The notes under the pieces were generated by a model. That model had not been told where the DNA came from, did not search any database, and saw only the letters and a program-made list of their open reading frames with translations. A stretch of DNA of 64,000 nt, taken from positions 1 through 64,000 of the forward strand of contig SUWD01000007.1 of NCBI GenBank assembly GCA_015061685.1, written 5' to 3'. Below are positions 1 to 64,000 of this stretch, one piece after another. Positions within the stretch are counted from its first letter, which is position 1. Each line of letters opens with the position of its first letter. The position numbers were made by a program, and so were the translations under genes. The DNA is from Lentisphaerota bacterium. GTDB lineage: Bacteria; Verrucomicrobiota; Lentisphaeria; Victivallales; Victivallaceae.

Positions 1-1
1 C

Positions 2-562
2 GTTTATGGCAGAAAACAGATTTCCACCACAACATGGCTGCTGGATGAATTAAAGGCGGACAAGGCAAAAGATGCCGAACGTGCCGCATTGAAAAAAGAG
101 TTGGAAACGCCCGTTTCTCCCCGCAAAGTTGCCCCCAAGCCAACTACGGCAAAAAAAGTTGAGCCGGTGGAAGTTGTCATACCCATAGAAAAATTTATTT
201 CCCATATCGAAGCGTATTTCCCCGCGTTATTTGATGCAAAAATCGAAAATAATCAACTGAGCTTTGATAAAAAGCCCTCCAATGGTAATCAGAAAATCTC
301 TCTATACTTAAATCCGCCTGCGATTCCGGAAAACTTTGAATATGTGGTGGCACTCGACCGCGTTGTGTGGGGATGGAGTACGAAGATTTTTGATAAAAAC
401 GACCGTCCGCTGAATAAAGATGGCGGCTATCTGCCGGATGGAACTCCAATTATGCGTTTGCCGTACAACTGTCGCCGGATCGACTTTGAAAGCGATGGCA
501 AAAAAAGTATTCAAGGATATATCAAAAAAATATTTTACCGGGAGATAAAAAAGAAAAAATGA
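2..562 (+). CDS. Unrecognised protein, C-terminal part
   Basis: The reading frame is open from the first bases of the window, so the true start lies upstream; a TTG at 89 is only an internal codon. The 186 visible residues begin with a charged, probably helical stretch rich in K, E and A, then a P/K-rich linker (about residues 32-58), then a compact domain of about 125 residues with aromatic beta-type segments and a lysine-rich end. I do not recognise the family. Its stop codon overlaps the start of the next gene (ATGA), so it is the earliest visible member of a translationally coupled operon running to 6881. Confidence 0.75.
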   Translation, partial: VYGRKQISTTTWLLDELKADKAKDAERAALKKELETPVSPRKVAPKPTTAKKVEPVEVVIPIEKFISHIEAYFPALFDAKIENNQLSFDKKPSNGNQKISLYLNPPAIPENFEYVVALDRVVWGWSTKIFDKNDRPLNKDGGYLPDGTPIMRLPYNCRRIDFESDGKKSIQGYIKKIFYREIKKKK

Positions 563-2250
563 AAAAGTTATTATTGACCATCCTCGCAATTTTGTGCATG
601 GCTCCGGCATTTGCCAATGACCGCAACGCTGAATTGGAAGAATATCTTCCGGTTGCTCAAAAACTCTATGACGGAAAGACCGCTGAAGCCTTGCAAATGG
701 CTGAAGAGTTAAGTCCCCGCAACCATTTTGCTTCGATATTGCTTTATTTGGTTTACAGCCGGGGATACTGCGGTCAAAGCATTGATTACCAAAAGACAGC
801 AAAACATTTTGACCGGATGCTTGCCGGATACAACGACAGTTTTCCCGGGAGTCGGTTTCACCACGAAGAGTTCCGCGGAGTCTGGCGGAAAATGCTGGTT
901 CCGCCGGTCGGAAATCAGCGTTCTGTAACTCTGAAAGCGTGGAATGCTCACGGTAGAGTTGTCAATCAGAAAATCAATCTCAAAGGCAAACAGCCGCTGA
1001 AAAACTGTTATTTTGAAAAGACCCGCATCATGGGCAATATCGCCGGAGCTTCCATTTGGGCGGCGATGTCCAGAAGCAATCCTGACCGAAGTGTTTCCGG
1101 TGAACATCTACGGCAGACTGCGGCAAAGTTTGGCAGCATTGATGCGCTGTACGGCATAACATTTTCCAACTTCAAAAATTACAGTACCGACCCCATCGGT
1201 TTGGGCAGTAATTATAATGATATCCGCAAAGCCGCTGAAGCCGGACACATTCCGGCAAAAATCATGATGGCGGCAATTCTTATTACACCCCAAAATAAAT
1301 ATAATGTATATGACCCTGATAAAGCATATCAACTGCTGAAATCAGCGATCAAAGAGCTTGAAGCGTATAAGAAAACACCCTGCAAACACTATTTGCGGGA
1401 TTTGGATAATGCAAAGTTTCTCCTTTCTCTGTTGCCAGATCCCAATCAAAGTACGGCAAGACTTGCCTCTCTGTATAATGCTGGAGACGATCAGCGGAAA
1501 ACCGCCGCATACCGGAAAATGCTTGCCAGCCGGAACGATCACCCGGTCTGTGAGATATTCAAAATTTTCCAGTTGCCGCTCAAAGATCAGGAAAATGCTT
1601 TCAAACAGGCGGCAGAGCGCGGCAATCCGAAAATCATTGCCATGCTGCTGCGGCAGAAAACCAATCATTCCGGATACTGGAAGCTGCTCTATCTGGCAGG
1701 TAAGTACAATATTCCCGCCAAACACAATCCGCAGCCGTCACAATCATTTTACTCCCAATCATTAGTGGCATTAGAGCGGGAGCGCACGATGATGAAAGAG
1801 GATGCGTACCGTCAAGCCTTGAAACAGCTTGCTGAAGTTTATCCCGAAGCAAAAAAACAATACAACCGCTATTTCGGTTCTGATACAGATAACCGCAGTG
1901 AGCGTTTCCGTTTTGAAGTCAGCAATCCCGATGCAATCAAAGTTACACGGGAAAATGCTCCGGCAGGGAACTTCTATCTCTTGGAAATCCAGCAGGATAC
2001 CCAACAGAATTATGTGGATATTTTCATCAACCCCGGACGTTTCAACTTCGTCATTATGCCGCACTATGCCAACGGTAAAGCGTTCCCGACTCCACCAAGT
2101 TCAGCAATTTGGACACAAATGCAATATTCCGACGGCAAAATATCCACCACCTACGGCATGGGTTCCAACACTTACGGTAAATGTCCGCAACGCATCCGTA
2201 TCAACATCGAACCCGGAAGCAAAAAAGGCTTTTTGAAAATCAGATTATGA
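559..2250 (+). CDS. Secreted Sel1/TPR-like repeat protein
   Basis: 563 residues with a typical Sec signal peptide (MKK, hydrophobic core, cleavage near AFA-N at residues 18-21), so periplasmic or exported. The middle contains helical repeats resembling Sel1/TPR units, for example AAEAGHIPAKIMMA and AAERGNPKIIAMLL. The last 130 residues look beta-rich and may be a separate domain. The ATG overlaps the preceding stop, and its own TGA overlaps the next ATG, so expression is coupled. Exact function is not evident; Sel1-like repeats usually mediate protein-protein contacts. The call as a real exported protein is firm, the repeat assignment is moderate. Confidence 0.8.
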   Translation: MKKLLLTILAILCMAPAFANDRNAELEEYLPVAQKLYDGKTAEALQMAEELSPRNHFASILLYLVYSRGYCGQSIDYQKTAKHFDRMLAGYNDSFPGSRFHHEEFRGVWRKMLVPPVGNQRSVTLKAWNAHGRVVNQKINLKGKQPLKNCYFEKTRIMGNIAGASIWAAMSRSNPDRSVSGEHLRQTAAKFGSIDALYGITFSNFKNYSTDPIGLGSNYNDIRKAAEAGHIPAKIMMAAILITPQNKYNVYDPDKAYQLLKSAIKELEAYKKTPCKHYLRDLDNAKFLLSLLPDPNQSTARLASLYNAGDDQRKTAAYRKMLASRNDHPVCEIFKIFQLPLKDQENAFKQAAERGNPKIIAMLLRQKTNHSGYWKLLYLAGKYNIPAKHNPQPSQSFYSQSLVALERERTMMKEDAYRQALKQLAEVYPEAKKQYNRYFGSDTDNRSERFRFEVSNPDAIKVTRENAPAGNFYLLEIQQDTQQNYVDIFINPGRFNFVIMPHYANGKAFPTPPSSAIWTQMQYSDGKISTTYGMGSNTYGKCPQRIRINIEPGSKKGFLKIRL

Positions 2251-3830
2251 AAAAAATTCTTTTTTTGACAATATTTTTCTGCACATTGGCGGCGTTTTCC
2301 AGCGAGATGAAATTTGCCCTGCTCGGATTGGATGATGCCGGAAAAAATGCGGTTGAACTTGTCCAATCGCAACTTTCCGGGCAGGCCGATTTTGTCGAGC
2401 GCTCTGACATAAGTGCGATCAATCAGGAACATTTTCTGCTTCAGCGATTCGGTTCCGCCAAACTGGCACGGCTTTTCACCGGAGCGGATATTTTTATTGC
2501 GGTTCAGAAAAATATCCTGACCGCTTTTGAAACCAGATACGGATTCCGGCTGGCTTACCGGGATTTATCTGCCGATTTGGACAGCGCAAGTGCGGAAATC
2601 AAAGCGGAAATATTAAAACTCAAAAGTTCCGGCAAAGATTTTTTCAAACGCCGCATCATCTCCTTTGCCGGTATCCGCAACAACTTGCACAGTTCGCTCT
2701 TACCTCAAGCGGAAACCTTTTCCAGAACCATAAATCAGGCGATCAATCAGACCCCGGCAATCCTGCTGGAACGCGAATATCTGGTCGAACTGCTCCTGGA
2801 ACAAAATTTGTCTGGAGCTTGGCAAGAGGCGGTCAGCGGTTCGGAGATTATCCATTTTGAATTCAATCCCGGAGCTGACGCCGGAGAGATCATCTTTGCT
2901 GTTTACGCCATTGATGCAAAAAATAAAACGGTTTTCAAAAAAGAAGATACCAATTTGCAAAGCGTGTTAAAGGCGTTGAATGAACACTGTTCACTTCCTC
3001 CGGCACAAACCCGTTACACATTGAAAGATGAAGCACGCCGTTTCGCTTCCGAAGCCCGTATCGCCAGAGATGACAACAAATATTTACTGGCGGAAAAATT
3101 GCAGTTTGCCGCCTTTGCACTTGCCGGTGATGATTCGCAGTTTTTCGATCTTGGAATTTCCGCAAATGAAAAATTGACCGACCTTTTCCCTTACTGGTTC
3201 GCCGCATTGCAGAAACTCATCCATCATCCCCAATGGCTCAAACCACATACCGACAGCAGAAGCAATGCTATGCGGATCATATCCGGTATTTATTACAGAC
3301 AGTACACATTGCCGGAAAAGTTACGCAAGGATTATTGGAACTTTCTTGAAGCCAACCGGAATATGTTTTTACAGGGCGATGATGTCTGGCAATTCAACTA
3401 TGTGAAACCGGAACTTTTTGAAACGCACACCGATTATCTGCAAGCCAAAGAGAAGTCGTGGCAAATTCTGTTGAGCAAAAAAATCTCTGCCCAAGATATG
3501 TACGATGTTTCAGAAGATCTTTTCAAATACCAGAAAGCCATACCATCACTTCAACGGCAGAAATGGACAGAAAATAATGCCGGAATGCTGCGGAAGGTCC
3601 CCGGTTTGGAAATTATGGCAAAAAGTCTGGAATGCAATGCCTTCCTTTACACAAAAAAGTGTACAGTCGAATTGGCATCGGCAAAATATGAAGAACTTTT
3701 TGCGATGCTGAAAAAATATCCCGATTTGCATATTGATTCATATCAGCTGTACAACTACCCAAGCGTTAATGCCTATATCGGATTATTGGAAAAAGTAAAA
3801 TCATTACATAAAAAATATAAGGAGAAGTGA
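2247..3830 (+). CDS. Exported protein with two CsgG-like segments
   Basis: 527 residues. The ATG at 2247 is chosen because it overlaps the preceding stop and is followed at once by a signal peptide (MKKILFLTIFF, cleavage near AFSS). Two segments resemble the CsgG/curli-assembly pattern: residues about 22-70, with FVERSDISAINQEHFL, and residues about 130-195, with ILLEREYLVELLLEQNLSG. Each combines an amphipathic helix with an (E)R-x-x(2)-E-type loop. CsgG-like domains are found in envelope lipoproteins and secretion pores; no lipobox cysteine is visible here, so pore formation is not implied. The remainder is helical and unrecognised. Confidence 0.7.
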   Translation: MKKILFLTIFFCTLAAFSSEMKFALLGLDDAGKNAVELVQSQLSGQADFVERSDISAINQEHFLLQRFGSAKLARLFTGADIFIAVQKNILTAFETRYGFRLAYRDLSADLDSASAEIKAEILKLKSSGKDFFKRRIISFAGIRNNLHSSLLPQAETFSRTINQAINQTPAILLEREYLVELLLEQNLSGAWQEAVSGSEIIHFEFNPGADAGEIIFAVYAIDAKNKTVFKKEDTNLQSVLKALNEHCSLPPAQTRYTLKDEARRFASEARIARDDNKYLLAEKLQFAAFALAGDDSQFFDLGISANEKLTDLFPYWFAALQKLIHHPQWLKPHTDSRSNAMRIISGIYYRQYTLPEKLRKDYWNFLEANRNMFLQGDDVWQFNYVKPELFETHTDYLQAKEKSWQILLSKKISAQDMYDVSEDLFKYQKAIPSLQRQKWTENNAGMLRKVPGLEIMAKSLECNAFLYTKKCTVELASAKYEELFAMLKKYPDLHIDSYQLYNYPSVNAYIGLLEKVKSLHKKYKEK

Positions 3831-5056
3831 TGGTGAAAAAAGTTTTTATTTTCGTCATAACCGCATTGTTTGCAATAAATCTTGCGGCAGAGGATTTTTA
3901 TACGAATCCGGAAAAACTTCAAAACTTCTGGCACAACAGCCGTAATTTTTACTGCCGCGATACCGCCAAAGAAGCCCAGTTGCAGCAGCTTAATCCGGCG
4001 TGGAAAATAGAAAAACTCTGGCAAGCTCCGGGAACGCAGAAAATCTATACCTCAACCAGTGATGATAAAGGCAATATCTATTTTCTGACCGCAGACAACT
4101 TTGATTATCAGATATACCGTATTTCCGACAACGGCACAGCAGAACTACGCTGGAGTTTGCCTAAACTGCGTGATGGCAGCGGTGATGGTTTGGGTATGTT
4201 TATAACGATGCGCATTGACGGAGATACTCTGCTGGCGACCGAAAGCCGCTATGTATGGATTTCGCAACCCGGCAAAAAGGTACTGTTCCGGTTGTCGCAC
4301 TTTCCCTTTATCATCAAGGATCTTTGGCTTCAGGACGACCGTTTGATGCTGTTGGGCGAAAAACAGTTGATGAGCTGTGACCGACAGGGCAAAGCACGGA
4401 AGACCCACTTTGCCGCCAATCAGGCAGGAAAAAGTCTGTCGCTGTTCCAAAATAATCCGCAGGCAAAATTTTTCGCAGGCGGCACGGGAAATACTCCCGA
4501 TGAAGTCATTCTCTTTTACGGCGATATGCCAAGCGCATTCGGCAAATATTCTTTAAGCAAAAATGAGTTTACTGAAATCGCTTCATTACCCGGAACCAAT
4601 GAACAGAATTATATTTATCATGTTACAAAATTCAAGGATTCCTACCTTTACAGCTGGGCGGCAAGACCGGATTGCGGGATAAATATGCAGTTCATTTATT
4701 CACTAAAAGAGAACAAATTGACCGTCCTCGGCAGTCGTATCAATGATTATTTGAAGTCATTCTGGAAAGGTATGCCGTCAAATCTGGGCATTACCTGGAA
4801 TCCGATGCACAATGTCGCAGGTCCCATTGCGTACAACGGCAAATATCTTTTGTATTCCGGGGGCAACGGCACAGGTCATGCCAAATATCAGCGTGAAAGC
4901 TCTGCCGGATGTGCCGGGATCGTGGATTTGACCCGATATCCCGAAGGCGTTTCTTTGAAATACCCAGCAGTCAACGGCTTATATTTCGGCAAAGACGGCA
5001 AATCCCTACTGGCTGTGGAATACACTCAGGTAACTCTCATTACTCCCAAAAATTAA
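3830..5056 (+). CDS. Exported beta-propeller-like protein
   Basis: 408 residues. ATG 3830 is preferred over the GTG at 3827 because a GGAG at 3821-3824 is five bases upstream. The protein begins with a signal peptide (MVKKVFIFVITALFAINLAAE). The rest consists of repeating beta-strand motifs such as DDKGNIYFLTADN, IDGDTLLATESRYVWI and NGKYLLYSGGNG, the look of a WD40/NHL-type propeller, so it probably binds protein or glycan in the periplasm. No catalytic residues can be assigned. It follows the CsgG-like gene with a one-base overlap and belongs to the same operon. Confidence 0.7.
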   Translation: MVKKVFIFVITALFAINLAAEDFYTNPEKLQNFWHNSRNFYCRDTAKEAQLQQLNPAWKIEKLWQAPGTQKIYTSTSDDKGNIYFLTADNFDYQIYRISDNGTAELRWSLPKLRDGSGDGLGMFITMRIDGDTLLATESRYVWISQPGKKVLFRLSHFPFIIKDLWLQDDRLMLLGEKQLMSCDRQGKARKTHFAANQAGKSLSLFQNNPQAKFFAGGTGNTPDEVILFYGDMPSAFGKYSLSKNEFTEIASLPGTNEQNYIYHVTKFKDSYLYSWAARPDCGINMQFIYSLKENKLTVLGSRINDYLKSFWKGMPSNLGITWNPMHNVAGPIAYNGKYLLYSGGNGTGHAKYQRESSAGCAGIVDLTRYPEGVSLKYPAVNGLYFGKDGKSLLAVEYTQVTLITPKN

Positions 5057-5073
5057 AAAGCAGGAAATACATT

Positions 5074-6348
5074 ATGGCAAAAAAGAGAGAATATATAAGC
5101 TGGTTCCTTGATGAAATTCCTATTTTGAAAGATAAAGGAATCATTCAGGATGATACCGCAAGTGCGTTAACGGAACATTACCGTTCAAACTTGGCAGCAT
5201 TACCGACACCGCGAAATATATTTTCGCTGGTCATCGGTATACTCGGAGTTGTAATAACCGTTGCCGGAGCGATACTTTTTCTCAATTACAATTGGGATAT
5301 GTTTCCGAAATCTGTCCGCATCGCTCTGGCATCGATCCCGCTGTTGCTGGGAGCAATTACCGCATATTTAACTATTTCCAAAGACAAAACGCAAGTGTGG
5401 CGCGAAGGCTCGGCGATCATGACCTCGGCGGGAGCAATGACATTGATCGCGGTTCTTTCGCAAATCTATCACACCGGCGATGAACTTTATGAATTTATGT
5501 TTCTGATTTCGCTGCTCTCTTTGCCGTTGATCTACATTTTCAACAGTATCGGCTTGGCAACACTTTATATCTTTTTCTCCTTCTTTGTCATTGAAAGAGC
5601 TATTCCGTGGTGGAACGCATTTTTAATTGTACTTATTTTGCCTTATCTCTTCTACCATCTGCGGAAAAATTCCTCTTTTGGCGAGTGGAGTTATCTTTTG
5701 GCGCTTCTTGCCGCCATATCACTTTTCTTTGGCAGTTCAGTAGAGGTTTACGGAGCATTTACCATAATCCTTATCTGCAGCATATTTATCGTCAACGGCG
5801 TGGAGTTGATGCAGTCAAATGTGTCGTCCCGCAAAAATCTGTGGCTGATACCACCTTTTGCAATGCAAGTCGTTGTGCTTGCCATTGGAAGCAGTACCGA
5901 GGAGTTGTTCAGTTGCCGTTGGCACAAAGACGCCGCTGAATTATGGACATTCGCCATTGTCAACGGGGTACTGTTCCTGGGGTACATGTTACTCTTTTTC
6001 CGCAAGCGCATAACTTTTGAAAAGGTCGCAGGAGTGCTTCTCATCATGTTGACCGCAATTCCGATGTTGTGTGATGATATGGAGTGCCGCGAGTGGATAA
6101 AAATCGGCTTCAATATCTACATGGCAGCTTATGGTATTGCTCTTATCCGCAACGGTATCAAAAGCAGAACTCTATTGCTTTTCAATGGCGGAACCGTTAC
6201 AGTCGGCGTGCTTACCGCGTGCCGGTTCTTTGATTCTGACATTGGACTGCTTGCCAGGTCACTTGGTTTGATGGTTCTGGGGATAGGCTTTCTGTTGGCG
6301 AACCGCTTTTTTATCAAATTCAGCAAAGGTAAGGAAACAGAACAATGA
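5074..6348 (+). CDS. DUF2157 integral membrane protein
   Basis: 424 residues. The start at 5074 is chosen because residues MAKKREYISWFLDEIPILKDKGII form the expected cytoplasmic helical head of DUF2157 proteins; a longer upstream frame runs back into the preceding gene. After the head come about a dozen hydrophobic segments, including an early pair around residues 50-90. DUF2157 proteins are inner-membrane proteins of unknown activity that are commonly paired with a GDYXXLXY protein, exactly as here, where the next gene overlaps by four bases. The family call is strong, the function is unknown. Confidence 0.85.
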   Translation: MAKKREYISWFLDEIPILKDKGIIQDDTASALTEHYRSNLAALPTPRNIFSLVIGILGVVITVAGAILFLNYNWDMFPKSVRIALASIPLLLGAITAYLTISKDKTQVWREGSAIMTSAGAMTLIAVLSQIYHTGDELYEFMFLISLLSLPLIYIFNSIGLATLYIFFSFFVIERAIPWWNAFLIVLILPYLFYHLRKNSSFGEWSYLLALLAAISLFFGSSVEVYGAFTIILICSIFIVNGVELMQSNVSSRKNLWLIPPFAMQVVVLAIGSSTEELFSCRWHKDAAELWTFAIVNGVLFLGYMLLFFRKRITFEKVAGVLLIMLTAIPMLCDDMECREWIKIGFNIYMAAYGIALIRNGIKSRTLLLFNGGTVTVGVLTACRFFDSDIGLLARSLGLMVLGIGFLLANRFFIKFSKGKETEQ

Positions 6349-6881
6349 ATAAGAATAAAATTTTACTTCTGGTGCTTTATACTTTGGCACTTGCGGCAAT
6401 CTTGTACTATCCGGTCAGTAAGATAGTAAAGTTTGAAGTTTCGCCGGATTATGAGGAATTCAAATTTAAAGCAACGGTTTACGATCCTTATGATCCCATG
6501 CGCGGCAGATATGTTCAGTTGCAGGTAACTCCTGATATTTGGGAATCTGCCGATAGAGATCTGGTCCGCCACACCGGATATGCAGTGATAAGGAAAGATT
6601 CCAAAGGTTTTGCCGAAGTTTTGCGGTTAACGGCGGATTTTTCGCAACTGCCCAAAGGCGAATATGCCGTTAAGGTCAATTCAATATACAGCCACTGTAA
6701 AAATGAAAAAAGCAACATTATGGAATATCACTTCACATGGCCGTTCAACCGCTTTTATCTGAATGAATTGAAAGCCCCCGAATTGGAAAAGGAACTGCGG
6801 CGGCGGAATACCCCCATGATTCTGAAGGTGAAAATTTTCAATGACGGATCATTTGCCGTAACCGGGATGGAAAAGCATTGA
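6345..6881 (+). CDS. GDYXXLXY-family membrane-anchored protein
   Basis: 178 residues: an N-terminal membrane anchor (about residues 5-25) and a periplasmic beta domain with the diagnostic motif, here RGRYVQLQ at about residues 51-58, following DPYDPM. The canonical GDYxxLxY is degenerate (GRYVQLQV). The family is known as the partner of DUF2157 proteins and its function is unknown. It overlaps the DUF2157 gene (ATGA) and ends the operon; no clear terminator follows. After it comes the accessory region. Confidence 0.85.
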   Translation: MNKNKILLLVLYTLALAAILYYPVSKIVKFEVSPDYEEFKFKATVYDPYDPMRGRYVQLQVTPDIWESADRDLVRHTGYAVIRKDSKGFAEVLRLTADFSQLPKGEYAVKVNSIYSHCKNEKSNIMEYHFTWPFNRFYLNELKAPELEKELRRRNTPMILKVKIFNDGSFAVTGMEKH

Positions 6882-6942
6882 GCATGTTGTAATATGGGTA
6901 TATCGTGGTAATTGGTACCATTCCATACTGGTAATTGGTGGT

Positions 6943-7138
6943 AATTGGTGCCATTCCACATAAAAAACTATCCATAAAGAATTTATAATTAAATTATTCG
7001 CTTTTTTCCGGTATTCCCGGACGCAAAAACAACTGCACGTCTTTTTTCCCGTTCCGCCCCCGATTCACAGGCGGGGAACGGAATAATTAAATCATAAAGG
7101 CTTGATTTATATACTGTTCCATAGAATGGCACTATTTT
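6943..7138. mobile_element. Palindromic MITE-like element, family 1 copy 1
   Basis: This holds most of the roughly 290-base gap after 6881. The left end AATTGGTGCCATTCCA matches, inverted, the right end ATAGAATGGCACTATTTT. A second inner inverted pair built on AATTATTCGCTTTTTTCC and GAACGGAATAATTAAA is present, so the element could fold into a long cruciform. Just left of it, 6906-6940 repeats the same GGTAATTGGTACCATTCC motif, as if the end had been duplicated. It codes for nothing and is related to the copies at 8091, 8827 and 9165. Confidence 0.6.
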
Positions 7139-7175
7139 ATTGGTGAATGAGGTGGGGTTATTTCTTAACATTTTT

Positions 7176-8075
7176 TTATTTTATTTCAATATTAAACATT
7201 TCTTTAAATGACTTACGCATATTGGGACGACACGGACTATTGTAATCCAATCCTTCATCGAAAAATAATAATTTTTTTGCGTCATCGTATTCTATATATT
7301 TTTGTGCAAAACTTTTGACGAAAGGCATATTTGATTCATAATCGATATGTAATAACATTTTTATCCAATCATCTAAACTAAGATTATCATGCCTGACATT
7401 TAATGTTTGAGAAATGATTTTTTTAATATCTTCTGATAATGGTTTTCTCACATCATTGGGAATAGAACATTGTTCAAAAACCGTTAGTAAACGTATTGTG
7501 TCAATGCATGGATTGTGCGGGAAATCTTCTTTTGATTTTATATTTTCAAGATAATATCTCAAAAGTTGCTGAAATCGTTTGATTTCCCGCCGTTTTAAAT
7601 GATTTAATAAGGCTGTATAATAATAGTTCCCGACCCAACGCAAGTTCCATCTGTCTTCTTTTGGTGCGAAATCAGCAGGTATGCGAAATGCCAACACTTC
7701 AAAAGGAATATCTACCGGATATATTTGATACAATTTATTATCTTTGATGGTAAAATAATCATACAATTCCAAAGGCACTGTTACTGCGTCATTATCTCCA
7801 CATATTATATAATATTGTCCTTTGAACTTTAAACAAAAGCGTGGTGCGGTGGTGAAGTTTGCCCGATACTTCTTGCCATCAAACTTAATATCCCCTTTAT
7901 AACTATATGTGTTATTTCCCCATAATGTAAGTGGGCCAATATTTTTTATAGTGGTTCTCCGTTCTTTCCATTTTGAAATTTCAAATGGGATAGATTCTGG
8001 TTGTTCATTAGATGAGGCAAATGAAGCAACACAAAATAAAAAAACATTACAATATAAAAACAATGTCTTAAACAT
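7176..8075 (-). CDS. Unrecognised secreted protein
   Basis: 299 residues. The ATG at 8075 is chosen because GAGGTG lies just upstream and the protein then starts with a signal peptide (MFKTLFLYCNVFLFCVASFASS); a longer upstream frame only translates repeat DNA. Mature protein: a beta-type N-terminal half, then helical segments rich in K, D and Y. No family recognised. The gene is AT-rich compared with its neighbours, with many A/T-ending codons, and lies between copies 1 and 2 of the palindromic element, which points to acquired DNA. Confidence 0.65.
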   Translation of the reverse strand: MFKTLFLYCNVFLFCVASFASSNEQPESIPFEISKWKERRTTIKNIGPLTLWGNNTYSYKGDIKFDGKKYRANFTTAPRFCLKFKGQYYIICGDNDAVTVPLELYDYFTIKDNKLYQIYPVDIPFEVLAFRIPADFAPKEDRWNLRWVGNYYYTALLNHLKRREIKRFQQLLRYYLENIKSKEDFPHNPCIDTIRLLTVFEQCSIPNDVRKPLSEDIKKIISQTLNVRHDNLSLDDWIKMLLHIDYESNMPFVKSFAQKYIEYDDAKKLLFFDEGLDYNSPCRPNMRKSFKEMFNIEIK

Positions 8076-8090
8076 TTTCACCTCTCTATT

Positions 8091-8300
8091 AATCGGTGTC
8101 ATTCTGTATAAATGGCTTTCTATCATGCATTTGCAATTAAATTATTCTCTTTTGCAGGTCTCCCCAGACGCAATAATCTACCCGCTACTGTCAATAATAT
8201 ATCTCCAGTCAAGCAAATAGTCAAGCATCACCAAAACGCAAGAGAATAATTTATTTGCAATTCATTGTTTAAAAAGCAATTACATGGAATGGCAACAATT
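8091..8300. mobile_element. Palindromic MITE-like element, family 1 copy 2
   Basis: The most diverged of the copies. The left end AATCGGTGTCATTCTGTATA and the right end TACATGGAATGGCAACAATT are imperfect inverted versions of the family ends. Inner segments TTAAATTATTCTCTTTT and AAGAGAATAATTTAT are again inverted. It lies directly upstream of the 7176-8075 gene and so may carry its promoter. The remaining 8301-8397 stretch is AT-rich and holds nothing I can identify. Confidence 0.55.
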
Positions 8301-8397
8301 AACAATTAACTATATAAAGTTTTTTTATTATGTGCATTGCCAGTACTTACTACTGAACAAGATTGGTTAAAGATTAAGGAAGATGAAAAAAAGAATA

Positions 8398-8784
8398 TTA
8401 CATGCCAATATAAAACGCACGATATCCATATATAACATCATTTTCTTCTGTATAAATCTTGCACCCCCACCAATATGTTTTGATATGAAACGAAAGATTA
8501 TCATTTGTATAAATTTGGATTCCATTTTTTGACTTTTTCCATGTCCCACGAACTAAAATATTAATATTTATATTATCTGTGTCATAGTTAATGGCATAAA
8601 AAATATTATTTCTTGTTAAAACAAAAAAACCAACACTTCCATCGTGAAGAGACTCACATAACTCCGAATAATACGTACCACATGGGTTAATTTGGATAAA
8701 AAAACTAAATAAAATAATTACAGCACAAAAAAAGATAAGCATAAACTTATATTTATTGGCAAATAGATATTTACTTATCTGCAT
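8398..8784 (-). CDS. Small single-pass membrane protein, unknown
   Basis: 128 residues starting at ATG 8784, with AAGGAA positioned upstream. One strong transmembrane segment (about residues 15-33, FMLIFFCAVIILFSFF) is followed by an extracytoplasmic domain with beta-strand patterning (VGFFVLTRNNIFYAINYD, GIQIYTNDNLSFHIKTYWWG). AT-rich codon use, as for its neighbour at 7176. It is flanked by element copies 2 and 3. I cannot name a family; it could be a cargo or orphan gene of the accessory region. Confidence 0.55.
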   Translation of the reverse strand: MQISKYLFANKYKFMLIFFCAVIILFSFFIQINPCGTYYSELCESLHDGSVGFFVLTRNNIFYAINYDTDNININILVRGTWKKSKNGIQIYTNDNLSFHIKTYWWGCKIYTEENDVIYGYRAFYIGM

Positions 8785-8826
8785 AAAATTTCCTTTCGTT
8801 CTCTTTCTCGTACAGAAGATTGGTTG

Positions 8827-9053
8827 AATTGGTGCCATTCCATACAAATAACTTTCCATCATATACTTGCGATTAAATTATTCTCTTTTTGCTGGTTTTC
8901 CCGGGGTAAACGTTCTACCCACCTTGTTTTTTACATAAACGCCGCAAGTAATATACCATCCGTACTCCAATTTGTCAAGCAAAAATACCCAAAGAGAATA
9001 ATTTATATGTAACAAATTGCCTGTCATTGAGATATATAGAATGGCACCATTTA
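8827..9053. mobile_element. Palindromic MITE-like element, family 1 copy 3
   Basis: The most complete copy, about 227 bases. The left end AATTGGTGCCATTCCATA is mirrored by the right end ATAGAATGGCACCATTTA; inner inverted segments are AAATTATTCTCTTTTTGC and CAAAGAGAATAATTTA. The right half (8948-9053) is almost identical to 9165-9271. It cuts off a RAYT-like transposase frame at about 9050, so insertion or recombination occurred inside that gene. Confidence 0.65.
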
Positions 9054-9121
9054 TTTTTTGCACAGCGGTTATAGATATGATAAACCCCGGCACCAAGATT
9101 ACGCCGTGGAAGCCGTCCCAT
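8975..9121 (-). pseudogene. Truncated REP-associated Y1 transposase (RAYT) start
   Basis: An intact start with ribosome site (AAAGGATC before ATG 9121) codes for MGRLPRRNLGAGVYHIYNR, the characteristic N-terminus of IS200-like/REP-associated tyrosine transposases (GxYHIYNR block). After about 24 residues the frame enters repeat element copy 3 and stops at 8975, so the HUH motif and catalytic tyrosine are lost. RAYT enzymes are known to be linked to small palindromic repeats, which makes its position inside a palindromic repeat cluster meaningful. Family recognition rests on one short block. Confidence 0.6.
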
Positions 9122-9164
9122 AAATTGATCCTTTCTATTCACTTAACTACAACACCGGGTAAAA

Positions 9165-9271
9165 ATAATATATCATCCGTAATCCAATTTGTCAAGCAAA
9201 AATCCCCAAAGAGAATAATTTACATGTAACAAATTGCCTGTCATTGAGATATATAGAATGGCACCATTTAC
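9165..9271. repeat. Family 1 element, right-half copy 4
   Basis: About 107 bases, nearly identical in the same orientation to 8948-9053, ending in the same GAATGGCACCATTTA. No left half is present. It truncates the frame of the large polyvalent-type protein at about 9271, giving that gene the same translated tail as the truncated transposase (WCHSIYLNDRQFVT). Confidence 0.65.
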
Positions 9272-9989
9272 TAATCTCTTTGAGAATTTTATCTGCTTCG
9301 GCGTTTTTCGCAACAATATCCTTTTCCCAAGCATCTGCATTTTTAAGAATATCAACCGCCCAGGAACGGAGATCCTTGATACTTTTTACATATTTTCCGA
9401 CTTTGCTTTTGAATCTGGTTGTCGGTTTATTCGGAAAAAATGCTTCACGCAACGCTTTCAGCAAAGCAAGAGATTTTTTGAGAACACCCTGCTCGGCAAG
9501 TTTGGCATAATCCGGGATCGGAAAAACCTTGCTTGCCGGAAGATTGTATATTTCCTCATCTGACAAATCATCCTCAAGGTGGCTTTGTACTGCCTGCTTG
9601 TACTGGTCTTTTCTTGCACCGCCGATCTTTTCGCCGTAGTCCTCGATCTTTTCCGGAGCGGATTTTTCAGCGGAGGGAACAGAGGGAACGGAGGGAACGG
9701 AAGTTTCCTTTTTGCCCTTGCCCCGCATCTTGTCGGAGAGGGTCGGTTTATCAACTTGCTCACCTACTTGCTCAACCGAAGCGGCGGTGGCGGACGGCGT
9801 TTGTACGGATGGTGACGGATTGGTACGGATGTTTACGGAAGAGGATCCCTCTGCCTGGGGAACTGATAAGTTTTCTTTAGAAGTTGCCGTATCGGTATCA
9901 GTGGTCTGTGCATTTTCTGCACTTACCACCTCGGAAACGGCATTGGCGATACTCTTTTTGCCGATCAATACCTCTCCAGTGTATGGCAA
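9192..9989 (-). pseudogene. Fragment of phage/ICE-type large polyvalent protein
   Basis: The frame is open from a TTG near 9989, with no convincing ribosome site, to 9192; the last 28 residues are translated repeat DNA. The native part has a low-complexity S/T/E/V-rich linker, then EKIGGARKDQYKQAV at about residue 120, followed by LPASKVFPIPDYAKL and a helical segment. The GGARKD block followed by a PxPDY segment is what I know from very large multi-domain proteins of prophages and integrative elements (LPD-type helicase/methylase proteins). Both ends are missing, so this is a relic of a former mobile element. Confidence 0.55.
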
Positions 9990-10069
9990 AATTCCAAAAA
10001 TCTAAAAAAAAAAACAAAATGCCGAATTAAAAATTTTTAATTTTTTTCATGTTTTTTACATTTATATAC

Positions 10070-10098
10070 TTGAAAAATCGACATCCCGGTAATAAATT
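10070..10098 (+). promoter_or_regulatory. Probable sigma70-type promoter for 10151
   Basis: TTGAAA at 10070-10075 and TAAATT at 10093-10098 are separated by 17 bases, about 50 bases before the start at 10151. The rest of the 9990-10150 gap is AT-rich and contains an A/T palindrome near 10025-10042 but no gene. Confidence 0.45.
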
Positions 10099-10150
10099 AA
10101 AATAAAGAACAACCATTAATCTTTTTTTTCAAACAACAAAAAGGTGCAGT

Positions 10151-10711
10151 ATGAAATCGTTTATAAATATCACCAGACTGGATTATATCAAGAAAAAAGA
10201 TATCATCTTGTGCAATGAATTAAAAATGCTGCAGCATCTTTACGGAATTTACAACTCCAAAGCGGTGGAATTTATCATCAAAAATAATCTGCTCCGTCAT
10301 GAAGCAGAGAAAGAAAAACTTTCATTCGTCGCTGTAAGAATCGTTTTCAAAGATATATGGGAATGGCACATCCCGGAGGAATTACAGAAAATTATAGCCG
10401 AAACCGGAAAAAAGCTGCTCTCCGGCAAATCCGGACCGATGGATTGCCTGTGGATATTGAAAAGTACTTCAGATAAAAAAATCCCGGTATTTTTCTGCGA
10501 TATAATTTTCTTCCTGCCGGATTCCACAGACAAAAATTTACCCGATGTCGATGATAAAATATCCAGCAAAGAAAATTGCATTGCCGATTCACGAATCCTT
10601 TTCTCAAGAAAAAATCAGGAAAATTATACCAAAGACTTGGAAAAGCTTTTTCACCCCAGCCAAAACAGTACCGTTCTGCAATGTGAATTCGCTCACGATA
10701 TGATCGTTTAA
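10151..10711 (+). CDS. Unrecognised cytoplasmic protein
   Basis: 186 residues starting at ATG 10151, with AAGGTG six bases upstream and a plausible promoter at 10070-10098. No signal peptide or membrane segment. The N-terminal 65 residues look helical (NELKMLQHLYGIYNSKAVEFIIKNNLL); the rest mixes short beta segments and charged loops. No family recognised. It stands alone between the relic of a large mobile-element protein and a group II intron remnant, so it may belong to an accessory element, though its composition resembles the chromosomal genes more than that of 7176-8784. Confidence 0.55.
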   Translation: MKSFINITRLDYIKKKDIILCNELKMLQHLYGIYNSKAVEFIIKNNLLRHEAEKEKLSFVAVRIVFKDIWEWHIPEELQKIIAETGKKLLSGKSGPMDCLWILKSTSDKKIPVFFCDIIFFLPDSTDKNLPDVDDKISSKENCIADSRILFSRKNQENYTKDLEKLFHPSQNSTVLQCEFAHDMIV

Positions 10712-10729
10712 TTTCATCTCCACCAACAC

Positions 10730-11080
10730 AATCGAGTAGGAGGCTGCCCATTATTTGAGCAGCCGTCCTCTCACACCACCGTACGTGCCGTCCGGCATAC
10801 GGCGGTTCAGTAACTTGTGTACAGTTCATTATAACGGATGAAGATATCGTCATATCCCATCTGAATAATGCATTTGTCAGTCAGGGTTCTCTTCAATATC
10901 CAGCTCTTGGATATATGCCAATACCCCTTGCGGGTGTTTGCCAGACTGCGTCCCTGGTTTCTGAAAATTCCTTCTCGAATTTCCACCTCACGATGGACAC
11001 CCTTTACTTTCACTGACAGTTCCTGCTGACAAGTCTGTACTGGACTTTCACCGGCAAGTCAATGCACGTGCCGTGCATAC
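10730..11080 (-). mobile_element. Internally deleted group II intron, copy 1
   Basis: Read on the minus strand the order is 5' end GTATGCACGGCACGTGC, domain I landmarks (GGTGAAAGTCC, GGTGTCCATCGTGAGGTGG), then the last part of the intron-encoded reverse transcriptase/maturase (10807 to about 10965), a domain V hairpin (CCGCCGTATGCCG with CGGCACGTACGG) and a domain VI stem (GGCTGC/GCAGCC), ending near CTCGATT. Most of domain I to IV and of the protein is gone. It sits immediately downstream of the transcription terminator of the 11142-12311 gene, the known target preference of bacterial class C introns. Ends are estimated by comparison with the copy at 44646-44901. Confidence 0.8.
10807..11013 (-). 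pseudogene. C-terminal remnant of group II intron maturase
   Basis: The recognisable part is RSLANTRKGYWHISKSWILK followed by RTLTDKCIIQMGYDDIF, the standard last 40-50 residues of group II intron-encoded reverse transcriptase/maturases (TRKGYW...TLTN/D pattern). The upstream dozen residues translate intron domain I. The catalytic RT (YADD) region and X domain are absent, so the protein is not functional. Confidence 0.8.
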
Positions 11081-11081
11081 G

Positions 11082-11128
11082 AAAAGATATTATGAGATAC
11101 TCCTACAGGTCTCTCATAATATCTTTTT
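11082..11128 (-). terminator. Terminator hairpin after 11142-12311
   Basis: A perfect 16-base stem (11082-11097 against 11112-11127) with A/T-rich flanks on both sides, located 14 bases past the stop of the minus-strand gene. The intron remnant starts right after it. Confidence 0.75.
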
Positions 11129-11141
11129 TCACACAACACAA

Positions 11142-12311
11142 TCAGACTGAAAGATACTCTTTCCCATCTCCAAATATTTTCAAAAGCACAATCAAAGCAT
11201 AGCACCCGGAACGGGCACTCGCACGCCCGATCAGAACTTCATCAAAACCGCCATGAAGCAGCGGATATGACGGATCATCTATCTGGCGGCTGAAAAGGTG
11301 TTCAAGAAGTTTGCTCAATGATCCGGACGGTAATTTAAAATCCAAAGGCAATGATTGCGTTTCATATACCGCATTCAAAATCACCGGATCTGCAGCACAG
11401 CTCACTTCAACTCCGCCATCATCACCCTGCCGGGCAAATACCGCATTGAAAAATTTCTCAATACTGTGCAAATATGCCTTGTTGCCAGTCAACTTGTACG
11501 CTCCGGCAAGTCCAAGCGTACCCAAATCATCATTCCCACGATGCAATCCCTGTTGAGGATCATTCTCCGGAACTTTATTTGTCGCCCCGTCCACACTGCG
11601 GAAAAATCCGTCTGACTGCTGAATTTCCGAAATAAATTTATCCGCAATATTACGGTAAAATCCGCCAATATATTCCTCATTGCCGGTCTCTTTGAAAAGC
11701 TGATAAAAGAAATTCAAACTCCCGCCGTGAAAACAACCATGCAAATGATTGAATATCCGCAGTTTTGTCCCGGCAAATGCCGGTTCAAACTGCTTGCCCC
11801 AATAGGGCCATCCGGAAGAATCCATCCCGTTTTTACGAAACCATTCATACCACAGCAACGCTCTGGTCAGATATTCCCGGTCACCGGTTTCACGGTATAA
11901 TTCAATCATCGCCCACGCTGCCGAAATGTTATCCCGCACATAAAACCACGGAGTCTGCGGTGACATCTCACGGAATGCTCCATAACAATCCGGAAGAAAA
12001 GGCGAGAATATCTGTAAACTTTTCAAATAACGTGCCATTCGCAACGCTGAATCGCGATATTTCTCGTCACCAAAAACTTTATGTGCTGAAAAAAGTCCCA
12101 TTATGGCAAATGCCAAATTCCAGTTGCACGCATAATAATTTTCATTATTTTTTCCGACATCACAAAAGTAGCTGCCGGATTCTGCGGCATAATGATCTTC
12201 CGGCTTCTGGGTCGCCAGAAGCCAATCTGCCACTTTGCGGGCAACACAAAGAGCCTTTTCCTGCAAGCCGGAGAGATCCTCTCCGGCAACGATCATCCGA
12301 TTATTATTCAT
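11142..12311 (-). CDS. Six-hairpin-glycosidase-like (alpha/alpha toroid) protein
   Basis: 389 residues starting at ATG 12311; an in-frame TTG one codon earlier is less likely. No signal peptide, so cytoplasmic. Repeated helix pairs with W/G/Y motifs (ADWLLATQ, YYACNWNLAFAIMGL, WFYVRDNISAAWAMIELYRE, NDDLGTLGLAGAYKLTG) are typical of the six-hairpin fold of GH88/GH105 unsaturated glucuronidases, epimerases and related enzymes. It begins seven bases after the stop of the large LamG/GH-like gene and is the last gene of that operon, which fits intracellular processing of a released oligosaccharide. The precise activity cannot be read from the sequence. Confidence 0.7.
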   Translation of the reverse strand: MNNNRMIVAGEDLSGLQEKALCVARKVADWLLATQKPEDHYAAESGSYFCDVGKNNENYYACNWNLAFAIMGLFSAHKVFGDEKYRDSALRMARYLKSLQIFSPFLPDCYGAFREMSPQTPWFYVRDNISAAWAMIELYRETGDREYLTRALLWYEWFRKNGMDSSGWPYWGKQFEPAFAGTKLRIFNHLHGCFHGGSLNFFYQLFKETGNEEYIGGFYRNIADKFISEIQQSDGFFRSVDGATNKVPENDPQQGLHRGNDDLGTLGLAGAYKLTGNKAYLHSIEKFFNAVFARQGDDGGVEVSCAADPVILNAVYETQSLPLDFKLPSGSLSKLLEHLFSRQIDDPSYPLLHGGFDEVLIGRASARSGCYALIVLLKIFGDGKEYLSV

Positions 12312-12318
12312 CAAACGC

Positions 12319-15300
12319 TCACTTCGTTACAAAAATCCGGTAATCCCGGGCAGGAACAGTATAACGGATACTATTATTTTCCACCGGCACATCACTGCCG
12401 GATTCAGCATCTTTCAATGCAGATACCGTAACTCCCAATGCCTTGAATTTTTCCGGATCAAAGGAAATTTCCGAAACCGGTTCTTTGGTATCATTCATCA
12501 CAATTATCATTACTCTGCCATCCAATACAAAGGTGGAAACCATCAGCAATCTCTCTTTATAACCAAAAGGAGAAGCCGGATCTGCATAGAATACAAATTT
12601 TTCGTTGCCGTCAAATTTGAATTCGTCAAAAATCTCCCAAACCTTGTCATAGCTTATACCCATTACCGGCCAGACCAAAACATCATTCACCAGCATATAC
12701 CCGGTAAAGTGCCGCAGTTTGTCCTGATACAAATGCAAATGTTTATGTGTCCAATCCTTGAAATAACGATTCGGGATCGGACTGTGATAACGGATCGCCC
12801 GCTGGAATTGCGGAATAAAGTAATTCGGCACACCGTAATTGACGGAACGGAAACATGCCCGGATCATATCGGGATCAAAGACATTTTTGTAATCCTCGTC
12901 CACTCCGACCGTTTTGCAATACAATTCACCGTCGATCCACAAATCAGCAAAACTGATCGTCGGAGTAACCGCCTTGCTCGACATGTGACGCATGATCAAT
13001 GCATCCGGGAATTGAGACTTCTGCAAAATGTAGATCCGCTTCGTCAAATCTCTGGTCGCCCGTAAATTGTAGGTCGGCCAGACATTGCCGTCACTGCCTT
13101 TGAAGCCGCAGCCGTGGACACTGTTGGAGCAAAGCTGTGCATCCTGATTGTCAAAATAAAGGTCTTTGTGACCATACTTTTTCATAAAATTATCAAGATA
13201 GTACAAATACCAATCCCGCTGGGTTTCCGGCACCGGACAATTCCAGGCAAAAATTGAACGCGGCTGATTGATCGCCCCATAGAAACCGGCATCCGGCTGG
13301 GTTTTGCTCCAGGTCAAACACCAATAGGGCCATTCGGGATAGTAGGGATTATTGGTAAATCCGGCAAGATAAAGCAATTCTCTGCCGTAAATTTTACGGA
13401 TACGGGCCAGATCTTTTTCATAATCAGGACGCAGGTGAGCAGGATTCAAACTGGAATGACGATTCGTCGCCTCCCAGAATGGATGAAAACCATCGCCTTT
13501 TTTACTTCCTGCCCGCAAATGACGCCATTTTTTCGCCAGAGGACGCACCGGAGTAGCCTGAATTCCGAAACTGAAAGTCAGAGGGCGGTCAACAGTAATG
13601 TTTTTGTCAATAAAATTAAGCCGGAGCAAATTCTCATTTTTGCCGGGAATCAGCTGCAAGCTCTGTTGAGGTTTGTTATTGTACCAATCCGGCATGGTTT
13701 CACATACCCACTCAAAACCGCAATTATCATTGCCGACAAACATCACCCGGGGAACCCGGTACAAGTCCATATTATACGCCTGAAACAAACCGTATGATCC
13801 GGGTTTGTAATCCAGATAATACTTCGTCATTGAGTTGAAAAGTGTGGAAGTCTCCTTGCGGAAAGGGAAATCCAGAATCAAACTTTTGACTTTGACATTT
13901 TTGGCAGTCGGAGTAAAAGTGATATCAAACCAGAGGAAACCGTCAAATTCAGCATGAACTTCACTTTTAATATCAAAACCGGGGGCTGATGCTGAAGCGG
14001 AAATATCCACCGCTGACGGAGTTGCTTTTTTACCGGTGATCACCGCATTGCCGCCGACAGCTTTGCCGTCAAGCAAAAGACGAACCGGAGAAGTGAACAA
14101 CTCCTCTTTGCCGCTGATGATATTTTCCGGCATGATTGAATTGCCGAAACGGTAGTCACGATTCCAACAGGATATCGTATTGCTTTTCGCATTCCACTGC
14201 ATCGGAGTCCAAGGCACAGGAACTATGTCCTGCTTGCCGATATTATTATTCTCCCACACTTCCGGACGTTGAGCCCGCCGGAAATCCATCTCTGCACTGC
14301 CGGCGACATTACCGTTTTTACGGTACAATGACACTTTGATTTTATAGTTGCCGAAAGGAATGATTTTCTCATCTATCGGCAGGATATAGAGCGGTTTCTC
14401 AGACACAAAACGTTTGCTGAAAACGACTTTTCCATTTTCAGCACCAGTAAACTCAACCAAAGCTTCAAACGGAGTACCGTCTCCCTGGGAACGGTTGACA
14501 TTGAATTGAACATTGATGATCTGTTTCTTGATATCCACCAAAGTAACCAGACGTTCCGGAGCAACCGGAGTGGTATCATCTCCACCGACAAAACCCCGAC
14601 CGTAAGAACTGTAACGCTCCCGGACATCTTTCGGATTGAGCATCATGCTGTAAATCATGACTTCATCTATCAGAGAAGTTCCCGGATGACCGCTCCACTT
14701 GTGAGGAAGAAGGCCGCCGACGCCGATCTGGGTGAATTCACCGGGCATGTGGGGAATATTTTTCTCTCTGGCAAGAATACCGTCAATATAAAGTGCCGCC
14801 TTGTTATCTCCCCAGGTGGCAACGATAAAATGCCACTCACCGCGTTTCCATTTGCTCACATCGGCACTCAATTCGCTCCAGATATTGCGATTGTTTTCCT
14901 TGCGGCGGGGACCGATGAGGAAACGGAGGATCGGGCCGTAGGAATTCGGAACCTTATAAATGATCATATCAGCATCCCGCCCCTGGGCCCGGAAAAAGAC
15001 GTGGTAACTTTTATCCGTAACATCCCAATCAAGTGCCTGCACCCAGAATGCAACTGCACCGCTCTTATTGGAGATGATATTTTTTGCCGGATAAATAATG
15101 TTGAAAGGCTGACTCTTGTCTTCAGATGCACCGATCAACGCAGCATTGCCGACCACTCCCGGACGCAAATATGCCGCCAGTGTTTCCCAAAGCATCTCCT
15201 GTCCATGCTTACCGGGAGTGGAACCGCCGGGGCCGCCGAGGGCGTGAAAATCCTGATTGAATTCACAATGGAAACTTGCCGCGGGGGCAGCCCACAGGGA

Positions 15301-15351
15301 AACTGCCGAACCGATCACAGCGGCAGCAGCCATAAAAAATTTTGTTTTCAT
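12319..15351 (-). CDS. Secreted LamG plus glycoside-hydrolase-like protein
   Basis: 1010 residues. ATG 15351 has GGAAAGG upstream and begins a signal peptide (MKTKFFMAAAAVIGSAVSLWA). Residues about 25-245 form a LamG/concanavalin-like domain ending in LIDEVMIYSMMLNPKDV. A beta region follows, then a TIM-barrel-like catalytic part with YYPEWPYWCLTW, DNQDAQLCSNSVHGCG and SFADLWIDGELY, resembling GH-like proteins of the DUF6067/GH123 type. The clustered D, E and H residues are candidates for catalysis but not assigned. It is a paralogue of the 22639-25608 protein and its LamG part resembles the stand-alone protein encoded just upstream (15414-16145). Confidence 0.75.
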   Translation of the reverse strand: MKTKFFMAAAAVIGSAVSLWAAPAASFHCEFNQDFHALGGPGGSTPGKHGQEMLWETLAAYLRPGVVGNAALIGASEDKSQPFNIIYPAKNIISNKSGAVAFWVQALDWDVTDKSYHVFFRAQGRDADMIIYKVPNSYGPILRFLIGPRRKENNRNIWSELSADVSKWKRGEWHFIVATWGDNKAALYIDGILAREKNIPHMPGEFTQIGVGGLLPHKWSGHPGTSLIDEVMIYSMMLNPKDVRERYSSYGRGFVGGDDTTPVAPERLVTLVDIKKQIINVQFNVNRSQGDGTPFEALVEFTGAENGKVVFSKRFVSEKPLYILPIDEKIIPFGNYKIKVSLYRKNGNVAGSAEMDFRRAQRPEVWENNNIGKQDIVPVPWTPMQWNAKSNTISCWNRDYRFGNSIMPENIISGKEELFTSPVRLLLDGKAVGGNAVITGKKATPSAVDISASASAPGFDIKSEVHAEFDGFLWFDITFTPTAKNVKVKSLILDFPFRKETSTLFNSMTKYYLDYKPGSYGLFQAYNMDLYRVPRVMFVGNDNCGFEWVCETMPDWYNNKPQQSLQLIPGKNENLLRLNFIDKNITVDRPLTFSFGIQATPVRPLAKKWRHLRAGSKKGDGFHPFWEATNRHSSLNPAHLRPDYEKDLARIRKIYGRELLYLAGFTNNPYYPEWPYWCLTWSKTQPDAGFYGAINQPRSIFAWNCPVPETQRDWYLYYLDNFMKKYGHKDLYFDNQDAQLCSNSVHGCGFKGSDGNVWPTYNLRATRDLTKRIYILQKSQFPDALIMRHMSSKAVTPTISFADLWIDGELYCKTVGVDEDYKNVFDPDMIRACFRSVNYGVPNYFIPQFQRAIRYHSPIPNRYFKDWTHKHLHLYQDKLRHFTGYMLVNDVLVWPVMGISYDKVWEIFDEFKFDGNEKFVFYADPASPFGYKERLLMVSTFVLDGRVMIIVMNDTKEPVSEISFDPEKFKALGVTVSALKDAESGSDVPVENNSIRYTVPARDYRIFVTK

Positions 15352-15413
15352 GTTTTTTCCTTTCCAATTATAAGTACACAAGTCTGTCATAGAGTAAAAT
15401 TTCATACGGTAAA

Positions 15414-16145
15414 TTATTTGCCGGCAACAGCGGCGGCATAGGCTGCGGAAATCTCTTCTGCGGTCAACGCCCGGTCATAAATTTTAAGCTCATCAATTGC
15501 TGAATTCCCCGGTTTTCCCTGCCATTTTGTCGGATATAATCCACCGGCACCGAAACGGATAAATTCTCCGGGCATATATGGAATCTCTTTTTCTCTGGCA
15601 AGTTTACCGTCCAGATAAAGAGCCCCTTTTCCATTATCCCAGACCGCTGTAACAAAATGCCACTCATTGCGTTTCCAGCGTGTAACATTGCCCCGCATTT
15701 CCACCCAGACCTTTTTGCCGTCAACGGAACGCAAAGGACCAATAAGAAAACTGAACATCGGATGCGGAACTTTGTACAGAATCAACTCGGCATCACCGCC
15801 TCTTGCCCGGAAAAAGACATGATAATACGGGTCTGCCATATCCCAGTTTATGGCTTTGCACCAGAAAGATACAGTACCGCATTGGGAATTGAGAACACCG
15901 GAAGCAGGATAAAGTATATTGAATGCCTGACTTTTGTCTTCCGAAGCTCCGATCAAAGCTGCCTTACCGGAAATCCCGTCAATCAAAGCCGGAAGTTCTT
16001 TCTGTGCATGACTCCCTTTTATCACCCTGTTTTCCTTACCGTTGCCCTGATAATTTTCATCAAAAGAGGCGTAAAAAACCGGAGTTTCTGCAGCACAAAG
16101 CAAGACGGCACTGAATACCGCAAATAAAACAGCAAACTTTTTCAT
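15414..16145 (-). CDS. Secreted stand-alone LamG domain protein
   Basis: 243 residues from ATG 16145 (two GTG codons precede it; GGAG lies 8 bases upstream). Signal peptide MKKFAVLFAVFSAVLLCAA. The mature protein is a single LamG/ConA-like lectin domain with GTVSFWCKAINWD, WKRNEWHFVTAVWD and SAIDELKIYDRALTAEEI. It closely parallels the N-terminal domain of the next gene (for example the shared GASEDKSQ and YHVFFRA), so the two arose by tandem duplication. Probable role: carbohydrate binding at the cell surface. It lies between the prepilin-type gene and the large enzyme gene. Confidence 0.8.
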   Translation of the reverse strand: MKKFAVLFAVFSAVLLCAAETPVFYASFDENYQGNGKENRVIKGSHAQKELPALIDGISGKAALIGASEDKSQAFNILYPASGVLNSQCGTVSFWCKAINWDMADPYYHVFFRARGGDAELILYKVPHPMFSFLIGPLRSVDGKKVWVEMRGNVTRWKRNEWHFVTAVWDNGKGALYLDGKLAREKEIPYMPGEFIRFGAGGLYPTKWQGKPGNSAIDELKIYDRALTAEEISAAYAAAVAGK

Positions 16146-16166
16146 CACCACAACTCCTGATCTGAT

Positions 16167-16943
16167 TTATTTTTTGCGGGAATAGTAGTAGTAGTAACGG
16201 GTCGAAGAGTTGTCAACCACACTTTTACAGGTCTTTTTCAACTCATCTTCCGAAAAAGACTGCACATGGCCATCAACCATACCGGCATTAAGAAGTTTAT
16301 TATGCCGGGTACCGAGCGGAAAAGAAAAATGGGGATCATAAAGTGCCGCTCTCTGGCTATAATTGGATGTTCCTTCCGAAGCATCCCCTATCGCAATAGT
16401 CGCACTCGGCATCGTCACCATATTGGTTTTCACCCAGACATTCTGATTACCCAACCCCAAACTGTATTTATCATTGTCTTCAGGTTCCCCCCAGTTGTAA
16501 CCGTAACCGCCATCCCAGGCAAAATACTGATTGGCGATCATCGGGGAATTAAGCACCAGACTGGGACAATGAAACACCCCGCTGGAAATAGTTTTATCCA
16601 TCTTGAAATTGGAAGCAACAGTTGTAACGCCGACATATTTTGCAATCATATATTTCCAAGTTGCAAAACCGTATGATGCATAAGGTTGAGATGACCAAGT
16701 GGTAGAAAGAACAGGAAAATAATCATCGTTATCTCCGGCATACATTGAAAGAGCTCCTGAAATCTGTTTGCAGTTGGAAATACAACTGGCCGCCCTGCCC
16801 CGCTCTCTGGCACTATTGAGAGCCGGAAGCAATATCGCCGCCAAAATGGCGATGATCGCAATGACTACAAGCAGCTCAATGAGGGTAAAAGCTTTGGCTT
16901 TTACCCCTGCCGGCAGGGGTAAACTTTTGGTAACATTCTTCAT
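16167..16943 (-). CDS. Prepilin-type protein with H-X9-DG tail (copy A)
   Basis: 258 residues. Of two in-frame ATGs (16949, 16943) the second is chosen: it is seven bases from GGAG and puts the internal palindrome at the same offset as in the four sister genes. An 18-residue leader precedes the class III-type motif FTLIELL and a hydrophobic helix ending [11 protein letters not shown]. The residue before F is Ala, not the usual Gly. The mature part is a pseudopilin-like globular domain ending in [12 protein letters not shown]. Such proteins are abundant in Lentisphaerota/Planctomycetota and are thought to be exported by type II or type IV pilus-like machinery. Operon context: after the GntR-type regulator, before the LamG genes. 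Confidence 0.85.
16883..16923 (-). promoter_or_regulatory. Double hairpin in prepilin leader, copy A
   Basis: Minus strand, codons 7-20 of the gene. The first element is a perfect 24-base palindrome (16900-16923, centre CTGCCGGCAG). It shares its 3' half with a second hairpin (arms GGGTAAAAGC/GCTTTTACCC, loop CAAA, 16883-16906), so only one can form fully at a time. The same arrangement exists in four other prepilin genes with different bases. Confidence 0.75.
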
Positions 16944-16979
16944 TTTCATTCTCCTTGGGTTATTGATTGAACAAAAAAA

Positions 16980-18341
16980 TCAAAGTTGTATTTCCTGATT
17001 GTACTTGTCAGCATTCTCATAATAATAACGGATCTTTTTATCCAGCATTTCCACGGCATCACATCCCTGACGCCTGCCGGTCATATTGTAGAGCAACTCC
17101 CAACTCAAAATAAAATCCATCAGCCGCAGCTCCACCGGATCATCACTCCGTCTGAAATCAACCGCTTTGCGGGAAAAATAACCGTAAAGCGGAGAATCCG
17201 GAGACAATACACTGCAGTGCAAGGATTGAAAAACACCGGAATTCTGTGCCATTTGCTGCATCTCAACTGCCCGCAGTTTTTTGATCAGACGCAGCTCCTC
17301 CTCCACAAAACAAGTGTTTCTATTCAGGACAGCAACCACCGGAACAATCATGGCTCTTTTTCCGTGAGGATAGGAAATTTCCACAAGTCCATGATTTGTC
17401 AACTGAGGCAGCTCTCCGCCCCTCTGACGTCCGAGCAAAGTTATAGTCCCCTTTTGCAGCAGCTCCAAAGTCTGTTCCTGATCAGAAAATCTGCCGTGCG
17501 GCCACAGTAAACGACCATCCCGATACAAACTGGCGGCTCTCTCAAAAAATTGCCGCAAATGAGCTTTTTCATCATTGTCCAGAGGACGTCGATTCCGGTT
17601 GAGAACATCTATGCCGTTATTTTGAAATAATTCCGTACTGTGCCGCATAAGCAATGTACCATTTTCCGGCGTGATCGTTCTTTCGATATAGTCAAGAACA
17701 TTTTCCTCCGGGAGCGGCAAAGGAGTGCCGGAAATACCTAAAAGGTAACTTGATACAAAACCGACAGGAAATATTCCATCAGCAAAATCACCGGATTTCA
17801 ACAACAGACCGTCATCCAGATCAGAATAAAAATCCAATGCTTCACAATGAGTCAGACGATCCATCTCCCCTGCAGAATGAGCAATAAAACGCAAACCGCC
17901 GATCACGATGTCGTATCTGGTGTTTTTTTCAGAAGATTTGTAGTGATCAAATCGGACATTCAATTCAATATCCGGATTTTCCCGGGCAAATTCGTCAAAA
18001 AATCCGTTCCAGAATTTCAACTGCCAATCCTGATAATCCTCCAGCAGAACTGTCAACGTTTTCGCCCCGGCATAACGCCCGAATACCCGCTCGCCGGAAT
18101 ATTTCTGAACCATCTTTGCCGGTTCCGGTGAATACAAAGAATATATCCCGTCTCCCTTTTTCACCTTGACCAGTTTTTCCTGTTTCAACAGCTCCAATGT
18201 CTGCGAAACAACATTGACACTGACCGAATACCGGGCTGACAACTCTTTCTGGCTGGGCAATTTTTCCCCTTTCGGCCATAAACCGCTGTTGAATTCCTCA
18301 AAAATAAGGTCAAAGAGCTGCTGATGTTTGTGCTTGATCAT
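16980..18341 (-). CDS. GntR-type regulator fused to solute-binding-like domain
   Basis: 453 residues. Residues 1-66 are a GntR winged helix (KLPSQKELSARYSVSVNVVSQTL, then KKGDGIYS). Instead of a FadR/UTRA domain, the remaining 370 residues resemble an extracellular sugar-binding protein (family 1 SBP): VLLEDYQDWQLKFWNGFFDEFARENPDIEL, then YDIVIGGL and a long helical part. It has no signal peptide, so it is a cytoplasmic one-component sugar sensor. It lies inside the 11142-20530 operon, three bases after the esterase stop, and may bind the 20531-20571 palindrome. The fusion type is uncommon but the fold call from sequence is moderate. Confidence 0.75.
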   Translation of the reverse strand: MIKHKHQQLFDLIFEEFNSGLWPKGEKLPSQKELSARYSVSVNVVSQTLELLKQEKLVKVKKGDGIYSLYSPEPAKMVQKYSGERVFGRYAGAKTLTVLLEDYQDWQLKFWNGFFDEFARENPDIELNVRFDHYKSSEKNTRYDIVIGGLRFIAHSAGEMDRLTHCEALDFYSDLDDGLLLKSGDFADGIFPVGFVSSYLLGISGTPLPLPEENVLDYIERTITPENGTLLMRHSTELFQNNGIDVLNRNRRPLDNDEKAHLRQFFERAASLYRDGRLLWPHGRFSDQEQTLELLQKGTITLLGRQRGGELPQLTNHGLVEISYPHGKRAMIVPVVAVLNRNTCFVEEELRLIKKLRAVEMQQMAQNSGVFQSLHCSVLSPDSPLYGYFSRKAVDFRRSDDPVELRLMDFILSWELLYNMTGRRQGCDAVEMLDKKIRYYYENADKYNQEIQL

Positions 18342-18344
18342 AAA

Positions 18345-19604
18345 TTACTTCAACCCGAGATGTTTACGGACGAATTTCACTTTCTCTTTCTGATAGATTT
18401 GAGAAACAGTGTGTCCTTCAAGCGGAACATGGATCATGACCTTTTCGCCCTTCAATTCGTTGAATGCAGCATAAACCGTACTCGGAGGACAGGTCGTATC
18501 CAGAAATCCGCAACTGACCAGTGCCGGAACATTTATCAGAGAAGCAAAGTTTGCCGCGTCAAAATAAGGAGCATATTTATCCGGATCCGGACGGTTGAAT
18601 AACTGCGGCCAGCCGGAACCACGCCCGGCACGGAAACCGCCGTGATCACACAACGCCGGAACATTGGCAGCAAGTGCCGTGATATTTTTATTCAATCCGG
18701 CAAGAATCAACGCAGATCCTCCCCCTTGACTGCTGCCGTCAAAAACCATGTGTTTGCCATCATACTCTTTCATCGCTGCGACGTAATTGATCGCATGATT
18801 TACCGCAACATAGACACTGCGGAAAAAGTATTTATCCCGGTCTCCGGCTCCACGGTAAGCATAAGTACCGGTCTTGATATCCTCTTTGTAGCGGCGGGCC
18901 TGCTCTGTACTGTTATCAGCAGTGGGAAACTTATGAACATTCATCGAAAGTGTAATCACTCCGCTGGCAGCGTAACCAGCCGGACCGGAAATCCCCTGCC
19001 CTGCTCCGGGAACAGTAACCAAAGCCGGATATTTTCCCTCTCCGACCGGCACACTCAAATAACCGGTAATTGTTTCATCATTCAAGCTTTTGACACTGAC
19101 ATAATAGAGGGTATATTTGTCGTTGCTGCGTTTTTCATCTTTCGTCAATACGACGGGATTATCAGCGACAGCTTTACATCCTGATTCCCAGAATGTAATA
19201 AAATCATCCGGCAAAGCGTAATATTTACGGATTTTTTCCGGTTCAAATGCCGCTCCCGAATAAACAGCCTTTTTACCGTTTTTGACCATAACGCCTTTTG
19301 AATCGACCAACCGCACCAGAATAAATCCCGGCACATCCAAAGTAAAATCCAAATCAACCGGCTTGCCAAGCGAAAAATCTACCGGGATACTTTTCAAAAC
19401 TTTCCGGCCGCAAAAAAGAAATTCAGCTTTGCAAATGTCACTTTTTACCGGGACGCCGTTTTCTGTGGCAGAAAAAGTGAATTTCATTGCTTCACCACAC
19501 TTGTAAACCGGCATATCTTTATCGGTTTTAATGGAAAATTCAACAGCCATCAACGGCAGAAACAACATCGCCGCAAAAACTGAACTCAAAAATTTCATAC
19601 GCAT
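18345..19604 (-). CDS. Secreted acetyl xylan esterase-type alpha/beta hydrolase
   Basis: 419 residues. ATG 19604 has GAGGTG five bases upstream; signal peptide MRMKFLSSVFAAMLFLPLMA. An N-terminal beta domain (about 20-115) precedes an alpha/beta hydrolase of the AXE1/cephalosporin C deacetylase family: nucleophile serine in DGSSQGGGSA, acid Asp in CGFLDTTCPPS and His in PLEGHTVS, and the family motif GYAASGVITLSMNVHKFP. It would remove acetyl groups from plant or algal polysaccharide outside the cytoplasm. Neighbours are a deacetylase-like gene upstream and the GntR-type regulator downstream. Confidence 0.85.
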   Translation of the reverse strand: MRMKFLSSVFAAMLFLPLMAVEFSIKTDKDMPVYKCGEAMKFTFSATENGVPVKSDICKAEFLFCGRKVLKSIPVDFSLGKPVDLDFTLDVPGFILVRLVDSKGVMVKNGKKAVYSGAAFEPEKIRKYYALPDDFITFWESGCKAVADNPVVLTKDEKRSNDKYTLYYVSVKSLNDETITGYLSVPVGEGKYPALVTVPGAGQGISGPAGYAASGVITLSMNVHKFPTADNSTEQARRYKEDIKTGTYAYRGAGDRDKYFFRSVYVAVNHAINYVAAMKEYDGKHMVFDGSSQGGGSALILAGLNKNITALAANVPALCDHGGFRAGRGSGWPQLFNRPDPDKYAPYFDAANFASLINVPALVSCGFLDTTCPPSTVYAAFNELKGEKVMIHVPLEGHTVSQIYQKEKVKFVRKHLGLK

Positions 19605-19639
19605 AAACCCACCTCTTTCTGATTATTTTTTGACCGGAA

Positions 19640-20530
19640 TCACTTCCCGGATCTTTTCTCATCTTTCCAATGCAACGGATGAACCAGCAATGACACACGG
19701 TCTCCCGGTTTGCACTGCCGCAAACGTTCCCTGATCTCCCACCCGGGATAAGCACTGATATCGGACAGCCGGACATTGGCTTTTAACCGGTATCCCTCAT
19801 ACTCAAAACCGTAATCCGCCAACGACCATTGCCCGTAATGAAAAACTTCACCTTTGTACTCATAACTGCCCTTACGGCCGAATTCGGAAAACATAAATGT
19901 ATTATTCAACTTCAAACGGTTGAGCGGAGAACCGTGTGATACACACCCGGTAATATTGATCCCTATCGAACGGTAATATTCCAATTCCCGGTGTTGAAAT
20001 GCCAATGGATCGGCATGGTAATAAAACATGATCGTCAGCAAATCGTTATGCACTCCAAGCTCATGTCCGAGTGACACCAAAGAAAGATAAAGATCATCCA
20101 TACAGCTGAACCGGTAAAGTTTGCCGTCTTTGCGAACTTTGCCATAATACAATGCCGACGGCAGAATATAATACGAACCACGGAGATTCAATTTTTTTTC
20201 TGCCGCCGCCATTCGTACCGCAGTTTGCGGATCATGATCGATATCATGCCGGAAATAGACCATCACATGTTCCGGATCATCCGGTGCAGATGCAAATTCT
20301 TTCCCCGGCAAAACCCGGTAACGCGGATCGCTCAACTCATCCAGCAGATCCAGATAATCCTGAAAACTGTTGCGGCTGGGAAATTTGGATATATACTTGC
20401 CGACTGCGACCATATTGTCGGCAAATTTCACCTCATGATCAACAGCAAATATATCTTTGGAAAGCACCGCATCGGCAGCGGATGCCCCTATTGCCAATGC
20501 ACCACTCAATAAAATTGACGGAATTTTCAT
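19640..20530 (-). CDS. Secreted polysaccharide-deacetylase-like protein
   Basis: 296 residues from ATG 20530, which starts a signal peptide (MKIPSILLSGALAIGASAA); longer in-frame starts fall inside the operator/promoter. NodB-type features: VYFRHDIDHD (metal-binding Asp and His candidates), GSYYILPS, HELGVHND and SLLVHPLHW. The protein thus resembles carbohydrate esterase family 4 or related deacetylase-fold proteins; not every metal ligand could be placed. First gene of the operon, with a perfect consensus promoter just upstream and a long palindrome covering the initiation region. Confidence 0.7.
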   Translation of the reverse strand: MKIPSILLSGALAIGASAADAVLSKDIFAVDHEVKFADNMVAVGKYISKFPSRNSFQDYLDLLDELSDPRYRVLPGKEFASAPDDPEHVMVYFRHDIDHDPQTAVRMAAAEKKLNLRGSYYILPSALYYGKVRKDGKLYRFSCMDDLYLSLVSLGHELGVHNDLLTIMFYYHADPLAFQHRELEYYRSIGINITGCVSHGSPLNRLKLNNTFMFSEFGRKGSYEYKGEVFHYGQWSLADYGFEYEGYRLKANVRLSDISAYPGWEIRERLRQCKPGDRVSLLVHPLHWKDEKRSGK

Positions 20531-20532
20531 AA

Positions 20533-20569
20533 ATATTATCCCCATCATTTGTCCTGATGGGGATAATAT
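20533..20569 (-). promoter_or_regulatory. Operator-like perfect inverted repeat
   Basis: Two 15-base arms, ATATTATCCCCATCA and TGATGGGGATAATAT, are separated by seven bases. On the minus strand the first arm overlaps the -10 box and start point; the second contains the GGGGAT that serves as ribosome site for the 20530 start. It can act as a repressor operator, possibly for the GntR-type protein of this operon, or as an RNA hairpin hiding the ribosome site. It is not followed by a T tract, so it is not a terminator. Confidence 0.65.
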
Positions 20570-20593
20570 ATTACACAAAAATCAATTTGTCAA
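20565..20593 (-). promoter_or_regulatory. Consensus promoter for the 19640-11142 operon
   Basis: TTGACA (complement at 20588-20593), 17 bases, TATATT (complement at 20565-20570). It lies 35-63 bases before the start codon at 20530 and overlaps the inverted repeat. Confidence 0.75.
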
Positions 20594-20637
20594 GTCAGTA
20601 AATCTAAAAAATAAATTTATTTTTCAATTTACCGCAA

Positions 20638-22611
20638 TCACTCTGTTTCAATCACTACCATTGCATAACCGTAACTTTCCGGCATACAAAATTCAACCCG
20701 GTCACCGGAAACAGTATAATCGATCGCAGTTTTTTCAGGAGCCAGAAACACATTCTTTGCTTTTTTGCCATCCAGCCGGCAGCTTACTTTCACCCCGGTC
20801 AAAGGCAGAGAATCCTCCACCATCAAACTCTTGCCACGCAAATCCGGCAAATAATTAAGCAGATGGACTATACGGCAATCCGTCTTGTCTGTAACAAAAA
20901 CCCGGGCAAAACTCGGCAGTTTTTTATCTGCTGATGTCAACGGCTGCGGCAGAAAACGCCGGAGCATGATCTCCAAAACTTTCCGCAGATCCGGAGAGGT
21001 CTGATTGTAGTAACTCGTCCCCAACGGGAATGAACAATAGGCACACTGTTCGGTAAATACCAGGAAGGGTTCCCCGGAAAATTCAGCAGGCGGAGTATAG
21101 AAATAAGAGTAAACGCCATCCCACTGCAAATTGTAATAAGGAGCAATCACTTCACCGGCGACTTCACCATCAAGCACTTGCACTTCAACACCGTCAGTAT
21201 AAGTTGCCAGCGGGATATCCGGCATTTCATCAGCGTATTTTTCATCCAGCTTGAAATATGCCGGATTGTGTTTGCTCTTACCGATATAGCGGCAGCCCCA
21301 AGCCTTTTCAAAGCCGAATGCTCCTTTTTCCACATCCAAACCGGATGTTCCGGTGGCAATAACTTTACCGCCGGATGCCAGATATTTCTCCAGTTTCTCT
21401 TTCAAAAGATCATCCAATTCAACATTGTCTGCCAGAATGATCAAAGAATACTTGCTCCAATCCGCTTTCGCCGGAATGAAATCAAACTGCATACGCAATT
21501 CGGAAAGCATCCGGGTAAAACCGACAAATGCCGGAGTCCTGCCCAGTGATTTGGGAACAATGATCGCCATATCCACTGCACTGGCAGCATTTTCAAACCA
21601 CGGATCATAAGGTTTTATTTTCCGGTAAACATTGCCGATACGCTCGAAAACACTGCGGAAAAGATCTCCGCGGGGATGGAGATGATCTCCGATATTGGGA
21701 CGCATACCATTGGCAAGTCCCAAAAACATATCGTATTCAACAGCTTCCTGAGTACGCAAACTGCCGAAGTCTCCCCAGGTGTTGAATCTGCCGGTCATAT
21801 TCAAAATCGGACAGTCAAATTCAGCAACATTACGCAGGTAACGGGCGTAAAGCGGCAGATAATCATAGCCCCAGCCCGGACTGTTGGGCAGACACTCACA
21901 CTCAAGATAAGAACCTATACAGGCATTTTCCAAAGTGGAAACACCGAGGAAATAGGTCAGCAGACCATTTTTTCTCGGTTCAAGCATAGCAGAGATATCT
22001 TCTGCGAAACTCACCGTTGTCCGGCGGGCAAAGGCAATGACATCCTCTTTGCAATCCGGATTCAATCCGGCTTCACGCATTTTAGCTATACAATGAGGGC
22101 AAATACAGGGAAATACATTGAAACTGTCAAACAGAAATCCGGCAACCGGATATTTATCCCGCACTTCCCGAATCAGATCAAGCAGATACTCTCTCCACGG
22201 AGAATTGGGACACATCGTCCGCATGTAAGGTGTCACCCAGCCAATATCAAAAATTTCCGGGTGCATAATATTGCCGTCCAATCCGATACGGCACCAATCG
22301 GTGTGTTCCAGAGCGTTTTCGTAAGAAAGACCGCAATTGAAATATGCAGAAACCTGAATACCAAGCTTATTACATTCCCGGACAACATCTCCAAAAAGAT
22401 CATGCCCCGGCTTAAGTGACGGATGACGAATTCCTTTTTGCGTATCAAAGTAGCAGAATCCCTGATTGCACTTGGCATGGAAACCAACCAGTTCCACCCC
22501 GGCTTTGTGCAATTCTGATGCAAAATCAGCCGCATCAAAATTATGCCCGACATCGGGACACTTCTGCATAGTGTGCATGTCAAAAAACATTGAATATTTC
22601 GGCTTGAACAT
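20638..22611 (-). CDS. Putative glycosyl hydrolase with trimerisation-like domain
   Basis: 657 residues, no signal peptide, GAGGG upstream of ATG 22611. The N-terminal TIM-barrel part (about 1-340) has VELVGFHAKCNQGFCYFDTQ, GIQVSAYFNCG and AGFLFDSFNVFPCICPHCI, matching hypothetical glycosyl hydrolase 6/alpha-fucosidase-like proteins. Residues about 350-540 resemble the beta-galactosidase trimerisation (class I glutamine amidotransferase-like) domain: DLLKEKLEKYLASGGKVIATG. A beta-sandwich ends the protein. It probably cleaves oligosaccharides in the cytoplasm. It follows the secreted LamG/GH-like gene by 27 bases and ends the LacI-led operon. Confidence 0.75.
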   Translation of the reverse strand: MFKPKYSMFFDMHTMQKCPDVGHNFDAADFASELHKAGVELVGFHAKCNQGFCYFDTQKGIRHPSLKPGHDLFGDVVRECNKLGIQVSAYFNCGLSYENALEHTDWCRIGLDGNIMHPEIFDIGWVTPYMRTMCPNSPWREYLLDLIREVRDKYPVAGFLFDSFNVFPCICPHCIAKMREAGLNPDCKEDVIAFARRTTVSFAEDISAMLEPRKNGLLTYFLGVSTLENACIGSYLECECLPNSPGWGYDYLPLYARYLRNVAEFDCPILNMTGRFNTWGDFGSLRTQEAVEYDMFLGLANGMRPNIGDHLHPRGDLFRSVFERIGNVYRKIKPYDPWFENAASAVDMAIIVPKSLGRTPAFVGFTRMLSELRMQFDFIPAKADWSKYSLIILADNVELDDLLKEKLEKYLASGGKVIATGTSGLDVEKGAFGFEKAWGCRYIGKSKHNPAYFKLDEKYADEMPDIPLATYTDGVEVQVLDGEVAGEVIAPYYNLQWDGVYSYFYTPPAEFSGEPFLVFTEQCAYCSFPLGTSYYNQTSPDLRKVLEIMLRRFLPQPLTSADKKLPSFARVFVTDKTDCRIVHLLNYLPDLRGKSLMVEDSLPLTGVKVSCRLDGKKAKNVFLAPEKTAIDYTVSGDRVEFCMPESYGYAMVVIETE

Positions 22612-22638
22612 ATTTTTTCCCTCTTTCTAAGGTTGAGA

Positions 22639-25608
22639 TTATTGAGAAATATTCCATAACAACATATAATCATGTCTATTTAAAATAGCACTGATTCTGC
22701 CATTGTCAACAACTGCTCTCTGTCCATTTTCAGCATTTGTCAGATCAAGGTCTTCTACTCCCAACTCCGCAAGAGCAGCTGTATCCAGAGAGATATCCAC
22801 TTTATCCGAATTACTTTCGTTCATAATTACCAGCATCAATTTCCCGTTATCAATATAACCAGAAACCATAACTCCGGGATCACTTTTCCACGGAACAGAT
22901 TTTTCAAAATAACCGATAAAAGAGCTTTGATCACGTAAACCGAACTTCGCTTTCAAAGCTTCCACAGCATTGATATTCACGCCGAAAAGCTGGAATATCT
23001 GGGCATCATGCACAAGAAAATATCCGGTAAAATGACGGATTTTGTCCATCTGCTGCAGTCGGGCCTCCGGTGTTTTCCACGCCGGATAACGCTTGGGATT
23101 GTAAACCGGTATCACCCGGGTAAACTGCGGAATAAAAAATTGCGGAGCCCCCCACAATGTACCACAGAAGGATGCTCGGAACATCTCCGGAGAAAAAATA
23201 TTGAAGTAACTCTCGTCATCCGCAACAGTTTTGTTGTATAATTCTCCATCGACCAGCATGTCAGCAAATGAAACAACCGGTGCTACCGGTTTTGCCGACA
23301 TGTGCCGGATCAGACGTCCGGCAGGACGCATTTCCTTGAACATCGTGTAAACACGCTGTGCCAAGATACGGGTGCCACGCAAATTAAATGAACTGTATCT
23401 TCTGCCGTCAGTGCCGACATAACCGCAGCCATGCCGCGGATTGTCGCACATCTGGGCATCAGAATTATCAATGTATATATTGGGGATATCCAGCGTTTCA
23501 ATTATATTCTTCAGACGGTCAAGATAAAAATCACGGTACTCCGCTGAAGCCGGACAAATCCAGGTGAAATAACTTGCCGGTTTGTCAATACACCCGTAAA
23601 GTCCCAATTCAGGCGGAGTCAACATCCATTCTGAACTGTAATAGGGCCACTCCGGGAAAGTAGGAGTTATGGTAAATCCGGCAAAATAATAAAAAAGCCG
23701 GTTCCCGAAACGGCTTTTTTTGGTCTCAAAAAGTTCACGATATTTTTCATCACTCCGGACAGCATCAGCATAGGGGTAATGATGGTATCGGGACCAGACG
23801 AAATACGGATCAAAATTACGGTACGGCGACCATGAACGCCAATTTTCCGGCATCGGACGCATCGGGACACTCTGAAAACCGAATTCATACTCCAGAGTAT
23901 GGTCGATCGTTATCGGGGTATCGACAAAATTCAACAGCAGGTAATTTTCATTTTTCCCTGTTTCAAGCTGCAAGGTTTTATCCTTATCTTTATTGTACCA
24001 ATGGGGCAATTTTTCGCAAAACCACTGCAATCCGCAATGCTCGTTACCGACAAAAATCACCGGAGGTCGGGTATATAAATTCATGGAATAATTATCAAAT
24101 TTTCCGCAATGCCCCGGTATATATGACATATAAAATTTATTCATCGAGTTAAAAAGCGTCGATGTTTCCAATTTGAAAGGGAACACCAACTGCAGCCTTT
24201 TGACGGCGACGCTTCTTTTGGGAGAAATTTTCATTTTCACCCAGACAAAACCGTCAAAGTGTGTTTCAACAGCAGAAGATATGTAAAAATCAGCATTTTC
24301 ACTGTCAATCTCAAAAACGGTCATATCTCCTGACTGCCGAAGCATTTTCATACTCCCCTGCAACGGAAGTTTTTTACCGTCATGCAACACTTCGACCGGA
24401 CGGCTCAACAGATTTTTTCCTCCGGCAGTGATCTGAAGCGGCAAAGAATTTCCGGAAAAATCATAGGAAAATGTTTTTCCGGAAATTTTACCATCAGATT
24501 GACTGACAGATAATTCACTCCATGGAGATACTACTTTTGAAGTAACTCCCAGATTGTTGCCTTTCCACGATTCCGGAGTTTCCGGCAATAAAAAACGGAT
24601 CTCTTTGCGGCAGATATCCTTTCCGGATTTATCTCTCCCTGTTATCGCAATAAGATAATCGCCGGAAGAAAGATTTGCCAATGGAATACTGATCAGATTC
24701 TGTGCCTGCATTTTATCCGGATTTTTCAGAAAAACACGATCTTGGCCCCGGAATAATTCAATGCTTCCGGCAAAAATCGATCCTTCAACAGAAAAATGAA
24801 GATCCAAAACCTTTTTATCCCGGTTGACAATTGTTGCGACATCCCTTATTTCCGGAGCTTTATCACTTTTTATGCCGGAAAGGGTCAATTCATTTACTTC
24901 ATTGAGAGAAAGTTTGCGGTCAAATATCTGCAATTCATCGATCAAAGTCAACCCCAGCGGCGTTTTCCATTTATCCGGATACAATGCCCCCGCTGAAAAT
25001 TGAGTAAAGCCTTTCTCCGGCAAAGCCTTGCGACGTACTTTCGAAACTCTTTTACCGTCAATGAAAAGTTCTATGAGTTCCCGGTCGTAAGCCGCCGCTA
25101 TATGATGCCACTGCCCGGCCTGCCATTTTTTTATACTGCCGCCGGCACTGCCCCATAAATATTTGCCGTCAACCGGTTTTGATGGGCCAAGCAGAAACAT
25201 AAGATTATCTGAATTGACATACTTGTAAATAATCAATGTCGCATCCGGACCTGACGCCTGAAAAAATATATGAAAATCCTTGTCCTCCCCTCCCCAATTC
25301 AGCGGCTTGACAAAAAATGATACAGTCCCCTGATCAGTACGGAGCAGAGAATTTTTTTTATACACCGCATGGTAAAGCTTTTCTTTTTTCTCACCGGCAG
25401 TACCGACAACTGCCGCCTTGCCGGAAATACCCGGCTGAAAAAGATTCTGCAGCGTTTCCCACAACAACTCCTGGGAAACTTTTGCATCTATCCGCCCTTC
25501 TTTGCTGTCAGCAATAAAACTTTCTTCAAATGATGCCGTAAATACTGCATCGTTTGCCAAAATCATACCGCTGCACAACAACAGCAATCCGCAAATTGAT
25601 TTTTTCAT
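22639..25608 (-). CDS. Secreted LamG plus glycoside-hydrolase-like protein (paralogue)
   Basis: 989 residues; GGAGGTG precedes ATG 25608; signal peptide MKKSICGLLLLCSGMILA. Same architecture as the 12319-15351 protein: LamG domain (about 20-240, ending LIDELQIFDRKLSLNEV), beta-rich middle with TSTLFNSMNKFY, and a TIM-barrel-like part with DNSDAQMCDNPRHGCG, RHMSAKPVAPVVSFADM and DGELY. The shared blocks show that the two loci target related substrates with divergent specificity. It lies between a prepilin-type gene and a cytoplasmic glycosyl-hydrolase-like gene. Confidence 0.75.
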   Translation of the reverse strand: MKKSICGLLLLCSGMILANDAVFTASFEESFIADSKEGRIDAKVSQELLWETLQNLFQPGISGKAAVVGTAGEKKEKLYHAVYKKNSLLRTDQGTVSFFVKPLNWGGEDKDFHIFFQASGPDATLIIYKYVNSDNLMFLLGPSKPVDGKYLWGSAGGSIKKWQAGQWHHIAAAYDRELIELFIDGKRVSKVRRKALPEKGFTQFSAGALYPDKWKTPLGLTLIDELQIFDRKLSLNEVNELTLSGIKSDKAPEIRDVATIVNRDKKVLDLHFSVEGSIFAGSIELFRGQDRVFLKNPDKMQAQNLISIPLANLSSGDYLIAITGRDKSGKDICRKEIRFLLPETPESWKGNNLGVTSKVVSPWSELSVSQSDGKISGKTFSYDFSGNSLPLQITAGGKNLLSRPVEVLHDGKKLPLQGSMKMLRQSGDMTVFEIDSENADFYISSAVETHFDGFVWVKMKISPKRSVAVKRLQLVFPFKLETSTLFNSMNKFYMSYIPGHCGKFDNYSMNLYTRPPVIFVGNEHCGLQWFCEKLPHWYNKDKDKTLQLETGKNENYLLLNFVDTPITIDHTLEYEFGFQSVPMRPMPENWRSWSPYRNFDPYFVWSRYHHYPYADAVRSDEKYRELFETKKSRFGNRLFYYFAGFTITPTFPEWPYYSSEWMLTPPELGLYGCIDKPASYFTWICPASAEYRDFYLDRLKNIIETLDIPNIYIDNSDAQMCDNPRHGCGYVGTDGRRYSSFNLRGTRILAQRVYTMFKEMRPAGRLIRHMSAKPVAPVVSFADMLVDGELYNKTVADDESYFNIFSPEMFRASFCGTLWGAPQFFIPQFTRVIPVYNPKRYPAWKTPEARLQQMDKIRHFTGYFLVHDAQIFQLFGVNINAVEALKAKFGLRDQSSFIGYFEKSVPWKSDPGVMVSGYIDNGKLMLVIMNESNSDKVDISLDTAALAELGVEDLDLTNAENGQRAVVDNGRISAILNRHDYMLLWNISQ

Positions 25609-25627
25609 ATTTCACCTCCCCGGCTTA

Positions 25628-26284
25628 TCAGCGATACCACCATGCAACTTTGTAAACCGGACGATCTGTTCTGTTGAATTCTGTCATCCAGTAATCTTTG
25701 GTGTGTGGTTCAACATGTCCGTCAACTTTTAAAAAATTAGCATTCCTTCTCCCGCCGTGCCGCCAATACAACTTGGAATAGTTGTAATCGGTCGCCTGTG
25801 AACCGCCTGCCCCATCCATGGCGACCAGATTCAATGACGGATTTTTCAATGAACTGAATTTACGTACAATTTTTTTGTACGGGGAACCGCTGTCCCGGTC
25901 AAAAATCATAAAGTATGCCATATCATAGCCGTAATCATTGTTCTGGTCTGCATCGTTGTAAATGACCGGACATTTCAAATGGGAACGGATGGGCTGACTG
26001 ACATATCCGGCATAATAAAGACTGTTGATATGCGGTTCATTTGCATTTGGATTCTGATAAAACATTCCTTCATTATCATCCAGATAGAAATTAAATGCCA
26101 ATCCGAGCTGTTTCAAGCGGCTGGTACAATCTGCCATCATCCCCCGTTCCCGGGCACTATTCAATGCCGGAAGCAGTATCGCCGCCAGAATTGCGATGAT
26201 CGCAATAACAACAAGAAGTTCTATTAGAGTAAAGCTATTCAGCTTTACTCTCCGTGCGGAGAGTTGAGAATTTTGATTTTGCAT
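25628..26284 (-). CDS. Prepilin-type protein (copy B)
   Basis: 218 residues; GGAGGTG lies six bases before ATG 26284. A 17-residue leader (ending RVKLNS) is followed by FTLIELL and the hydrophobic helix ending [11 protein letters not shown]. Residue -1 is Ser. The C-terminal H...DG motif has 11 rather than nine intervening residues ([14 protein letters not shown]), the odd one among the five copies. The globular part is short. The gene lies 20 bases after the LacI-type regulator and before the LamG/GH-like gene, so regulator, prepilin and enzyme are co-transcribed. Confidence 0.85.
26226..26264 (-). promoter_or_regulatory. Double hairpin in prepilin leader, copy B
   Basis: Inverted repeat ACTCTCCG/CGGAGAGT with a 2-base centre (26247-26264), overlapping a second stem (arms AGAGTAAAGCT/AGCTTTACTCT, four-base loop, 26226-26251). 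The shared AGAGT can pair with either flanking ACTCT. Confidence 0.75.
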
Positions 26285-26303
26285 GACAGACACCTCCTTT
26301 TTC

Positions 26304-27323
26304 TTATATGATCTCTTTCCCGTAATTATACACGGAATCTCTTTCTACTATTTCAACCGGATGCAATTGCTGATTTTCAGCCGTAGTATTTTTTTGCTCT
26401 ATTACCTCAATCAGCAGCCGTACCGTCTCCCGCCCCATCGCTTCAAAGTCCTGAACCACCGTTGTCAACCGGGGAGAAATATTTTGGGAAATAATTGAAT
26501 TACCAAAACCGATAACAGAAATATCTTCCGGGACAACGATCCCGGCGGAACCGGCTTTGCGGATCAGCACCGAAGCAATATGATCATTTTCACAGATAAC
26601 AGCATCGACTCCCTGACGGATAAAGGTACTTAGAAGTTCCGTCATTTCATTTTCCGGCTCACTTACATGGATCACTTCCGGTGTACCGGACAGATAATAT
26701 TTCTTCATACCGGCAATATATCCGCTTTTCCGGCGAACAATATACTCAAAAGAATCATTCCCGCTCATCAGGAATACCGGCTTTTTATGCCCTTTCCGAA
26801 AGAGCAATTCAACGGCACTCTCCACTCCGGCACAGTCATCGGAGGTCACACCGATATTGCGGGGATTGCTCAAATTCACCGTCCCCCAAGGAATTCCATT
26901 TTGTTCCAATGCACAACTTATTTCACTTATTTCAGAGAGATCGGCAACGTGAAAAATAACCCCGGCTGCTTTCCAGCCCAAAATTTTCCTGATGATTTCA
27001 TGCTGGGAATTGTTTTTCAAACGGTGAACCGTTACAGTATAATCCAACGCACTGGCACAATCCAATACCCCATTCTGGATCCTGCCGGTATATTCGACAG
27101 ATCCCATTTCCGCAGTTACAAATGCCAGCACCCGGCTGTGTTTTTTGGTCATGGATGCCGCCATCTCATTTTTGCAATACCCCAATTCTCTGGCGGCGGC
27201 AAGAATTTTTTCCCGGGTTTCGGGACGCAAAGATTTTGCCCGCGGATGATTATTCAAAACCTGTGATACAGAACAGATATTGATCCCGACTTTTTCAGAA
27301 ATATCTTTGAGCGAAACAGGCAT
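26304..27323 (-). CDS. LacI-family transcriptional regulator
   Basis: 339 residues with GAGGG upstream of ATG 27323. Residues 4-50 are a LacI helix-turn-helix and hinge ([20 protein letters not shown], then [15 protein letters not shown]). The rest is a periplasmic-binding-protein-like effector domain ([43 protein letters not shown]). It heads the operon with a prepilin-type protein and two glycoside-hydrolase-like genes. A perfect-centre LacI-type operator lies between its promoter and its start codon, so it very likely represses itself and the operon until a sugar binds. Confidence 0.92.
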
Positions 27324-27341
27324 AATACCCTCCCTTATATC

Positions 27342-27357
27342 AGCTAATCGTTTAGCT
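27342..27357 (-). promoter_or_regulatory. LacI-type operator
   Basis: A 16-base near-perfect palindrome (AGCTAAACGATTAGCT on the minus strand) with the central CG typical of LacI-family sites, 19 bases upstream of the regulator's start codon and about 15 bases past the -10 box. Confidence 0.75.
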
Positions 27358-27372
27358 TATCAACATGTTTAT

Positions 27373-27401
27373 AATTTACACTTTAAAATCTGAAAAATCA
27401 A
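27373..27401 (-). promoter_or_regulatory. Probable promoter of the lacI-type operon
   Basis: TTGATT (complement 27396-27401), 17 bases, TAAATT (complement 27373-27378); the operator lies just downstream. Confidence 0.55.
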
Positions 27402-27440
27402 TAGCTGTAAAATAAAAATTTTGTATTTTTCAAAATTTGG

Positions 27441-27597
27441 CAATGTCCCAAATTTTGTGAACCCCAAGCAGGAGCTTATAAACAAACATTTCTGTTAACG
27501 TATAAAACATACCGCATAAGTTGTGATTTTTCAACCCGGCAAACACGGGGTTGTTTACATCCGCCGCAGGTTTGATTTTTTACAAAAAATGAGACAA
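27441..27597. mobile_element. MITE-like element, family 2 copy 1 (internally deleted)
   Basis: About 157 bases. The right end CAATGTCCCAAATTTTGTGAA faces the left end TTTTTTACAAAAAATGAGAC, imperfect inverted versions of each other. It shares AGGAGCTTATAAACAAACATT and TTAACGTATAAAACAT with copies 2 and 3 but lacks their central 120-165 bases. It fills the gap between the LacI-type gene and 27609. Confidence 0.65.
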
Positions 27598-27608
27598 AAA
27601 ACAAAATT

Positions 27609-28478
27609 TCATTTGAAACGATCCCGGGGAATCACCATCCAGGCAGAGTGCAGAACTCCGCCGTCAAGCAAAAATTTGCCCAATATTTTTTGCATGGAAC
27701 TTTTCCACGGTACACTGTCAACACCATCATTGACCGCCTTTACTCCGAATACCCGGAAAACTGCATCAGACACCTTTTCCGGTTCAGGGATAATTGTCCC
27801 AAGTTTCTGAAATTGGACAATGTTACTGCTCTCCGGCAGCAGCTCCTGCAGCTGCGGATCAAGCAGCCATGAGTGACAGATAAAAGCATGCCAATCAAGT
27901 TCCGGACGGTAGATCCGGAAAAATTCCTGCATCTTTTCCATTGATTTACGGCACTCTTCCGGGGGCATAGGACCGATGGCAGGGATATGCAGATTTATCA
28001 CCTGCATTCCTTTCTCAAGAATCCATTTGCCCGCCGGATCAGTCAATTCTTTCCACAATGGATAGATGGTATTGCATTGAAGTCTGCCGAAACGGATGAT
28101 CCTGCCGAGCAGATGACAGCGGATGAATGCCGCCGCATCCCAGGACAATCCCCATGTGCCATAATTTTCCTTATGATGCAATGACCACACCCGGAAGTCA
28201 AGCATGGTATCATAAAGCAATTCCACTGGCCACTGCAATTTTTCATACAGCTCAACTGCGTGCGGATAATAAGCTGCCGCAGCAGTAAGCAGAAGCTTAC
28301 CCAGCTCATCGCCTTTCCACGGCAGTTTATCCGCACTTTCAGGAATTTCAGCAGAAAAGAAATTTTTGTGCAAATATTCCAAAGCATTTTTGTATTTAAC
28401 ATCCTGCCAAACAGCATTGATCGTTTCCACAGCTCCCGGCTCAAGCTTGAAACACTCCGGGATAAAAATCTCTTTCAT
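27609..28478 (-). CDS. Acyltransferase-like protein (GNAT-like C-terminal domain family)
   Basis: 289 residues from ATG 28478 (a TTG two codons earlier is unlikely). No signal peptide. The helical N-terminal half and the C-terminal half with VINLHIPAIGPM and FICHSWLLDPQLQELLPESSNI match proteins annotated as acyltransferase-domain proteins with N- and C-terminal GNAT-like halves. Substrate unknown. The gene is isolated between two copies of repeat family 2, so it may have its own transcription or be a passenger of recombination between them. Confidence 0.65.
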   Translation of the reverse strand: MKEIFIPECFKLEPGAVETINAVWQDVKYKNALEYLHKNFFSAEIPESADKLPWKGDELGKLLLTAAAAYYPHAVELYEKLQWPVELLYDTMLDFRVWSLHHKENYGTWGLSWDAAAFIRCHLLGRIIRFGRLQCNTIYPLWKELTDPAGKWILEKGMQVINLHIPAIGPMPPEECRKSMEKMQEFFRIYRPELDWHAFICHSWLLDPQLQELLPESSNIVQFQKLGTIIPEPEKVSDAVFRVFGVKAVNDGVDSVPWKSSMQKILGKFLLDGGVLHSAWMVIPRDRFK

Positions 28479-28507
28479 ATTCAAAACTCTTATTCTTAAA
28501 TATTGTT

Positions 28508-28784
28508 ATTGTCTCATTTTTTTGTGAAAAATCTTTCCTGCGGTGGTGCATTGCGGGCAATCTCTTGGCAAATCAGCGGACGTTTTCGCAGTAATGTACG
28601 GATAGTACACTCCTGCTCATCCGCCTTGATTTGTCTGCGACCTTGCCTCACACTGCAAGCACCGGTTAGATCGAACCCGTGCTTGCCGGTTTGACAAATC
28701 ACAATTTATGTGATATGTTTTATACGTTAACAAAAATGTTTGTTTATAAGCTCCTGTTACGAGTTTCACAAAATTCGGGACATT
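28508..28784. mobile_element. MITE-like element, family 2 copy 2
   Basis: About 277 bases. The left end ATTGTCTCATTTTTTTGTGAA and the right end TTTCACAAAATTCGGGACATT are imperfect inverted repeats. Internal segments CCTGCGGTGGTGCATTGCGG and GCTTGCCGGTTTGACAAATC recur in copy 3 in the opposite orientation. It occupies nearly all of the 28479-28793 gap. A short frame (from 28679) is just repeat DNA. Confidence 0.7.
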
Positions 28785-28793
28785 ATCTAAATA

Positions 28794-29657
28794 TTATTTT
28801 TCCAATTCCGCCGAAAGTTTTCTCAATTCTGCTTCAGCTGCAGCTGTTCTTTCCGGGAATTGTGCCGCATCGGCCGCCGGATACAAGGCTGTGGCAACAA
28901 TACTGAAAGTTTTCCAATTTTTCCGGATTTTTCCACCGCGAACCGGGACATAATACAGTTTACGGTCAGTTATACGGTTGGTCATATCAAAAGCATCAGC
29001 AGTCCCGAAATTGGCAGGCTGCGTAATCACCGTTACCCAGCCGCACTGAAATGCAGGAGCAAAAGCGGCAAAATAATCCGGACGTTTCTTGAATTCCGAA
29101 GAACGTTTCTCATTGCTGAATTTACCGTTCTCACTTTCCCCCTTGCGGCCTTTGTAAATAAAATCGGAAAACTGTTTCACCCACGGATGCATCGCATGAT
29201 AGATCGTAGCATTATCGACGGTTTCAGTAAGTTCGACATGGTTGTATTCGATAACATTATTTCCGGTGATACAGAGACGGTATTCAAGGATCGCAGAATA
29301 CAACTTTGCTCTTTTTACCATCTCAAATTTTTCAACTTTCACCGTTCCATCCACCGGTGCCCACTCTTTACCGTCAACCTTGAATGAAATTGATTCAATT
29401 ATCTCCGATACTCCGCTGTCACGGTGCCCCGAACCGCACCATCCCTTGCGATTAAAATTGAGAGTAGTACCGCTGATCGCTCCGCTGGCACGGCAAACTT
29501 CTTTGCCGTTATACCAGATACCGGCAATATTCCACAAAGAATTTTTGGTCAAACGCACCTCGATCGAACCGGATGCAACTTTGAATTCAGCCGGTTCAGC
29601 CGCATAAACAGCAAAAACGGCTCCCAGCAACGCAAAAAACATGGTAAAACTTTTCAT
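28794..29657 (-). CDS. Secreted protein, paralogue of 36615-37448
   Basis: 287 residues. ATG 29657 (AAGGG upstream) starts a signal peptide (MKSFTMFFALLGAVFAVYAA). The mature protein looks like an all-beta fold, perhaps a galactose-mutarotase-type sandwich: SLWNIAGIWYNGKEVC, GWCGSGHRDSGV, YHAMHPWVKQFSDFIYKGRKGE, TDRKLYYVPVR. The same blocks occur in the protein at 36615-37448, so this is a small paralogous family placed at the end of two different carbohydrate operons. I know no function for it. Last gene of the 36472-28794 operon. Confidence 0.7.
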   Translation of the reverse strand: MKSFTMFFALLGAVFAVYAAEPAEFKVASGSIEVRLTKNSLWNIAGIWYNGKEVCRASGAISGTTLNFNRKGWCGSGHRDSGVSEIIESISFKVDGKEWAPVDGTVKVEKFEMVKRAKLYSAILEYRLCITGNNVIEYNHVELTETVDNATIYHAMHPWVKQFSDFIYKGRKGESENGKFSNEKRSSEFKKRPDYFAAFAPAFQCGWVTVITQPANFGTADAFDMTNRITDRKLYYVPVRGGKIRKNWKTFSIVATALYPAADAAQFPERTAAAEAELRKLSAELEK

Positions 29658-29676
29658 TTTTGTCCCTTTCATGATT

Positions 29677-30588
29677 TTAATTATCTTTATTTTCACCCCA
29701 AAGGAAGTTGCGGTAATTTCTGCGGAAAACCCGGTCAAAAAGATCATCCTGATTTTCGTAATTGAATACACTTACCTCTTTGGGAAAATCAACCTTTGAA
29801 AAGATCTCCGGCAATCTTTCAAAAATCGGCCAATCCATATCCTTGATCAAACTTAACGTTTTCGGACTGTAACGGTTTATTTTGGCATCCGATCCGAAAA
29901 AACAGCGATCTCCGGCAAACGCACAGGTGAAAAAGACTTTTTTAATGGCATCTTCCCGGAATATCCCCGATGCACCGGGGGTCGAATCCAAAAACATCTG
30001 TGCGGTAAATTTACCATCCCCATTCCGATTCAAATAGATGAATTTACCGTAAAGTGCCACCAATTCATCACACCACGGCCAGCCGAAGTGTGCCAGAGCG
30101 AAACGGAAATCCGGAACTGCTGCCAATGGCTCAAAATTCATCGGCTGATTGTATTTATTGGAAATATTTTCACTCCACAATCCGCCGCAATGAAAGCTGA
30201 AAGGTTTTCCTGCTTCGGCAACGGCATGATAACACCTCATTCCCTCCTCCGGATAAAAATCAGAACAGATCGTCTTAAATCCGGCAATACCTTTATCTAC
30301 GGCTGCTGCGACTTGCTTTTCCACATCATATGCCAATGGATCGATCCAGAAAAAGGGATAAAATCCCGGCGTCTGCGAGGTGAATTCCAAAATAAAATCC
30401 AATCGCTGCCGCCAATCTTTCGCCTCCGGCAACTGACGGTAACGGTAGGGTGCCAAGCTGAAAATAAATCCGCCGTCAACACCGGCTTCTTCCGCTTTTT
30501 TCAAAAATTCTCCGGGAGCAGAACACTCCCCCGGCTGTAAATGTATATGCCCGTCAAAAACCGGCACATTCTTTGAAATATGCTCCAT
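29677..30588 (-). CDS. Amidohydrolase-family (TIM-barrel) protein
   Basis: 303 residues without a signal peptide. The N-terminal DGHIHLQPGE holds the HxH metal motif; KPFSFHCGG and FALAHFGW contain the next histidines and DRCFFGSDAK the C-terminal Asp, the order of amidohydrolase family 2 (PF04909: decarboxylases and lactonases). A role in hydrolysing or decarboxylating a sugar-acid-like intermediate would fit its place between the DUF4838 and the secreted beta-protein genes, but the substrate is not determined. Confidence 0.8.
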   Translation of the reverse strand: MEHISKNVPVFDGHIHLQPGECSAPGEFLKKAEEAGVDGGFIFSLAPYRYRQLPEAKDWRQRLDFILEFTSQTPGFYPFFWIDPLAYDVEKQVAAAVDKGIAGFKTICSDFYPEEGMRCYHAVAEAGKPFSFHCGGLWSENISNKYNQPMNFEPLAAVPDFRFALAHFGWPWCDELVALYGKFIYLNRNGDGKFTAQMFLDSTPGASGIFREDAIKKVFFTCAFAGDRCFFGSDAKINRYSPKTLSLIKDMDWPIFERLPEIFSKVDFPKEVSVFNYENQDDLFDRVFRRNYRNFLWGENKDN

Positions 30589-30609
30589 AATACCAATATT
30601 CCTGTTATG

Positions 30610-32946
30610 TTATTTCTTCCTGATAGGAACCAACACCACCTTATCAACAGCGATCTCGTTTTCCCTTGTATCGCCGGGAATATACGCCGGTCCGGTAAAA
30701 CGGATATAAAAGTGCAGATCATAGCGGTTTATATCCGGATTATTATCTTCCGGACGGAAAGCCGATGCCAGATTGATCTGAATTTTCCATAAATGAGCCC
30801 AAAATGCACTTTTGCTTCCCAATTTCACATCCCGTAAAACATACCAGTGAAATTTACCGTCTGTCGGCAGATTGCGTAAACGTACAGATTTACTGCCTAC
30901 TCCGGGAGACCAGATACCGCAACTGGTCACCGGCAAAGAACGGACTGTATCCTCGCCGTGATAATCCGCACCGGAAGCATTCTTGCTTACCACGACTTTC
31001 CCGGTGGAAGCATCTTTATCATCTTTGATTATACTGGTTACAGATACCACTCTGTGAGGCCAGCCGAAAACTTTCACCCCCGGGATCCCGGCAAATTTTT
31101 CCGGGATCCGCAAATCAGCGGTCAATGCCTGATAACGGGGTTCAAAACTGCCGATAAAATATTGCGGATTTGTTCCCTGATAACGATTTATCTGTTCGAT
31201 TACCAGCGTGTGTAATTCCTTGAATAAACTCTCTTTGTCAAATCCTTTGGCTGAAAAAAACCCCATTGTCTTATCCCGCTGATAAAGCGTGAACCACAAT
31301 GGAGTAATCCTTTCACCCCGAACATGGTAATACTCCGGTGAACCGGGTGCAGTCTTTTTTTCCGCCTGCAGTAAAAGTTCGTGGATATAAAGAAGTTTTT
31401 CCGGAGTCAGAAATTGCCAGTCTCCGACCTGCATCATCACCTGACGGCGGGGTTCAGCGGCGACACCTTCACGCAAAATATTCAGATATTCTTTCATTTC
31501 AGCGGCGGCACTGCCGTAATAGCCGGAAATAAATTCATCAATGATCTTTTCCACATCTGCATTGCGGTCAACCATCAACCGCCCGGCGAGATAATATTCA
31601 AGATCAATGAAGTTCTGCGGAGAATCAAAGCTGCGTTCCGCCTCAATAAACACCGCCTTGATGCCGGAATCATGAAAACGCCGGAAATCACTCTGCAATG
31701 CATCAATAATCACTTCCGGACGGGGCGGATTGAAAAAACTGCCCATTCCCATATTCCAGTAATCCCACACCATCATATTTGATCCGGTTCGCTGCCAACG
31801 CTCCAGCAAATCAGCATACTCCTGATTGAATCGGCTTCCCAATGGACGGAAACAATCGCTTTTCATATAAGGATCACAATATTGTATCAATACGTTTGAC
31901 CGCGGACGGATGGTTTTCGGCGGCTCAACTGTACTGCTGTAAGCAAATGTGCGAATGATTATTTCCGGATACTCCCGGGAAATATTCTCTGCGACCTGAT
32001 TGATGAAAGTCAAAAGCAATCCGCAATCCCCCTCGGCATCAGCAATCTTTTTACACGACGGACACAGACACATGAAACTGGTCTGATCCATCTGTGATAT
32101 ATCATAGACCACCGGCGGGGCATCCGGATTCTTTTCCCGGTCACTGCGGATAAATTTCAGCAAAGAATCAGTAACGATACGGATTACATCCTTATTGGTC
32201 ATGCAGAAGTTTGCCCCCTGCGGTTTGCCGTGAAAACGTTTACCTTTGGCATCCATACTGAAATATTCCGGATGAGTTGCGAAATATTTCTGCGGTGGAA
32301 GATAGTTGTAAAAATTGTGATATGGGGGTATTTGCGGGGAAAGCCGGAAAAGATCTCCTTCATAAAGATCCCGGAAAGTTTTCTGGTTATTGTGGCTGCC
32401 GTTGAAATTATTACGCAGGCGGTGCATTTTCCACTTTTGCAAAGCTTCCGGAGATTTCAAACGATGAAAAGCTATCGGGTAGAAATCAAAAATATGACGC
32501 CCTCCGAAGTCCGGTTCATTTTTCTCCCGGATCACCGGGATCTGAAATCCGCTGCTCTGCGGCACTTTCACCGTGTCCCATGCAAAAAAACGCACGCCCA
32601 GTTTGTTCAGAAAAGCATAAACTCCATACAATGTACCAATCGGACGGCCACCGGAAATTATCAATCTTTTTCCATCACCATCCAATACCCATTGTTCTTT
32701 ACCGCAAGCAGAAACATCGATCCCGGCGGCACGGGCTTCTGCGGTGTCACCGAGAAAAATATTTTTATCTCCGGCTGATTCACGGTTGCTTATCCGGCAT
32801 TTTTCACCGGATATCTGCGGCAGAAATGCCATTAATTCCTCTGCCGCAATCTTTTCAAATTTTGATGGATTTTCTCCGGTCACAACAACGATGTCTGCAC
32901 CGGCAGTCAGCACGGCAAAGGAGAAAAACAATAATAATTTTTTCAT
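30610..32946 (-). CDS. Secreted DUF4838 / alpha-glucuronidase-like protein
   Basis: 778 residues with a signal peptide (MKKLLLFFSFAVLTAGA). Residues about 20-130 form the small GH20b/GH67-type N-terminal domain (FEKIAAEELMAFLPQISG, GRPIGTLYGVYAFLNKLGVRFF). The DUF4838 TIM-barrel-like core follows (NFCMTNKDV, FMCLCPSCKKIADAEGD, FAYSSTVEPPKTIRPRSNV, VFIEAERSFDSPQNFIDLEYYLAGRLM). The C-terminal part is beta-rich, perhaps a carbohydrate-binding module. DUF4838 proteins resemble GH67-type hydrolases. Translation may be coupled to the prepilin-type gene, whose stop is three bases upstream. Confidence 0.8.
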   Translation of the reverse strand: MKKLLLFFSFAVLTAGADIVVVTGENPSKFEKIAAEELMAFLPQISGEKCRISNRESAGDKNIFLGDTAEARAAGIDVSACGKEQWVLDGDGKRLIISGGRPIGTLYGVYAFLNKLGVRFFAWDTVKVPQSSGFQIPVIREKNEPDFGGRHIFDFYPIAFHRLKSPEALQKWKMHRLRNNFNGSHNNQKTFRDLYEGDLFRLSPQIPPYHNFYNYLPPQKYFATHPEYFSMDAKGKRFHGKPQGANFCMTNKDVIRIVTDSLLKFIRSDREKNPDAPPVVYDISQMDQTSFMCLCPSCKKIADAEGDCGLLLTFINQVAENISREYPEIIIRTFAYSSTVEPPKTIRPRSNVLIQYCDPYMKSDCFRPLGSRFNQEYADLLERWQRTGSNMMVWDYWNMGMGSFFNPPRPEVIIDALQSDFRRFHDSGIKAVFIEAERSFDSPQNFIDLEYYLAGRLMVDRNADVEKIIDEFISGYYGSAAAEMKEYLNILREGVAAEPRRQVMMQVGDWQFLTPEKLLYIHELLLQAEKKTAPGSPEYYHVRGERITPLWFTLYQRDKTMGFFSAKGFDKESLFKELHTLVIEQINRYQGTNPQYFIGSFEPRYQALTADLRIPEKFAGIPGVKVFGWPHRVVSVTSIIKDDKDASTGKVVVSKNASGADYHGEDTVRSLPVTSCGIWSPGVGSKSVRLRNLPTDGKFHWYVLRDVKLGSKSAFWAHLWKIQINLASAFRPEDNNPDINRYDLHFYIRFTGPAYIPGDTRENEIAVDKVVLVPIRKK

Positions 32947-32949
32947 AAC

Positions 32950-33798
32950 TTACAACCACGGCTTGTTGATTTGGACATTGGCATCGCCATCCCAGCTTTT
33001 AGCATTTTCCAAGCCGGCAGCTTCCACATGGCCGTCAACAAAAAGAATATTCAACTGTTTGTTGTGTCTGAAATGAGTCCCCTGTGCCCCGTCAGAATAG
33101 CAAAGCGGATCGACAGCATCCAGTCCATTGCCGCTGTTTTTGCTGTTCGGCTTGATCTGATAAGTCGCCCGGGAACTGGTTGCTGAAGAGAAACTATCCA
33201 TCAGCAAGGCGATATTAGACGGTGCCCGCATGGAATTTACTTTAACAAAATTGGACGTTGTCACGGCATCATCACCATTCCAGCCGCGGTCACTGTATGC
33301 TTTTACATTATTGGCAGTTATCTGATTTTTACAATTCAGATAAAGCCCCAGATTTATACCATAGGAACTGGGGGTCTTCCGGTTTTCAACTCCGGGACAG
33401 AATTGAACTCCCTGCTGCTGGAGAGAAACTGCTTCCAGTTTGGCTCCCGACTGATTCCAACCATCCAAATAAGTAAATAATCCGGTTGTTTCGGCAATCA
33501 ATTCCGTCCAGGGATGAGTGGAATTATCGGTATATTTACCGGTATCATATTCTGCTCTGGAGGCTTTGCTGGGGATCCAGTCATCAAACATCTGCTGATA
33601 AGCAGCAAAAGCCATTCCCATCTGTTTCAGATTGGCTGTACAGTTGGCGGTTATACCACGCTGTCTGGCACTATTCAATGCCGGAAGCAGTATCGCCGCC
33701 AAGATAGCGATTATCGCTATTACCACAAGAAGTTCGATCAGAGTAAAGCAGGACTGCTTTACTCTCCGTACGGAGAGTTGATAATTTTGTTTTTGCAT
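32950..33798 (-). CDS. Prepilin-type protein (copy C)
   Basis: 282 residues; GGAGGCG upstream of ATG 33798. A 17-residue leader ending VKQSC, then FTLIELL and the helix ending [11 protein letters not shown] (Gln replaces the Glu of the others). Residue -1 is Cys. The mature domain has four cysteines and ends [12 protein letters not shown]. Context: between the sugar-isomerase-like gene (13 bases upstream) and the DUF4838 enzyme. It is the copy with the most regular double hairpin in its leader. Confidence 0.85.
33740..33778 (-). promoter_or_regulatory. Double hairpin in prepilin leader, copy C
   Basis: Perfect 18-base palindrome ACTCTCCGTACGGAGAGT (33761-33778) directly followed in the mRNA by a stem with arms AGAGTAAAGCA/TGCTTTACTCT and loop GTCC (33740-33765). 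The central AGAGT belongs to both, so the structures are alternative. The structure runs from base +21 to +59 of the gene. Confidence 0.8.
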
Positions 33799-33811
33799 AA
33801 CACACGCCTCC

Positions 33812-34669
33812 TTATTGATTTGGTTGATTGCAGGAATCTAAAATATTTTTGAGATAACTTACTGCCCGTTTGATATCTTCAGCTTGTTGAGGACCGCTGA
33901 TTTCCCTTTCAATAATCATTTCACCGGAAAAATTCAATTCTTTCAGCTTGCGGATGATCTCCGGGAAGTTAGCCTTGCCCTCACCTACCGGCACCTCTTT
34001 GCCAAGAAAATTGCCATTCACCGGGAAAATGCCGTCTTTAACATGCAAGTTACGGACATAAGGACCGAATACATCCAGAGCATCGACCGGATTGCCTCTG
34101 CCGTACAATATGAGATTGGCGGTGTCCAGATTTATTCCCAGATTGGGTAAATGCAGATCTTCAATTGTCCGGAGCAAAGTCGCAGGAGTCTCCTGACCGG
34201 TTTCAAACCAGAAACCCAAGCCGAGATCACGGCAGTAAGCAGCCACTTCCCAAATGGCAGAAAGTGTTTCACCATACAGCGGATCGACCGGACTTTCCGG
34301 AATAAATCCGCAATGAGTGATTATTGCCGGAGCCCCGATCATAGCGGCAAATTCCGCACCTTTTTTTAATTCAGCGACCCGGCGGGAACGCTGATCCCGG
34401 GGAACCAGACCACAAGTGCTTGGGCCGCAACGGAAGTTCCAGACGATCCTGCCGGTATATCCCGCCCAGAATGCAGCAAGACGGATGCCGGAATCTTTCA
34501 AATCCTGTTTCACCTGCTCTGCCATTTCTTCAGTAAGCTGCGACATATCCCAGTTTTGCATCTGCACAGTTTTAAGACCATATTCAGCGGCAGGGAGGAA
34601 AACATTTTTTCCACGCTTCATCATCGTCAGCACGCCGATATCCGGCGAAAAAATTCTATTATCACTCAT
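33812..34669 (-). CDS. Xylose-isomerase-like TIM-barrel protein (1)
   Basis: 285 residues; ATG 34669 is six bases after GAGGTG, better than the GTG three codons upstream. Sugar-phosphate isomerase/epimerase (AP endonuclease 2) fold: [69 protein letters not shown] and [11 protein letters not shown], with the usual metal-binding His, Glu and Asp positions filled. Probably an isomerase or epimerase for a sugar taken up by this locus. It lies ten bases after the stop of the second such gene. Confidence 0.85.
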
Positions 34670-34679
34670 TACATACACC

Positions 34680-35480
34680 TCACCAGTTGCGTAAATTATC
34701 TGATACTTGTTTCAATGCTTCTTTGACCGGCAGTTTTCCTGAAAAATCCGCAGTTTCCAAATTTACAAAACTTTCCCGGTCAAGAGCAGAAAGAACATCC
34801 CACGAACCTCTGACATCCAAATTACCGGTGCCAATCATAGCATTTGCAAAATATTTACCGCACCGTTTCAACGTTGAACCGGGTCTTTGCTCTGATGATA
34901 TCAACCAGTCTTTCAGATGGATATGAACAATTTTACCGGATAATTTCCTGATACTTTCCGGAGCTTCCCCGGCAGTAGCCATATTACCGTAATCCAGTGT
35001 CAAACGCAGCTGCGGGACAGCATCAAGAATTTCCAGAAGCTCTCCGGAAGTTGTCACCGGACTTTTCAACAATCCGGTGGGTTCCAGCGTCAGACGTACC
35101 CCGGCTGATAATGCTTCCGGAGCCGCCCAAGAGTAGAACTCCTTCCAGCGTTCCCGGTCTTCAGCAAGAGACTTCTGATTTTCCGGGGCGAAAGGCGGGA
35201 TCATCATTACCGGAGCTGACATCGCAACCGCTTTGTCAAGCTCAACAAGGAATTTATCACGCCACGCCTCATCACCATTTATAAAAGCTGAAAACAACGG
35301 AGTATATGCCGCAATTTTCAATCCGGCATCAACAGTCAGCTGCCGCAGAAATAATGGGTCTATATCTCTGGTTGACGGGAATATCCAATCCACCGCCTCC
35401 ATACCGCAATATACTGCAGTGTCAACGACTTCCCGCGGATTGTCAAATCCAAGTACACTGGACATCATACACAATTTCAT
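34680..35480 (-). CDS. Xylose-isomerase-like TIM-barrel protein (2)
   Basis: 266 residues; GGAGGGG precedes ATG 35480, which overlaps the stop of the dehydrogenase gene by four bases. Motifs of the sugar isomerase/epimerase family: VRLTLEPTGLLKSPVTT, LRLTLDYGNMA, KIVHIHLKDW, GTGNLDVRG, FVNLETADFSG. It differs clearly from its neighbour at 33812, so the two may act in series or with a dehydrogenase (oxidise, epimerise, reduce), as is known for Gfo/Idh-linked pathways. Substrate not readable. Confidence 0.85.
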   Translation of the reverse strand: MKLCMMSSVLGFDNPREVVDTAVYCGMEAVDWIFPSTRDIDPLFLRQLTVDAGLKIAAYTPLFSAFINGDEAWRDKFLVELDKAVAMSAPVMMIPPFAPENQKSLAEDRERWKEFYSWAAPEALSAGVRLTLEPTGLLKSPVTTSGELLEILDAVPQLRLTLDYGNMATAGEAPESIRKLSGKIVHIHLKDWLISSEQRPGSTLKRCGKYFANAMIGTGNLDVRGSWDVLSALDRESFVNLETADFSGKLPVKEALKQVSDNLRNW

Positions 35481-36472
35481 CTGTTTTCCCCTCCGGAGAT
35501 CAACTGCCTTATCCGGTTGCAGCAGGCAACCGTTTTTGCAGCATCAGCTCCGCTGCAAATTACTTCAGACTTTCCTTCTACTGCATTGACAAAATAACGC
35601 ATTTCGGAAAAATAAGGATCTTTCTGTTCCAATTCGACTTGCTTTACCCTGCCCTGCAAATCATATTCCCAGCAATTCCCGGCATGATCTCCGGTCAATG
35701 TGCCTTTTTCAAAAAATGCCCGGTAACCGGAGAAAAACGGGAAACTGGATGGCGTAACAAATCCCCCCTCAACCGACACCCGGCATCCGGGGTAATGTAA
35801 TACAGCAGAGGTATAATTGCCGTTAAATTCCCGGCACAAAAGAGGATCAACGGTAATATTTTCCGGTTCACCAAGAATAAAACGGGCAAAATCAATGTCA
35901 TGGGAAGTCAGATCGAAAAGAGCCCCGCCGACAGCTTTTACCGTTGCCGGATCACTCCAATTGCCCCATGCCGGTACACCGGTGATCCGCCGCAGCTGGA
36001 GAAATTTCAATTTTCCCAATCTGCCGCCGGCAACAGTTTCCTGCAAATAAGCATATTCAGGAATCAACCGGACAACATAGCCAACTGCAATCAAACGATC
36101 AGCAGATTCTGCACACTCAAGCATGGAACTGCACTCTTTGCCGGTCAATGCAAAAGGTTTCTCCACAAAGACATGGACTCCATGTTTCAAAGCGGCAAGA
36201 GTTCCGGAACAATGGAGGAATGTCGGCAGGCAAATCACCGCCGCATCAGGAGATGTTTCTTTCAATGCGGTTTCCAGGTCGGTATAGTGAGGAATTTTAC
36301 AAACATCATTTTCGCAGATGGAGACAGTTTGCAGATTTCCTTTTACCGTTTGCAAACGCTCCACCGGACTTACCGGATCGACGATAGCAACGACCTCCAC
36401 ATCCGGCATTTTCAACAAATTACCACAATGGGTCTGTCCCATAAACCCGAAGCCGACAACCGCGAACCTCAT
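35477..36472 (-). CDS. Gfo/Idh/MocA-family oxidoreductase
   Basis: 331 residues. ATG 36472 has GGAG five bases upstream and starts directly with the NAD(P)-binding motif MRFAVVGFGFMGQTH (GxGxxG); the longer upstream frame is AT-rich non-coding DNA. HVFVEKPFALTG holds the EKP catalytic Lys motif and GALFDLTSHDIDFARFILGEP the second family block. It oxidises or reduces a sugar or cyclitol. First gene of the operon that continues through two isomerase-like proteins, prepilin, DUF4838, amidohydrolase and the 28794 protein. Confidence 0.92.
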   Translation of the reverse strand: MRFAVVGFGFMGQTHCGNLLKMPDVEVVAIVDPVSPVERLQTVKGNLQTVSICENDVCKIPHYTDLETALKETSPDAAVICLPTFLHCSGTLAALKHGVHVFVEKPFALTGKECSSMLECAESADRLIAVGYVVRLIPEYAYLQETVAGGRLGKLKFLQLRRITGVPAWGNWSDPATVKAVGGALFDLTSHDIDFARFILGEPENITVDPLLCREFNGNYTSAVLHYPGCRVSVEGGFVTPSSFPFFSGYRAFFEKGTLTGDHAGNCWEYDLQGRVKQVELEQKDPYFSEMRYFVNAVEGKSEVICSGADAAKTVACCNRIRQLISGGENR

Positions 36473-36614
36473 AAAATCTCCAATTTTTTGTTTTTTCTTC
36501 CTGTCTCCTTTAATATACCGGATTTTCCTCCTAAAAGCAACCCCTTTTAATATAACAATATTAACAAATAATAAAAGTATATTTACAAAAGAAAATTTAT
36601 GATTTTTGCTCGTT

Positions 36615-37448
36615 TTATCGTTGATTGATAACTGTTTCAGCAGCATTTTTCTGCCACTGCTCCGGCTCCGCATTGAAAAATACGGTCGTCATGCTCCACT
36701 TGAAATCAACATTCGCCGGCACTTTTTTCTCCCTGACCGGAACAAAATAAAGTTTGCGGTCTGACAGACGATTCCACAAGAGGAAAGTTTCTTCCTGAGT
36801 AATCGGAGAAATCGATTCAAGCTCCTGAATAAAACCGGTTTTCATCCGGGGAGAATATCCGGCAAAGCGGAACGGATGTTTCAAAAATTTCATATCCCGT
36901 TTGTCTGAAGCAAACACTCCGGATTGCTTTTCTCCGTTGCGGTCAATAAAAAGATATTCCGTAAAAATCCTGTTCCACGGGTGCATGTAGTGATAAACAG
37001 TCATCCCCATCGGGCGACGCATACGCATTTCAACCAATTCAACGATTTTTTCAGGAGAAACTTTGACGGAATATTTCAACTGCATTTCTCCAACGAGAGA
37101 AGTTTTTTCATATTCAAAGCTCTCTGCCGCAGTTTGACCGCTGACCGGATGCCAGACAGCTCCGTTAAGGAAAAACTTAACCCCGACCTCTTTTTCTCCG
37201 ATACCGTTTTCCAGATGTCCGGAACCGACCCAGCCTTTACCGTAACTGGTAGTTGTTCCATACCATGCGGTATTGGCAAAACAACACTCCGTACCTTTGA
37301 ACCAGATACCATTAAGATTCCAGAAGGAGCGTTTGGAAACTCCGACGGTGATTTCACCGCACTTTACCTGAAATTTATCCGGCAGCTCTGTTCCTGAAAC
37401 TGCCAATACAGACAAAACAGATAACATAAAAAGAATTCTTTTTTTCAT
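36615..37448 (-). CDS. Secreted protein, paralogue of 28794-29657
   Basis: 277 residues; AAGGAGAG upstream of ATG 37448; signal peptide MKKRILFMLSVLSVLAVSG. The blocks SFWNLNGIWFKGTECC, GWVGSGHLENGIGE, YHYMHPWNRIFTEYLFIDRNGE and SDRKLYFVPVRE align with the protein at 28794. The fold looks all-beta. Its start overlaps the stop of the large 37445-40528 gene (ATGA), which suggests that the two products are made in balance. Function unknown. After it, 36473-36614 is very AT-rich and presumably holds the promoter of the 36472 gene, but I see no convincing -35/-10 pair. Confidence 0.7.
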   Translation of the reverse strand: MKKRILFMLSVLSVLAVSGTELPDKFQVKCGEITVGVSKRSFWNLNGIWFKGTECCFANTAWYGTTTSYGKGWVGSGHLENGIGEKEVGVKFFLNGAVWHPVSGQTAAESFEYEKTSLVGEMQLKYSVKVSPEKIVELVEMRMRRPMGMTVYHYMHPWNRIFTEYLFIDRNGEKQSGVFASDKRDMKFLKHPFRFAGYSPRMKTGFIQELESISPITQEETFLLWNRLSDRKLYFVPVREKKVPANVDFKWSMTTVFFNAEPEQWQKNAAETVINQR

Positions 37449-40400
37449 AATTGATTCTCTCCTTTGTAATGAGTTATTTTCATGGATTTAAGTTCTCCGC
37501 AGAAAAACCGTGGAAGTTTATTTTCCCCCAAAGATCCATCGCCGCCGAAACTGGAAACAGACATCCAAAGCGGTATTCCTGAGCAATGGAATGCAGCTGT
37601 TTTCCCGTTTGCCGATATGGAAACGACTTTTCCGTCATAGCTGAAAATCACCTTTTGCCAAACATTTTCTGCCAATTTTACACCGGTATCAAAGCTCAAT
37701 TCTCCCGGATCAGCAGCATTGCCGGTACGACGGCGGAAAGTTATCTGCAGTCCCTGTGGACGGCTGACCAAGCCGAATCCGGTCTGATATGATGGCCCAT
37801 ACTGGCGGAACAATATCTGTTCACGAGCCAATTCCATCGGCTTGATTTCAAATTCCATAACAAATCCGCTTCTTTGGGAGATAAAAGAATTCGGAAATGC
37901 CACAAAATTACCGCTTTTACCGTCAAAGGAAAGTGCATAACCACCTTCCGGAAGTTTTATCCATGCCGGAGATGGAGTATTGAGCAAATTTGCTTTGCGG
38001 GTACTGATATGGCACCCCGGCACCGTAAAACGTGAACCTAAAGTCCCCTCAAAACCGGTGGACAGCGACAAATAACTGCCGATATGAGCCCAGAAATCCC
38101 GTCCAGAATCCGAAGTCAAAATATTGCCGTACAATGGAGTGAAATTATATTCTATTTCTTTCACCCTCTCTGATGGCACAGAAAATGATATCATTCCCCG
38201 GCGGTCAGACCAGGAGTTTAACGTACAACTGCGGCACGGAGATTTCTTATACTCCGGCAAAAACACAGGTATCCACCAGACTTTACCATTGCGGGAAACC
38301 ACCCGCAATGCACAAACTGAATCCGGATTATCACAAACAACCTTTTCCCTGAAATCGACATCGAAATTGTCCAGAGCCATCGGCAGGCGTGTCGGCCGGT
38401 ACAAACGCTCCACAGACACCACCAGACCGTCAGCAAAGACATGGGATACTATACCATATTTACCGATATCTTTAAGAGGGAAACGGTGGGTAAAAGTTTT
38501 ACCATTCAAAACTCCGGAAAGTCTCTTGCCGGAAACAATTATTTCTGCATCCGGTACTTCCGATGTCAATACCGAAAATAATTGAGACTTAACCCACACA
38601 TCTGCGGTGAACTTCTTTTCTCCGGGAAAGCCCTGGATCTTTTTTGCTGATACACCAGAATTTTCTCCATCGGCAAAACTGATGACAGAAGGCATATTCC
38701 TGCCGGACAGAACCGCATTTATCATCAGCATCAGCGGATTATTCAAATAACGGTAATTCACCCGGAACAACGCCCGTAACGGATCGTGCTGCAAATACTC
38801 ATTTTGAGCATCAAAAGCAAATATACTGTTGCTGTTCTGCACTATTTCTGCAGAAACGATCTTTTCCGGGAAAGATGCTTTCACATCAGCGTAAAACTGC
38901 ACAACGCCGGGAAAAATATCTTCAGCTCTTTCTGCTTTGATCACAGCCTTTTCCGGAATAAGCACATTATCCAACGGTGTATTGAACCACGTCTGATCAT
39001 TGCATACTGCCGAACGTACGACTGTAAACGGCAACCCTCCGGAAAACTCCCGCATTTCCCCATTTCTGATGATCTTCAATTTCGGACGGATCAGACGGGC
39101 TGCGGCAAATTTCTCTGAGTCAAGCGTTACAGAATGGGCCATCAAACGACTGCGGTCAAATTCAAATTTTTCAGATTCATGTACTATATTTCCTGCGTGG
39201 TCAAGCAATTCAATGATCACCTGATATTTTTCTTTTTCACCTCCGTCCGGAACATTGAGCAGCTCTATTTTGAATTCCGTTCCAAGATTTATCTGCCGTC
39301 TCTGGCTGACGATCAAATCCGGGAACCATGAATCTCTCCGGTATTCCGGAGATCTTATGCCGTGCATTTTATCCATCCAGTAACGGATTATTTTCTGCAA
39401 TGCCATAGGCCGGGCTACAGTGGGTTCCAGATTGGTTCCCTCATTCAGCTCATCCCACTCAAAACCAAGAGGAATATCTATTTTGTATTTCTCACACAGC
39501 TCAAGATATTTGCGTATCGTTTCCGTACCGTCCGCCTGAAGCGACTGGGAACCATGGTAACTGGTATAACAATGCATGACCTGAAGCATCAATACTTTAC
39601 GGCCATTAAATTCATCTTGGGCACAAACAGCAGAAAAGAGCGGCAACAACAGATCGTCATAAACTTTTACATCCAAAGTCTGATCACGTCTGCCGATATA
39701 AGAAGGTATATCCAATCCTCCGGAGATCCGGCAATAACGGGTGAGCAAATCAAAACAATGCAAAAGCTGTATCGCAGAAATTTTGCCGGTTTTCTGATAT
39801 AAAACAGTGGGCCACTCAAGTTTTCCGTGTTTCCAGCCGAATTTCATATAATGGCCACTCATCTCCGGAATGATCGTAAAATCATAACCGTCTGCACATT
39901 TTTTCAATTCGCCAAGATATTTCTCCAATTCTTCCGGCGAAAGGTGGTCACATTCATAGGTAAAAAATACTCCTTTCCCGGCAACTTTCAGCGAATGGGG
40001 ATTTTCTGCAACCTGACGGAACAACTCTTTTTCCGGTTTGACCCTGGCAATAACACGCAACCCCGGTACAACAATCATTTCCGGAAACTTTTCTGCTGCC
40101 TGATAAAACATGCGGGCATTGCGGTTATAACTTGCCCCGGCAAAAAAAGTACATCCTGCCCTGTACTTTTCCATCAATCCCAAACCTCTGGCAACGCTTG
40201 GTTCCTGAAACGGAGAATCTGAAGGAACCCACAGCTTGCGGTCTGTAAAAAGTTGACGGTCATACCAGAAATTGGAGGTTTCATAAAGCCTGCCGATCCG
40301 CCACGAAACCACTTCCATGATAAAACGTGGTTTGGCAAAAAACGGTTTCCTTTTCAAACCCATTTTTTTCATTTCGGCAATCAATTCCGCCCCCAATGAA

Positions 40401-40528
40401 AAATCTTCTTCGGAATATACCGTTAATCCTGCGGCTTTTTCCCTGTATTTTTGAAAATATTCTCCTCCCGGAAGCAGCAGAGGAAAAAGCAGCAAAAGGA
40501 AAATGATTTTTTTGATCGGGAAATTCAT
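37445..40528 (-). CDS. Large secreted GH-like protein with C-terminal LamG
   Basis: 1027 residues. ATG 40528, one base after the preceding stop, is followed by a signal peptide (MNFPIKKIIFLLLLFPLLLPGG). Residues about 20-390 look like a TIM barrel (AGCTFFAGASYNRNARMFYQ, FTIIPEMSGHYMKFGW, VLMLQVMHCYTSYHGSQS, PLGFEWDELNEGTNLEP; the acidic residues in the last block are candidates). Beta domains follow, and residues about 860-1020 are a LamG domain (GYALSFDGKSGNFVAFPN, NVWQKVIFSYDGK). I cannot assign a CAZy family. It is clearly the main secreted enzyme candidate of the AraC-linked 41255 operon. Confidence 0.65.
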   Translation of the reverse strand: MNFPIKKIIFLLLLFPLLLPGGEYFQKYREKAAGLTVYSEEDFSLGAELIAEMKKMGLKRKPFFAKPRFIMEVVSWRIGRLYETSNFWYDRQLFTDRKLWVPSDSPFQEPSVARGLGLMEKYRAGCTFFAGASYNRNARMFYQAAEKFPEMIVVPGLRVIARVKPEKELFRQVAENPHSLKVAGKGVFFTYECDHLSPEELEKYLGELKKCADGYDFTIIPEMSGHYMKFGWKHGKLEWPTVLYQKTGKISAIQLLHCFDLLTRYCRISGGLDIPSYIGRRDQTLDVKVYDDLLLPLFSAVCAQDEFNGRKVLMLQVMHCYTSYHGSQSLQADGTETIRKYLELCEKYKIDIPLGFEWDELNEGTNLEPTVARPMALQKIIRYWMDKMHGIRSPEYRRDSWFPDLIVSQRRQINLGTEFKIELLNVPDGGEKEKYQVIIELLDHAGNIVHESEKFEFDRSRLMAHSVTLDSEKFAAARLIRPKLKIIRNGEMREFSGGLPFTVVRSAVCNDQTWFNTPLDNVLIPEKAVIKAERAEDIFPGVVQFYADVKASFPEKIVSAEIVQNSNSIFAFDAQNEYLQHDPLRALFRVNYRYLNNPLMLMINAVLSGRNMPSVISFADGENSGVSAKKIQGFPGEKKFTADVWVKSQLFSVLTSEVPDAEIIVSGKRLSGVLNGKTFTHRFPLKDIGKYGIVSHVFADGLVVSVERLYRPTRLPMALDNFDVDFREKVVCDNPDSVCALRVVSRNGKVWWIPVFLPEYKKSPCRSCTLNSWSDRRGMISFSVPSERVKEIEYNFTPLYGNILTSDSGRDFWAHIGSYLSLSTGFEGTLGSRFTVPGCHISTRKANLLNTPSPAWIKLPEGGYALSFDGKSGNFVAFPNSFISQRSGFVMEFEIKPMELAREQILFRQYGPSYQTGFGLVSRPQGLQITFRRRTGNAADPGELSFDTGVKLAENVWQKVIFSYDGKVVSISANGKTAAFHCSGIPLWMSVSSFGGDGSLGENKLPRFFCGELKSMKITHYKGENQL

Positions 40529-40529
40529 A

Positions 40530-41255
40530 TCAGAGAGCATTCCAATACTGTTCTTTATTAGCCCAGCTGCCCAGTGCAGTTCCGGCATAAGGATTTCCGC
40601 CGTTTCCGACCACTATTGATTCAACATGACCGTCAACAAACACAACATTGACAGAATAATTGTGCCGGGCAGAGGGGAAACCGACATCTCCGGAAGTATT
40701 TTTATAGTTATCCACGAAATAAAATCCCTTTACCGGATCTTTATTGGATTCACTGTCCATTACCGCATACAATGTTGCAGAATTACCTAACCGGGATATT
40801 TTGCAGTTGCTGCTGTCAGTATGCCCATTGGATTGCGTTTTGCCGCTGCCGGCACCACGATAATTTATTCCGTATGTACAGTTGGCTCCAACGGTGTTGT
40901 TTCCGATTCCATTATCTTCCTGCTTTGAACTTGCTGACGGACAGGAAAACACATTGAGCGGTACATGTCCCAACTCAACCAATTGTCCTGCCCAAGTTAC
41001 CGATTCCCCCGGTTGTCCTCCGCAATAATTGGGATAATAATCATCAAAATCCTGTGCATAAAACGACAATCCCAAACTGATCTGCTTCAAATTGTTTATA
41101 CAGCTTGCGGCCCTGCCCCGCTCTCTGGCACTATTCAAAGCAGGAAGCAGTATTGCCGCCAAAATGGCTATAATTGCGATGACGACAAGAAGTTCGATAA
41201 GAGTAAAACAGTCCTGTTTTACTCCGCCATGGCGGAAATACTTTACAGTTTTCAT
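40530..41255 (-). CDS. Prepilin-type protein (copy D)
   Basis: 241 residues; GGGAGATG precedes ATG 41255. A 16-residue leader ending [12 protein letters not shown] and the helix ending [12 protein letters not shown]; residue -1 is Cys. The tail is [12 protein letters not shown]. First gene of the operon and divergent from an AraC regulator (41406); its promoter at 41351-41379 is near consensus. The following gene is the large LamG-bearing secreted protein, so the prepilin plus big secreted protein pairing holds here as well. Confidence 0.85.
41201..41236 (-). promoter_or_regulatory. Double hairpin in prepilin leader, copy D
   Basis: Perfect 14-base palindrome TCCGCCATGGCGGA (41223-41236) followed by a stem with arms GAGTAAAACA/TGTTTTACTC and a four-base loop (41201-41224). 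Overlap is only two bases, so here the stems could stack rather than exclude each other. Confidence 0.75.
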
Positions 41256-41350
41256 AACATCTCCCTGGTTTTATTGTGGATAAAAATGAAACAGCGACAG
41301 AGAAAACTCTCCTGACGCTATAAATATACTTGCATTTTTTGAAAAAAAAC

Positions 41351-41379
41351 AATATATTATACAATAAGAATATTTACAA
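41351..41379 (-). promoter_or_regulatory. Promoter of the 41255 operon
   Basis: TTGTAA (complement 41374-41379), 17 bases, TATATT (complement 41351-41356), in the 150-base divergent region shared with the AraC gene at 41406. Confidence 0.7.
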
Positions 41380-41405
41380 AAAATTTTACTTTATTTACCG
41401 TTTTT

Positions 41406-42287
41406 ATGAAAAATCAATCTATTACCGCTCTATCCAAGAAACATGTATTCACCCGGAACAACAATGGAGAATTTTTTCAGGAAAAATTTTATTTCCGGCT
41501 GTCAAGGGATAATTACGATACCAATCTGCTCAACAACCGTACATTCGGAGAATCCACCTTTTTTCCCGGTGGGAAATTCAACATGGGTTCCCAATATTGG
41601 GTGTTTCAGATCCAGCTTACCGGAAATCCGACTGTCAGTTACAACAATATCAAAAAAAATCTCAATCCCGGAGATATGCTGGTCATACCGCCACGCACAA
41701 AATATACCTACATTGCCGGAGAAAAAACAATGACCAAATATTTCATAACCATGCAGAACAGTCCGCTCCTTGACCTCCTGCTGCTTGATGAGGTCGAAAA
41801 ACATGGTATCGTCTTGCGGAAAAAAAGCCATGAAGATTATACAGATATCTTTTCTCAAATACGTGACACAATGCTTTCCGGAGATGCTGAAAACACTTCG
41901 GTACTGCTCTATAAGCTCATATACCGTCTCCGGAAAACTTTTTCATCCTCTCCGCAGCAGGGAAACTTCCGGCAGAAATTGAAAAACGCCGTTTCCAAAA
42001 TTGAATTCATGACCTCGCTGGACGCACTTGCCGCTGAATTCAACATGCCCAAACATACCCTCATCCGGACTTTCCGCAAAGAATTGAATACTACCCCCAT
42101 TGAATACATGATCTCCATGCGGCTGGAACATGCCAAACAATTACTTTCATTCAGTGAATTGAGCATTAACGAGATCTCCTGTTCCAGCGGATACAATTCA
42201 CCGGCATTTTTTTCCAGTGAATTCCGCAAAAAATTCGGCATGACACCATCAGCATACCGGGAAAAATATTTCGCCGGACAAAAATGA
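41406..42287 (+). CDS. AraC-family transcriptional regulator
   Basis: 293 residues. The N-terminal cupin-like sensor domain (about 40-130: NPGDMLVIPPRTKYTYIAGE) is followed by a C-terminal double helix-turn-helix (about 190-288: MTSLDALAAEFNMPKHTLIRTFRKEL, then SINEISCSSGYNSPAFFSSEFRKKFGMTPSAYR). It is divergently transcribed from the 41255 prepilin/LamG operon and so is the likely activator of that operon in response to a sugar. No clear ribosome site is visible, only an AT-rich leader. Confidence 0.88.
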   Translation: MKNQSITALSKKHVFTRNNNGEFFQEKFYFRLSRDNYDTNLLNNRTFGESTFFPGGKFNMGSQYWVFQIQLTGNPTVSYNNIKKNLNPGDMLVIPPRTKYTYIAGEKTMTKYFITMQNSPLLDLLLLDEVEKHGIVLRKKSHEDYTDIFSQIRDTMLSGDAENTSVLLYKLIYRLRKTFSSSPQQGNFRQKLKNAVSKIEFMTSLDALAAEFNMPKHTLIRTFRKELNTTPIEYMISMRLEHAKQLLSFSELSINEISCSSGYNSPAFFSSEFRKKFGMTPSAYREKYFAGQK

Positions 42288-42319
42288 TTTTGTAAAAATT
42301 GCAATAAAAAATTTGATTT

Positions 42320-42348
42320 TTGGTAAAATCGGTGTTAATTTCTATATT
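42320..42348 (+). promoter_or_regulatory. Promoter for the tandem PilT gene
   Basis: TTGGTA at 42320-42325 and TATATT at 42343-42348 with a 17-base spacer, 33 bases before ATG 42381. Confidence 0.6.
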
Positions 42349-42380
42349 GTTTGGACAATAAAATTCAGGATATTTACTTT

Positions 42381-44543
42381 ATGAGTATTGAGAAGTTTTT
42401 TGATGCCGCAGTAAAATTCAAAGCCTCCGACCTTTTCATAAGTGCCGGCAAAGCCCCCAGTTTCCGGGTCAGCGGAGTGATTTCCAAAGCGGAAAATATC
42501 CCCCCTTTGGAAAATGCCGATATCAATGCTTTCCGTCTCGGAGTCATCGGGGAAGAGGGTGAACGCATCTATCAGCAAACCGGAGGAGCTGACAGTTCTT
42601 TCCTGCACAACGGCAACCGTTTCCGTATCAACTTTTTTGATTCGATCAACGGCCCCTGTCTGGTTGCACGCCCCATACGCAACGGAGAAGAGTGTTCTTT
42701 TGCCTCTCTCAACCTCCCCGAAACAATCATGCAGAAAATCGCCTCTCTCTCCCGTGGTATAATTATCGTTACCGGTACGACCGGCAGCGGTAAATCAACC
42801 ACCATGAGTGCGATCATCAACTATATAAACACCAATATGAATAAACACATCCTCACATTGGAAGATCCTATCGAATTTGTCCACAAGGATAAAGCTTCGC
42901 TGATCTCACAACGTGAAGTGGGCAATACCCAAGGCGGTTTTCACGAAGCATTGCGTTACGCTTTAAGAGAAAATCCCGATGTCATCGTAATCGGCGAAAT
43001 CCGTGATCCCGAAACTGTTTCCACCGCCATATCCGCTGCTCTGACCGGGCATCTGGTTATCAGCACGATGCACACCGCTGACGCCGCCAGTGCCATTGAA
43101 AGAATTCTGGAAATGTTCCCGGAAAGTCAAAGAGAAACGGTTGCCACCAGTACCGCAGCCGCTCTGGAAGCGGTCATTGCTCAACGGTTGGTAAAAAAGA
43201 ATAACGCTCCGGGAATGATCCCGGTATTGGATATACTGCTGGGTACCGGAACTGTAAAAAAACTTATCTCCAAACAACTTTTCGGAGATTTGGAGCAGGC
43301 AATGCGTCTGGGCAGCAACGTCGGAATGACGACATTCAACACCTCCTTGATCGAACTTATCCGCCGTGATCTTGTCACCCTGCCAGATGCCTTGAAAGCT
43401 TCTGACAGTCCGGAAGAATTACAACTTATGTACCGGGGAATGAATACCTCCGAAACTCAAGCTAAAGTTTATTCAGGAGAGTCCGGAAGTAAAGATCAAA
43501 TCGACATGAAAGATCTTTTCAAAGCAGCCGTAAAAGCCGGTGCCAGCGATCTGCTTGTTACCGTGGGAGTCCCCCCGCAATTACATGTCAACGGCAGTTT
43601 TGCTCCTCTTGATCTGCCTCCGCTTACCGGAGCAGATGTCCAGAGATTGGTATATAGCCTCTTAACTAAAAGGCAGCGGACTCATTTGGAAGAAAAACGG
43701 GATATTGACTTCGCATTGAGCGTAAATATTACAGGATGTATTCCCCGGAGGTTCCGGTTGAATGCTTTTTTCCAAAAAGGTGATGTTGCATTGGTAGGCA
43801 GATTGATTTCCGACGTGATCCCGACTCCGGCAATGATCGGTCTGCCGACAATTTTAAGCACTTTAATGCAGAAAAAACAGGGCCTTATTCTGATTACCGG
43901 GCCAACCGGAAGCGGTAAATCGACCACTCTTGCCAGCTTGCTCGATGAGGTAAATCATCGGGATTCCCGGCATGTCATTACTATCGAAGATCCTGTTGAA
44001 TATCTCTATACCCATGACCGCTGTATCATCGAACAACGGGAAATCGGGATGGATGCCATTGATTTTGCCAGCGGATTACGCAGTGCAATGAGACAGGCTC
44101 CGGATATCATCATGGTCGGTGAATTGCGGGATATCGAAACTATCCGGGCAGCAATAACTGCCGCAGAAACCGGACATCTTGTTTTGGGAACATTGCACGC
44201 CAATAACACATGTCAAACCGTAGAAAGGATCATTGATTCTTTCCCTGCCGGTCAGCAAAGTCAGATCCGCCAGCAATTTGCCGGTTCTCTCCTGGCAATT
44301 GTCGCTCAACGTCTGCTTCCCCGCCGGGATATCCCCGGGAAACGGATCGGAGCTTATGAAATCATGGTCGGCACAACTGCGGTGCGGGCTTTGATAAGAG
44401 ATAATAAAACTCATCAGCTTATGTCAGTAATTGAAAGTTCCGCAAGAGACGGTATGCTCTCCATGGCTCACTGTCTGGAAAGTTACTTGCAACGCGGCAT
44501 CATAACCGAAGAAGACCGTAACAACTTCGATTCCGGCAGCTGA
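42381..44543 (+). CDS. Tandem PilT-PilT retraction ATPase
   Basis: 720 residues, twice the length of a usual PilT (about 345-380). Start 42381 is chosen because MSIEKFFDAAVKFKASDLFI is the normal PilT N-terminus. Domain 1 (1-345): Walker A GTTGSGKST at 132-140, Asp box TLEDPIEF, Walker B with catalytic Glu GEIRD at 205-209, HLVISTMHT. Domain 2 (375-720): Walker A GPTGSGKST at 507-515, TIEDPVEY, GELRD at 580-584, LVLGTLHANN and an AIRNLIRE-like AVRALIRDNK at 667-676; domain 1 lacks that last motif. A linker of about 25 residues joins them. It would drive retraction of a type IV pilus or pseudopilus at the inner membrane; the two halves may act like separate PilT and PilU. Confidence 0.9.
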   Translation: MSIEKFFDAAVKFKASDLFISAGKAPSFRVSGVISKAENIPPLENADINAFRLGVIGEEGERIYQQTGGADSSFLHNGNRFRINFFDSINGPCLVARPIRNGEECSFASLNLPETIMQKIASLSRGIIIVTGTTGSGKSTTMSAIINYINTNMNKHILTLEDPIEFVHKDKASLISQREVGNTQGGFHEALRYALRENPDVIVIGEIRDPETVSTAISAALTGHLVISTMHTADAASAIERILEMFPESQRETVATSTAAALEAVIAQRLVKKNNAPGMIPVLDILLGTGTVKKLISKQLFGDLEQAMRLGSNVGMTTFNTSLIELIRRDLVTLPDALKASDSPEELQLMYRGMNTSETQAKVYSGESGSKDQIDMKDLFKAAVKAGASDLLVTVGVPPQLHVNGSFAPLDLPPLTGADVQRLVYSLLTKRQRTHLEEKRDIDFALSVNITGCIPRRFRLNAFFQKGDVALVGRLISDVIPTPAMIGLPTILSTLMQKKQGLILITGPTGSGKSTTLASLLDEVNHRDSRHVITIEDPVEYLYTHDRCIIEQREIGMDAIDFASGLRSAMRQAPDIIMVGELRDIETIRAAITAAETGHLVLGTLHANNTCQTVERIIDSFPAGQQSQIRQQFAGSLLAIVAQRLLPRRDIPGKRIGAYEIMVGTTAVRALIRDNKTHQLMSVIESSARDGMLSMAHCLESYLQRGIITEEDRNNFDSGS

Positions 44544-44551
44544 GTTTTAAT

Positions 44552-44600
44552 TTCCCGGCAGTGGTACATTGCGGAAAATCTCCCGGCAAATCTGCGGATA
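44552..44600. repeat. Fragment of repeat family 2
   Basis: TTCCCGGCAGTGGTACATTG and CTCCCGGCAAAT match the interior of family 2 elements (compare 28528-28563). No ends are present. The remaining bases to 44645 hold nothing recognisable. Confidence 0.4.
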
Positions 44601-44645
44601 CCGTCGATACCGGGAATTTTATTGCAGCTGTACCTCAAAAAATTG

Positions 44646-44901
44646 AATCGAGCAGGAGGCTGCCCATTATTTGAGCAGCCGTCCTCTCACACCACCGTAC
44701 GTGCCGTCCGGCATACGGCGGTTCAATAACTTGAGTACAGAGTTCATTATAACGGATGAAGATATCGTCATATCCCATCTGAATAATGCATTTGTCCGTC
44801 AGGGTTCTCTTCAATGGACACCCTTTACTTTCGCTGACAGTTCCTGCTGACAAGTCTGTACCGGACTTTCACCGACGAGTCAATGCACGTGCCGCACATA
44901 C
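44646..44901 (-). mobile_element. Internally deleted group II intron, copy 2
   Basis: Matches copy 1 (10730-11080) over its whole length except for a further 97-base internal deletion that removes most of the maturase remnant. Minus strand: 5' end GTATGTGCGGCACGTGC, GGTGAAAGTCC, GGTGTCCAT, then RTLTDKCIIQMGYDDIF-coding DNA, the domain V hairpin and the domain VI stem, ending CTCGATT. Two inserted bases near 44738 also shift the old stop. It again starts directly after a transcription terminator, that of the 44967-46427 gene. Confidence 0.8.
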
Positions 44902-44907
44902 CCCCAA

Positions 44908-44942
44908 AAACGTGGAGATGGGAACTGTCCACCTCCACGTTT
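44908..44942 (-). terminator. Terminator of the 44967-46427 gene
   Basis: On the minus strand AAACGTGGAGGTGG pairs with CCATCTCCACGTTT (one G-U pair) followed by TTT, 25 bases after the stop codon and directly before the intron remnant. Confidence 0.7.
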
Positions 44943-44966
44943 CGGCGAAATACCACACGGTAAAAA

Positions 44967-46427
44967 TCACATATTATCCAAAAGCCAGATAAAATCGTCT
45001 GCCGCCTCTTTCAAACTGCCCGGATAATCAGCTCCACCGCCAAGGCACATGAAACCGTCAAAATTACGGCAGCGGAAAATAGAAATCAATTCCTTGACCT
45101 CACCATTTCCCCTTGCCAATGTCTTGGCAGAACCATCCCAAATCCCGTCAACCAGATCCAACTGTCCGGCAATTTTGATAAATCTGCCGACACGATAGGA
45201 ATACAGGAACGGATTTTCTCCGGCTTTGGCAAAAGCTGCCGGATTGAAACATGCACGGCAAGCTGCCGGATTGAAACATGCACGGCAAGCTGCCGTAGAA
45301 GCAAAACCATTGACAAATGAGGATGCCGCAAGTGCAGTATGGTTGACATTCCGGAAAAGGACTTCTATTCCGGCTTCAGCGGCACATCTGGCAGAATCGA
45401 CCGCCCCAACCGGCAGAATCAGACGGGAAATACCGGCAGCTTTTGCCAGTTTGGTCAATTTTTCATCATCGTCCGGCACAACGACCGCACTCAACGCACT
45501 GATTTCAATACCTTCAGAACGTAATTCAGCAACAACTGCCTGCAATTTTTCTTCACTCATAAATGCACAGGCTTTTCCCTGAACGTAGTCCAATTCAATA
45601 AACTTTATTCCTGCCGCATTGAGATTTTCAACCATCTCCGGAACATAACGCCCTGCCAATTTGGATGATGCCGTAAGTTTGAAAGCTTCTTTGTTTATAC
45701 GGTCTGTAAAAATCGCTGCCCGCTGTTTAACACAATCGGCACATTCCGGATTGTCGCACAGCACAAATGCCGGATCTTCCTGACCGAGAGCAATACCGAG
45801 ATCAAAAAGATCTTTTGATTTGATCAAACGTACTTGAGCATTACCGATACGGTCGATTTTCATCACACCGGCTTCCCGGAAATAACGGTCAATACCGATA
45901 AAATCACGATGCGGTCCGGGATAATATTTCCACGTTTTGCTGATCGTTTCTCCCGCAGGAGTAGTAAATGTGGCTGTCTCATCATTGAGGTAAGGAAGTT
46001 CCAGCAATGCTTCAATGCCGTGCAGAGAGGTATTACGATCCTGATCGCATCCCAAAAGACAGACATAACCACCCATTTCAGCAAGACGGGTAAACGGAGT
46101 GTCTTTACCATGAGCTGTGTCAGCCCGCCAATGATCATGACAGATCGCCTCGGCATCAGCTCCCAAAGCTGCCAATGTGCCAACCGGACAGGGACTGATT
46201 ATTGCTCCGGGACGTTTTTTGAGAGTATCGGTCAATATCCCCAAGGCTCCAAAAACCGGAACCAGCAAAGTTCCTTCGCTGCCGAGTACCTCAATAAATG
46301 CGTCAATTACCGCATCCGGGCCACCATCGACCTTGCCCAGACTCAAAAGTGAACTGTGAAGCAGAACCTTGTCCCCTTTGGTCAAGCCGATTCTCTGCAA
46401 ACCGGCAATAATTTCCTGTTTTGTCAT
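44967..46427 (-). CDS. AAC(3)-type acetyltransferase fused to TIM-barrel isomerase domain
   Basis: 486 residues; AAGGATG upstream of ATG 46427. Residues 1-255 are an aminoglycoside N3-acetyltransferase-type (antibiotic_NAT) domain: GDKVLLHSSLLSLG, GTLLVPVF, DTAHGKDTPFTRLAEMGG, LLGCDQDRNTSLHGIE. Residues about 265-486 look like a sugar isomerase/epimerase TIM barrel (IKFIELDYVQGKA, ISRLILPVGAV, FIKIAGQLDLVDG, DFIWLLDNM). A CxxxxCxxC motif lies at the junction. A nine-residue unit, AACRACFNP, is repeated twice in frame. The natural substrate is probably a sugar amine, not an antibiotic. A cyclase-family gene follows upstream in the same operon. Confidence 0.75.
   Translation of the reverse strand: MTKQEIIAGLQRIGLTKGDKVLLHSSLLSLGKVDGGPDAVIDAFIEVLGSEGTLLVPVFGALGILTDTLKKRPGAIISPCPVGTLAALGADAEAICHDHWRADTAHGKDTPFTRLAEMGGYVCLLGCDQDRNTSLHGIEALLELPYLNDETATFTTPAGETISKTWKYYPGPHRDFIGIDRYFREAGVMKIDRIGNAQVRLIKSKDLFDLGIALGQEDPAFVLCDNPECADCVKQRAAIFTDRINKEAFKLTASSKLAGRYVPEMVENLNAAGIKFIELDYVQGKACAFMSEEKLQAVVAELRSEGIEISALSAVVVPDDDEKLTKLAKAAGISRLILPVGAVDSARCAAEAGIEVLFRNVNHTALAASSFVNGFASTAACRACFNPAACRACFNPAAFAKAGENPFLYSYRVGRFIKIAGQLDLVDGIWDGSAKTLARGNGEVKELISIFRCRNFDGFMCLGGGADYPGSLKEAADDFIWLLDNM
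45235..45288 (-). repeat. 27-base in-frame tandem duplication
   Basis: Two exact copies of a 27-base unit (GCTGCCGGATTGAAACATGC plus CACGGCAA without overlap of the shared bases; 45235-45261 and 45262-45288) add nine residues to the isomerase-like domain. Identity of the copies indicates a recent event. Confidence 0.85.
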
Positions 46428-46461
46428 TTGCTCATCCTTTTTTTATAATTGATTTGATTGG

Positions 46462-47088
46462 TTAAAATTCAGCGACCATCCGGCACGGTAATTGGGTTAT
46501 ACCGGGCATTTTGGCGAAAAGCACAGTCAACTCCACCTGCGGATTTTTCAACTTGTGCAGATTTACCGGCATACATACCGTGGTTATTCCGGCTCCGAAA
46601 AGTTTCAAAAAGACCCCGTGCAGAGCCTTGCTTTCATAAATATCGGAAACCAAGAGTCGGCATGGTGAATCAATTATCCATTCAACGGCACTGTCATCAA
46701 GGTAAACTGAACGCGGATCTATACCGGTCGGTTCTGTTTTTCCCAAGGCATTGATTATCAAAGCCGGAGTTTGAATTTCAGTACCTAAAGCATTTTTCAG
46801 ATCTGCCGCACTGACCGCCCCATGCCCACTGGCACAATCCAGATGGATCACACTTGCCGGAACTCTGAAAATATCCTCTAATGGACAGTTGTCGGCATAT
46901 AATCCATTGTCCGTTTCAGCAATATGACCGGGGAAATCAATATAAGTCCCACTCATACCATCATGATTCATCCGGTAAACCACTCCGGTATAACTGGTCA
47001 ATCCGGAACGTAAAAAAACTTCTTCCCGCTTTATTTCCGGAGCGAAACGCTCTCCTATAAACTCCCAGGTAAGATCAACAACCGGCAT
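46462..47088 (-). CDS. Cyclase-family (kynurenine formamidase-like) hydrolase
   Basis: 208 residues; TTGGAGAGG upstream of ATG 47088. The motif SGTYIDFPGHI (residues about 45-55) corresponds to the HxGTHxDxPxH metal-binding motif of the cyclase/formamidase family; the second position is Tyr instead of His and the first His lies in the preceding NHDG. DLTWEF at the start and a late HGVFLKLFGAGI also fit the family. It hydrolyses an amide or lactone. It is located between the lipoprotein gene and the AAC(3)-fusion gene with gaps of 17 and 34 bases. Confidence 0.75.
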   Translation of the reverse strand: MPVVDLTWEFIGERFAPEIKREEVFLRSGLTSYTGVVYRMNHDGMSGTYIDFPGHIAETDNGLYADNCPLEDIFRVPASVIHLDCASGHGAVSAADLKNALGTEIQTPALIINALGKTEPTGIDPRSVYLDDSAVEWIIDSPCRLLVSDIYESKALHGVFLKLFGAGITTVCMPVNLHKLKNPQVELTVLFAKMPGITQLPCRMVAEF

Positions 47089-47105
47089 AGAATCCTCTCC
47101 AAATT

Positions 47106-48863
47106 TTACCGGAAAGCCCGAATCATATCGACCGCATCCGGATTTTTCACTTTTATATTACGCCGCAACATCTCCCTTTCGGTATGCTGTTTCAAAGCGG
47201 CAGGAAATATGACAACGTCAAAATCCCGGTTCTTCAAAGCACCGAAAGCGATACCATGTTTTCCGGTGTATGTACTGCTCTCCCGTACCGCCAATCGTTT
47301 CAATTTCGGCAGATTACGGATAAAATCCAAATTAACAGTGGAGACAGCAAGAGATTCAACGGTCCATCCGCGGTAACGGTTCCAATTCAATTTCGGATCG
47401 ATCATGCCGACAGGTTTGCCATTTTTCGCTTCAACGCCCTGCCACACAGCAAGATGCTTTATCCCGTGAAGTTTGTTTAGGAAATTGATCGGTTCAGAGG
47501 TGTTCCAGCGGCAATTTTGAAACAGTGCAAGTCTTTCAATATGTTTGGACAGGAGAAAATTTTCCGGGACAGTACCGTTGCGTAAAACAAATTCTGTCAG
47601 CGGCATATCTTTACAGCTCATCCAGGCATCTCCGAAATCACCAATGCAGGAAAGACGCAGAATTTTCAACGGCATATCCTTCAGCAATTCCGGAGAAAAA
47701 TTGCCCGCAGTCAGACAGGTTATATCCAAAATCTCCGGTTTGATCCCGGCAAGGAAACGCCAATCGCTCAGCCGACGCAACGGTTTTAAGATCAATGTCT
47801 TAAGAGGAAGAGAATGGAGGATATTCAACGCCGCAGATTCCGTGTAAAAGCCGCTTAACTGCAAAAACTCAAGCGGCATATTCCGGAGAAATTCAAAACT
47901 GCTGCAATCTCCATGGATCCGCAAGCTTTTCAATGGTTTCCCGGCAAGAGAATCAAAATCAAAATTTCCGGCAAAAGCCTGAATCCCGACAGTATGCAAA
48001 TGCTCAAGTTTTTCCGGCAAAGCTGTCTTACCCAATGGAACCAACCGGGTATCATTCAAATAAAACTCCTCCAAATGCGGGATTTCTGCCTTTTCCAAAC
48101 CGCTGATTTCCATCCGGTCAACAATCAGCTTTTTTAATTTCGGCAGTTTGAGAGTGCTGAAATCTGCCGACTGAGCTGAAACAGTCCCCCGAATTTCCAA
48201 AATTTCCAAATCGGCAAATTTATTTATCAAATCGGCATTGAATTCCGGAGAAAAAGCGATATTTTCACACTCCAGTGTCTGCGGCTTACCGGGGATAATT
48301 GCAGATATCCTTCCCCAGAAAATTTCCTCAAAATCCAAATTCTGCGGAGTAAATGCCGTAATTTTTTCACTGCCGATTTTCAAGTAAGTTATCCGTTTAC
48401 CTGCCGGACAGACAACTTCCTGCCGGTCACGATCTTCTTTGGATGCTATTTTTTCCGGTTCAGACTTTTTCCCGGATTTAACTTGAGGTAATGCGGCAAC
48501 TTCCTCTTTCTTTTCAAGAATTTTTTCTACTGCCGCATTTCGGTCCCACAAAACAACTGAACCGAATTTCACCCGGTTGACGGTTGCGGGGATCTGCATC
48601 CGGTGGAATATTTCATCTTCACCGGAACGGCTCGCCACGGCTGAAAGAATTATTGTGTCTTTACCCTCATATTTGCCGCGGATATTATCAAGTCCCCAAA
48701 ACCATTCATCATATTCACCATGAATGTCGAGGAAACCGTTTTCCTTATATTCGGCACTTACAGATAAATATTTTTCATCCATATCTTTTGTTCCGGTGGA
48801 TGAACAACCGAAAACACCGGAAAGCACCAATAAAAAGAGCAGCAGTTTGCCGATTTTATTCAT
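47106..48863 (-). CDS. Leucine-rich lipoprotein
   Basis: 585 residues. ATG 48863 (GAGGG upstream) starts a lipoprotein signal: LFLLVLSGVFGCSS, lipid-modified Cys at about residue 20. After a beta domain and a charged K/E linker (about 115-150), the last 400 residues are degenerate leucine-rich repeats (LPKLKKLIVDRMEISG, IPHLEEFYLNDTRLV, PLKSLRIHGDCSSFEFL, MPLEFLQLSGFY, LPLKTLILKPL, MPLKILRLSCIG). Likely faces the periplasm or surface and binds protein or glycan. A strong promoter lies upstream at 48892-48920. First gene of the 47106-44967 operon. Confidence 0.8.
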   Translation of the reverse strand: MNKIGKLLLFLLVLSGVFGCSSTGTKDMDEKYLSVSAEYKENGFLDIHGEYDEWFWGLDNIRGKYEGKDTIILSAVASRSGEDEIFHRMQIPATVNRVKFGSVVLWDRNAAVEKILEKKEEVAALPQVKSGKKSEPEKIASKEDRDRQEVVCPAGKRITYLKIGSEKITAFTPQNLDFEEIFWGRISAIIPGKPQTLECENIAFSPEFNADLINKFADLEILEIRGTVSAQSADFSTLKLPKLKKLIVDRMEISGLEKAEIPHLEEFYLNDTRLVPLGKTALPEKLEHLHTVGIQAFAGNFDFDSLAGKPLKSLRIHGDCSSFEFLRNMPLEFLQLSGFYTESAALNILHSLPLKTLILKPLRRLSDWRFLAGIKPEILDITCLTAGNFSPELLKDMPLKILRLSCIGDFGDAWMSCKDMPLTEFVLRNGTVPENFLLSKHIERLALFQNCRWNTSEPINFLNKLHGIKHLAVWQGVEAKNGKPVGMIDPKLNWNRYRGWTVESLAVSTVNLDFIRNLPKLKRLAVRESSTYTGKHGIAFGALKNRDFDVVIFPAALKQHTEREMLRRNIKVKNPDAVDMIRAFR

Positions 48864-48891
48864 AAAAAATACCCTCATTTAGAACTTTAAT

Positions 48892-48920
48892 AATATAGCA
48901 CAGAGAGAAGTTAATTACAA
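48892..48920 (-). promoter_or_regulatory. Promoter of the lipoprotein operon
   Basis: TTGTAA (complement 48915-48920), 17 bases, TATATT (complement 48892-48897), about 30 bases before ATG 48863. Confidence 0.7.
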
Positions 48921-48948
48921 GGAATTCAATCGAAAATAATATTTTGAT

Positions 48949-49018
48949 ATTGTCTCATTTTTTGTAAAAAATATTTTCCTGCGGTGATGCATTGCGGGCA
49001 ATCTCCCGGCAAATTGAT
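48949..49018. repeat. Repeat family 2, left end only
   Basis: ATTGTCTCATTTTTTGTAAAA followed by CCTGCGGTGATGCATTGCGG and CTCCCGGCAAATTG, matching the left 70 bases of copy 2 (28508). No right end is present. Confidence 0.6.
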
Positions 49019-49091
49019 AACGGAAAAAGCGTACTCTTGCATTTGATTTTTCCTTGTGAACAGTTTATATGTGATTATGGAGGAAGATAAA

Positions 49092-49625
49092 ATGCAATTA
49101 TTCATATTGGATCACGACCCGGCACAAGCTGCCCGGATGTTGAGCGATATCCATCTGCGGAAAATGTGTCTGGAAACATCTCAAATCCTGTCTGCCCTGA
49201 TTACCAACAAAGGAGAAGAACTCCTGCCGGGAATGCCGAAAATCTGCAACCGGAATCACCCGGTAATAAAAGCTTTGGATAATACCGCAAAAATAAATTG
49301 GGTATTGTCTTATAATGATGAACTTCACCGGGAGTATTTCCGCCGTTTTCACAAGCATCATGCTTATTCGTTTTTATGCAGAGCATACAGAGAAAAACTT
49401 TTTTCAGTACTTGCGGGCGAATATGCAGATTTGTGGAGTTTCGCCAGAGCTTTCAAGGGTATAACAATAAGAACAAAAGATATTGTTGAAGCCTACCGGG
49501 AATATTACCGCTTTAAAAAATCCATCATCCGCAACTGGAAATATACCAACGCAGAAGAACCGGAATGGTTGAAGCCAATCACGGCAGAGGGATTCCCCCG
49601 CTGCGGACAAACTGTGCCGGAGTAA
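49092..49625 (+). CDS. Conserved small protein of unknown function (phage-like family)
   Basis: 177 residues from ATG 49092, eight bases after a perfect GGAGG. The opening MQLFILDHDPAQAARMLSDIHLRKMCLETSQILSA strongly resembles a family widespread in bacteriophages and bacteria with the pattern D-xHx-x-K-M-x-x-E-x-x-Q-x-L; no activity is established to my knowledge. HREYFRRFHKHHAYSF and AEEPEWLKP also look conserved. No signal peptide. It converges on the AraC gene 49579-50358 and the two coding regions overlap by 47 bases. Confidence 0.7.
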   Translation: MQLFILDHDPAQAARMLSDIHLRKMCLETSQILSALITNKGEELLPGMPKICNRNHPVIKALDNTAKINWVLSYNDELHREYFRRFHKHHAYSFLCRAYREKLFSVLAGEYADLWSFARAFKGITIRTKDIVEAYREYYRFKKSIIRNWKYTNAEEPEWLKPITAEGFPRCGQTVPE

Positions 49626-50358
49626 TGCCGAAATATTGCTTGAAAACTTTGGAAAAGTGATAACGATCGGCAAATCCCAGACGGTCAGCAGTCTCTTTGA
49701 TCGAGTAATCATTATACATCAGCAACTGTACAGCGTACTCCATTTTACGGTTCAAAAGCCATTTTTTCACCGGAACTCCGGTCGCTTTCAAAAATTGCCG
49801 CTGCAGCGTATTGACGCTGGTTCCGCACATTTTTGCCAAATCGGCACAATTTCCGGAAAATCCCGGATCATGATCTATTATCCGCACAGCTTTGTTGAAA
49901 ATTGAATTGCCGCGGTGTTCTCCGTCCGGCAGCAAACTCTGTTCCGGCATCAGCAGCAACGCCGCATTTACCACTGCCGATGCAGCCCATGTCAACTGTC
50001 TCTCGGAAAAGGAACTTAAATTTTCCGCTATATGCGGCAGAATGACCCGTTTCGCCTCAAACTTCCGGATCAAACGCTCCACGGGGATATCATCCAATAA
50101 GGAAAAATGAATGTAAAAATGGGCAAAGGGACGGTCTGCACCGGTGGAAAAAGGCGTTTGCGGCGGGATCAAAACTGCCAACTCCGGAGAAAGAACAAAT
50201 TTTTCCCCGTAAGATGATATCCACGCTCCCGGGTCCATATTCCAGTAAAAACGCCAGGTGGGAGTGCTGGCATTATTATATTGCCAGCGGGGAACGGATG
50301 GAACAAATGCGGTTTTTAAAATTTGTACAAAAAAACGCTCTTTGGGTGAATTTGACAT
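49579..50358 (-). CDS. AraC-family transcriptional regulator
   Basis: 259 residues. The N-terminal cupin-like half (LSPELAVLIPPQTPFSTGADRPFAHFYIHF) and the C-terminal AraC double helix-turn-helix (NCADLAKMCGTSVNTLQRQFLKATG, then SIKETADRLGFADRYHFSKVFKQYFGITPAQF) are both intact. It is divergent from the 50486 gene; promoters of the two overlap at a palindrome (50399-50413), so it probably controls the creatinase-like/amidohydrolase genes and itself. The weak ribosome site (A-rich) suggests low expression. Confidence 0.9.
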   Translation of the reverse strand: MSNSPKERFFVQILKTAFVPSVPRWQYNNASTPTWRFYWNMDPGAWISSYGEKFVLSPELAVLIPPQTPFSTGADRPFAHFYIHFSLLDDIPVERLIRKFEAKRVILPHIAENLSSFSERQLTWAASAVVNAALLLMPEQSLLPDGEHRGNSIFNKAVRIIDHDPGFSGNCADLAKMCGTSVNTLQRQFLKATGVPVKKWLLNRKMEYAVQLLMYNDYSIKETADRLGFADRYHFSKVFKQYFGITPAQFVRSGGIPLP

Positions 50359-50379
50359 CTTTTTTTTCGTTTTCTACAT

Positions 50380-50433
50380 TTGCATTAGCTGTTATTCAGT
50401 GTATAATATACACAAAGCAGGTTATTTTGTCAA
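50380..50433. promoter_or_regulatory. Overlapping divergent promoters with palindrome
   Basis: Minus strand: TTGACA (complement 50428-50433), 17 bases, TATATT (complement 50405-50410), for the AraC gene. Plus strand: TTGCAT (50380-50385), 16 bases, TATAAT (50402-50407), for 50486. Both -10 boxes lie in the palindrome GTGTATAATATACAC (50399-50413), so one bound protein could block both. Confidence 0.65.
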
Positions 50434-50485
50434 CCCCAAATGCAGGAAAATAAATTTCCTGTACAACTAAAAAAAGAGGTGAGCT

Positions 50486-51649
50486 ATGGCAGACACAATC
50501 TTAACTCAAGCTGAATTCGACAGCCGTGTACAACGTGCACAGGCTGTACTGGCAAAAACCGACTTGGACGCATTTCTGGTTTTTTCCACGGAATCTGAAC
50601 CCGCAGGTGTCCGGTATTTCTCCGATTACTGGCCCAGCTTTGAAACTGCCGGTGTCCTTATCCCCCGCAGCGGCGAAGCTGCTTTGATCATCGGCCCGGA
50701 ATCTCTGACTTACGCCTCCTCCCGTTCCAAATTGGCAACGGTTATTCAGACGATGGATTTCCGTGAATCATCCCAGCCCGATTATCCCGGTTCAGCACAT
50801 CCGGACTGGCAGGCAATCATGAAACGCTTTTCGGTGAAAAAACTCGGTATCACCGGATTTCACATGTTCCCCTATACCATTATGGTAAATATCGCTGAAG
50901 CTCTCGGCGGCATCCAGAATATCGTCAATGCCGATGCCATTCTGCGGCCGGTATTCATGAAAAAAAGTGCCCTCGAACTTGATTGCCTCCGGAAATCTGC
51001 AAAAATTTCCGAACTCGGCTTCAAAGCAGTCCTCGAAAATATCAAACCCGGCATGACCGAAGCTGAATTGTGCGGTATCGCCACTGCCGCCATGCTCGCC
51101 AACGGCGCAGAAGCTACCGGATACCCGGTATGGTGCTGTTCCGGTCCCAATTCCGATCAGGCGATCAGCCGTCCGTCTCTGCGTAAAGTCGGTACCGGTG
51201 AAATCATCCACTTCAGCGTCGGAGCTAAAGTTGAAGGTTACAGCAGCAGTATCGGCCGCCCCATCGTACTTGGCAAATGCCCCGATGAGATCCGCAAATT
51301 CATGCAGGTCGGTCTCGATGCTCTCAATATGACTTTTGACAGCATGAGAGCCGGTGTCAGAGCTGCCGATGTCGCCAAAAAAGTCCACGGCTACATCATT
51401 GATAAAGGTTACGGAGATGCGATCCTCTACGGTCCGGCACACGGCTGCGGTCAGATGGAGTGTGAGTATCCTTTCCTTGAAACCTCTTCCGACTATGTGC
51501 TTGAAGAAAATATGACCTTCATGGGAGACGTATTCCTCCATCGCAACAACATGGGATTCCGCTGGGAAGACGGCTTGATCGTCAAAGCTGAAGGCCCCGC
51601 TGAAGAACTCTCCAGCTTTGCCCGTCAGATCAATATTCTGGAGGTCTGA
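50486..51649 (+). CDS. Creatinase-like M24-fold hydrolase without metal ligands
   Basis: 387 residues; GAGGTGAGCT precedes ATG. Pita-bread fold: an N-terminal creatinase_N domain (about 1-150) and a C-terminal domain with ILYGPAHGCGQMECEYPFL and FRWEDGLIVKAEG. In metal-dependent aminopeptidases the two Asp ligands lie in DlGA and sDitR; here these read HFSVGA and SSSIGRP, and the usual ieP Glu is also absent, so it should be metal-free as creatinase is. The active-site-type His and the late Glu remain. It may cleave a C-N bond in a small molecule. Two bases separate it from the amidohydrolase gene. Confidence 0.8.
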   Translation: MADTILTQAEFDSRVQRAQAVLAKTDLDAFLVFSTESEPAGVRYFSDYWPSFETAGVLIPRSGEAALIIGPESLTYASSRSKLATVIQTMDFRESSQPDYPGSAHPDWQAIMKRFSVKKLGITGFHMFPYTIMVNIAEALGGIQNIVNADAILRPVFMKKSALELDCLRKSAKISELGFKAVLENIKPGMTEAELCGIATAAMLANGAEATGYPVWCCSGPNSDQAISRPSLRKVGTGEIIHFSVGAKVEGYSSSIGRPIVLGKCPDEIRKFMQVGLDALNMTFDSMRAGVRAADVAKKVHGYIIDKGYGDAILYGPAHGCGQMECEYPFLETSSDYVLEENMTFMGDVFLHRNNMGFRWEDGLIVKAEGPAEELSSFARQINILEV

Positions 51650-51651
51650 AA

Positions 51652-52440
51652 ATGATCATCGATATCCACGGTCATCTGGGCAATATCAATTTTGCTCCTT
51701 TCTGGCAGGCAGATGCCGCCACTTTGGAGAGATATTGTTCTGAATCCGGCGTCGATAAGCTCTGCGTATCGGCATCCCGTTCCATCATGTACGATGTAAA
51801 AGAGGGAAATCTTGAACTTGACAAAGCTCTGAAAGAGACGGAAAAACTTCTTGGCTATGTTGTTTATGATCCCATCTTCCCCGAATCCGTGGAAGATCTC
51901 GCACTGCTCAAAAGCAACAGTAAATTCCGCGGTGTAAAGATCCATCCGGATTACCACGGTTATTCACTGGATTCCAAGCGGTGCCGGGATCAGGTGGAGG
52001 CGATTGCCGATCAGACTCCGATGATGCTTTTTCACGTCTCCTGTATGCCGGGAACCGGTTTTTCTCCGGCACTGACAGTTGCGGATATCGCCAGTCATCA
52101 TCCGGATACCAAATTCGTCCTCGCCCACATGGCAGGAACTTATCAGAATGGCAATTATCCCTACTATCCCAATCTGGATTCTCTGGAAAAAGTTATGGAA
52201 AGAGAACTGGATAACGTCTTCGTTGATACTGCTCACTATTTGATGTATGTCTATCCCGGAGTAATGGAAAAAATGTATTCTCTTGCCGGAGCGGATCATA
52301 TCGTTTTCGGAACGGATGTTCCGCTGCAGGGTCCGATGCAGATGCGTTTTGCCATCGAAGCGATCCAGGCACTGGATATCCCGCAGGAAGATAAAGACAA
52401 GATATTTTTCAAAAATGCAGAGAAAATTCTCGGTATTTAA
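51652..52440 (+). CDS. Amidohydrolase-family (TIM-barrel) protein
   Basis: 262 residues; GGAGG nine bases upstream of ATG 51652. MIIDIHGHLGN carries the HxH motif; RGVKIHPDYHGY, MMLFHVSCMPG, FVLAHMAGTY and HIVFGTDVPLQGP supply the remaining conserved His and Asp residues of the PF04909 family. Cytoplasmic. Directly coupled with the creatinase-like gene, so the two probably act on consecutive steps of one small-molecule pathway. It resembles the 29677 amidohydrolase only at the family level. Confidence 0.85.
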   Translation: MIIDIHGHLGNINFAPFWQADAATLERYCSESGVDKLCVSASRSIMYDVKEGNLELDKALKETEKLLGYVVYDPIFPESVEDLALLKSNSKFRGVKIHPDYHGYSLDSKRCRDQVEAIADQTPMMLFHVSCMPGTGFSPALTVADIASHHPDTKFVLAHMAGTYQNGNYPYYPNLDSLEKVMERELDNVFVDTAHYLMYVYPGVMEKMYSLAGADHIVFGTDVPLQGPMQMRFAIEAIQALDIPQEDKDKIFFKNAEKILGI

Positions 52441-52449
52441 GTAATTGAT

Positions 52450-52770
52450 AATGTCCCAAATTTTGTAAAACCCCAGCAGGAGCTTATAAACAAACATTTC
52501 TGTTAACGTATGGAATATGTAATATAAGTTGTGATTTGTCAAACCGGCAAACACGGGTTCGATCCAACCGGCTTGTCAGGGCGTAGCTTTATGCGGAGAC
52601 TGATGGATGCAGTGTGAGGCAAGGTCGCGGGCAAATCAAGGCGGATATCGTACATGACTGCGAAAACGTCCGCAGATTTGCCAAGAGATTGCCCACAATG
52701 CACCACCGCCTCGTCACGGCGTAGTGCAACGGAGACGGAAGGAAAGATTTTTCACAAAAAATAAGACAAT
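52450..52770. mobile_element. MITE-like element, family 2 copy 3 (longest)
   Basis: About 321 bases, filling most of the 357-base gap. Ends AATGTCCCAAATTTTGTAAAA and TTTCACAAAAAATAAGACAAT are imperfect inverted repeats. It reads in the opposite orientation to copy 2 and shares AGGAGCTTATAAACAAACATT, AAACCGGCAAACACGGGTTC and GATTGCCCACAATGCACC with it; a segment around 52577-52600 is extra. It separates the 52798 gene from the two genes before it. Confidence 0.7.
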
Positions 52771-52797
52771 AACAAGTAATTTTCAAGGAGGAAAAAA

Positions 52798-53877
52798 ATG
52801 AAATTTTCACCCGAAGAGAGACAGCGGCTCAACATCGCCATTGAGCGTCTTGTTCAGAAACACAAAAAAATGCGTAAGGCTCATCCGGAATTGAAACTCG
52901 GTGAAGCTGCCGCCCCCGCCCCGGAAGGTTACGTGGAAGACGATCCGTTGCGGAATTGCGGAAATTCCGAATGGCAGAAATTGATCGAGCCGGAAAACTC
53001 CGAATTGGACAAAATTCTCCTCGAATATCTCGCAGAAATCCCCAAAGTTCCCGCCGAAAAAATGGCAAAACTTACCGGAGACAACACCTGGGTCTGGGGC
53101 GGTCCCACCCCTTACTGGGGCGGAACTATGGCCGATGATACGCTTGTCCGCGGTGCGGATTACTTCAACGCCGACAACGTCGTTTACGTTTACGGACCGA
53201 CTGATGACAAAATGATGACCATGCACAGCAAGTACAAAAGAATGCTGTGTCAGGTCAACTCCCAGTGCCGCACTCCCGGAGCCCAGAATAACTTCACCGG
53301 AGCGACCGGTAAAACAGCTGATAACCTGCGTACTCCCGGTGAAAAAAATTTTGCAGATGCGGAAAATGCGGAATATTTGAGCAAACTTTCTCTCCAGTAT
53401 CCCAATATTGCCGGGGCGATGTGTGACGATGTTTCCACCTACTTTGAAAAAATCGTTCTGCCTGAACCTTTTGAAGCACGCTACAAAGCTCTGAAAAAAT
53501 TCAACGACAAACTCCGCATGTACGGCGTGATTTACGTCCACGAACTCGGTACCAAAGATTACTCTCTCATCCAGCCCTACATGGATGTGGTCAACCTCTG
53601 GTTCTGGAATAAGGACGAGATCCTTGAGTACGATGAAAACATCGAATTGTGCCGTAAAAACTTCCCCGGCAAGCCGATTCTTCAGGGTATTTTCCTGCAT
53701 GAATACGGCAGAGCTGACAGCGGCAACGTCCCCGAATTGCTGGTTTACCAGCTGGATAAGGCAAGAGAATATATTGCTAAAGGTATCGTTGAAGGAGTCG
53801 TCCTTCTCGGAGACCGTGAAATCAAAAAGTGGCCCGATGTCGCAGCCACTCTCAAAAATTATCTGGAAAATCAGTAA
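52798..53877 (+). CDS. Unrecognised cytoplasmic protein, possibly TIM-barrel
   Basis: 359 residues; an optimal AAGGAGG before ATG and a strong terminator after the stop suggest high expression. No signal peptide. The helical N-terminus (FSPEERQRLNIAIERLVQKH) is followed by an alpha/beta body with NTWVWGGPTPYWGGTMADD, IAGAMCDDVSTYFEK, MYGVIYVHELGTKDY, VNLWFWNKDEI, ILQGIFLHEYGRAD and VEGVVLLGDREIKKWP, the alternation expected for a TIM barrel with D/E/H at strand ends. I do not recognise the family. Neighbouring amidohydrolase and creatinase-like genes suggest catabolic context, but a repeat element separates them. Confidence 0.7.
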   Translation: MKFSPEERQRLNIAIERLVQKHKKMRKAHPELKLGEAAAPAPEGYVEDDPLRNCGNSEWQKLIEPENSELDKILLEYLAEIPKVPAEKMAKLTGDNTWVWGGPTPYWGGTMADDTLVRGADYFNADNVVYVYGPTDDKMMTMHSKYKRMLCQVNSQCRTPGAQNNFTGATGKTADNLRTPGEKNFADAENAEYLSKLSLQYPNIAGAMCDDVSTYFEKIVLPEPFEARYKALKKFNDKLRMYGVIYVHELGTKDYSLIQPYMDVVNLWFWNKDEILEYDENIELCRKNFPGKPILQGIFLHEYGRADSGNVPELLVYQLDKAREYIAKGIVEGVVLLGDREIKKWPDVAATLKNYLENQ

Positions 53878-53890
53878 GTTTTCCCACCCT

Positions 53891-53918
53891 GCCCCGGAGC
53901 AATTCCGGGGCTTTTTTT
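53891..53918 (+). terminator. Rho-independent terminator
   Basis: Stem GCCCCGGA/TCCGGGGC with a five-base loop followed by seven T, 13 bases after the stop of 52798-53877. It reaches to the stop codon of the converging GH130 gene. Confidence 0.9.
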
Positions 53919-54927
53919 ATACAGTTGCTCCGGTTACCAAATCAAGCAATTCACCGATTTCAGCAATTGCCAGACACTCAACCGTATCAGCAGCACCATA
54001 ATAAATTTTCACTTCTCCTGATTCTTCCAAAATCATACCGCCGGGAAAAATAACATCTCCGCGAAAACCATTTTTTTCATACGGTGTCTCCGGTACAAGT
54101 AACGGTTTATTGTAAATACCGATAACTTTGGCCGGATCATCCAAATCCAGCAGCATTAATCCGGCATAGTAAATTTTACGCCAGTTCAAGTGCCATGACT
54201 CAAGGTCATGATCAGCATATTTTACGGCATGAAATGTGGTAAGCCAGCCCTTTTCCGTTTTTACAGGAGGTGCGGCAGGGCCGATTTTGGCATCTGCGAA
54301 TGGAATACTCTCTGCCCCCAATACCAATCGGCTCTCTCCCCAATAAACCAAATCAGGAGAAGCTGAACACCACAAATCAAATTGCTCGGCGGCACCATTG
54401 CGACTGTAAACCGGCATGGGGCGTTCCAGACGGAAATATTTGCCGCCGATCTTTTCCGGGAACAACACCATATTGCGGTTATCCGGAACTGAAAGAGATT
54501 TTATTTCAAATTTTTCAAAGTCTTCTGTAACAGCGATTCCGCCTCGCAAGCCATGCTTGGTGTCCATTGCAAAACAAACCGCAACTTTTCCGTCAATAAC
54601 AGTCAAGCGGGGATCATAGACCCGTAAAATCTCTTCGTCATGAATTTCCCATACCGGCTGCGGATGGATTTGCCAATTGATTCCATCGGCACTTTCTGCA
54701 AAACCGATATTAGTACCCTTGAAAGGAACTCCGCGTTTGCCGGAAGCCAGAAAGTCAGCTTCCGTTGCTCCGTAATCGTTGCGGAAAAGCATCACATATC
54801 TGCCCTGATATTTTGCCACACCGGCATTGAATATCAATGAGGCCTCAAAAGGCATTTTCTCGGCACTCAACAATGGATTTTGTGATACCCGATGGAGGCA
54901 CTTTGCCGTAGTAAAAATATCTTTCAT
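53917..54927 (-). CDS. GH130-family beta-mannoside phosphorylase/hydrolase-like
   Basis: 336 residues. Five-bladed propeller motifs of GH130 are clear: NAGVAKYQGRYVMLFRND, VYDPRLTVIDGKV, DNRNMVLFPEKIGGKYFRLERP, KIGPAAPPVKTEKGWLTTFHAV, VIFPGG and IYYGAADT. Such enzymes split beta-mannosides with phosphate or, in some subgroups, water, in the cytoplasm. No signal peptide. The ATG overlaps the stop of the large SGNH/GH-like gene by four bases, so the secreted and cytosolic steps are co-expressed, which suggests that the locus targets a mannose-containing glycan. Confidence 0.88.
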   Translation of the reverse strand: MKDIFTTAKCLHRVSQNPLLSAEKMPFEASLIFNAGVAKYQGRYVMLFRNDYGATEADFLASGKRGVPFKGTNIGFAESADGINWQIHPQPVWEIHDEEILRVYDPRLTVIDGKVAVCFAMDTKHGLRGGIAVTEDFEKFEIKSLSVPDNRNMVLFPEKIGGKYFRLERPMPVYSRNGAAEQFDLWCSASPDLVYWGESRLVLGAESIPFADAKIGPAAPPVKTEKGWLTTFHAVKYADHDLESWHLNWRKIYYAGLMLLDLDDPAKVIGIYNKPLLVPETPYEKNGFRGDVIFPGGMILEESGEVKIYYGAADTVECLAIAEIGELLDLVTGATV

Positions 54928-57900
54928 ATACTCTCTCTTCTTCCCTCAATAATTACCGGACATTGTGCCGGAATTATCAAACTTAAAACGTTTTCTCTTT
55001 TTTCAAACTCCAACTCCGCCGGATAAACAACTGTAAAATTCTTATCCGATGCTTGATATTCCCTGTCATCAAGTTTTATTGAAATGCGGCGAGTATTATC
55101 CTCTAAATTATACAATATGATTCCCAGATTCCCATCCGGAGCCTGAAACGCACTTGAGATCACCGATGGAGATTTGACGGTATAAAAACTTTCTCTCCAG
55201 CCAATCCCCCACGGAATAGCCAATTCCGGGATATCCCCCATAACTTCCGGAGGACGAAGCATTTTGCCATAAACAAAAAATTTACGTCCGGCATCAAAAG
55301 CCTCCATACGCTTTTTACTGGTACGTCTCACCCGTTCCGGATCACTGAAACGATACATCGCATGGGGCAATTCCCATCCGGGCATGATCCCCCAGAGTAA
55401 TGCTTGAGCAGTCTTTGATATCAATCCCATTGCCTGACCGGTCAAATCGCCTCTGCCGTAATGGGTGGCAAACAATAATGCATAATCATTATAAACCACC
55501 GGAGCCAATGGAATTGCCGTCACCCGATCCCCCTCCAGATAAGCACTGGGACTGTTGACACACAATACGGCGTCCAGACAGTGAAGATTGCCTTCCCAGA
55601 AACTTTCGGTTGTCGTGCAGAAATCCGGATTTATCTTCCGCCCTTCCTCTCTGATTCTGCACAGCAGTCTGCGATTATTATCAACATAATCAGAACCGCC
55701 GCCTGAAGCTTTTGAGCAGTAGGGTGTAAAATTCAAATGAGCTCCGCCATGATTGCCGGAATCAAGATACGCAACACTGAAACCGGAATGAACCATGCAC
55801 TTGGTAAAACCGGTCAAAACCTTCTGCCACAATTCGCCAGGATACGCAAGCATTGACTCGCTCCGGAAACCAGCACCGCCCCAGGAAAGAATTTGTCCAT
55901 AAAAGTTGCATAATAAATTTTTTTCAACCTCTCGGCTGGTCTTGAAACTGGGCATCGAGCGTGTCCACGCTGTCAGCTGGATATATCCGGAAACCGGATA
56001 ACCGGATCGCTGCAGCATCTCCAAGACTTTTTTATCCTTTTCCGTCAACGGAAAGCGATCAGGATTGGGAAAATCATAACGTTTGTTGTCCAATCCCCAA
56101 TGAGTCAGCCAGATACCAATACGATGATCATGAAAATATGAAAAATATTTTTCACAATCCTCTCTCTGTCCCTGAAGCAGATTATCAACAGAAACATGAA
56201 GCCACGAGGTCATATCCAGAAACCACGCCGGAATATCATTATTTCGCCGGGACACCAGAGTACCTTTACTGCACCACTCCTGTTTAATTGCCCAATTACG
56301 ATAAATTTGGGCAGCATCGTACCAATCACCGGAAAAACTCCTGACTTCTATCGGATAAGGGATTTCCCATTTTTGCGGTGACTTGGATTTCATATTATCC
56401 GGCAGATTGACACATACCCAGGAAAAACCATTAACCGCCGATGAATTCAAATCCCAGCGTTTGCTGTTCTGGTCCGGATCCCAAACCCCAAAAAACAAAC
56501 CGTCGCCGCTTTTACTGTAAAGAGCATCAAAATGCATTGAATGTCCGGAGTTGTTACTGCGGAAAAGCCGGGAACCATTTAACAATTTCCCTGAAGCAGG
56601 ATTCCTTATCAAACGCCCCAAATAGTGCGGAGTTGCCAAAAAATCATCATTCCCATTACCATTGATTTTTCCCAGACCGGATATTTGAGGACAGTTGAAA
56701 TAAAATACCGTATATTTTTTTGATCTATTTACAAAACTGCCGGAAAACTTCATTCCGCCATCAGCTGTTACAGAAACACAAACAGTTACATCCAATGCCT
56801 TTTTTTCGTTCCCGACGCTGATATTTTTCCAGTGAAAAAGCAAGTTTCCGTTACGTCTTTCCATAACACAATCGGCACCAAGAGTTTTTACTATGGATGA
56901 ATCTATTATCAGATCATTGCTGTTTTCGCCATCCCTGCCGATCGAGTCTGCAGAATCATCCATTTCCGGGTCACAGGCGATCGCTGTCACCGGCGGGACC
57001 TCTTTATCTGCAGTATTTTTCTGTTTCAGCCGGATCGACCAAATTCCCCGATCCGGTTGAAAATTGATAAATTGTCTGCCTTTACGATTGCGGATTCCGG
57101 TTACAGCGGCACCAGATTCAGGAGAAGAAAAACCGAAACTCACACCGGAAGATTTCAATTCGGTGTATCGTTGAAACACCTCTTTATTCTCCGCTGCAGT
57201 TGGTAAAACTTCTTCTTTTTTAATCAATGTCGCCTCTTTTATATCAGCATTACCATAAATTCTTAAGGATAAAGAAGCTTGAGTCACCTTTTCCGGAACA
57301 ATGATTTCTCCGGAATAAGTTTGCCAATGTTGAGAAAGCTTGCCCGATTTCACCTCCTTGTGTCTGACCGGATGATAAAAAGACCACGAAACCGATGCGA
57401 TCCCAGTTCCCCTTATCCGCAAAGACCAATGATATCTGCCGGGGGTAACACGAAATAATTCTGTGCGGATCAATGCCGGGGTTTTAGAATCCCGACAAAC
57501 TCTTATGAATTTGCCATTTCCCCCAATTACAGTTGCCCGATCCTTATCTTTGCGATGGAATTTCCATGCTGCAGGAAACCGTGAGGAATCTAATTTTTCA
57601 AACGAATTGTTGGCTATGAGATTACCATTCCCTGCGGTCAATTTCTTTGCAGGAGTTGGTTTCCGGCTGCATGAGGCAAGTTCAGGATTGAGCAGTCTCC
57701 ATAATTGTGCCGGATAAGTTTCTCCCTCTACGGAGCCGGCCCCTTTTACATGAACTCCAAATGTAATGCTGTCGCCCAAACAGACAATATGACAATTTTC
57801 CGGTACCATTTTGCGTATTTCCGGTGCAATAAATGTTGCAAATTTTGCATATCCGGTCGCATTGAGATGGACACCGTCGTCAGCTTTGCTGTTGGAACAG

Positions 57901-58409
57901 GTCCTGAAAAGAGAATTTTTCTCATCTTTTGCACCTCCATTGGCGGCAAAAAACTCAAAAGAATCAATAACACCTGCATCTAAAGTTTTTGCAGCAGAAA
58001 AAACTGCTTTCCCGTATTTACGCAAATATTCATCCAATGTCATCGGCAGCGGAACTGCAAGATTAATTTTGGGAGACCGTTTCCGTAAAATCGACTCCAC
58101 AGCGGGAAATGGAGTAATAAAAATAACTTTTTTAACACCGCCTTGCTGCAAAGTTCTTCCGATAGCAAGAAGATTTTTTTCAAATTCTTCCGGAGAAACC
58201 ATCTTATTCGGATTAAGTGCATCATTAGTACCCAGCAAAACAATCACGGCATAAGGTTGTTCTGACAAAACATCCCGGGATAATCTGGCGAGGGCTTCCC
58301 GGGATGAATTCCCGGGTATCCCGGCATTGCTCACCGTAATTTCTGCATTGATCGTGAAAAACAACAGCAAAATTACCGATAGCAGCAATATTTTTCTCAT
58401 GCAACTCAT
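54924..58409 (-). CDS. Giant secreted SGNH (permuted) / CBM-like / DUF6259-like enzyme
   Basis: 1161 residues, started at ATG 58409, seven bases after the prepilin stop (ATG 58400 is an alternative). Signal peptide about 1-22. Residues 23-250: SGNH hydrolase with blocks in unusual order: NAGIPGN (28-34), GTND (60-63), DGVH (178-181), then GDSIT (212-216), the serine block normally first. About 265-400: carbohydrate-binding-like beta domain (NLIANNSFEKLD, YHWSLRIRGTG). About 430-1150: beta domain plus TIM barrel resembling DUF6259/GH-like proteins (GDWYDAAQIYRNWAIKQ, GIWLTHWGLDNKRYDF, VAYLDSGNHGGAHL, TTESFWEGNLHCLDAV). Probably a bifunctional esterase/glycosidase. Confidence 0.75.
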   Translation of the reverse strand: MSCMRKILLLSVILLLFFTINAEITVSNAGIPGNSSREALARLSRDVLSEQPYAVIVLLGTNDALNPNKMVSPEEFEKNLLAIGRTLQQGGVKKVIFITPFPAVESILRKRSPKINLAVPLPMTLDEYLRKYGKAVFSAAKTLDAGVIDSFEFFAANGGAKDEKNSLFRTCSNSKADDGVHLNATGYAKFATFIAPEIRKMVPENCHIVCLGDSITFGVHVKGAGSVEGETYPAQLWRLLNPELASCSRKPTPAKKLTAGNGNLIANNSFEKLDSSRFPAAWKFHRKDKDRATVIGGNGKFIRVCRDSKTPALIRTELFRVTPGRYHWSLRIRGTGIASVSWSFYHPVRHKEVKSGKLSQHWQTYSGEIIVPEKVTQASLSLRIYGNADIKEATLIKKEEVLPTAAENKEVFQRYTELKSSGVSFGFSSPESGAAVTGIRNRKGRQFINFQPDRGIWSIRLKQKNTADKEVPPVTAIACDPEMDDSADSIGRDGENSNDLIIDSSIVKTLGADCVMERRNGNLLFHWKNISVGNEKKALDVTVCVSVTADGGMKFSGSFVNRSKKYTVFYFNCPQISGLGKINGNGNDDFLATPHYLGRLIRNPASGKLLNGSRLFRSNNSGHSMHFDALYSKSGDGLFFGVWDPDQNSKRWDLNSSAVNGFSWVCVNLPDNMKSKSPQKWEIPYPIEVRSFSGDWYDAAQIYRNWAIKQEWCSKGTLVSRRNNDIPAWFLDMTSWLHVSVDNLLQGQREDCEKYFSYFHDHRIGIWLTHWGLDNKRYDFPNPDRFPLTEKDKKVLEMLQRSGYPVSGYIQLTAWTRSMPSFKTSREVEKNLLCNFYGQILSWGGAGFRSESMLAYPGELWQKVLTGFTKCMVHSGFSVAYLDSGNHGGAHLNFTPYCSKASGGGSDYVDNNRRLLCRIREEGRKINPDFCTTTESFWEGNLHCLDAVLCVNSPSAYLEGDRVTAIPLAPVVYNDYALLFATHYGRGDLTGQAMGLISKTAQALLWGIMPGWELPHAMYRFSDPERVRRTSKKRMEAFDAGRKFFVYGKMLRPPEVMGDIPELAIPWGIGWRESFYTVKSPSVISSAFQAPDGNLGIILYNLEDNTRRISIKLDDREYQASDKNFTVVYPAELEFEKRENVLSLIIPAQCPVIIEGRRESI

Positions 58410-58416
58410 AAAAAAA

Positions 58417-59145
58417 TCAGATTTCAAATATTTGATAATCTTTCACATCATATTTATCTGCCAATTCTTTTTTCTCATGAGTTCTGGCAGAACCATCTGC
58501 AAACCAGAGATTCACCCTTTTTGCATGTCTTCCGGCAAGTTTGTAATTGTCTGCACTGGATGCCACCGGATGAAGTACCGACGTTCCGGGATAACTGACA
58601 TCATTAGCCAATACACTATCCGAAAAAAGAAAAAATTCACTGGCTGAGTAAGGACCGATATCAGCATCAGCACAAGAAATCGGAGTGCTTGCAATACGAA
58701 AACCCGTATTATTGTCCTTATTCATTCTCAAGCCGTAAGTATAATATGACCAGGACTGCTCATTGGAATTTTTGCTGAGAGCTGTACTTTTATCAGTGAC
58801 ACTGGAAGACGGACAATAAAAAGTTCCGGCTCCCTCTCCCAGAAAACCGGCATTGCTCAATGCATAACTCCAGTTGCAATTATTGTTGGGCTTATCAGAA
58901 CGATATTTGCCGCTTACAGATGGTGCATAACCATCATTGGCATCGGCATACATCGCTGTAACAGTACCAAGATTTTTCAGGTTGTTGACGCAACTGATAC
59001 TGCGTCCTCTCTCTCTTGCCGAATTGAGTGCCGGAAGCAGAATCGCCGCCAAAATTGCGATAATCGCAATCACGACAAGAAGTTCGATAAGAGTAAAACA
59101 CTGATGTTTTACTCCGCTTAAGCGGAAACTGGTTTGTTTTTTCAT
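58417..59145 (-). CDS. Prepilin-type protein (copy E)
   Basis: 242 residues; AAGGAGA upstream of ATG 59145. A 16-residue leader ending [12 protein letters not shown] and the helix ending [12 protein letters not shown]; residue -1 is Cys. C-terminal [12 protein letters not shown]. It lies between the FAD oxidoreductase gene and the giant SGNH/GH-like gene; the gap to the latter is seven bases with no separate ribosome site visible, so translation may be coupled. Confidence 0.85.
59091..59126 (-). promoter_or_regulatory. Double hairpin in prepilin leader, copy E
   Basis: Perfect palindrome TCCGCTTAAGCGGA (59113-59126), then a stem with arms GAGTAAAACA/TGTTTTACTC and loop TCAG in the mRNA (59091-59114), spanning bases +20 to +55 of the gene. 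Confidence 0.75.
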
Positions 59146-59162
59146 ACTGAATTCTCCTTTGG

Positions 59163-60506
59163 TTAAAGTTTGGATGCACCAAGAAATGCTCCGAAATCAA
59201 TTAATTCTGTCCTTACCTGAATACCATTTACCTGCCCCGGCAGCAAACCGTTTTTTACTGCCAATGCAGCCCCGGCACCGGCTCCCTGCCCTGTGGCACA
59301 GCAAACCGGCATGATCCGCAAACTGCTGTTGGTTATATGATCCGATGAAATTATCCTGCCGGCGGTCAATAAATTATCACACCCCTGCGGGATAAGACAC
59401 CGGAAAGGTATTTCGTAATAATCGCTGTAATCTGCAGCGGCAGTATAAGTCGTACCGCTTCCCGATGGAGAATGAATATCAACAGGGTAATTGCATCGGG
59501 CGATGGCATCCGGAAATTTTCGTCTCCGGTACAGATCATCTGCAGTCAAACAGAATTTTCCGATAACACGCCGGCTTTCTCTGATCCCCAATTGCTGTCC
59601 CATGGAAACGATCTCGGCATTCTCAAAACCTTCGATCCGGTTACGCAACCAGAAAAGAAATTCCCGGATCTGTTCTCTGGCAATCATTCCGGCCTCCTGA
59701 TAACTGCCGGAATCCAATGGATCATGTAAAACCACTCTGGTGGTATTAAAGTGTACCGTATCCGGAGTTGTACTTTGAAACATAAGAATATTTTCCCTCG
59801 GACAACTCAAATCTCCGGCTGCTTTAGCCTTGGAATATTCCTGCTGTATTTTTTTCCTCCACTCCCCGCACCAGAAATCCTCATCCGGAATCCTGACCGG
59901 TGCAACCTTGAAACACCATGTCATCGGTTGACACAAACCTTCATCATTGCCGATTTCGATTTTACATCCGGCTTGTGCAGCAAGTACTCCATCGCCGGTA
60001 GCATCTATGTAAACCTCTCCGGAAACTGCGGTCAATCCGCTGCGGTTATGCAAGATCAATGTCTTGATCTGACCATTTTCTTTCACCGTATCAAAGAGCG
60101 TATGTTCATATAAAACTTTAACTCCGGCAGCATTAAGCATATCCTCTGCACTCAAAGCTGCATAATATTTATTGATGTAAAGTTTACCCCATTTCGGCCC
60201 CATTTTATCATCAATATAATTCAAGGTTGCCGCAGAATGATATTTCCCCATCCGGGAAAGCCAATCGGCATAAAGCGGATGATCCATGCTTTCCTCGTCC
60301 AAATGATTGAGCATAAAAGGGGATACCTCTCCGGCATACGCCATTCCTCCGGGCATACTGTGTCTTTCAATCAGTACCGTATCGCACCCCATCTGTGCAG
60401 CCGTCAATGCAGCACAGATACCAGCCGGTCCGGCACCGGCAACAACCACCTGACACTGTCGAACTGTTTCTATTTTCTGATTCAAATTGTAGTTGAAACT
60501 TGTCAT
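59163..60506 (-). CDS. FAD-dependent oxidoreductase (FAD_oxidored family)
   Basis: 447 residues. ATG 60506 follows AGGAAATATA; the longer upstream frame is the promoter region. Dinucleotide motif [21 protein letters not shown] at residues 20-40 with [10 protein letters not shown] behind it, [17 protein letters not shown] in the middle, [34 protein letters not shown] near the end: the PF12831 pattern common in Lentisphaerota and Planctomycetota carbohydrate loci. No signal peptide, so a cytosolic role is likely. The substrate is not known. First gene of the operon divergent from the PocR/AraC regulator. Confidence 0.85.
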
Positions 60507-60509
60507 TAT

Positions 60510-60572
60510 ATTTCCTGTCGCATCTTCATCGCATCTGTACATAATATACTTCACAAAAACAGGAAATGTCAT
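60510..60572 (-). promoter_or_regulatory. Promoter region of the 60506 operon with inverted repeat
   Basis: ATGACA (complement 60567-60572), 18 bases, TATATT (complement 60543-60548). A nine-base inverted repeat, ATTTCCTGT at 60510-60518 and ACAGGAAAT at 60559-60567, brackets the -10 box and includes the ribosome site. The rest of the gap to 60849 is AT-rich; it holds a short 3' frame fragment (60674-60766) with no start and an AAAGCGGA/TCCGCTTT inverted pair, but no gene I can support. Confidence 0.5.
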
Positions 60573-60849
60573 AAACAGAAATGCTGAAAATATTGCAAAA
60601 GATGCTGATTTGCAGAGAAAGATACATTTTTATATTGCTTTAATCCAAAATCATGCTATTTTATCACATATAAGAGGCTATTGAAAAACTAATTCAAAAA
60701 GAGATTAAAAAAATCAGCATTGACGAGATCAAAGCGGAAATAACCACCGAAAACGCTCCGCTTTAAGATCGCAGCGATGATTTTTAAGAATTTTTGAGGA
60801 GTTTTGAAATTGTCTCATAAATATTCTATCTGTCAGTCAAGGTTTTTCG

Positions 60850-61728
60850 ATGATACGCAAACTGGAAAATACGATCCGCTGCTTTGAATACTGGAGCAAT
60901 TTATCTGTCACAATACATGATCTTACCGGTAAACTCCGGATGATTTTACCGCAAGAACGCTTCGCTCATTGTCATCGGTTGTGCCGAAAAACCAAAGAAT
61001 ATTCAGAAAAACAGTGCAGAAGCATTGATATTCAAATTTTACAGAATGAAATATGGGCTTTCAATAATTGCGGTTACAAAATTTGTCATGCCGGATTATT
61101 GGAATATGTAATGCCGCTGAACGAGGCCGGTAAAAGGATCGGAATTATTTTTGCCGGAGCAATTGCTCCTCCGGAAAACTGGGAAAAATTGCATCCGCTG
61201 TTAAAATCCAATACTCTTGACAGTAAATTGCACTGCGATAGCAAATTTGATTGGGAACGCAGCAGACAAATAATAGAAGCTCTGCGGATGCTTTCTATTA
61301 CCATAATGCACGACCTGAAAGAATATACCAAAGAAAAACAGCAGCTCTCTCCAACCCGGAAAGAGGTAATACACCGTTTTATCGGAGAATTCTGTGATCA
61401 GAAAGATCTTCTGGATAAACTTTCCCGGAAACTTTATCTCAGTGTCCCGAGAACGATCCACGTCGTAAAGGAAGAAACCGGACATACATTCCAGCAGCTT
61501 CGCAAAGCGTATCAAATGCGTCTTGCTGCTGCACGATTACGTTTTTCCAATGAAAGCCTCTCACATGTTGCTGTACAATGCGGTTTTGATAATGTTTCAA
61601 GCTTGCACCGGAATTTTAAAAAATATTTCAACCTTACTCCCCTTGCATATCGGAAACAATACGATTCTGACAATGAGAAGTTCTCTGATATTATAGATAC
61701 CGGTGATTGGCCTGGACGTCCCTATTAG
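60850..61728 (+). CDS. AraC-family regulator with PocR-type sensor
   Basis: 292 residues. The N-terminal half resembles the PocR ligand-binding domain: HDLTGKLRMILP, HCHRLCRKTKEYSEKQC, KICHAGLLEYVMPLNEAGKRIGIIFAGAI, with the conserved Cys positions. The C-terminal half is an AraC DNA-binding domain (LLDKLSRKLYLSVPRTIHVVK, then SHVAVQCGFDNVSSLHRNFKKYFNLTPLAYR). It is divergent from the FAD/prepilin/SGNH/GH130 operon and its likely activator. PocR domains are known to sense small diols or sugars. Followed by a bidirectional terminator. Confidence 0.88.
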   Translation: MIRKLENTIRCFEYWSNLSVTIHDLTGKLRMILPQERFAHCHRLCRKTKEYSEKQCRSIDIQILQNEIWAFNNCGYKICHAGLLEYVMPLNEAGKRIGIIFAGAIAPPENWEKLHPLLKSNTLDSKLHCDSKFDWERSRQIIEALRMLSITIMHDLKEYTKEKQQLSPTRKEVIHRFIGEFCDQKDLLDKLSRKLYLSVPRTIHVVKEETGHTFQQLRKAYQMRLAAARLRFSNESLSHVAVQCGFDNVSSLHRNFKKYFNLTPLAYRKQYDSDNEKFSDIIDTGDWPGRPY

Positions 61729-61780
61729 AATAAATTTCCGCCAATAAACAGTACAAAACTTCGGCATTTTTATAGGATAA

Positions 61781-61814
61781 AAAAATCCCGCTCCTGTTAC
61801 AGAACGGGATTTTT
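61781..61814. terminator. Bidirectional terminator
   Basis: Ten-base perfect stem AAAAATCCCG/CGGGATTTTT with a 14-base loop between the converging AraC and tsf genes; T tracts face both directions. Confidence 0.9.
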
Positions 61815-61833
61815 GAATAAGTCAAGTACTCAA

Positions 61834-62649
61834 TCAGAGTTCTTCACCGATCGCCCAACGGACGAAACGTTTGACTTTGACACTGGGTTTCAGCTTTTTC
61901 AAAGAGGTCTTGTCATCTTTGACCCAAGCCTGTTCCTCAAGACAGTTCTCACCGAAGAAACGGTTGATTTTGCCGGCAAGGATTTTGTCCAGCATTTCGG
62001 CGGGTTTGTTCGCCAGTTTCGGATCAGCCGCTGCTGCGATCTCTTTTTCTTTCTGGATAACTTCAGCCGGAACATCATCACGGCTGATGTAACGCGGATT
62101 GAAAGCAGCGATATGCAGGCAAAGATCATTGAGGAAAACCGGATCGTTTTCACCCTCAACCTCAACCATAACGCTCACCCGGCCGTCCATGTGATGGTAG
62201 GAGGCGAAGCAGGAACCATTGCTGCTCTGCCACTTCTGGGCACGACGCAGAGACATGTTTTCACCGATGGTGGCAATGTGGCTGGTAATGATAGCAGCTT
62301 CCTGCTCATTGACAGCGGCGGCAACATCACCGTCGGCAGCAATTTTCAAAGCACCATCCAGCATGGCATCAACCAAAGCACCGAATTTCGGAGTTTTGGC
62401 AGCGAAGTCAGTTTCGCAAAGCATTTCCACGATCGCAGCTTCATTGCCGGCGATCTTGGTCCAGACCTTACCCTGTTCGGTGGCACGGCCGGATTTTTTC
62501 TCGGCTTTGGCAACACCGGATTTACGGAGATTCTCGATCGCCAGCTCCATGTCACCGTCAGCGGCAACCAGAGCTTTTTTGCAATCCATCATACCGGCAC
62601 CGGTTTTCTCCCGGAGCTCGGAAACCATTTTTGCAGTAATAGCAGCCAT
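61834..62649 (-). CDS. tsf: Translation elongation factor Ts
   Basis: 271 residues from ATG 62649 (AGGTGAATAAA upstream). N-terminal UBA-like domain MAAITAKMVSELREKTGAGMM-DCKKAL and the EF-Tu-interaction core with EMLCETDFAAKTPKF and IATIGENMSLRRAQ. It is the nucleotide exchange factor for EF-Tu. It follows rpsB by 27 bases, the standard bacterial order, and is terminated by the 61781-61814 hairpin. The family's TDFVAR motif reads TDFAAK here. Confidence 0.97.
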   Translation of the reverse strand: MAAITAKMVSELREKTGAGMMDCKKALVAADGDMELAIENLRKSGVAKAEKKSGRATEQGKVWTKIAGNEAAIVEMLCETDFAAKTPKFGALVDAMLDGALKIAADGDVAAAVNEQEAAIITSHIATIGENMSLRRAQKWQSSNGSCFASYHHMDGRVSVMVEVEGENDPVFLNDLCLHIAAFNPRYISRDDVPAEVIQKEKEIAAAADPKLANKPAEMLDKILAGKINRFFGENCLEEQAWVKDDKTSLKKLKPSVKVKRFVRWAIGEEL

Positions 62650-62676
62650 TTTATTCACCTGATTTTGAATCGTTAA

Positions 62677-63564
62677 TTACTTCTCTTCAGCAGCGGCTTC
62701 GGCGGGAGCAGCATCAGCTTTTTTAGCAGTGCGTTTACGGGCCGGTTTGGCAGCAGCATCATCTTTGGCAGCACGTTTGCGGGGAGCTTTGGGAGCTTTG
62801 GCTTCCGCCTCCTCGGCGTTTTCCTGTGCGATCTTCTTGGCGGCCTCGGCAGCATCACGCTCCTCGGTGACCCGTTTCAGATGGATCTCTTTGGCAATTT
62901 TGATAGCTTCGCCGAAAAGATCAGTGATGATCTGGACGGATTTAACCGCATCATCGTTGGTGGCAACCGGGTAATCGACCATGGAGGGGTCACCATTGGT
63001 ATCAACCAGAGCAACGATCGGAATATTCAACTTATTGGCTTCACGGACAGCATTGATCTCGTTGCAAACGTCGATGACGATAAGAGCGGCGGGAAGTTTT
63101 TTCATTCCGGCGATACCGTCAAGGTCACGATGCAGTTTCTCAACACGACGGGTCAGAGCGGAGATCTCTTTTTTCTTCATGCCGTTGACAGCATCGGAAG
63201 CGAGGATCCCATCGATCTCTTTCATTTTGTCAATGCTTTTACGGATGGTCTGATTATTGGTCAGAGTACCACCGAGCCAACGCTCGGAGATGCTGAACAT
63301 ACCGGTCTTATCGGCAAGATCGACAACCAGCTCACGGATCTGACGTTTGGTACCGACAAAGAGGACATCGCCGCCATCGCTGACGACTTTCTGCAGGAAG
63401 TTGCAGGCGTCGGCGATCTGACGCATGGTCTTGGTCAGGTCAATGATGCTGATACCGTTTTTGGCACCATAGACATATTTTTTCATTTTTGGGTTCCAAC
63501 GGCGGGTCTGGTGTCCGAAATGACAACCTGCTTCCAGCAAATCGTTGATAGTAACTTTGGCCAT
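62677..63564 (-). CDS. rpsB: 30S ribosomal protein S2
   Basis: 295 residues from ATG 63564 (AAGGAAATGC upstream). Signature blocks LLEAGCHFGHQTRRWNPKM, FVGTKRQIRELV, ERWLGGTLTNNQTI and NIPIVALVDTNGDPSMVDYPV (split here only for length) are all present. The protein is longer than the usual 225-255 residues because of a C-terminal tail of about 60 residues rich in A, K and E. It forms part of the 30S subunit and is co-transcribed with tsf from the promoter at 63689-63717. Confidence 0.97.
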   Translation of the reverse strand: MAKVTINDLLEAGCHFGHQTRRWNPKMKKYVYGAKNGISIIDLTKTMRQIADACNFLQKVVSDGGDVLFVGTKRQIRELVVDLADKTGMFSISERWLGGTLTNNQTIRKSIDKMKEIDGILASDAVNGMKKKEISALTRRVEKLHRDLDGIAGMKKLPAALIVIDVCNEINAVREANKLNIPIVALVDTNGDPSMVDYPVATNDDAVKSVQIITDLFGEAIKIAKEIHLKRVTEERDAAEAAKKIAQENAEEAEAKAPKAPRKRAAKDDAAAKPARKRTAKKADAAPAEAAAEEK

Positions 63565-63688
63565 TTTGCATTTCCTTTCTCTTTGCGGTGCTTTACAACG
63601 CATCCTGCGTCTTTAACAAGCCACCTTTTGGTTTAATTGTATCCCGTTGCTCCGGCCATGGTGGATCAACAGGAGTGCTTATTTTTCT

Positions 63689-63717
63689 AATATATCATGC
63701 CACAGCACATTTTACAA
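63689..63717 (-). promoter_or_regulatory. Promoter of rpsB-tsf
   Basis: TTGTAA (complement 63712-63717), 17 bases, TATATT (complement 63689-63694), directly after the argH stop. The leader to ATG 63564 is about 120 bases and could carry S2 autoregulation, but I see no defined structure. Confidence 0.7.
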
Positions 63718-63719
63718 GC

Positions 63720-64000
63720 TCAAAACAGCTGTTTTTTCCAAAATTCCAGCTGATTTACCACCGGTTCAAAACCGGTACCTCCGGCGATACGCCGCTTTGC
63801 CACGCTTTCACGAGGATCAAAGAGAGTGAGAAATGCCGCCGTAGCTTCCGGAACAGTCTCCTGCATTTCAGCCAGTGTCGCCTGATCCAGACTCATATTG
63901 CGGTCTTTGCAATATTTGACAAAAGCTCCCACCCGGTGATGTGCATCCCGGAAAGGCACTCCCATTTCCACCAATTTCTCAGCGATATCGGTTGCCATAA
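63720..64000 (-). CDS. argH: Argininosuccinate lyase, C-terminal end
   Basis: The frame continues beyond the right edge, so only the last 93 or so residues are visible. ATDIAEKLVEMGVPFRDAHHRVGAFV matches the conserved ArgH C-terminal block (ATDLADYLVxKGxPFREAHxxVG), and FDPRESVAKRRIAGGTGFE matches the LDPxxSVxxRxxxGGTAPE block. It would split argininosuccinate to arginine and fumarate. The catalytic regions lie outside the window. Its stop abuts the rpsB promoter. Confidence 0.93.
   Translation of the reverse strand, partial: MATDIAEKLVEMGVPFRDAHHRVGAFVKYCKDRNMSLDQATLAEMQETVPEATAAFLTLFDPRESVAKRRIAGGTGFEPVVNQLEFWKKQLF

Follow-up and report, generated by a model that had tools for sequence, protein, structure and literature searches.

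Evidence for a circularly permuted SGNH hydrolase domain with G-N-H-S block order in Lentisphaerota and other bacterial phyla

In canonical SGNH hydrolases the conserved blocks follow one another in the order S-G-N-H, with the GDS block first. A gene in the stretch of Lentisphaerota DNA that we analyzed (64,000 nucleotides, here called the window) raises the question of whether an intact SGNH domain can be built with its nucleophile block last. According to the list of open reading frames and their translations, this gene occupies 58409-54924 on the minus strand and codes for 1161 amino acids; an alternative in-frame TTG start lies at 58427. Its N-terminal part contains the following features.

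58344..58409, minus strand: signal peptide, residues 1-22, MSCMRKILLLSVILLLFFTINA, by sequence inspection, with the cleavage site inferred
57675..58346, minus strand: predicted circularly permuted SGNH hydrolase domain, residues 22-245, blocks in the order II-III-V-I
58308..58328, minus strand: block II, NAGIPGN, residues 28-34, with Gly33 as presumed oxyanion-hole residue, from motif positions
58221..58232, minus strand: block III, GTND, residues 60-63, with Asn62 as presumed oxyanion-hole residue, from motif positions
57867..57878, minus strand: block V, DGVH, residues 178-181, with Asp178 and His181 as presumed catalytic residues, from motif positions
57762..57776, minus strand: block I, GDSIT, residues 212-216, with Ser214 as presumed nucleophile, from motif positions

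The original prediction had named these four motifs at these residues, inside 57700-58345, and all its positions are exact. The residues EITVSNAG directly follow the signal peptide, so that the mature chain would open at strand β2 of the SGNH fold, and two orthologues (G035 and G049) have an identical layout, a signal peptide and then strand β2. All four blocks that define the superfamily are present (GDS of block I, Gly of block II, GxND of block III and DxxH of block V), together with a significant profile match: on the full protein the Pfam model PF13472 (Lipase_GDSL_2) scores 58.4 bits against a cut-off of 32.9, model positions 36-177 of 178 aligning with residues 26-188. Block I is missing from this match because it comes after the matched part. 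The canonical S-G-N-H order is not found; the window domain runs G-N-H-S, with GDSIT on its last strand and not on its first.

It had been predicted that joining the end of this domain to its start would recreate a continuous one, and the rotated sequence does match the Pfam SGNH model over its full length. The window domain scored 63.4 bits with PF13472 before rotation and 75.7 bits after it, and coverage grew from model positions 36-177 to 1-177; rotated sequences gained about 11-12 bits in a single stretch, with the same trend in two other members. In a sequence search of the PDB, the GDS segment of the native permuted profile aligned ahead of the remainder on the canonical enzyme 1yzf, and the rotated profile aligned with 1yzf in one piece, over positions 3-218. 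The permuted profile behaved likewise at canonical loci, its block-I segment aligning ahead of the remainder.

An AlphaFold2 model of residues 21-258, made with an alignment of 34 sequences, is one compact domain (mean pLDDT 95.2, pTM 0.91) with five strands at model residues 5-10, 34-38, 74-78, 126-128 and 187-192, the last being the GDS strand, which is followed by helix α1 (helices at 212-227). The GDS segment, whose packing elsewhere would have spoken against a permutation, is placed inside this single confident domain. A model of the full-length protein, made with 5 sequences, was too uncertain to use (pLDDT 61, pTM 0.42). The α/β/α fold is predicted both by the AlphaFold2 model and by Foldseek, whose top matches were canonical SGNH esterases with query-normalized TM scores of about 0.4-0.56. 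Most of these alignments span 170-185 columns, a length to be expected when a sequential aligner meets a permuted chain, and this is indirect evidence. Among the matches listed in fold searches of the PDB and BFVD, none was identified as permuted.

A first search, with residues 1-263 of the window protein against 78 genomes of the same family, returned many matches running through both halves of the domain, and the open reading frames confirmed by regular expression kept the order II-III-V-I. Several of these homologues are proteins of about 210-270 amino acids that start at block II and end shortly after block I and its helix. Homologues with the same block order, which the original prediction had proposed as a check, amount to at least 69 distinct copies in same-family genomes, GTDB genomes and viral contigs. 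A simple length classification, in which some reading frames are cut by locus ends, divides them into 43 stand-alone, 14 N-terminal and 12 C-terminal copies, and the stand-alone ones end 24-40 residues past GDS. GxND and DGxH are found in 69/69 copies, and so is GDS[IL] (GDSITYG in L085); in 64 of the 78 reading frames counted, GDS follows DGxH at a spacing of 34 residues. GDS is invariant in both alignments of permuted members (A1 and A2), and Gly30 and Gly33 are invariant in A2. Among 80 GTDB and 12 viral loci, no regex-confirmed permuted copy has a GDS upstream of its GxND block, and in the partial or regex-missed copies (L096, L115, L122, L124, L127, L128, L152 and L161) the profile matches run in permuted order. 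PF13472 matches all 34 of the 34 permuted members. Proteins with the G-N-H-S order are a stable protein family.

Permuted copies are present in at least five phyla, Lentisphaerota, Verrucomicrobiota, Planctomycetota, Bacteroidota and Acidobacteriota, and in three viral contigs. Named hosts include Neorhodopirellula (Planctomycetota), Victivallis vadensis, Terriglobus and other Acidobacteriota and, among Bacteroidota, Sinomicrobium, Zunongwangia, Chitinophaga, Pedobacter and others. Full-length relatives of the window protein (34-38% identity) were found in Lentisphaeria and in one Planctomycetota MAG. In a survey of 241 genomes of the phylum with the permuted profile, permuted copies scored 157-274 bits, nearly all covering positions of about 2-219 (33 matches over about 2-219 and one partial copy over 49-219, in 23 genomes). 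The next match scored 113 bits, and most canonical ones end at about 175-182; this clean gap between permuted and canonical scores indicates that the permuted order is not due to chance.

One diverged copy lies below that gap, L077 (G032:C27, about 3219-3872 of the contig), which scores 92 bits and spans profile positions 3-218. It is a permuted SGNH-like domain in a frame of 1173 amino acids with GRDD, RHFT and GGEE in place of the catalytic motifs and, judged from its sequence, is likely a pseudoenzyme. In two predicted viral contigs from IMG/VR (L160 and L169) the permuted domain forms the C-terminus of proteins of about 480 amino acids, the first weakly resembling phage lipase and tail-fibre families. 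The permuted domain was seen in no record of the phage and plasmid collections, where only the plasmid match with the best coverage (H23, Phocaeicola) was read out and proved to have canonical order.

The orthologues, the compact model and the rotation test uphold the predicted circular permutation, and we hold it to be very probable that residues 22-245 form an intact, circularly permuted SGNH hydrolase domain. The gene might instead be truncated or chimeric and carry the non-functional remnants of two SGNH domains, as two half domains are adjacent at first look and Pfam annotates a partial domain only. This reading is scarcely credible: permuted proteins that stand alone and keep their motifs intact refute it, and the block order, the invariant motifs and the near-constant DGxH-to-GDS spacing across many genomes and isolates, as well as the confident compact model, also stand against it. 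A search for homologues with a complete first domain, which would have marked the gene as truncated, found none. An assembly error or truncation is likewise rejected on account of cultured isolates and orthologues, since isolates and the complete genome of Terriglobus roseus carry permuted copies. It is also very improbable that the GDS segment is swapped into a neighboring molecule and completes the active site there, or that the domain has a binding or structural role and is not an enzyme. L077 does keep the domain though its motifs are lost, but the motifs are invariant in the 69 other copies, and both the short linker that leads to the GDS strand and the high-confidence monomer model argue against a swap. 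The permuted domain of the window protein, as modeled, is probably active as an enzyme. Finally, the permutation might be real and have arisen several times independently, which we consider rather unlikely. In a tree of rotated permuted domains and canonical domains, free searches strongly clustered the permuted copies but required 2-3 changes, and not one, against 18-22 when shuffled. However, a single permuted clade was not rejected (p-AU 0.646) and had a likelihood above that of the free search, the starred branches of the tree force at most one change, and the breakpoint is identical in all copies. A single origin of the permuted form is compatible with this sequence-based tree.

The direction of change would have been from canonical to permuted, since the canonical form has spread far more widely. 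The old termini, at the GDS strand and at the final helix behind DxxH, would have been joined through a short linker, and new termini opened between helix α1 and strand β2, giving G-N-H-S in place of S-G-N-H. We conjecture that the domain was first duplicated in tandem and in frame, after which the first copy lost its block I and the second copy its blocks II-V. The original prediction of a tandem duplication with loss of the outer halves is plausible in this respect, but its intermediates did not come to light: none was seen, and no upstream GDS was present in any permuted reading frame checked. The genome of the window also codes (C33, 20013-22130; L011/L014) for a protein of 1260 amino acids in which two SGNH domains of canonical order stand in tandem; the second has GGSH where GDSL is expected. 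This protein is a precedent for tandem duplication, not an intermediate.

Compared with canonical SGNH/GDSL enzymes (PF13472; 1yzf, 7ddy and Axe2, 3w7v), the window domain shares all four blocks and the predicted fold, and its rotated sequence matches end to end; the native order differs. The original prediction, which knew of no reported SGNH permutation of this kind, was right only in part, as permuted forms are known in AlgX, AlgJ, PatB1 and WssI. AlgX, AlgJ and WssI, and PatB1 of the DHHW family, are circularly permuted SGNH folds that run H-S-G-N (H-S-G-Y, H-S-G-D), and in AlgJ and AlgX block I reads GTSYS and block V is of the DxH type (PMC9487903, PMC4148444, PMC10302187). The known permutations open at another breakpoint, and the G-N-H-S order was not found described in the open-access literature searched (most subscription papers lie outside that search). 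In contrast to the H-S-G-N order of AlgX, AlgJ and the DHHW family, block I of the window domain is last, and blocks II and III do not come after it. Furthermore, AlgX and AlgJ combine DxH with a Tyr for the Asn of block III, whereas the permuted copies described here carry ordinary GDSI/L, GxND and DGxH blocks, unlike AlgX, AlgJ, PatB1 and WssI, with DGxH and GxND in all 69. The Pfam family PF16822 touches only 1 of the 34 permuted members (E 4e-4). We found neither a Pfam or NCBIfam model specific to the G-N-H-S form nor a solved structure of it.

The remainder of the protein and its neighbors bear on the likely substrate.

57195..57611, minus strand: CBM_4_9-like region, about residues 267-405, with 49% identity over 137 amino acids to the N-terminal region of L042
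55458..56366, minus strand: DUF6259 (PF19773), residues 682-984, glycoside-hydrolase-like, 108.7 bits
55047..55169, minus strand: Glyco_hydro_30C β-sandwich, residues 1081-1121, weak, 22.1 bits against a cut-off of 22
53917..54927, minus strand: GH130 phosphorylase gene, PF04041, 146.4 bits
59163..60572, minus strand: FAD oxidoreductase gene, PF12831, 361.4 bits

The N-terminal region of L042 (G056:C51) scores 24.8 bits with CBM_4_9, just below the 25.9-bit cut-off; there the CBM-like region precedes the permuted SGNH domain, and in the window protein it comes after. No paper naming DUF6259 was found in the open-access literature searched. The GH130 gene lies on the same strand as the SGNH gene and shares 4 nucleotides with its 3' end, and downstream of the GH130 gene, on the opposite strand, is a reading frame of 359 amino acids without a Pfam match (52798-53877). 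One pilin-like gene lies between the FAD oxidoreductase and SGNH genes (58417-59145; DUF1559, with an N-methylation motif). A Bacteroidota copy (L088) is clustered with SusD, a SASA esterase, a GMC oxidoreductase and gluconate dehydrogenase subunit 3, and two Acidobacteriota copies are near GH36 or GH2. The window protein resembles the esterase-glycosidase fusions of polysaccharide-degradation loci in joining a secreted esterase to CBM-like and glycosidase-like domains beside GH130, and differs from them in that its esterase is the permuted form.

We infer that Ser214, His181 and Asp178 would hydrolyze an ester, with Gly33, Asn62 and the amide of Ser214 forming the oxyanion hole. The more probable substrate is an O-acetyl group on a polysaccharide, which would make the protein a secreted carbohydrate O-acetylesterase. 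This role is favored by acetylxylan esterases among the nearest solved relatives (7ddy and 3w7v, by PDB sequence search and Foldseek), by weak AxeA1 matches in 30 of 34 permuted members (NCBIfam, far below cut-off) and by the GH130, SusD, SASA and glycosidase neighbors. Deacetylation would allow the glycosidase-like DUF6259 region of this secreted protein to act, and the products would later be handled by the GH130 phosphorylase. The permuted domain could instead be an active hydrolase of another ester: a lipid, an acyl-CoA, or an acylated sugar that the FAD oxidoreductase partner processes. Of the 34 members, 27 resemble TesA (NCBIfam, also far below cut-off), and PF12831 lies beside or is fused to many copies, which may indicate sugar oxidation over simple backbone deacetylation. 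Both points make this a possibility to be taken seriously, but the signal peptide, the fusion to CBM-like and DUF6259 regions and the GH130, SusD and SASA neighbors favor glycans, and we give more weight to the O-acetylesterase role.

Besides the window gene at 59163-60572, PF12831 genes lie beside permuted SGNH genes at L081, L088, L091, L094, L101, L103, L106, L108, L110, L113 and L117-L119, in several phyla. In Neorhodopirellula (L081) the two are fused in one protein, and at L103 the two genes overlap. A PF12831-type profile matched in the flanks of 17/45 permuted loci versus 2/47 other loci, an enrichment that is indicative only, because the control loci were drawn from other taxa; the profile was built partly from neighbors of permuted genes, and those loci count by construction. 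On closer inspection, both of the other loci with a match (L124 and L152) turned out to be permuted as well. The expected density of PF12831 is low, most genomes having a few full-length copies, and Neorhodopirellula and Victivallis more. We tentatively propose that this third SGNH topology, G-N-H-S with an opening between α1 and β2, present in multiple phyla, may work in partnership with PF12831 FAD oxidoreductases as an undescribed two-enzyme module for acylated sugars.

The repeated pairing provides a testable lead on an oxidoreductase family whose accession is named by a single paper of the open-access literature searched. As annotation sees only partial GDSL domains in these proteins, their catalytic serines may be missed or the genes called truncated. 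With the G-N-H-S order, a hydrolase fold that is among the best studied gains a second breakpoint found in nature, and the tolerance of the SGNH fold to permutation can thereby be compared in nature.
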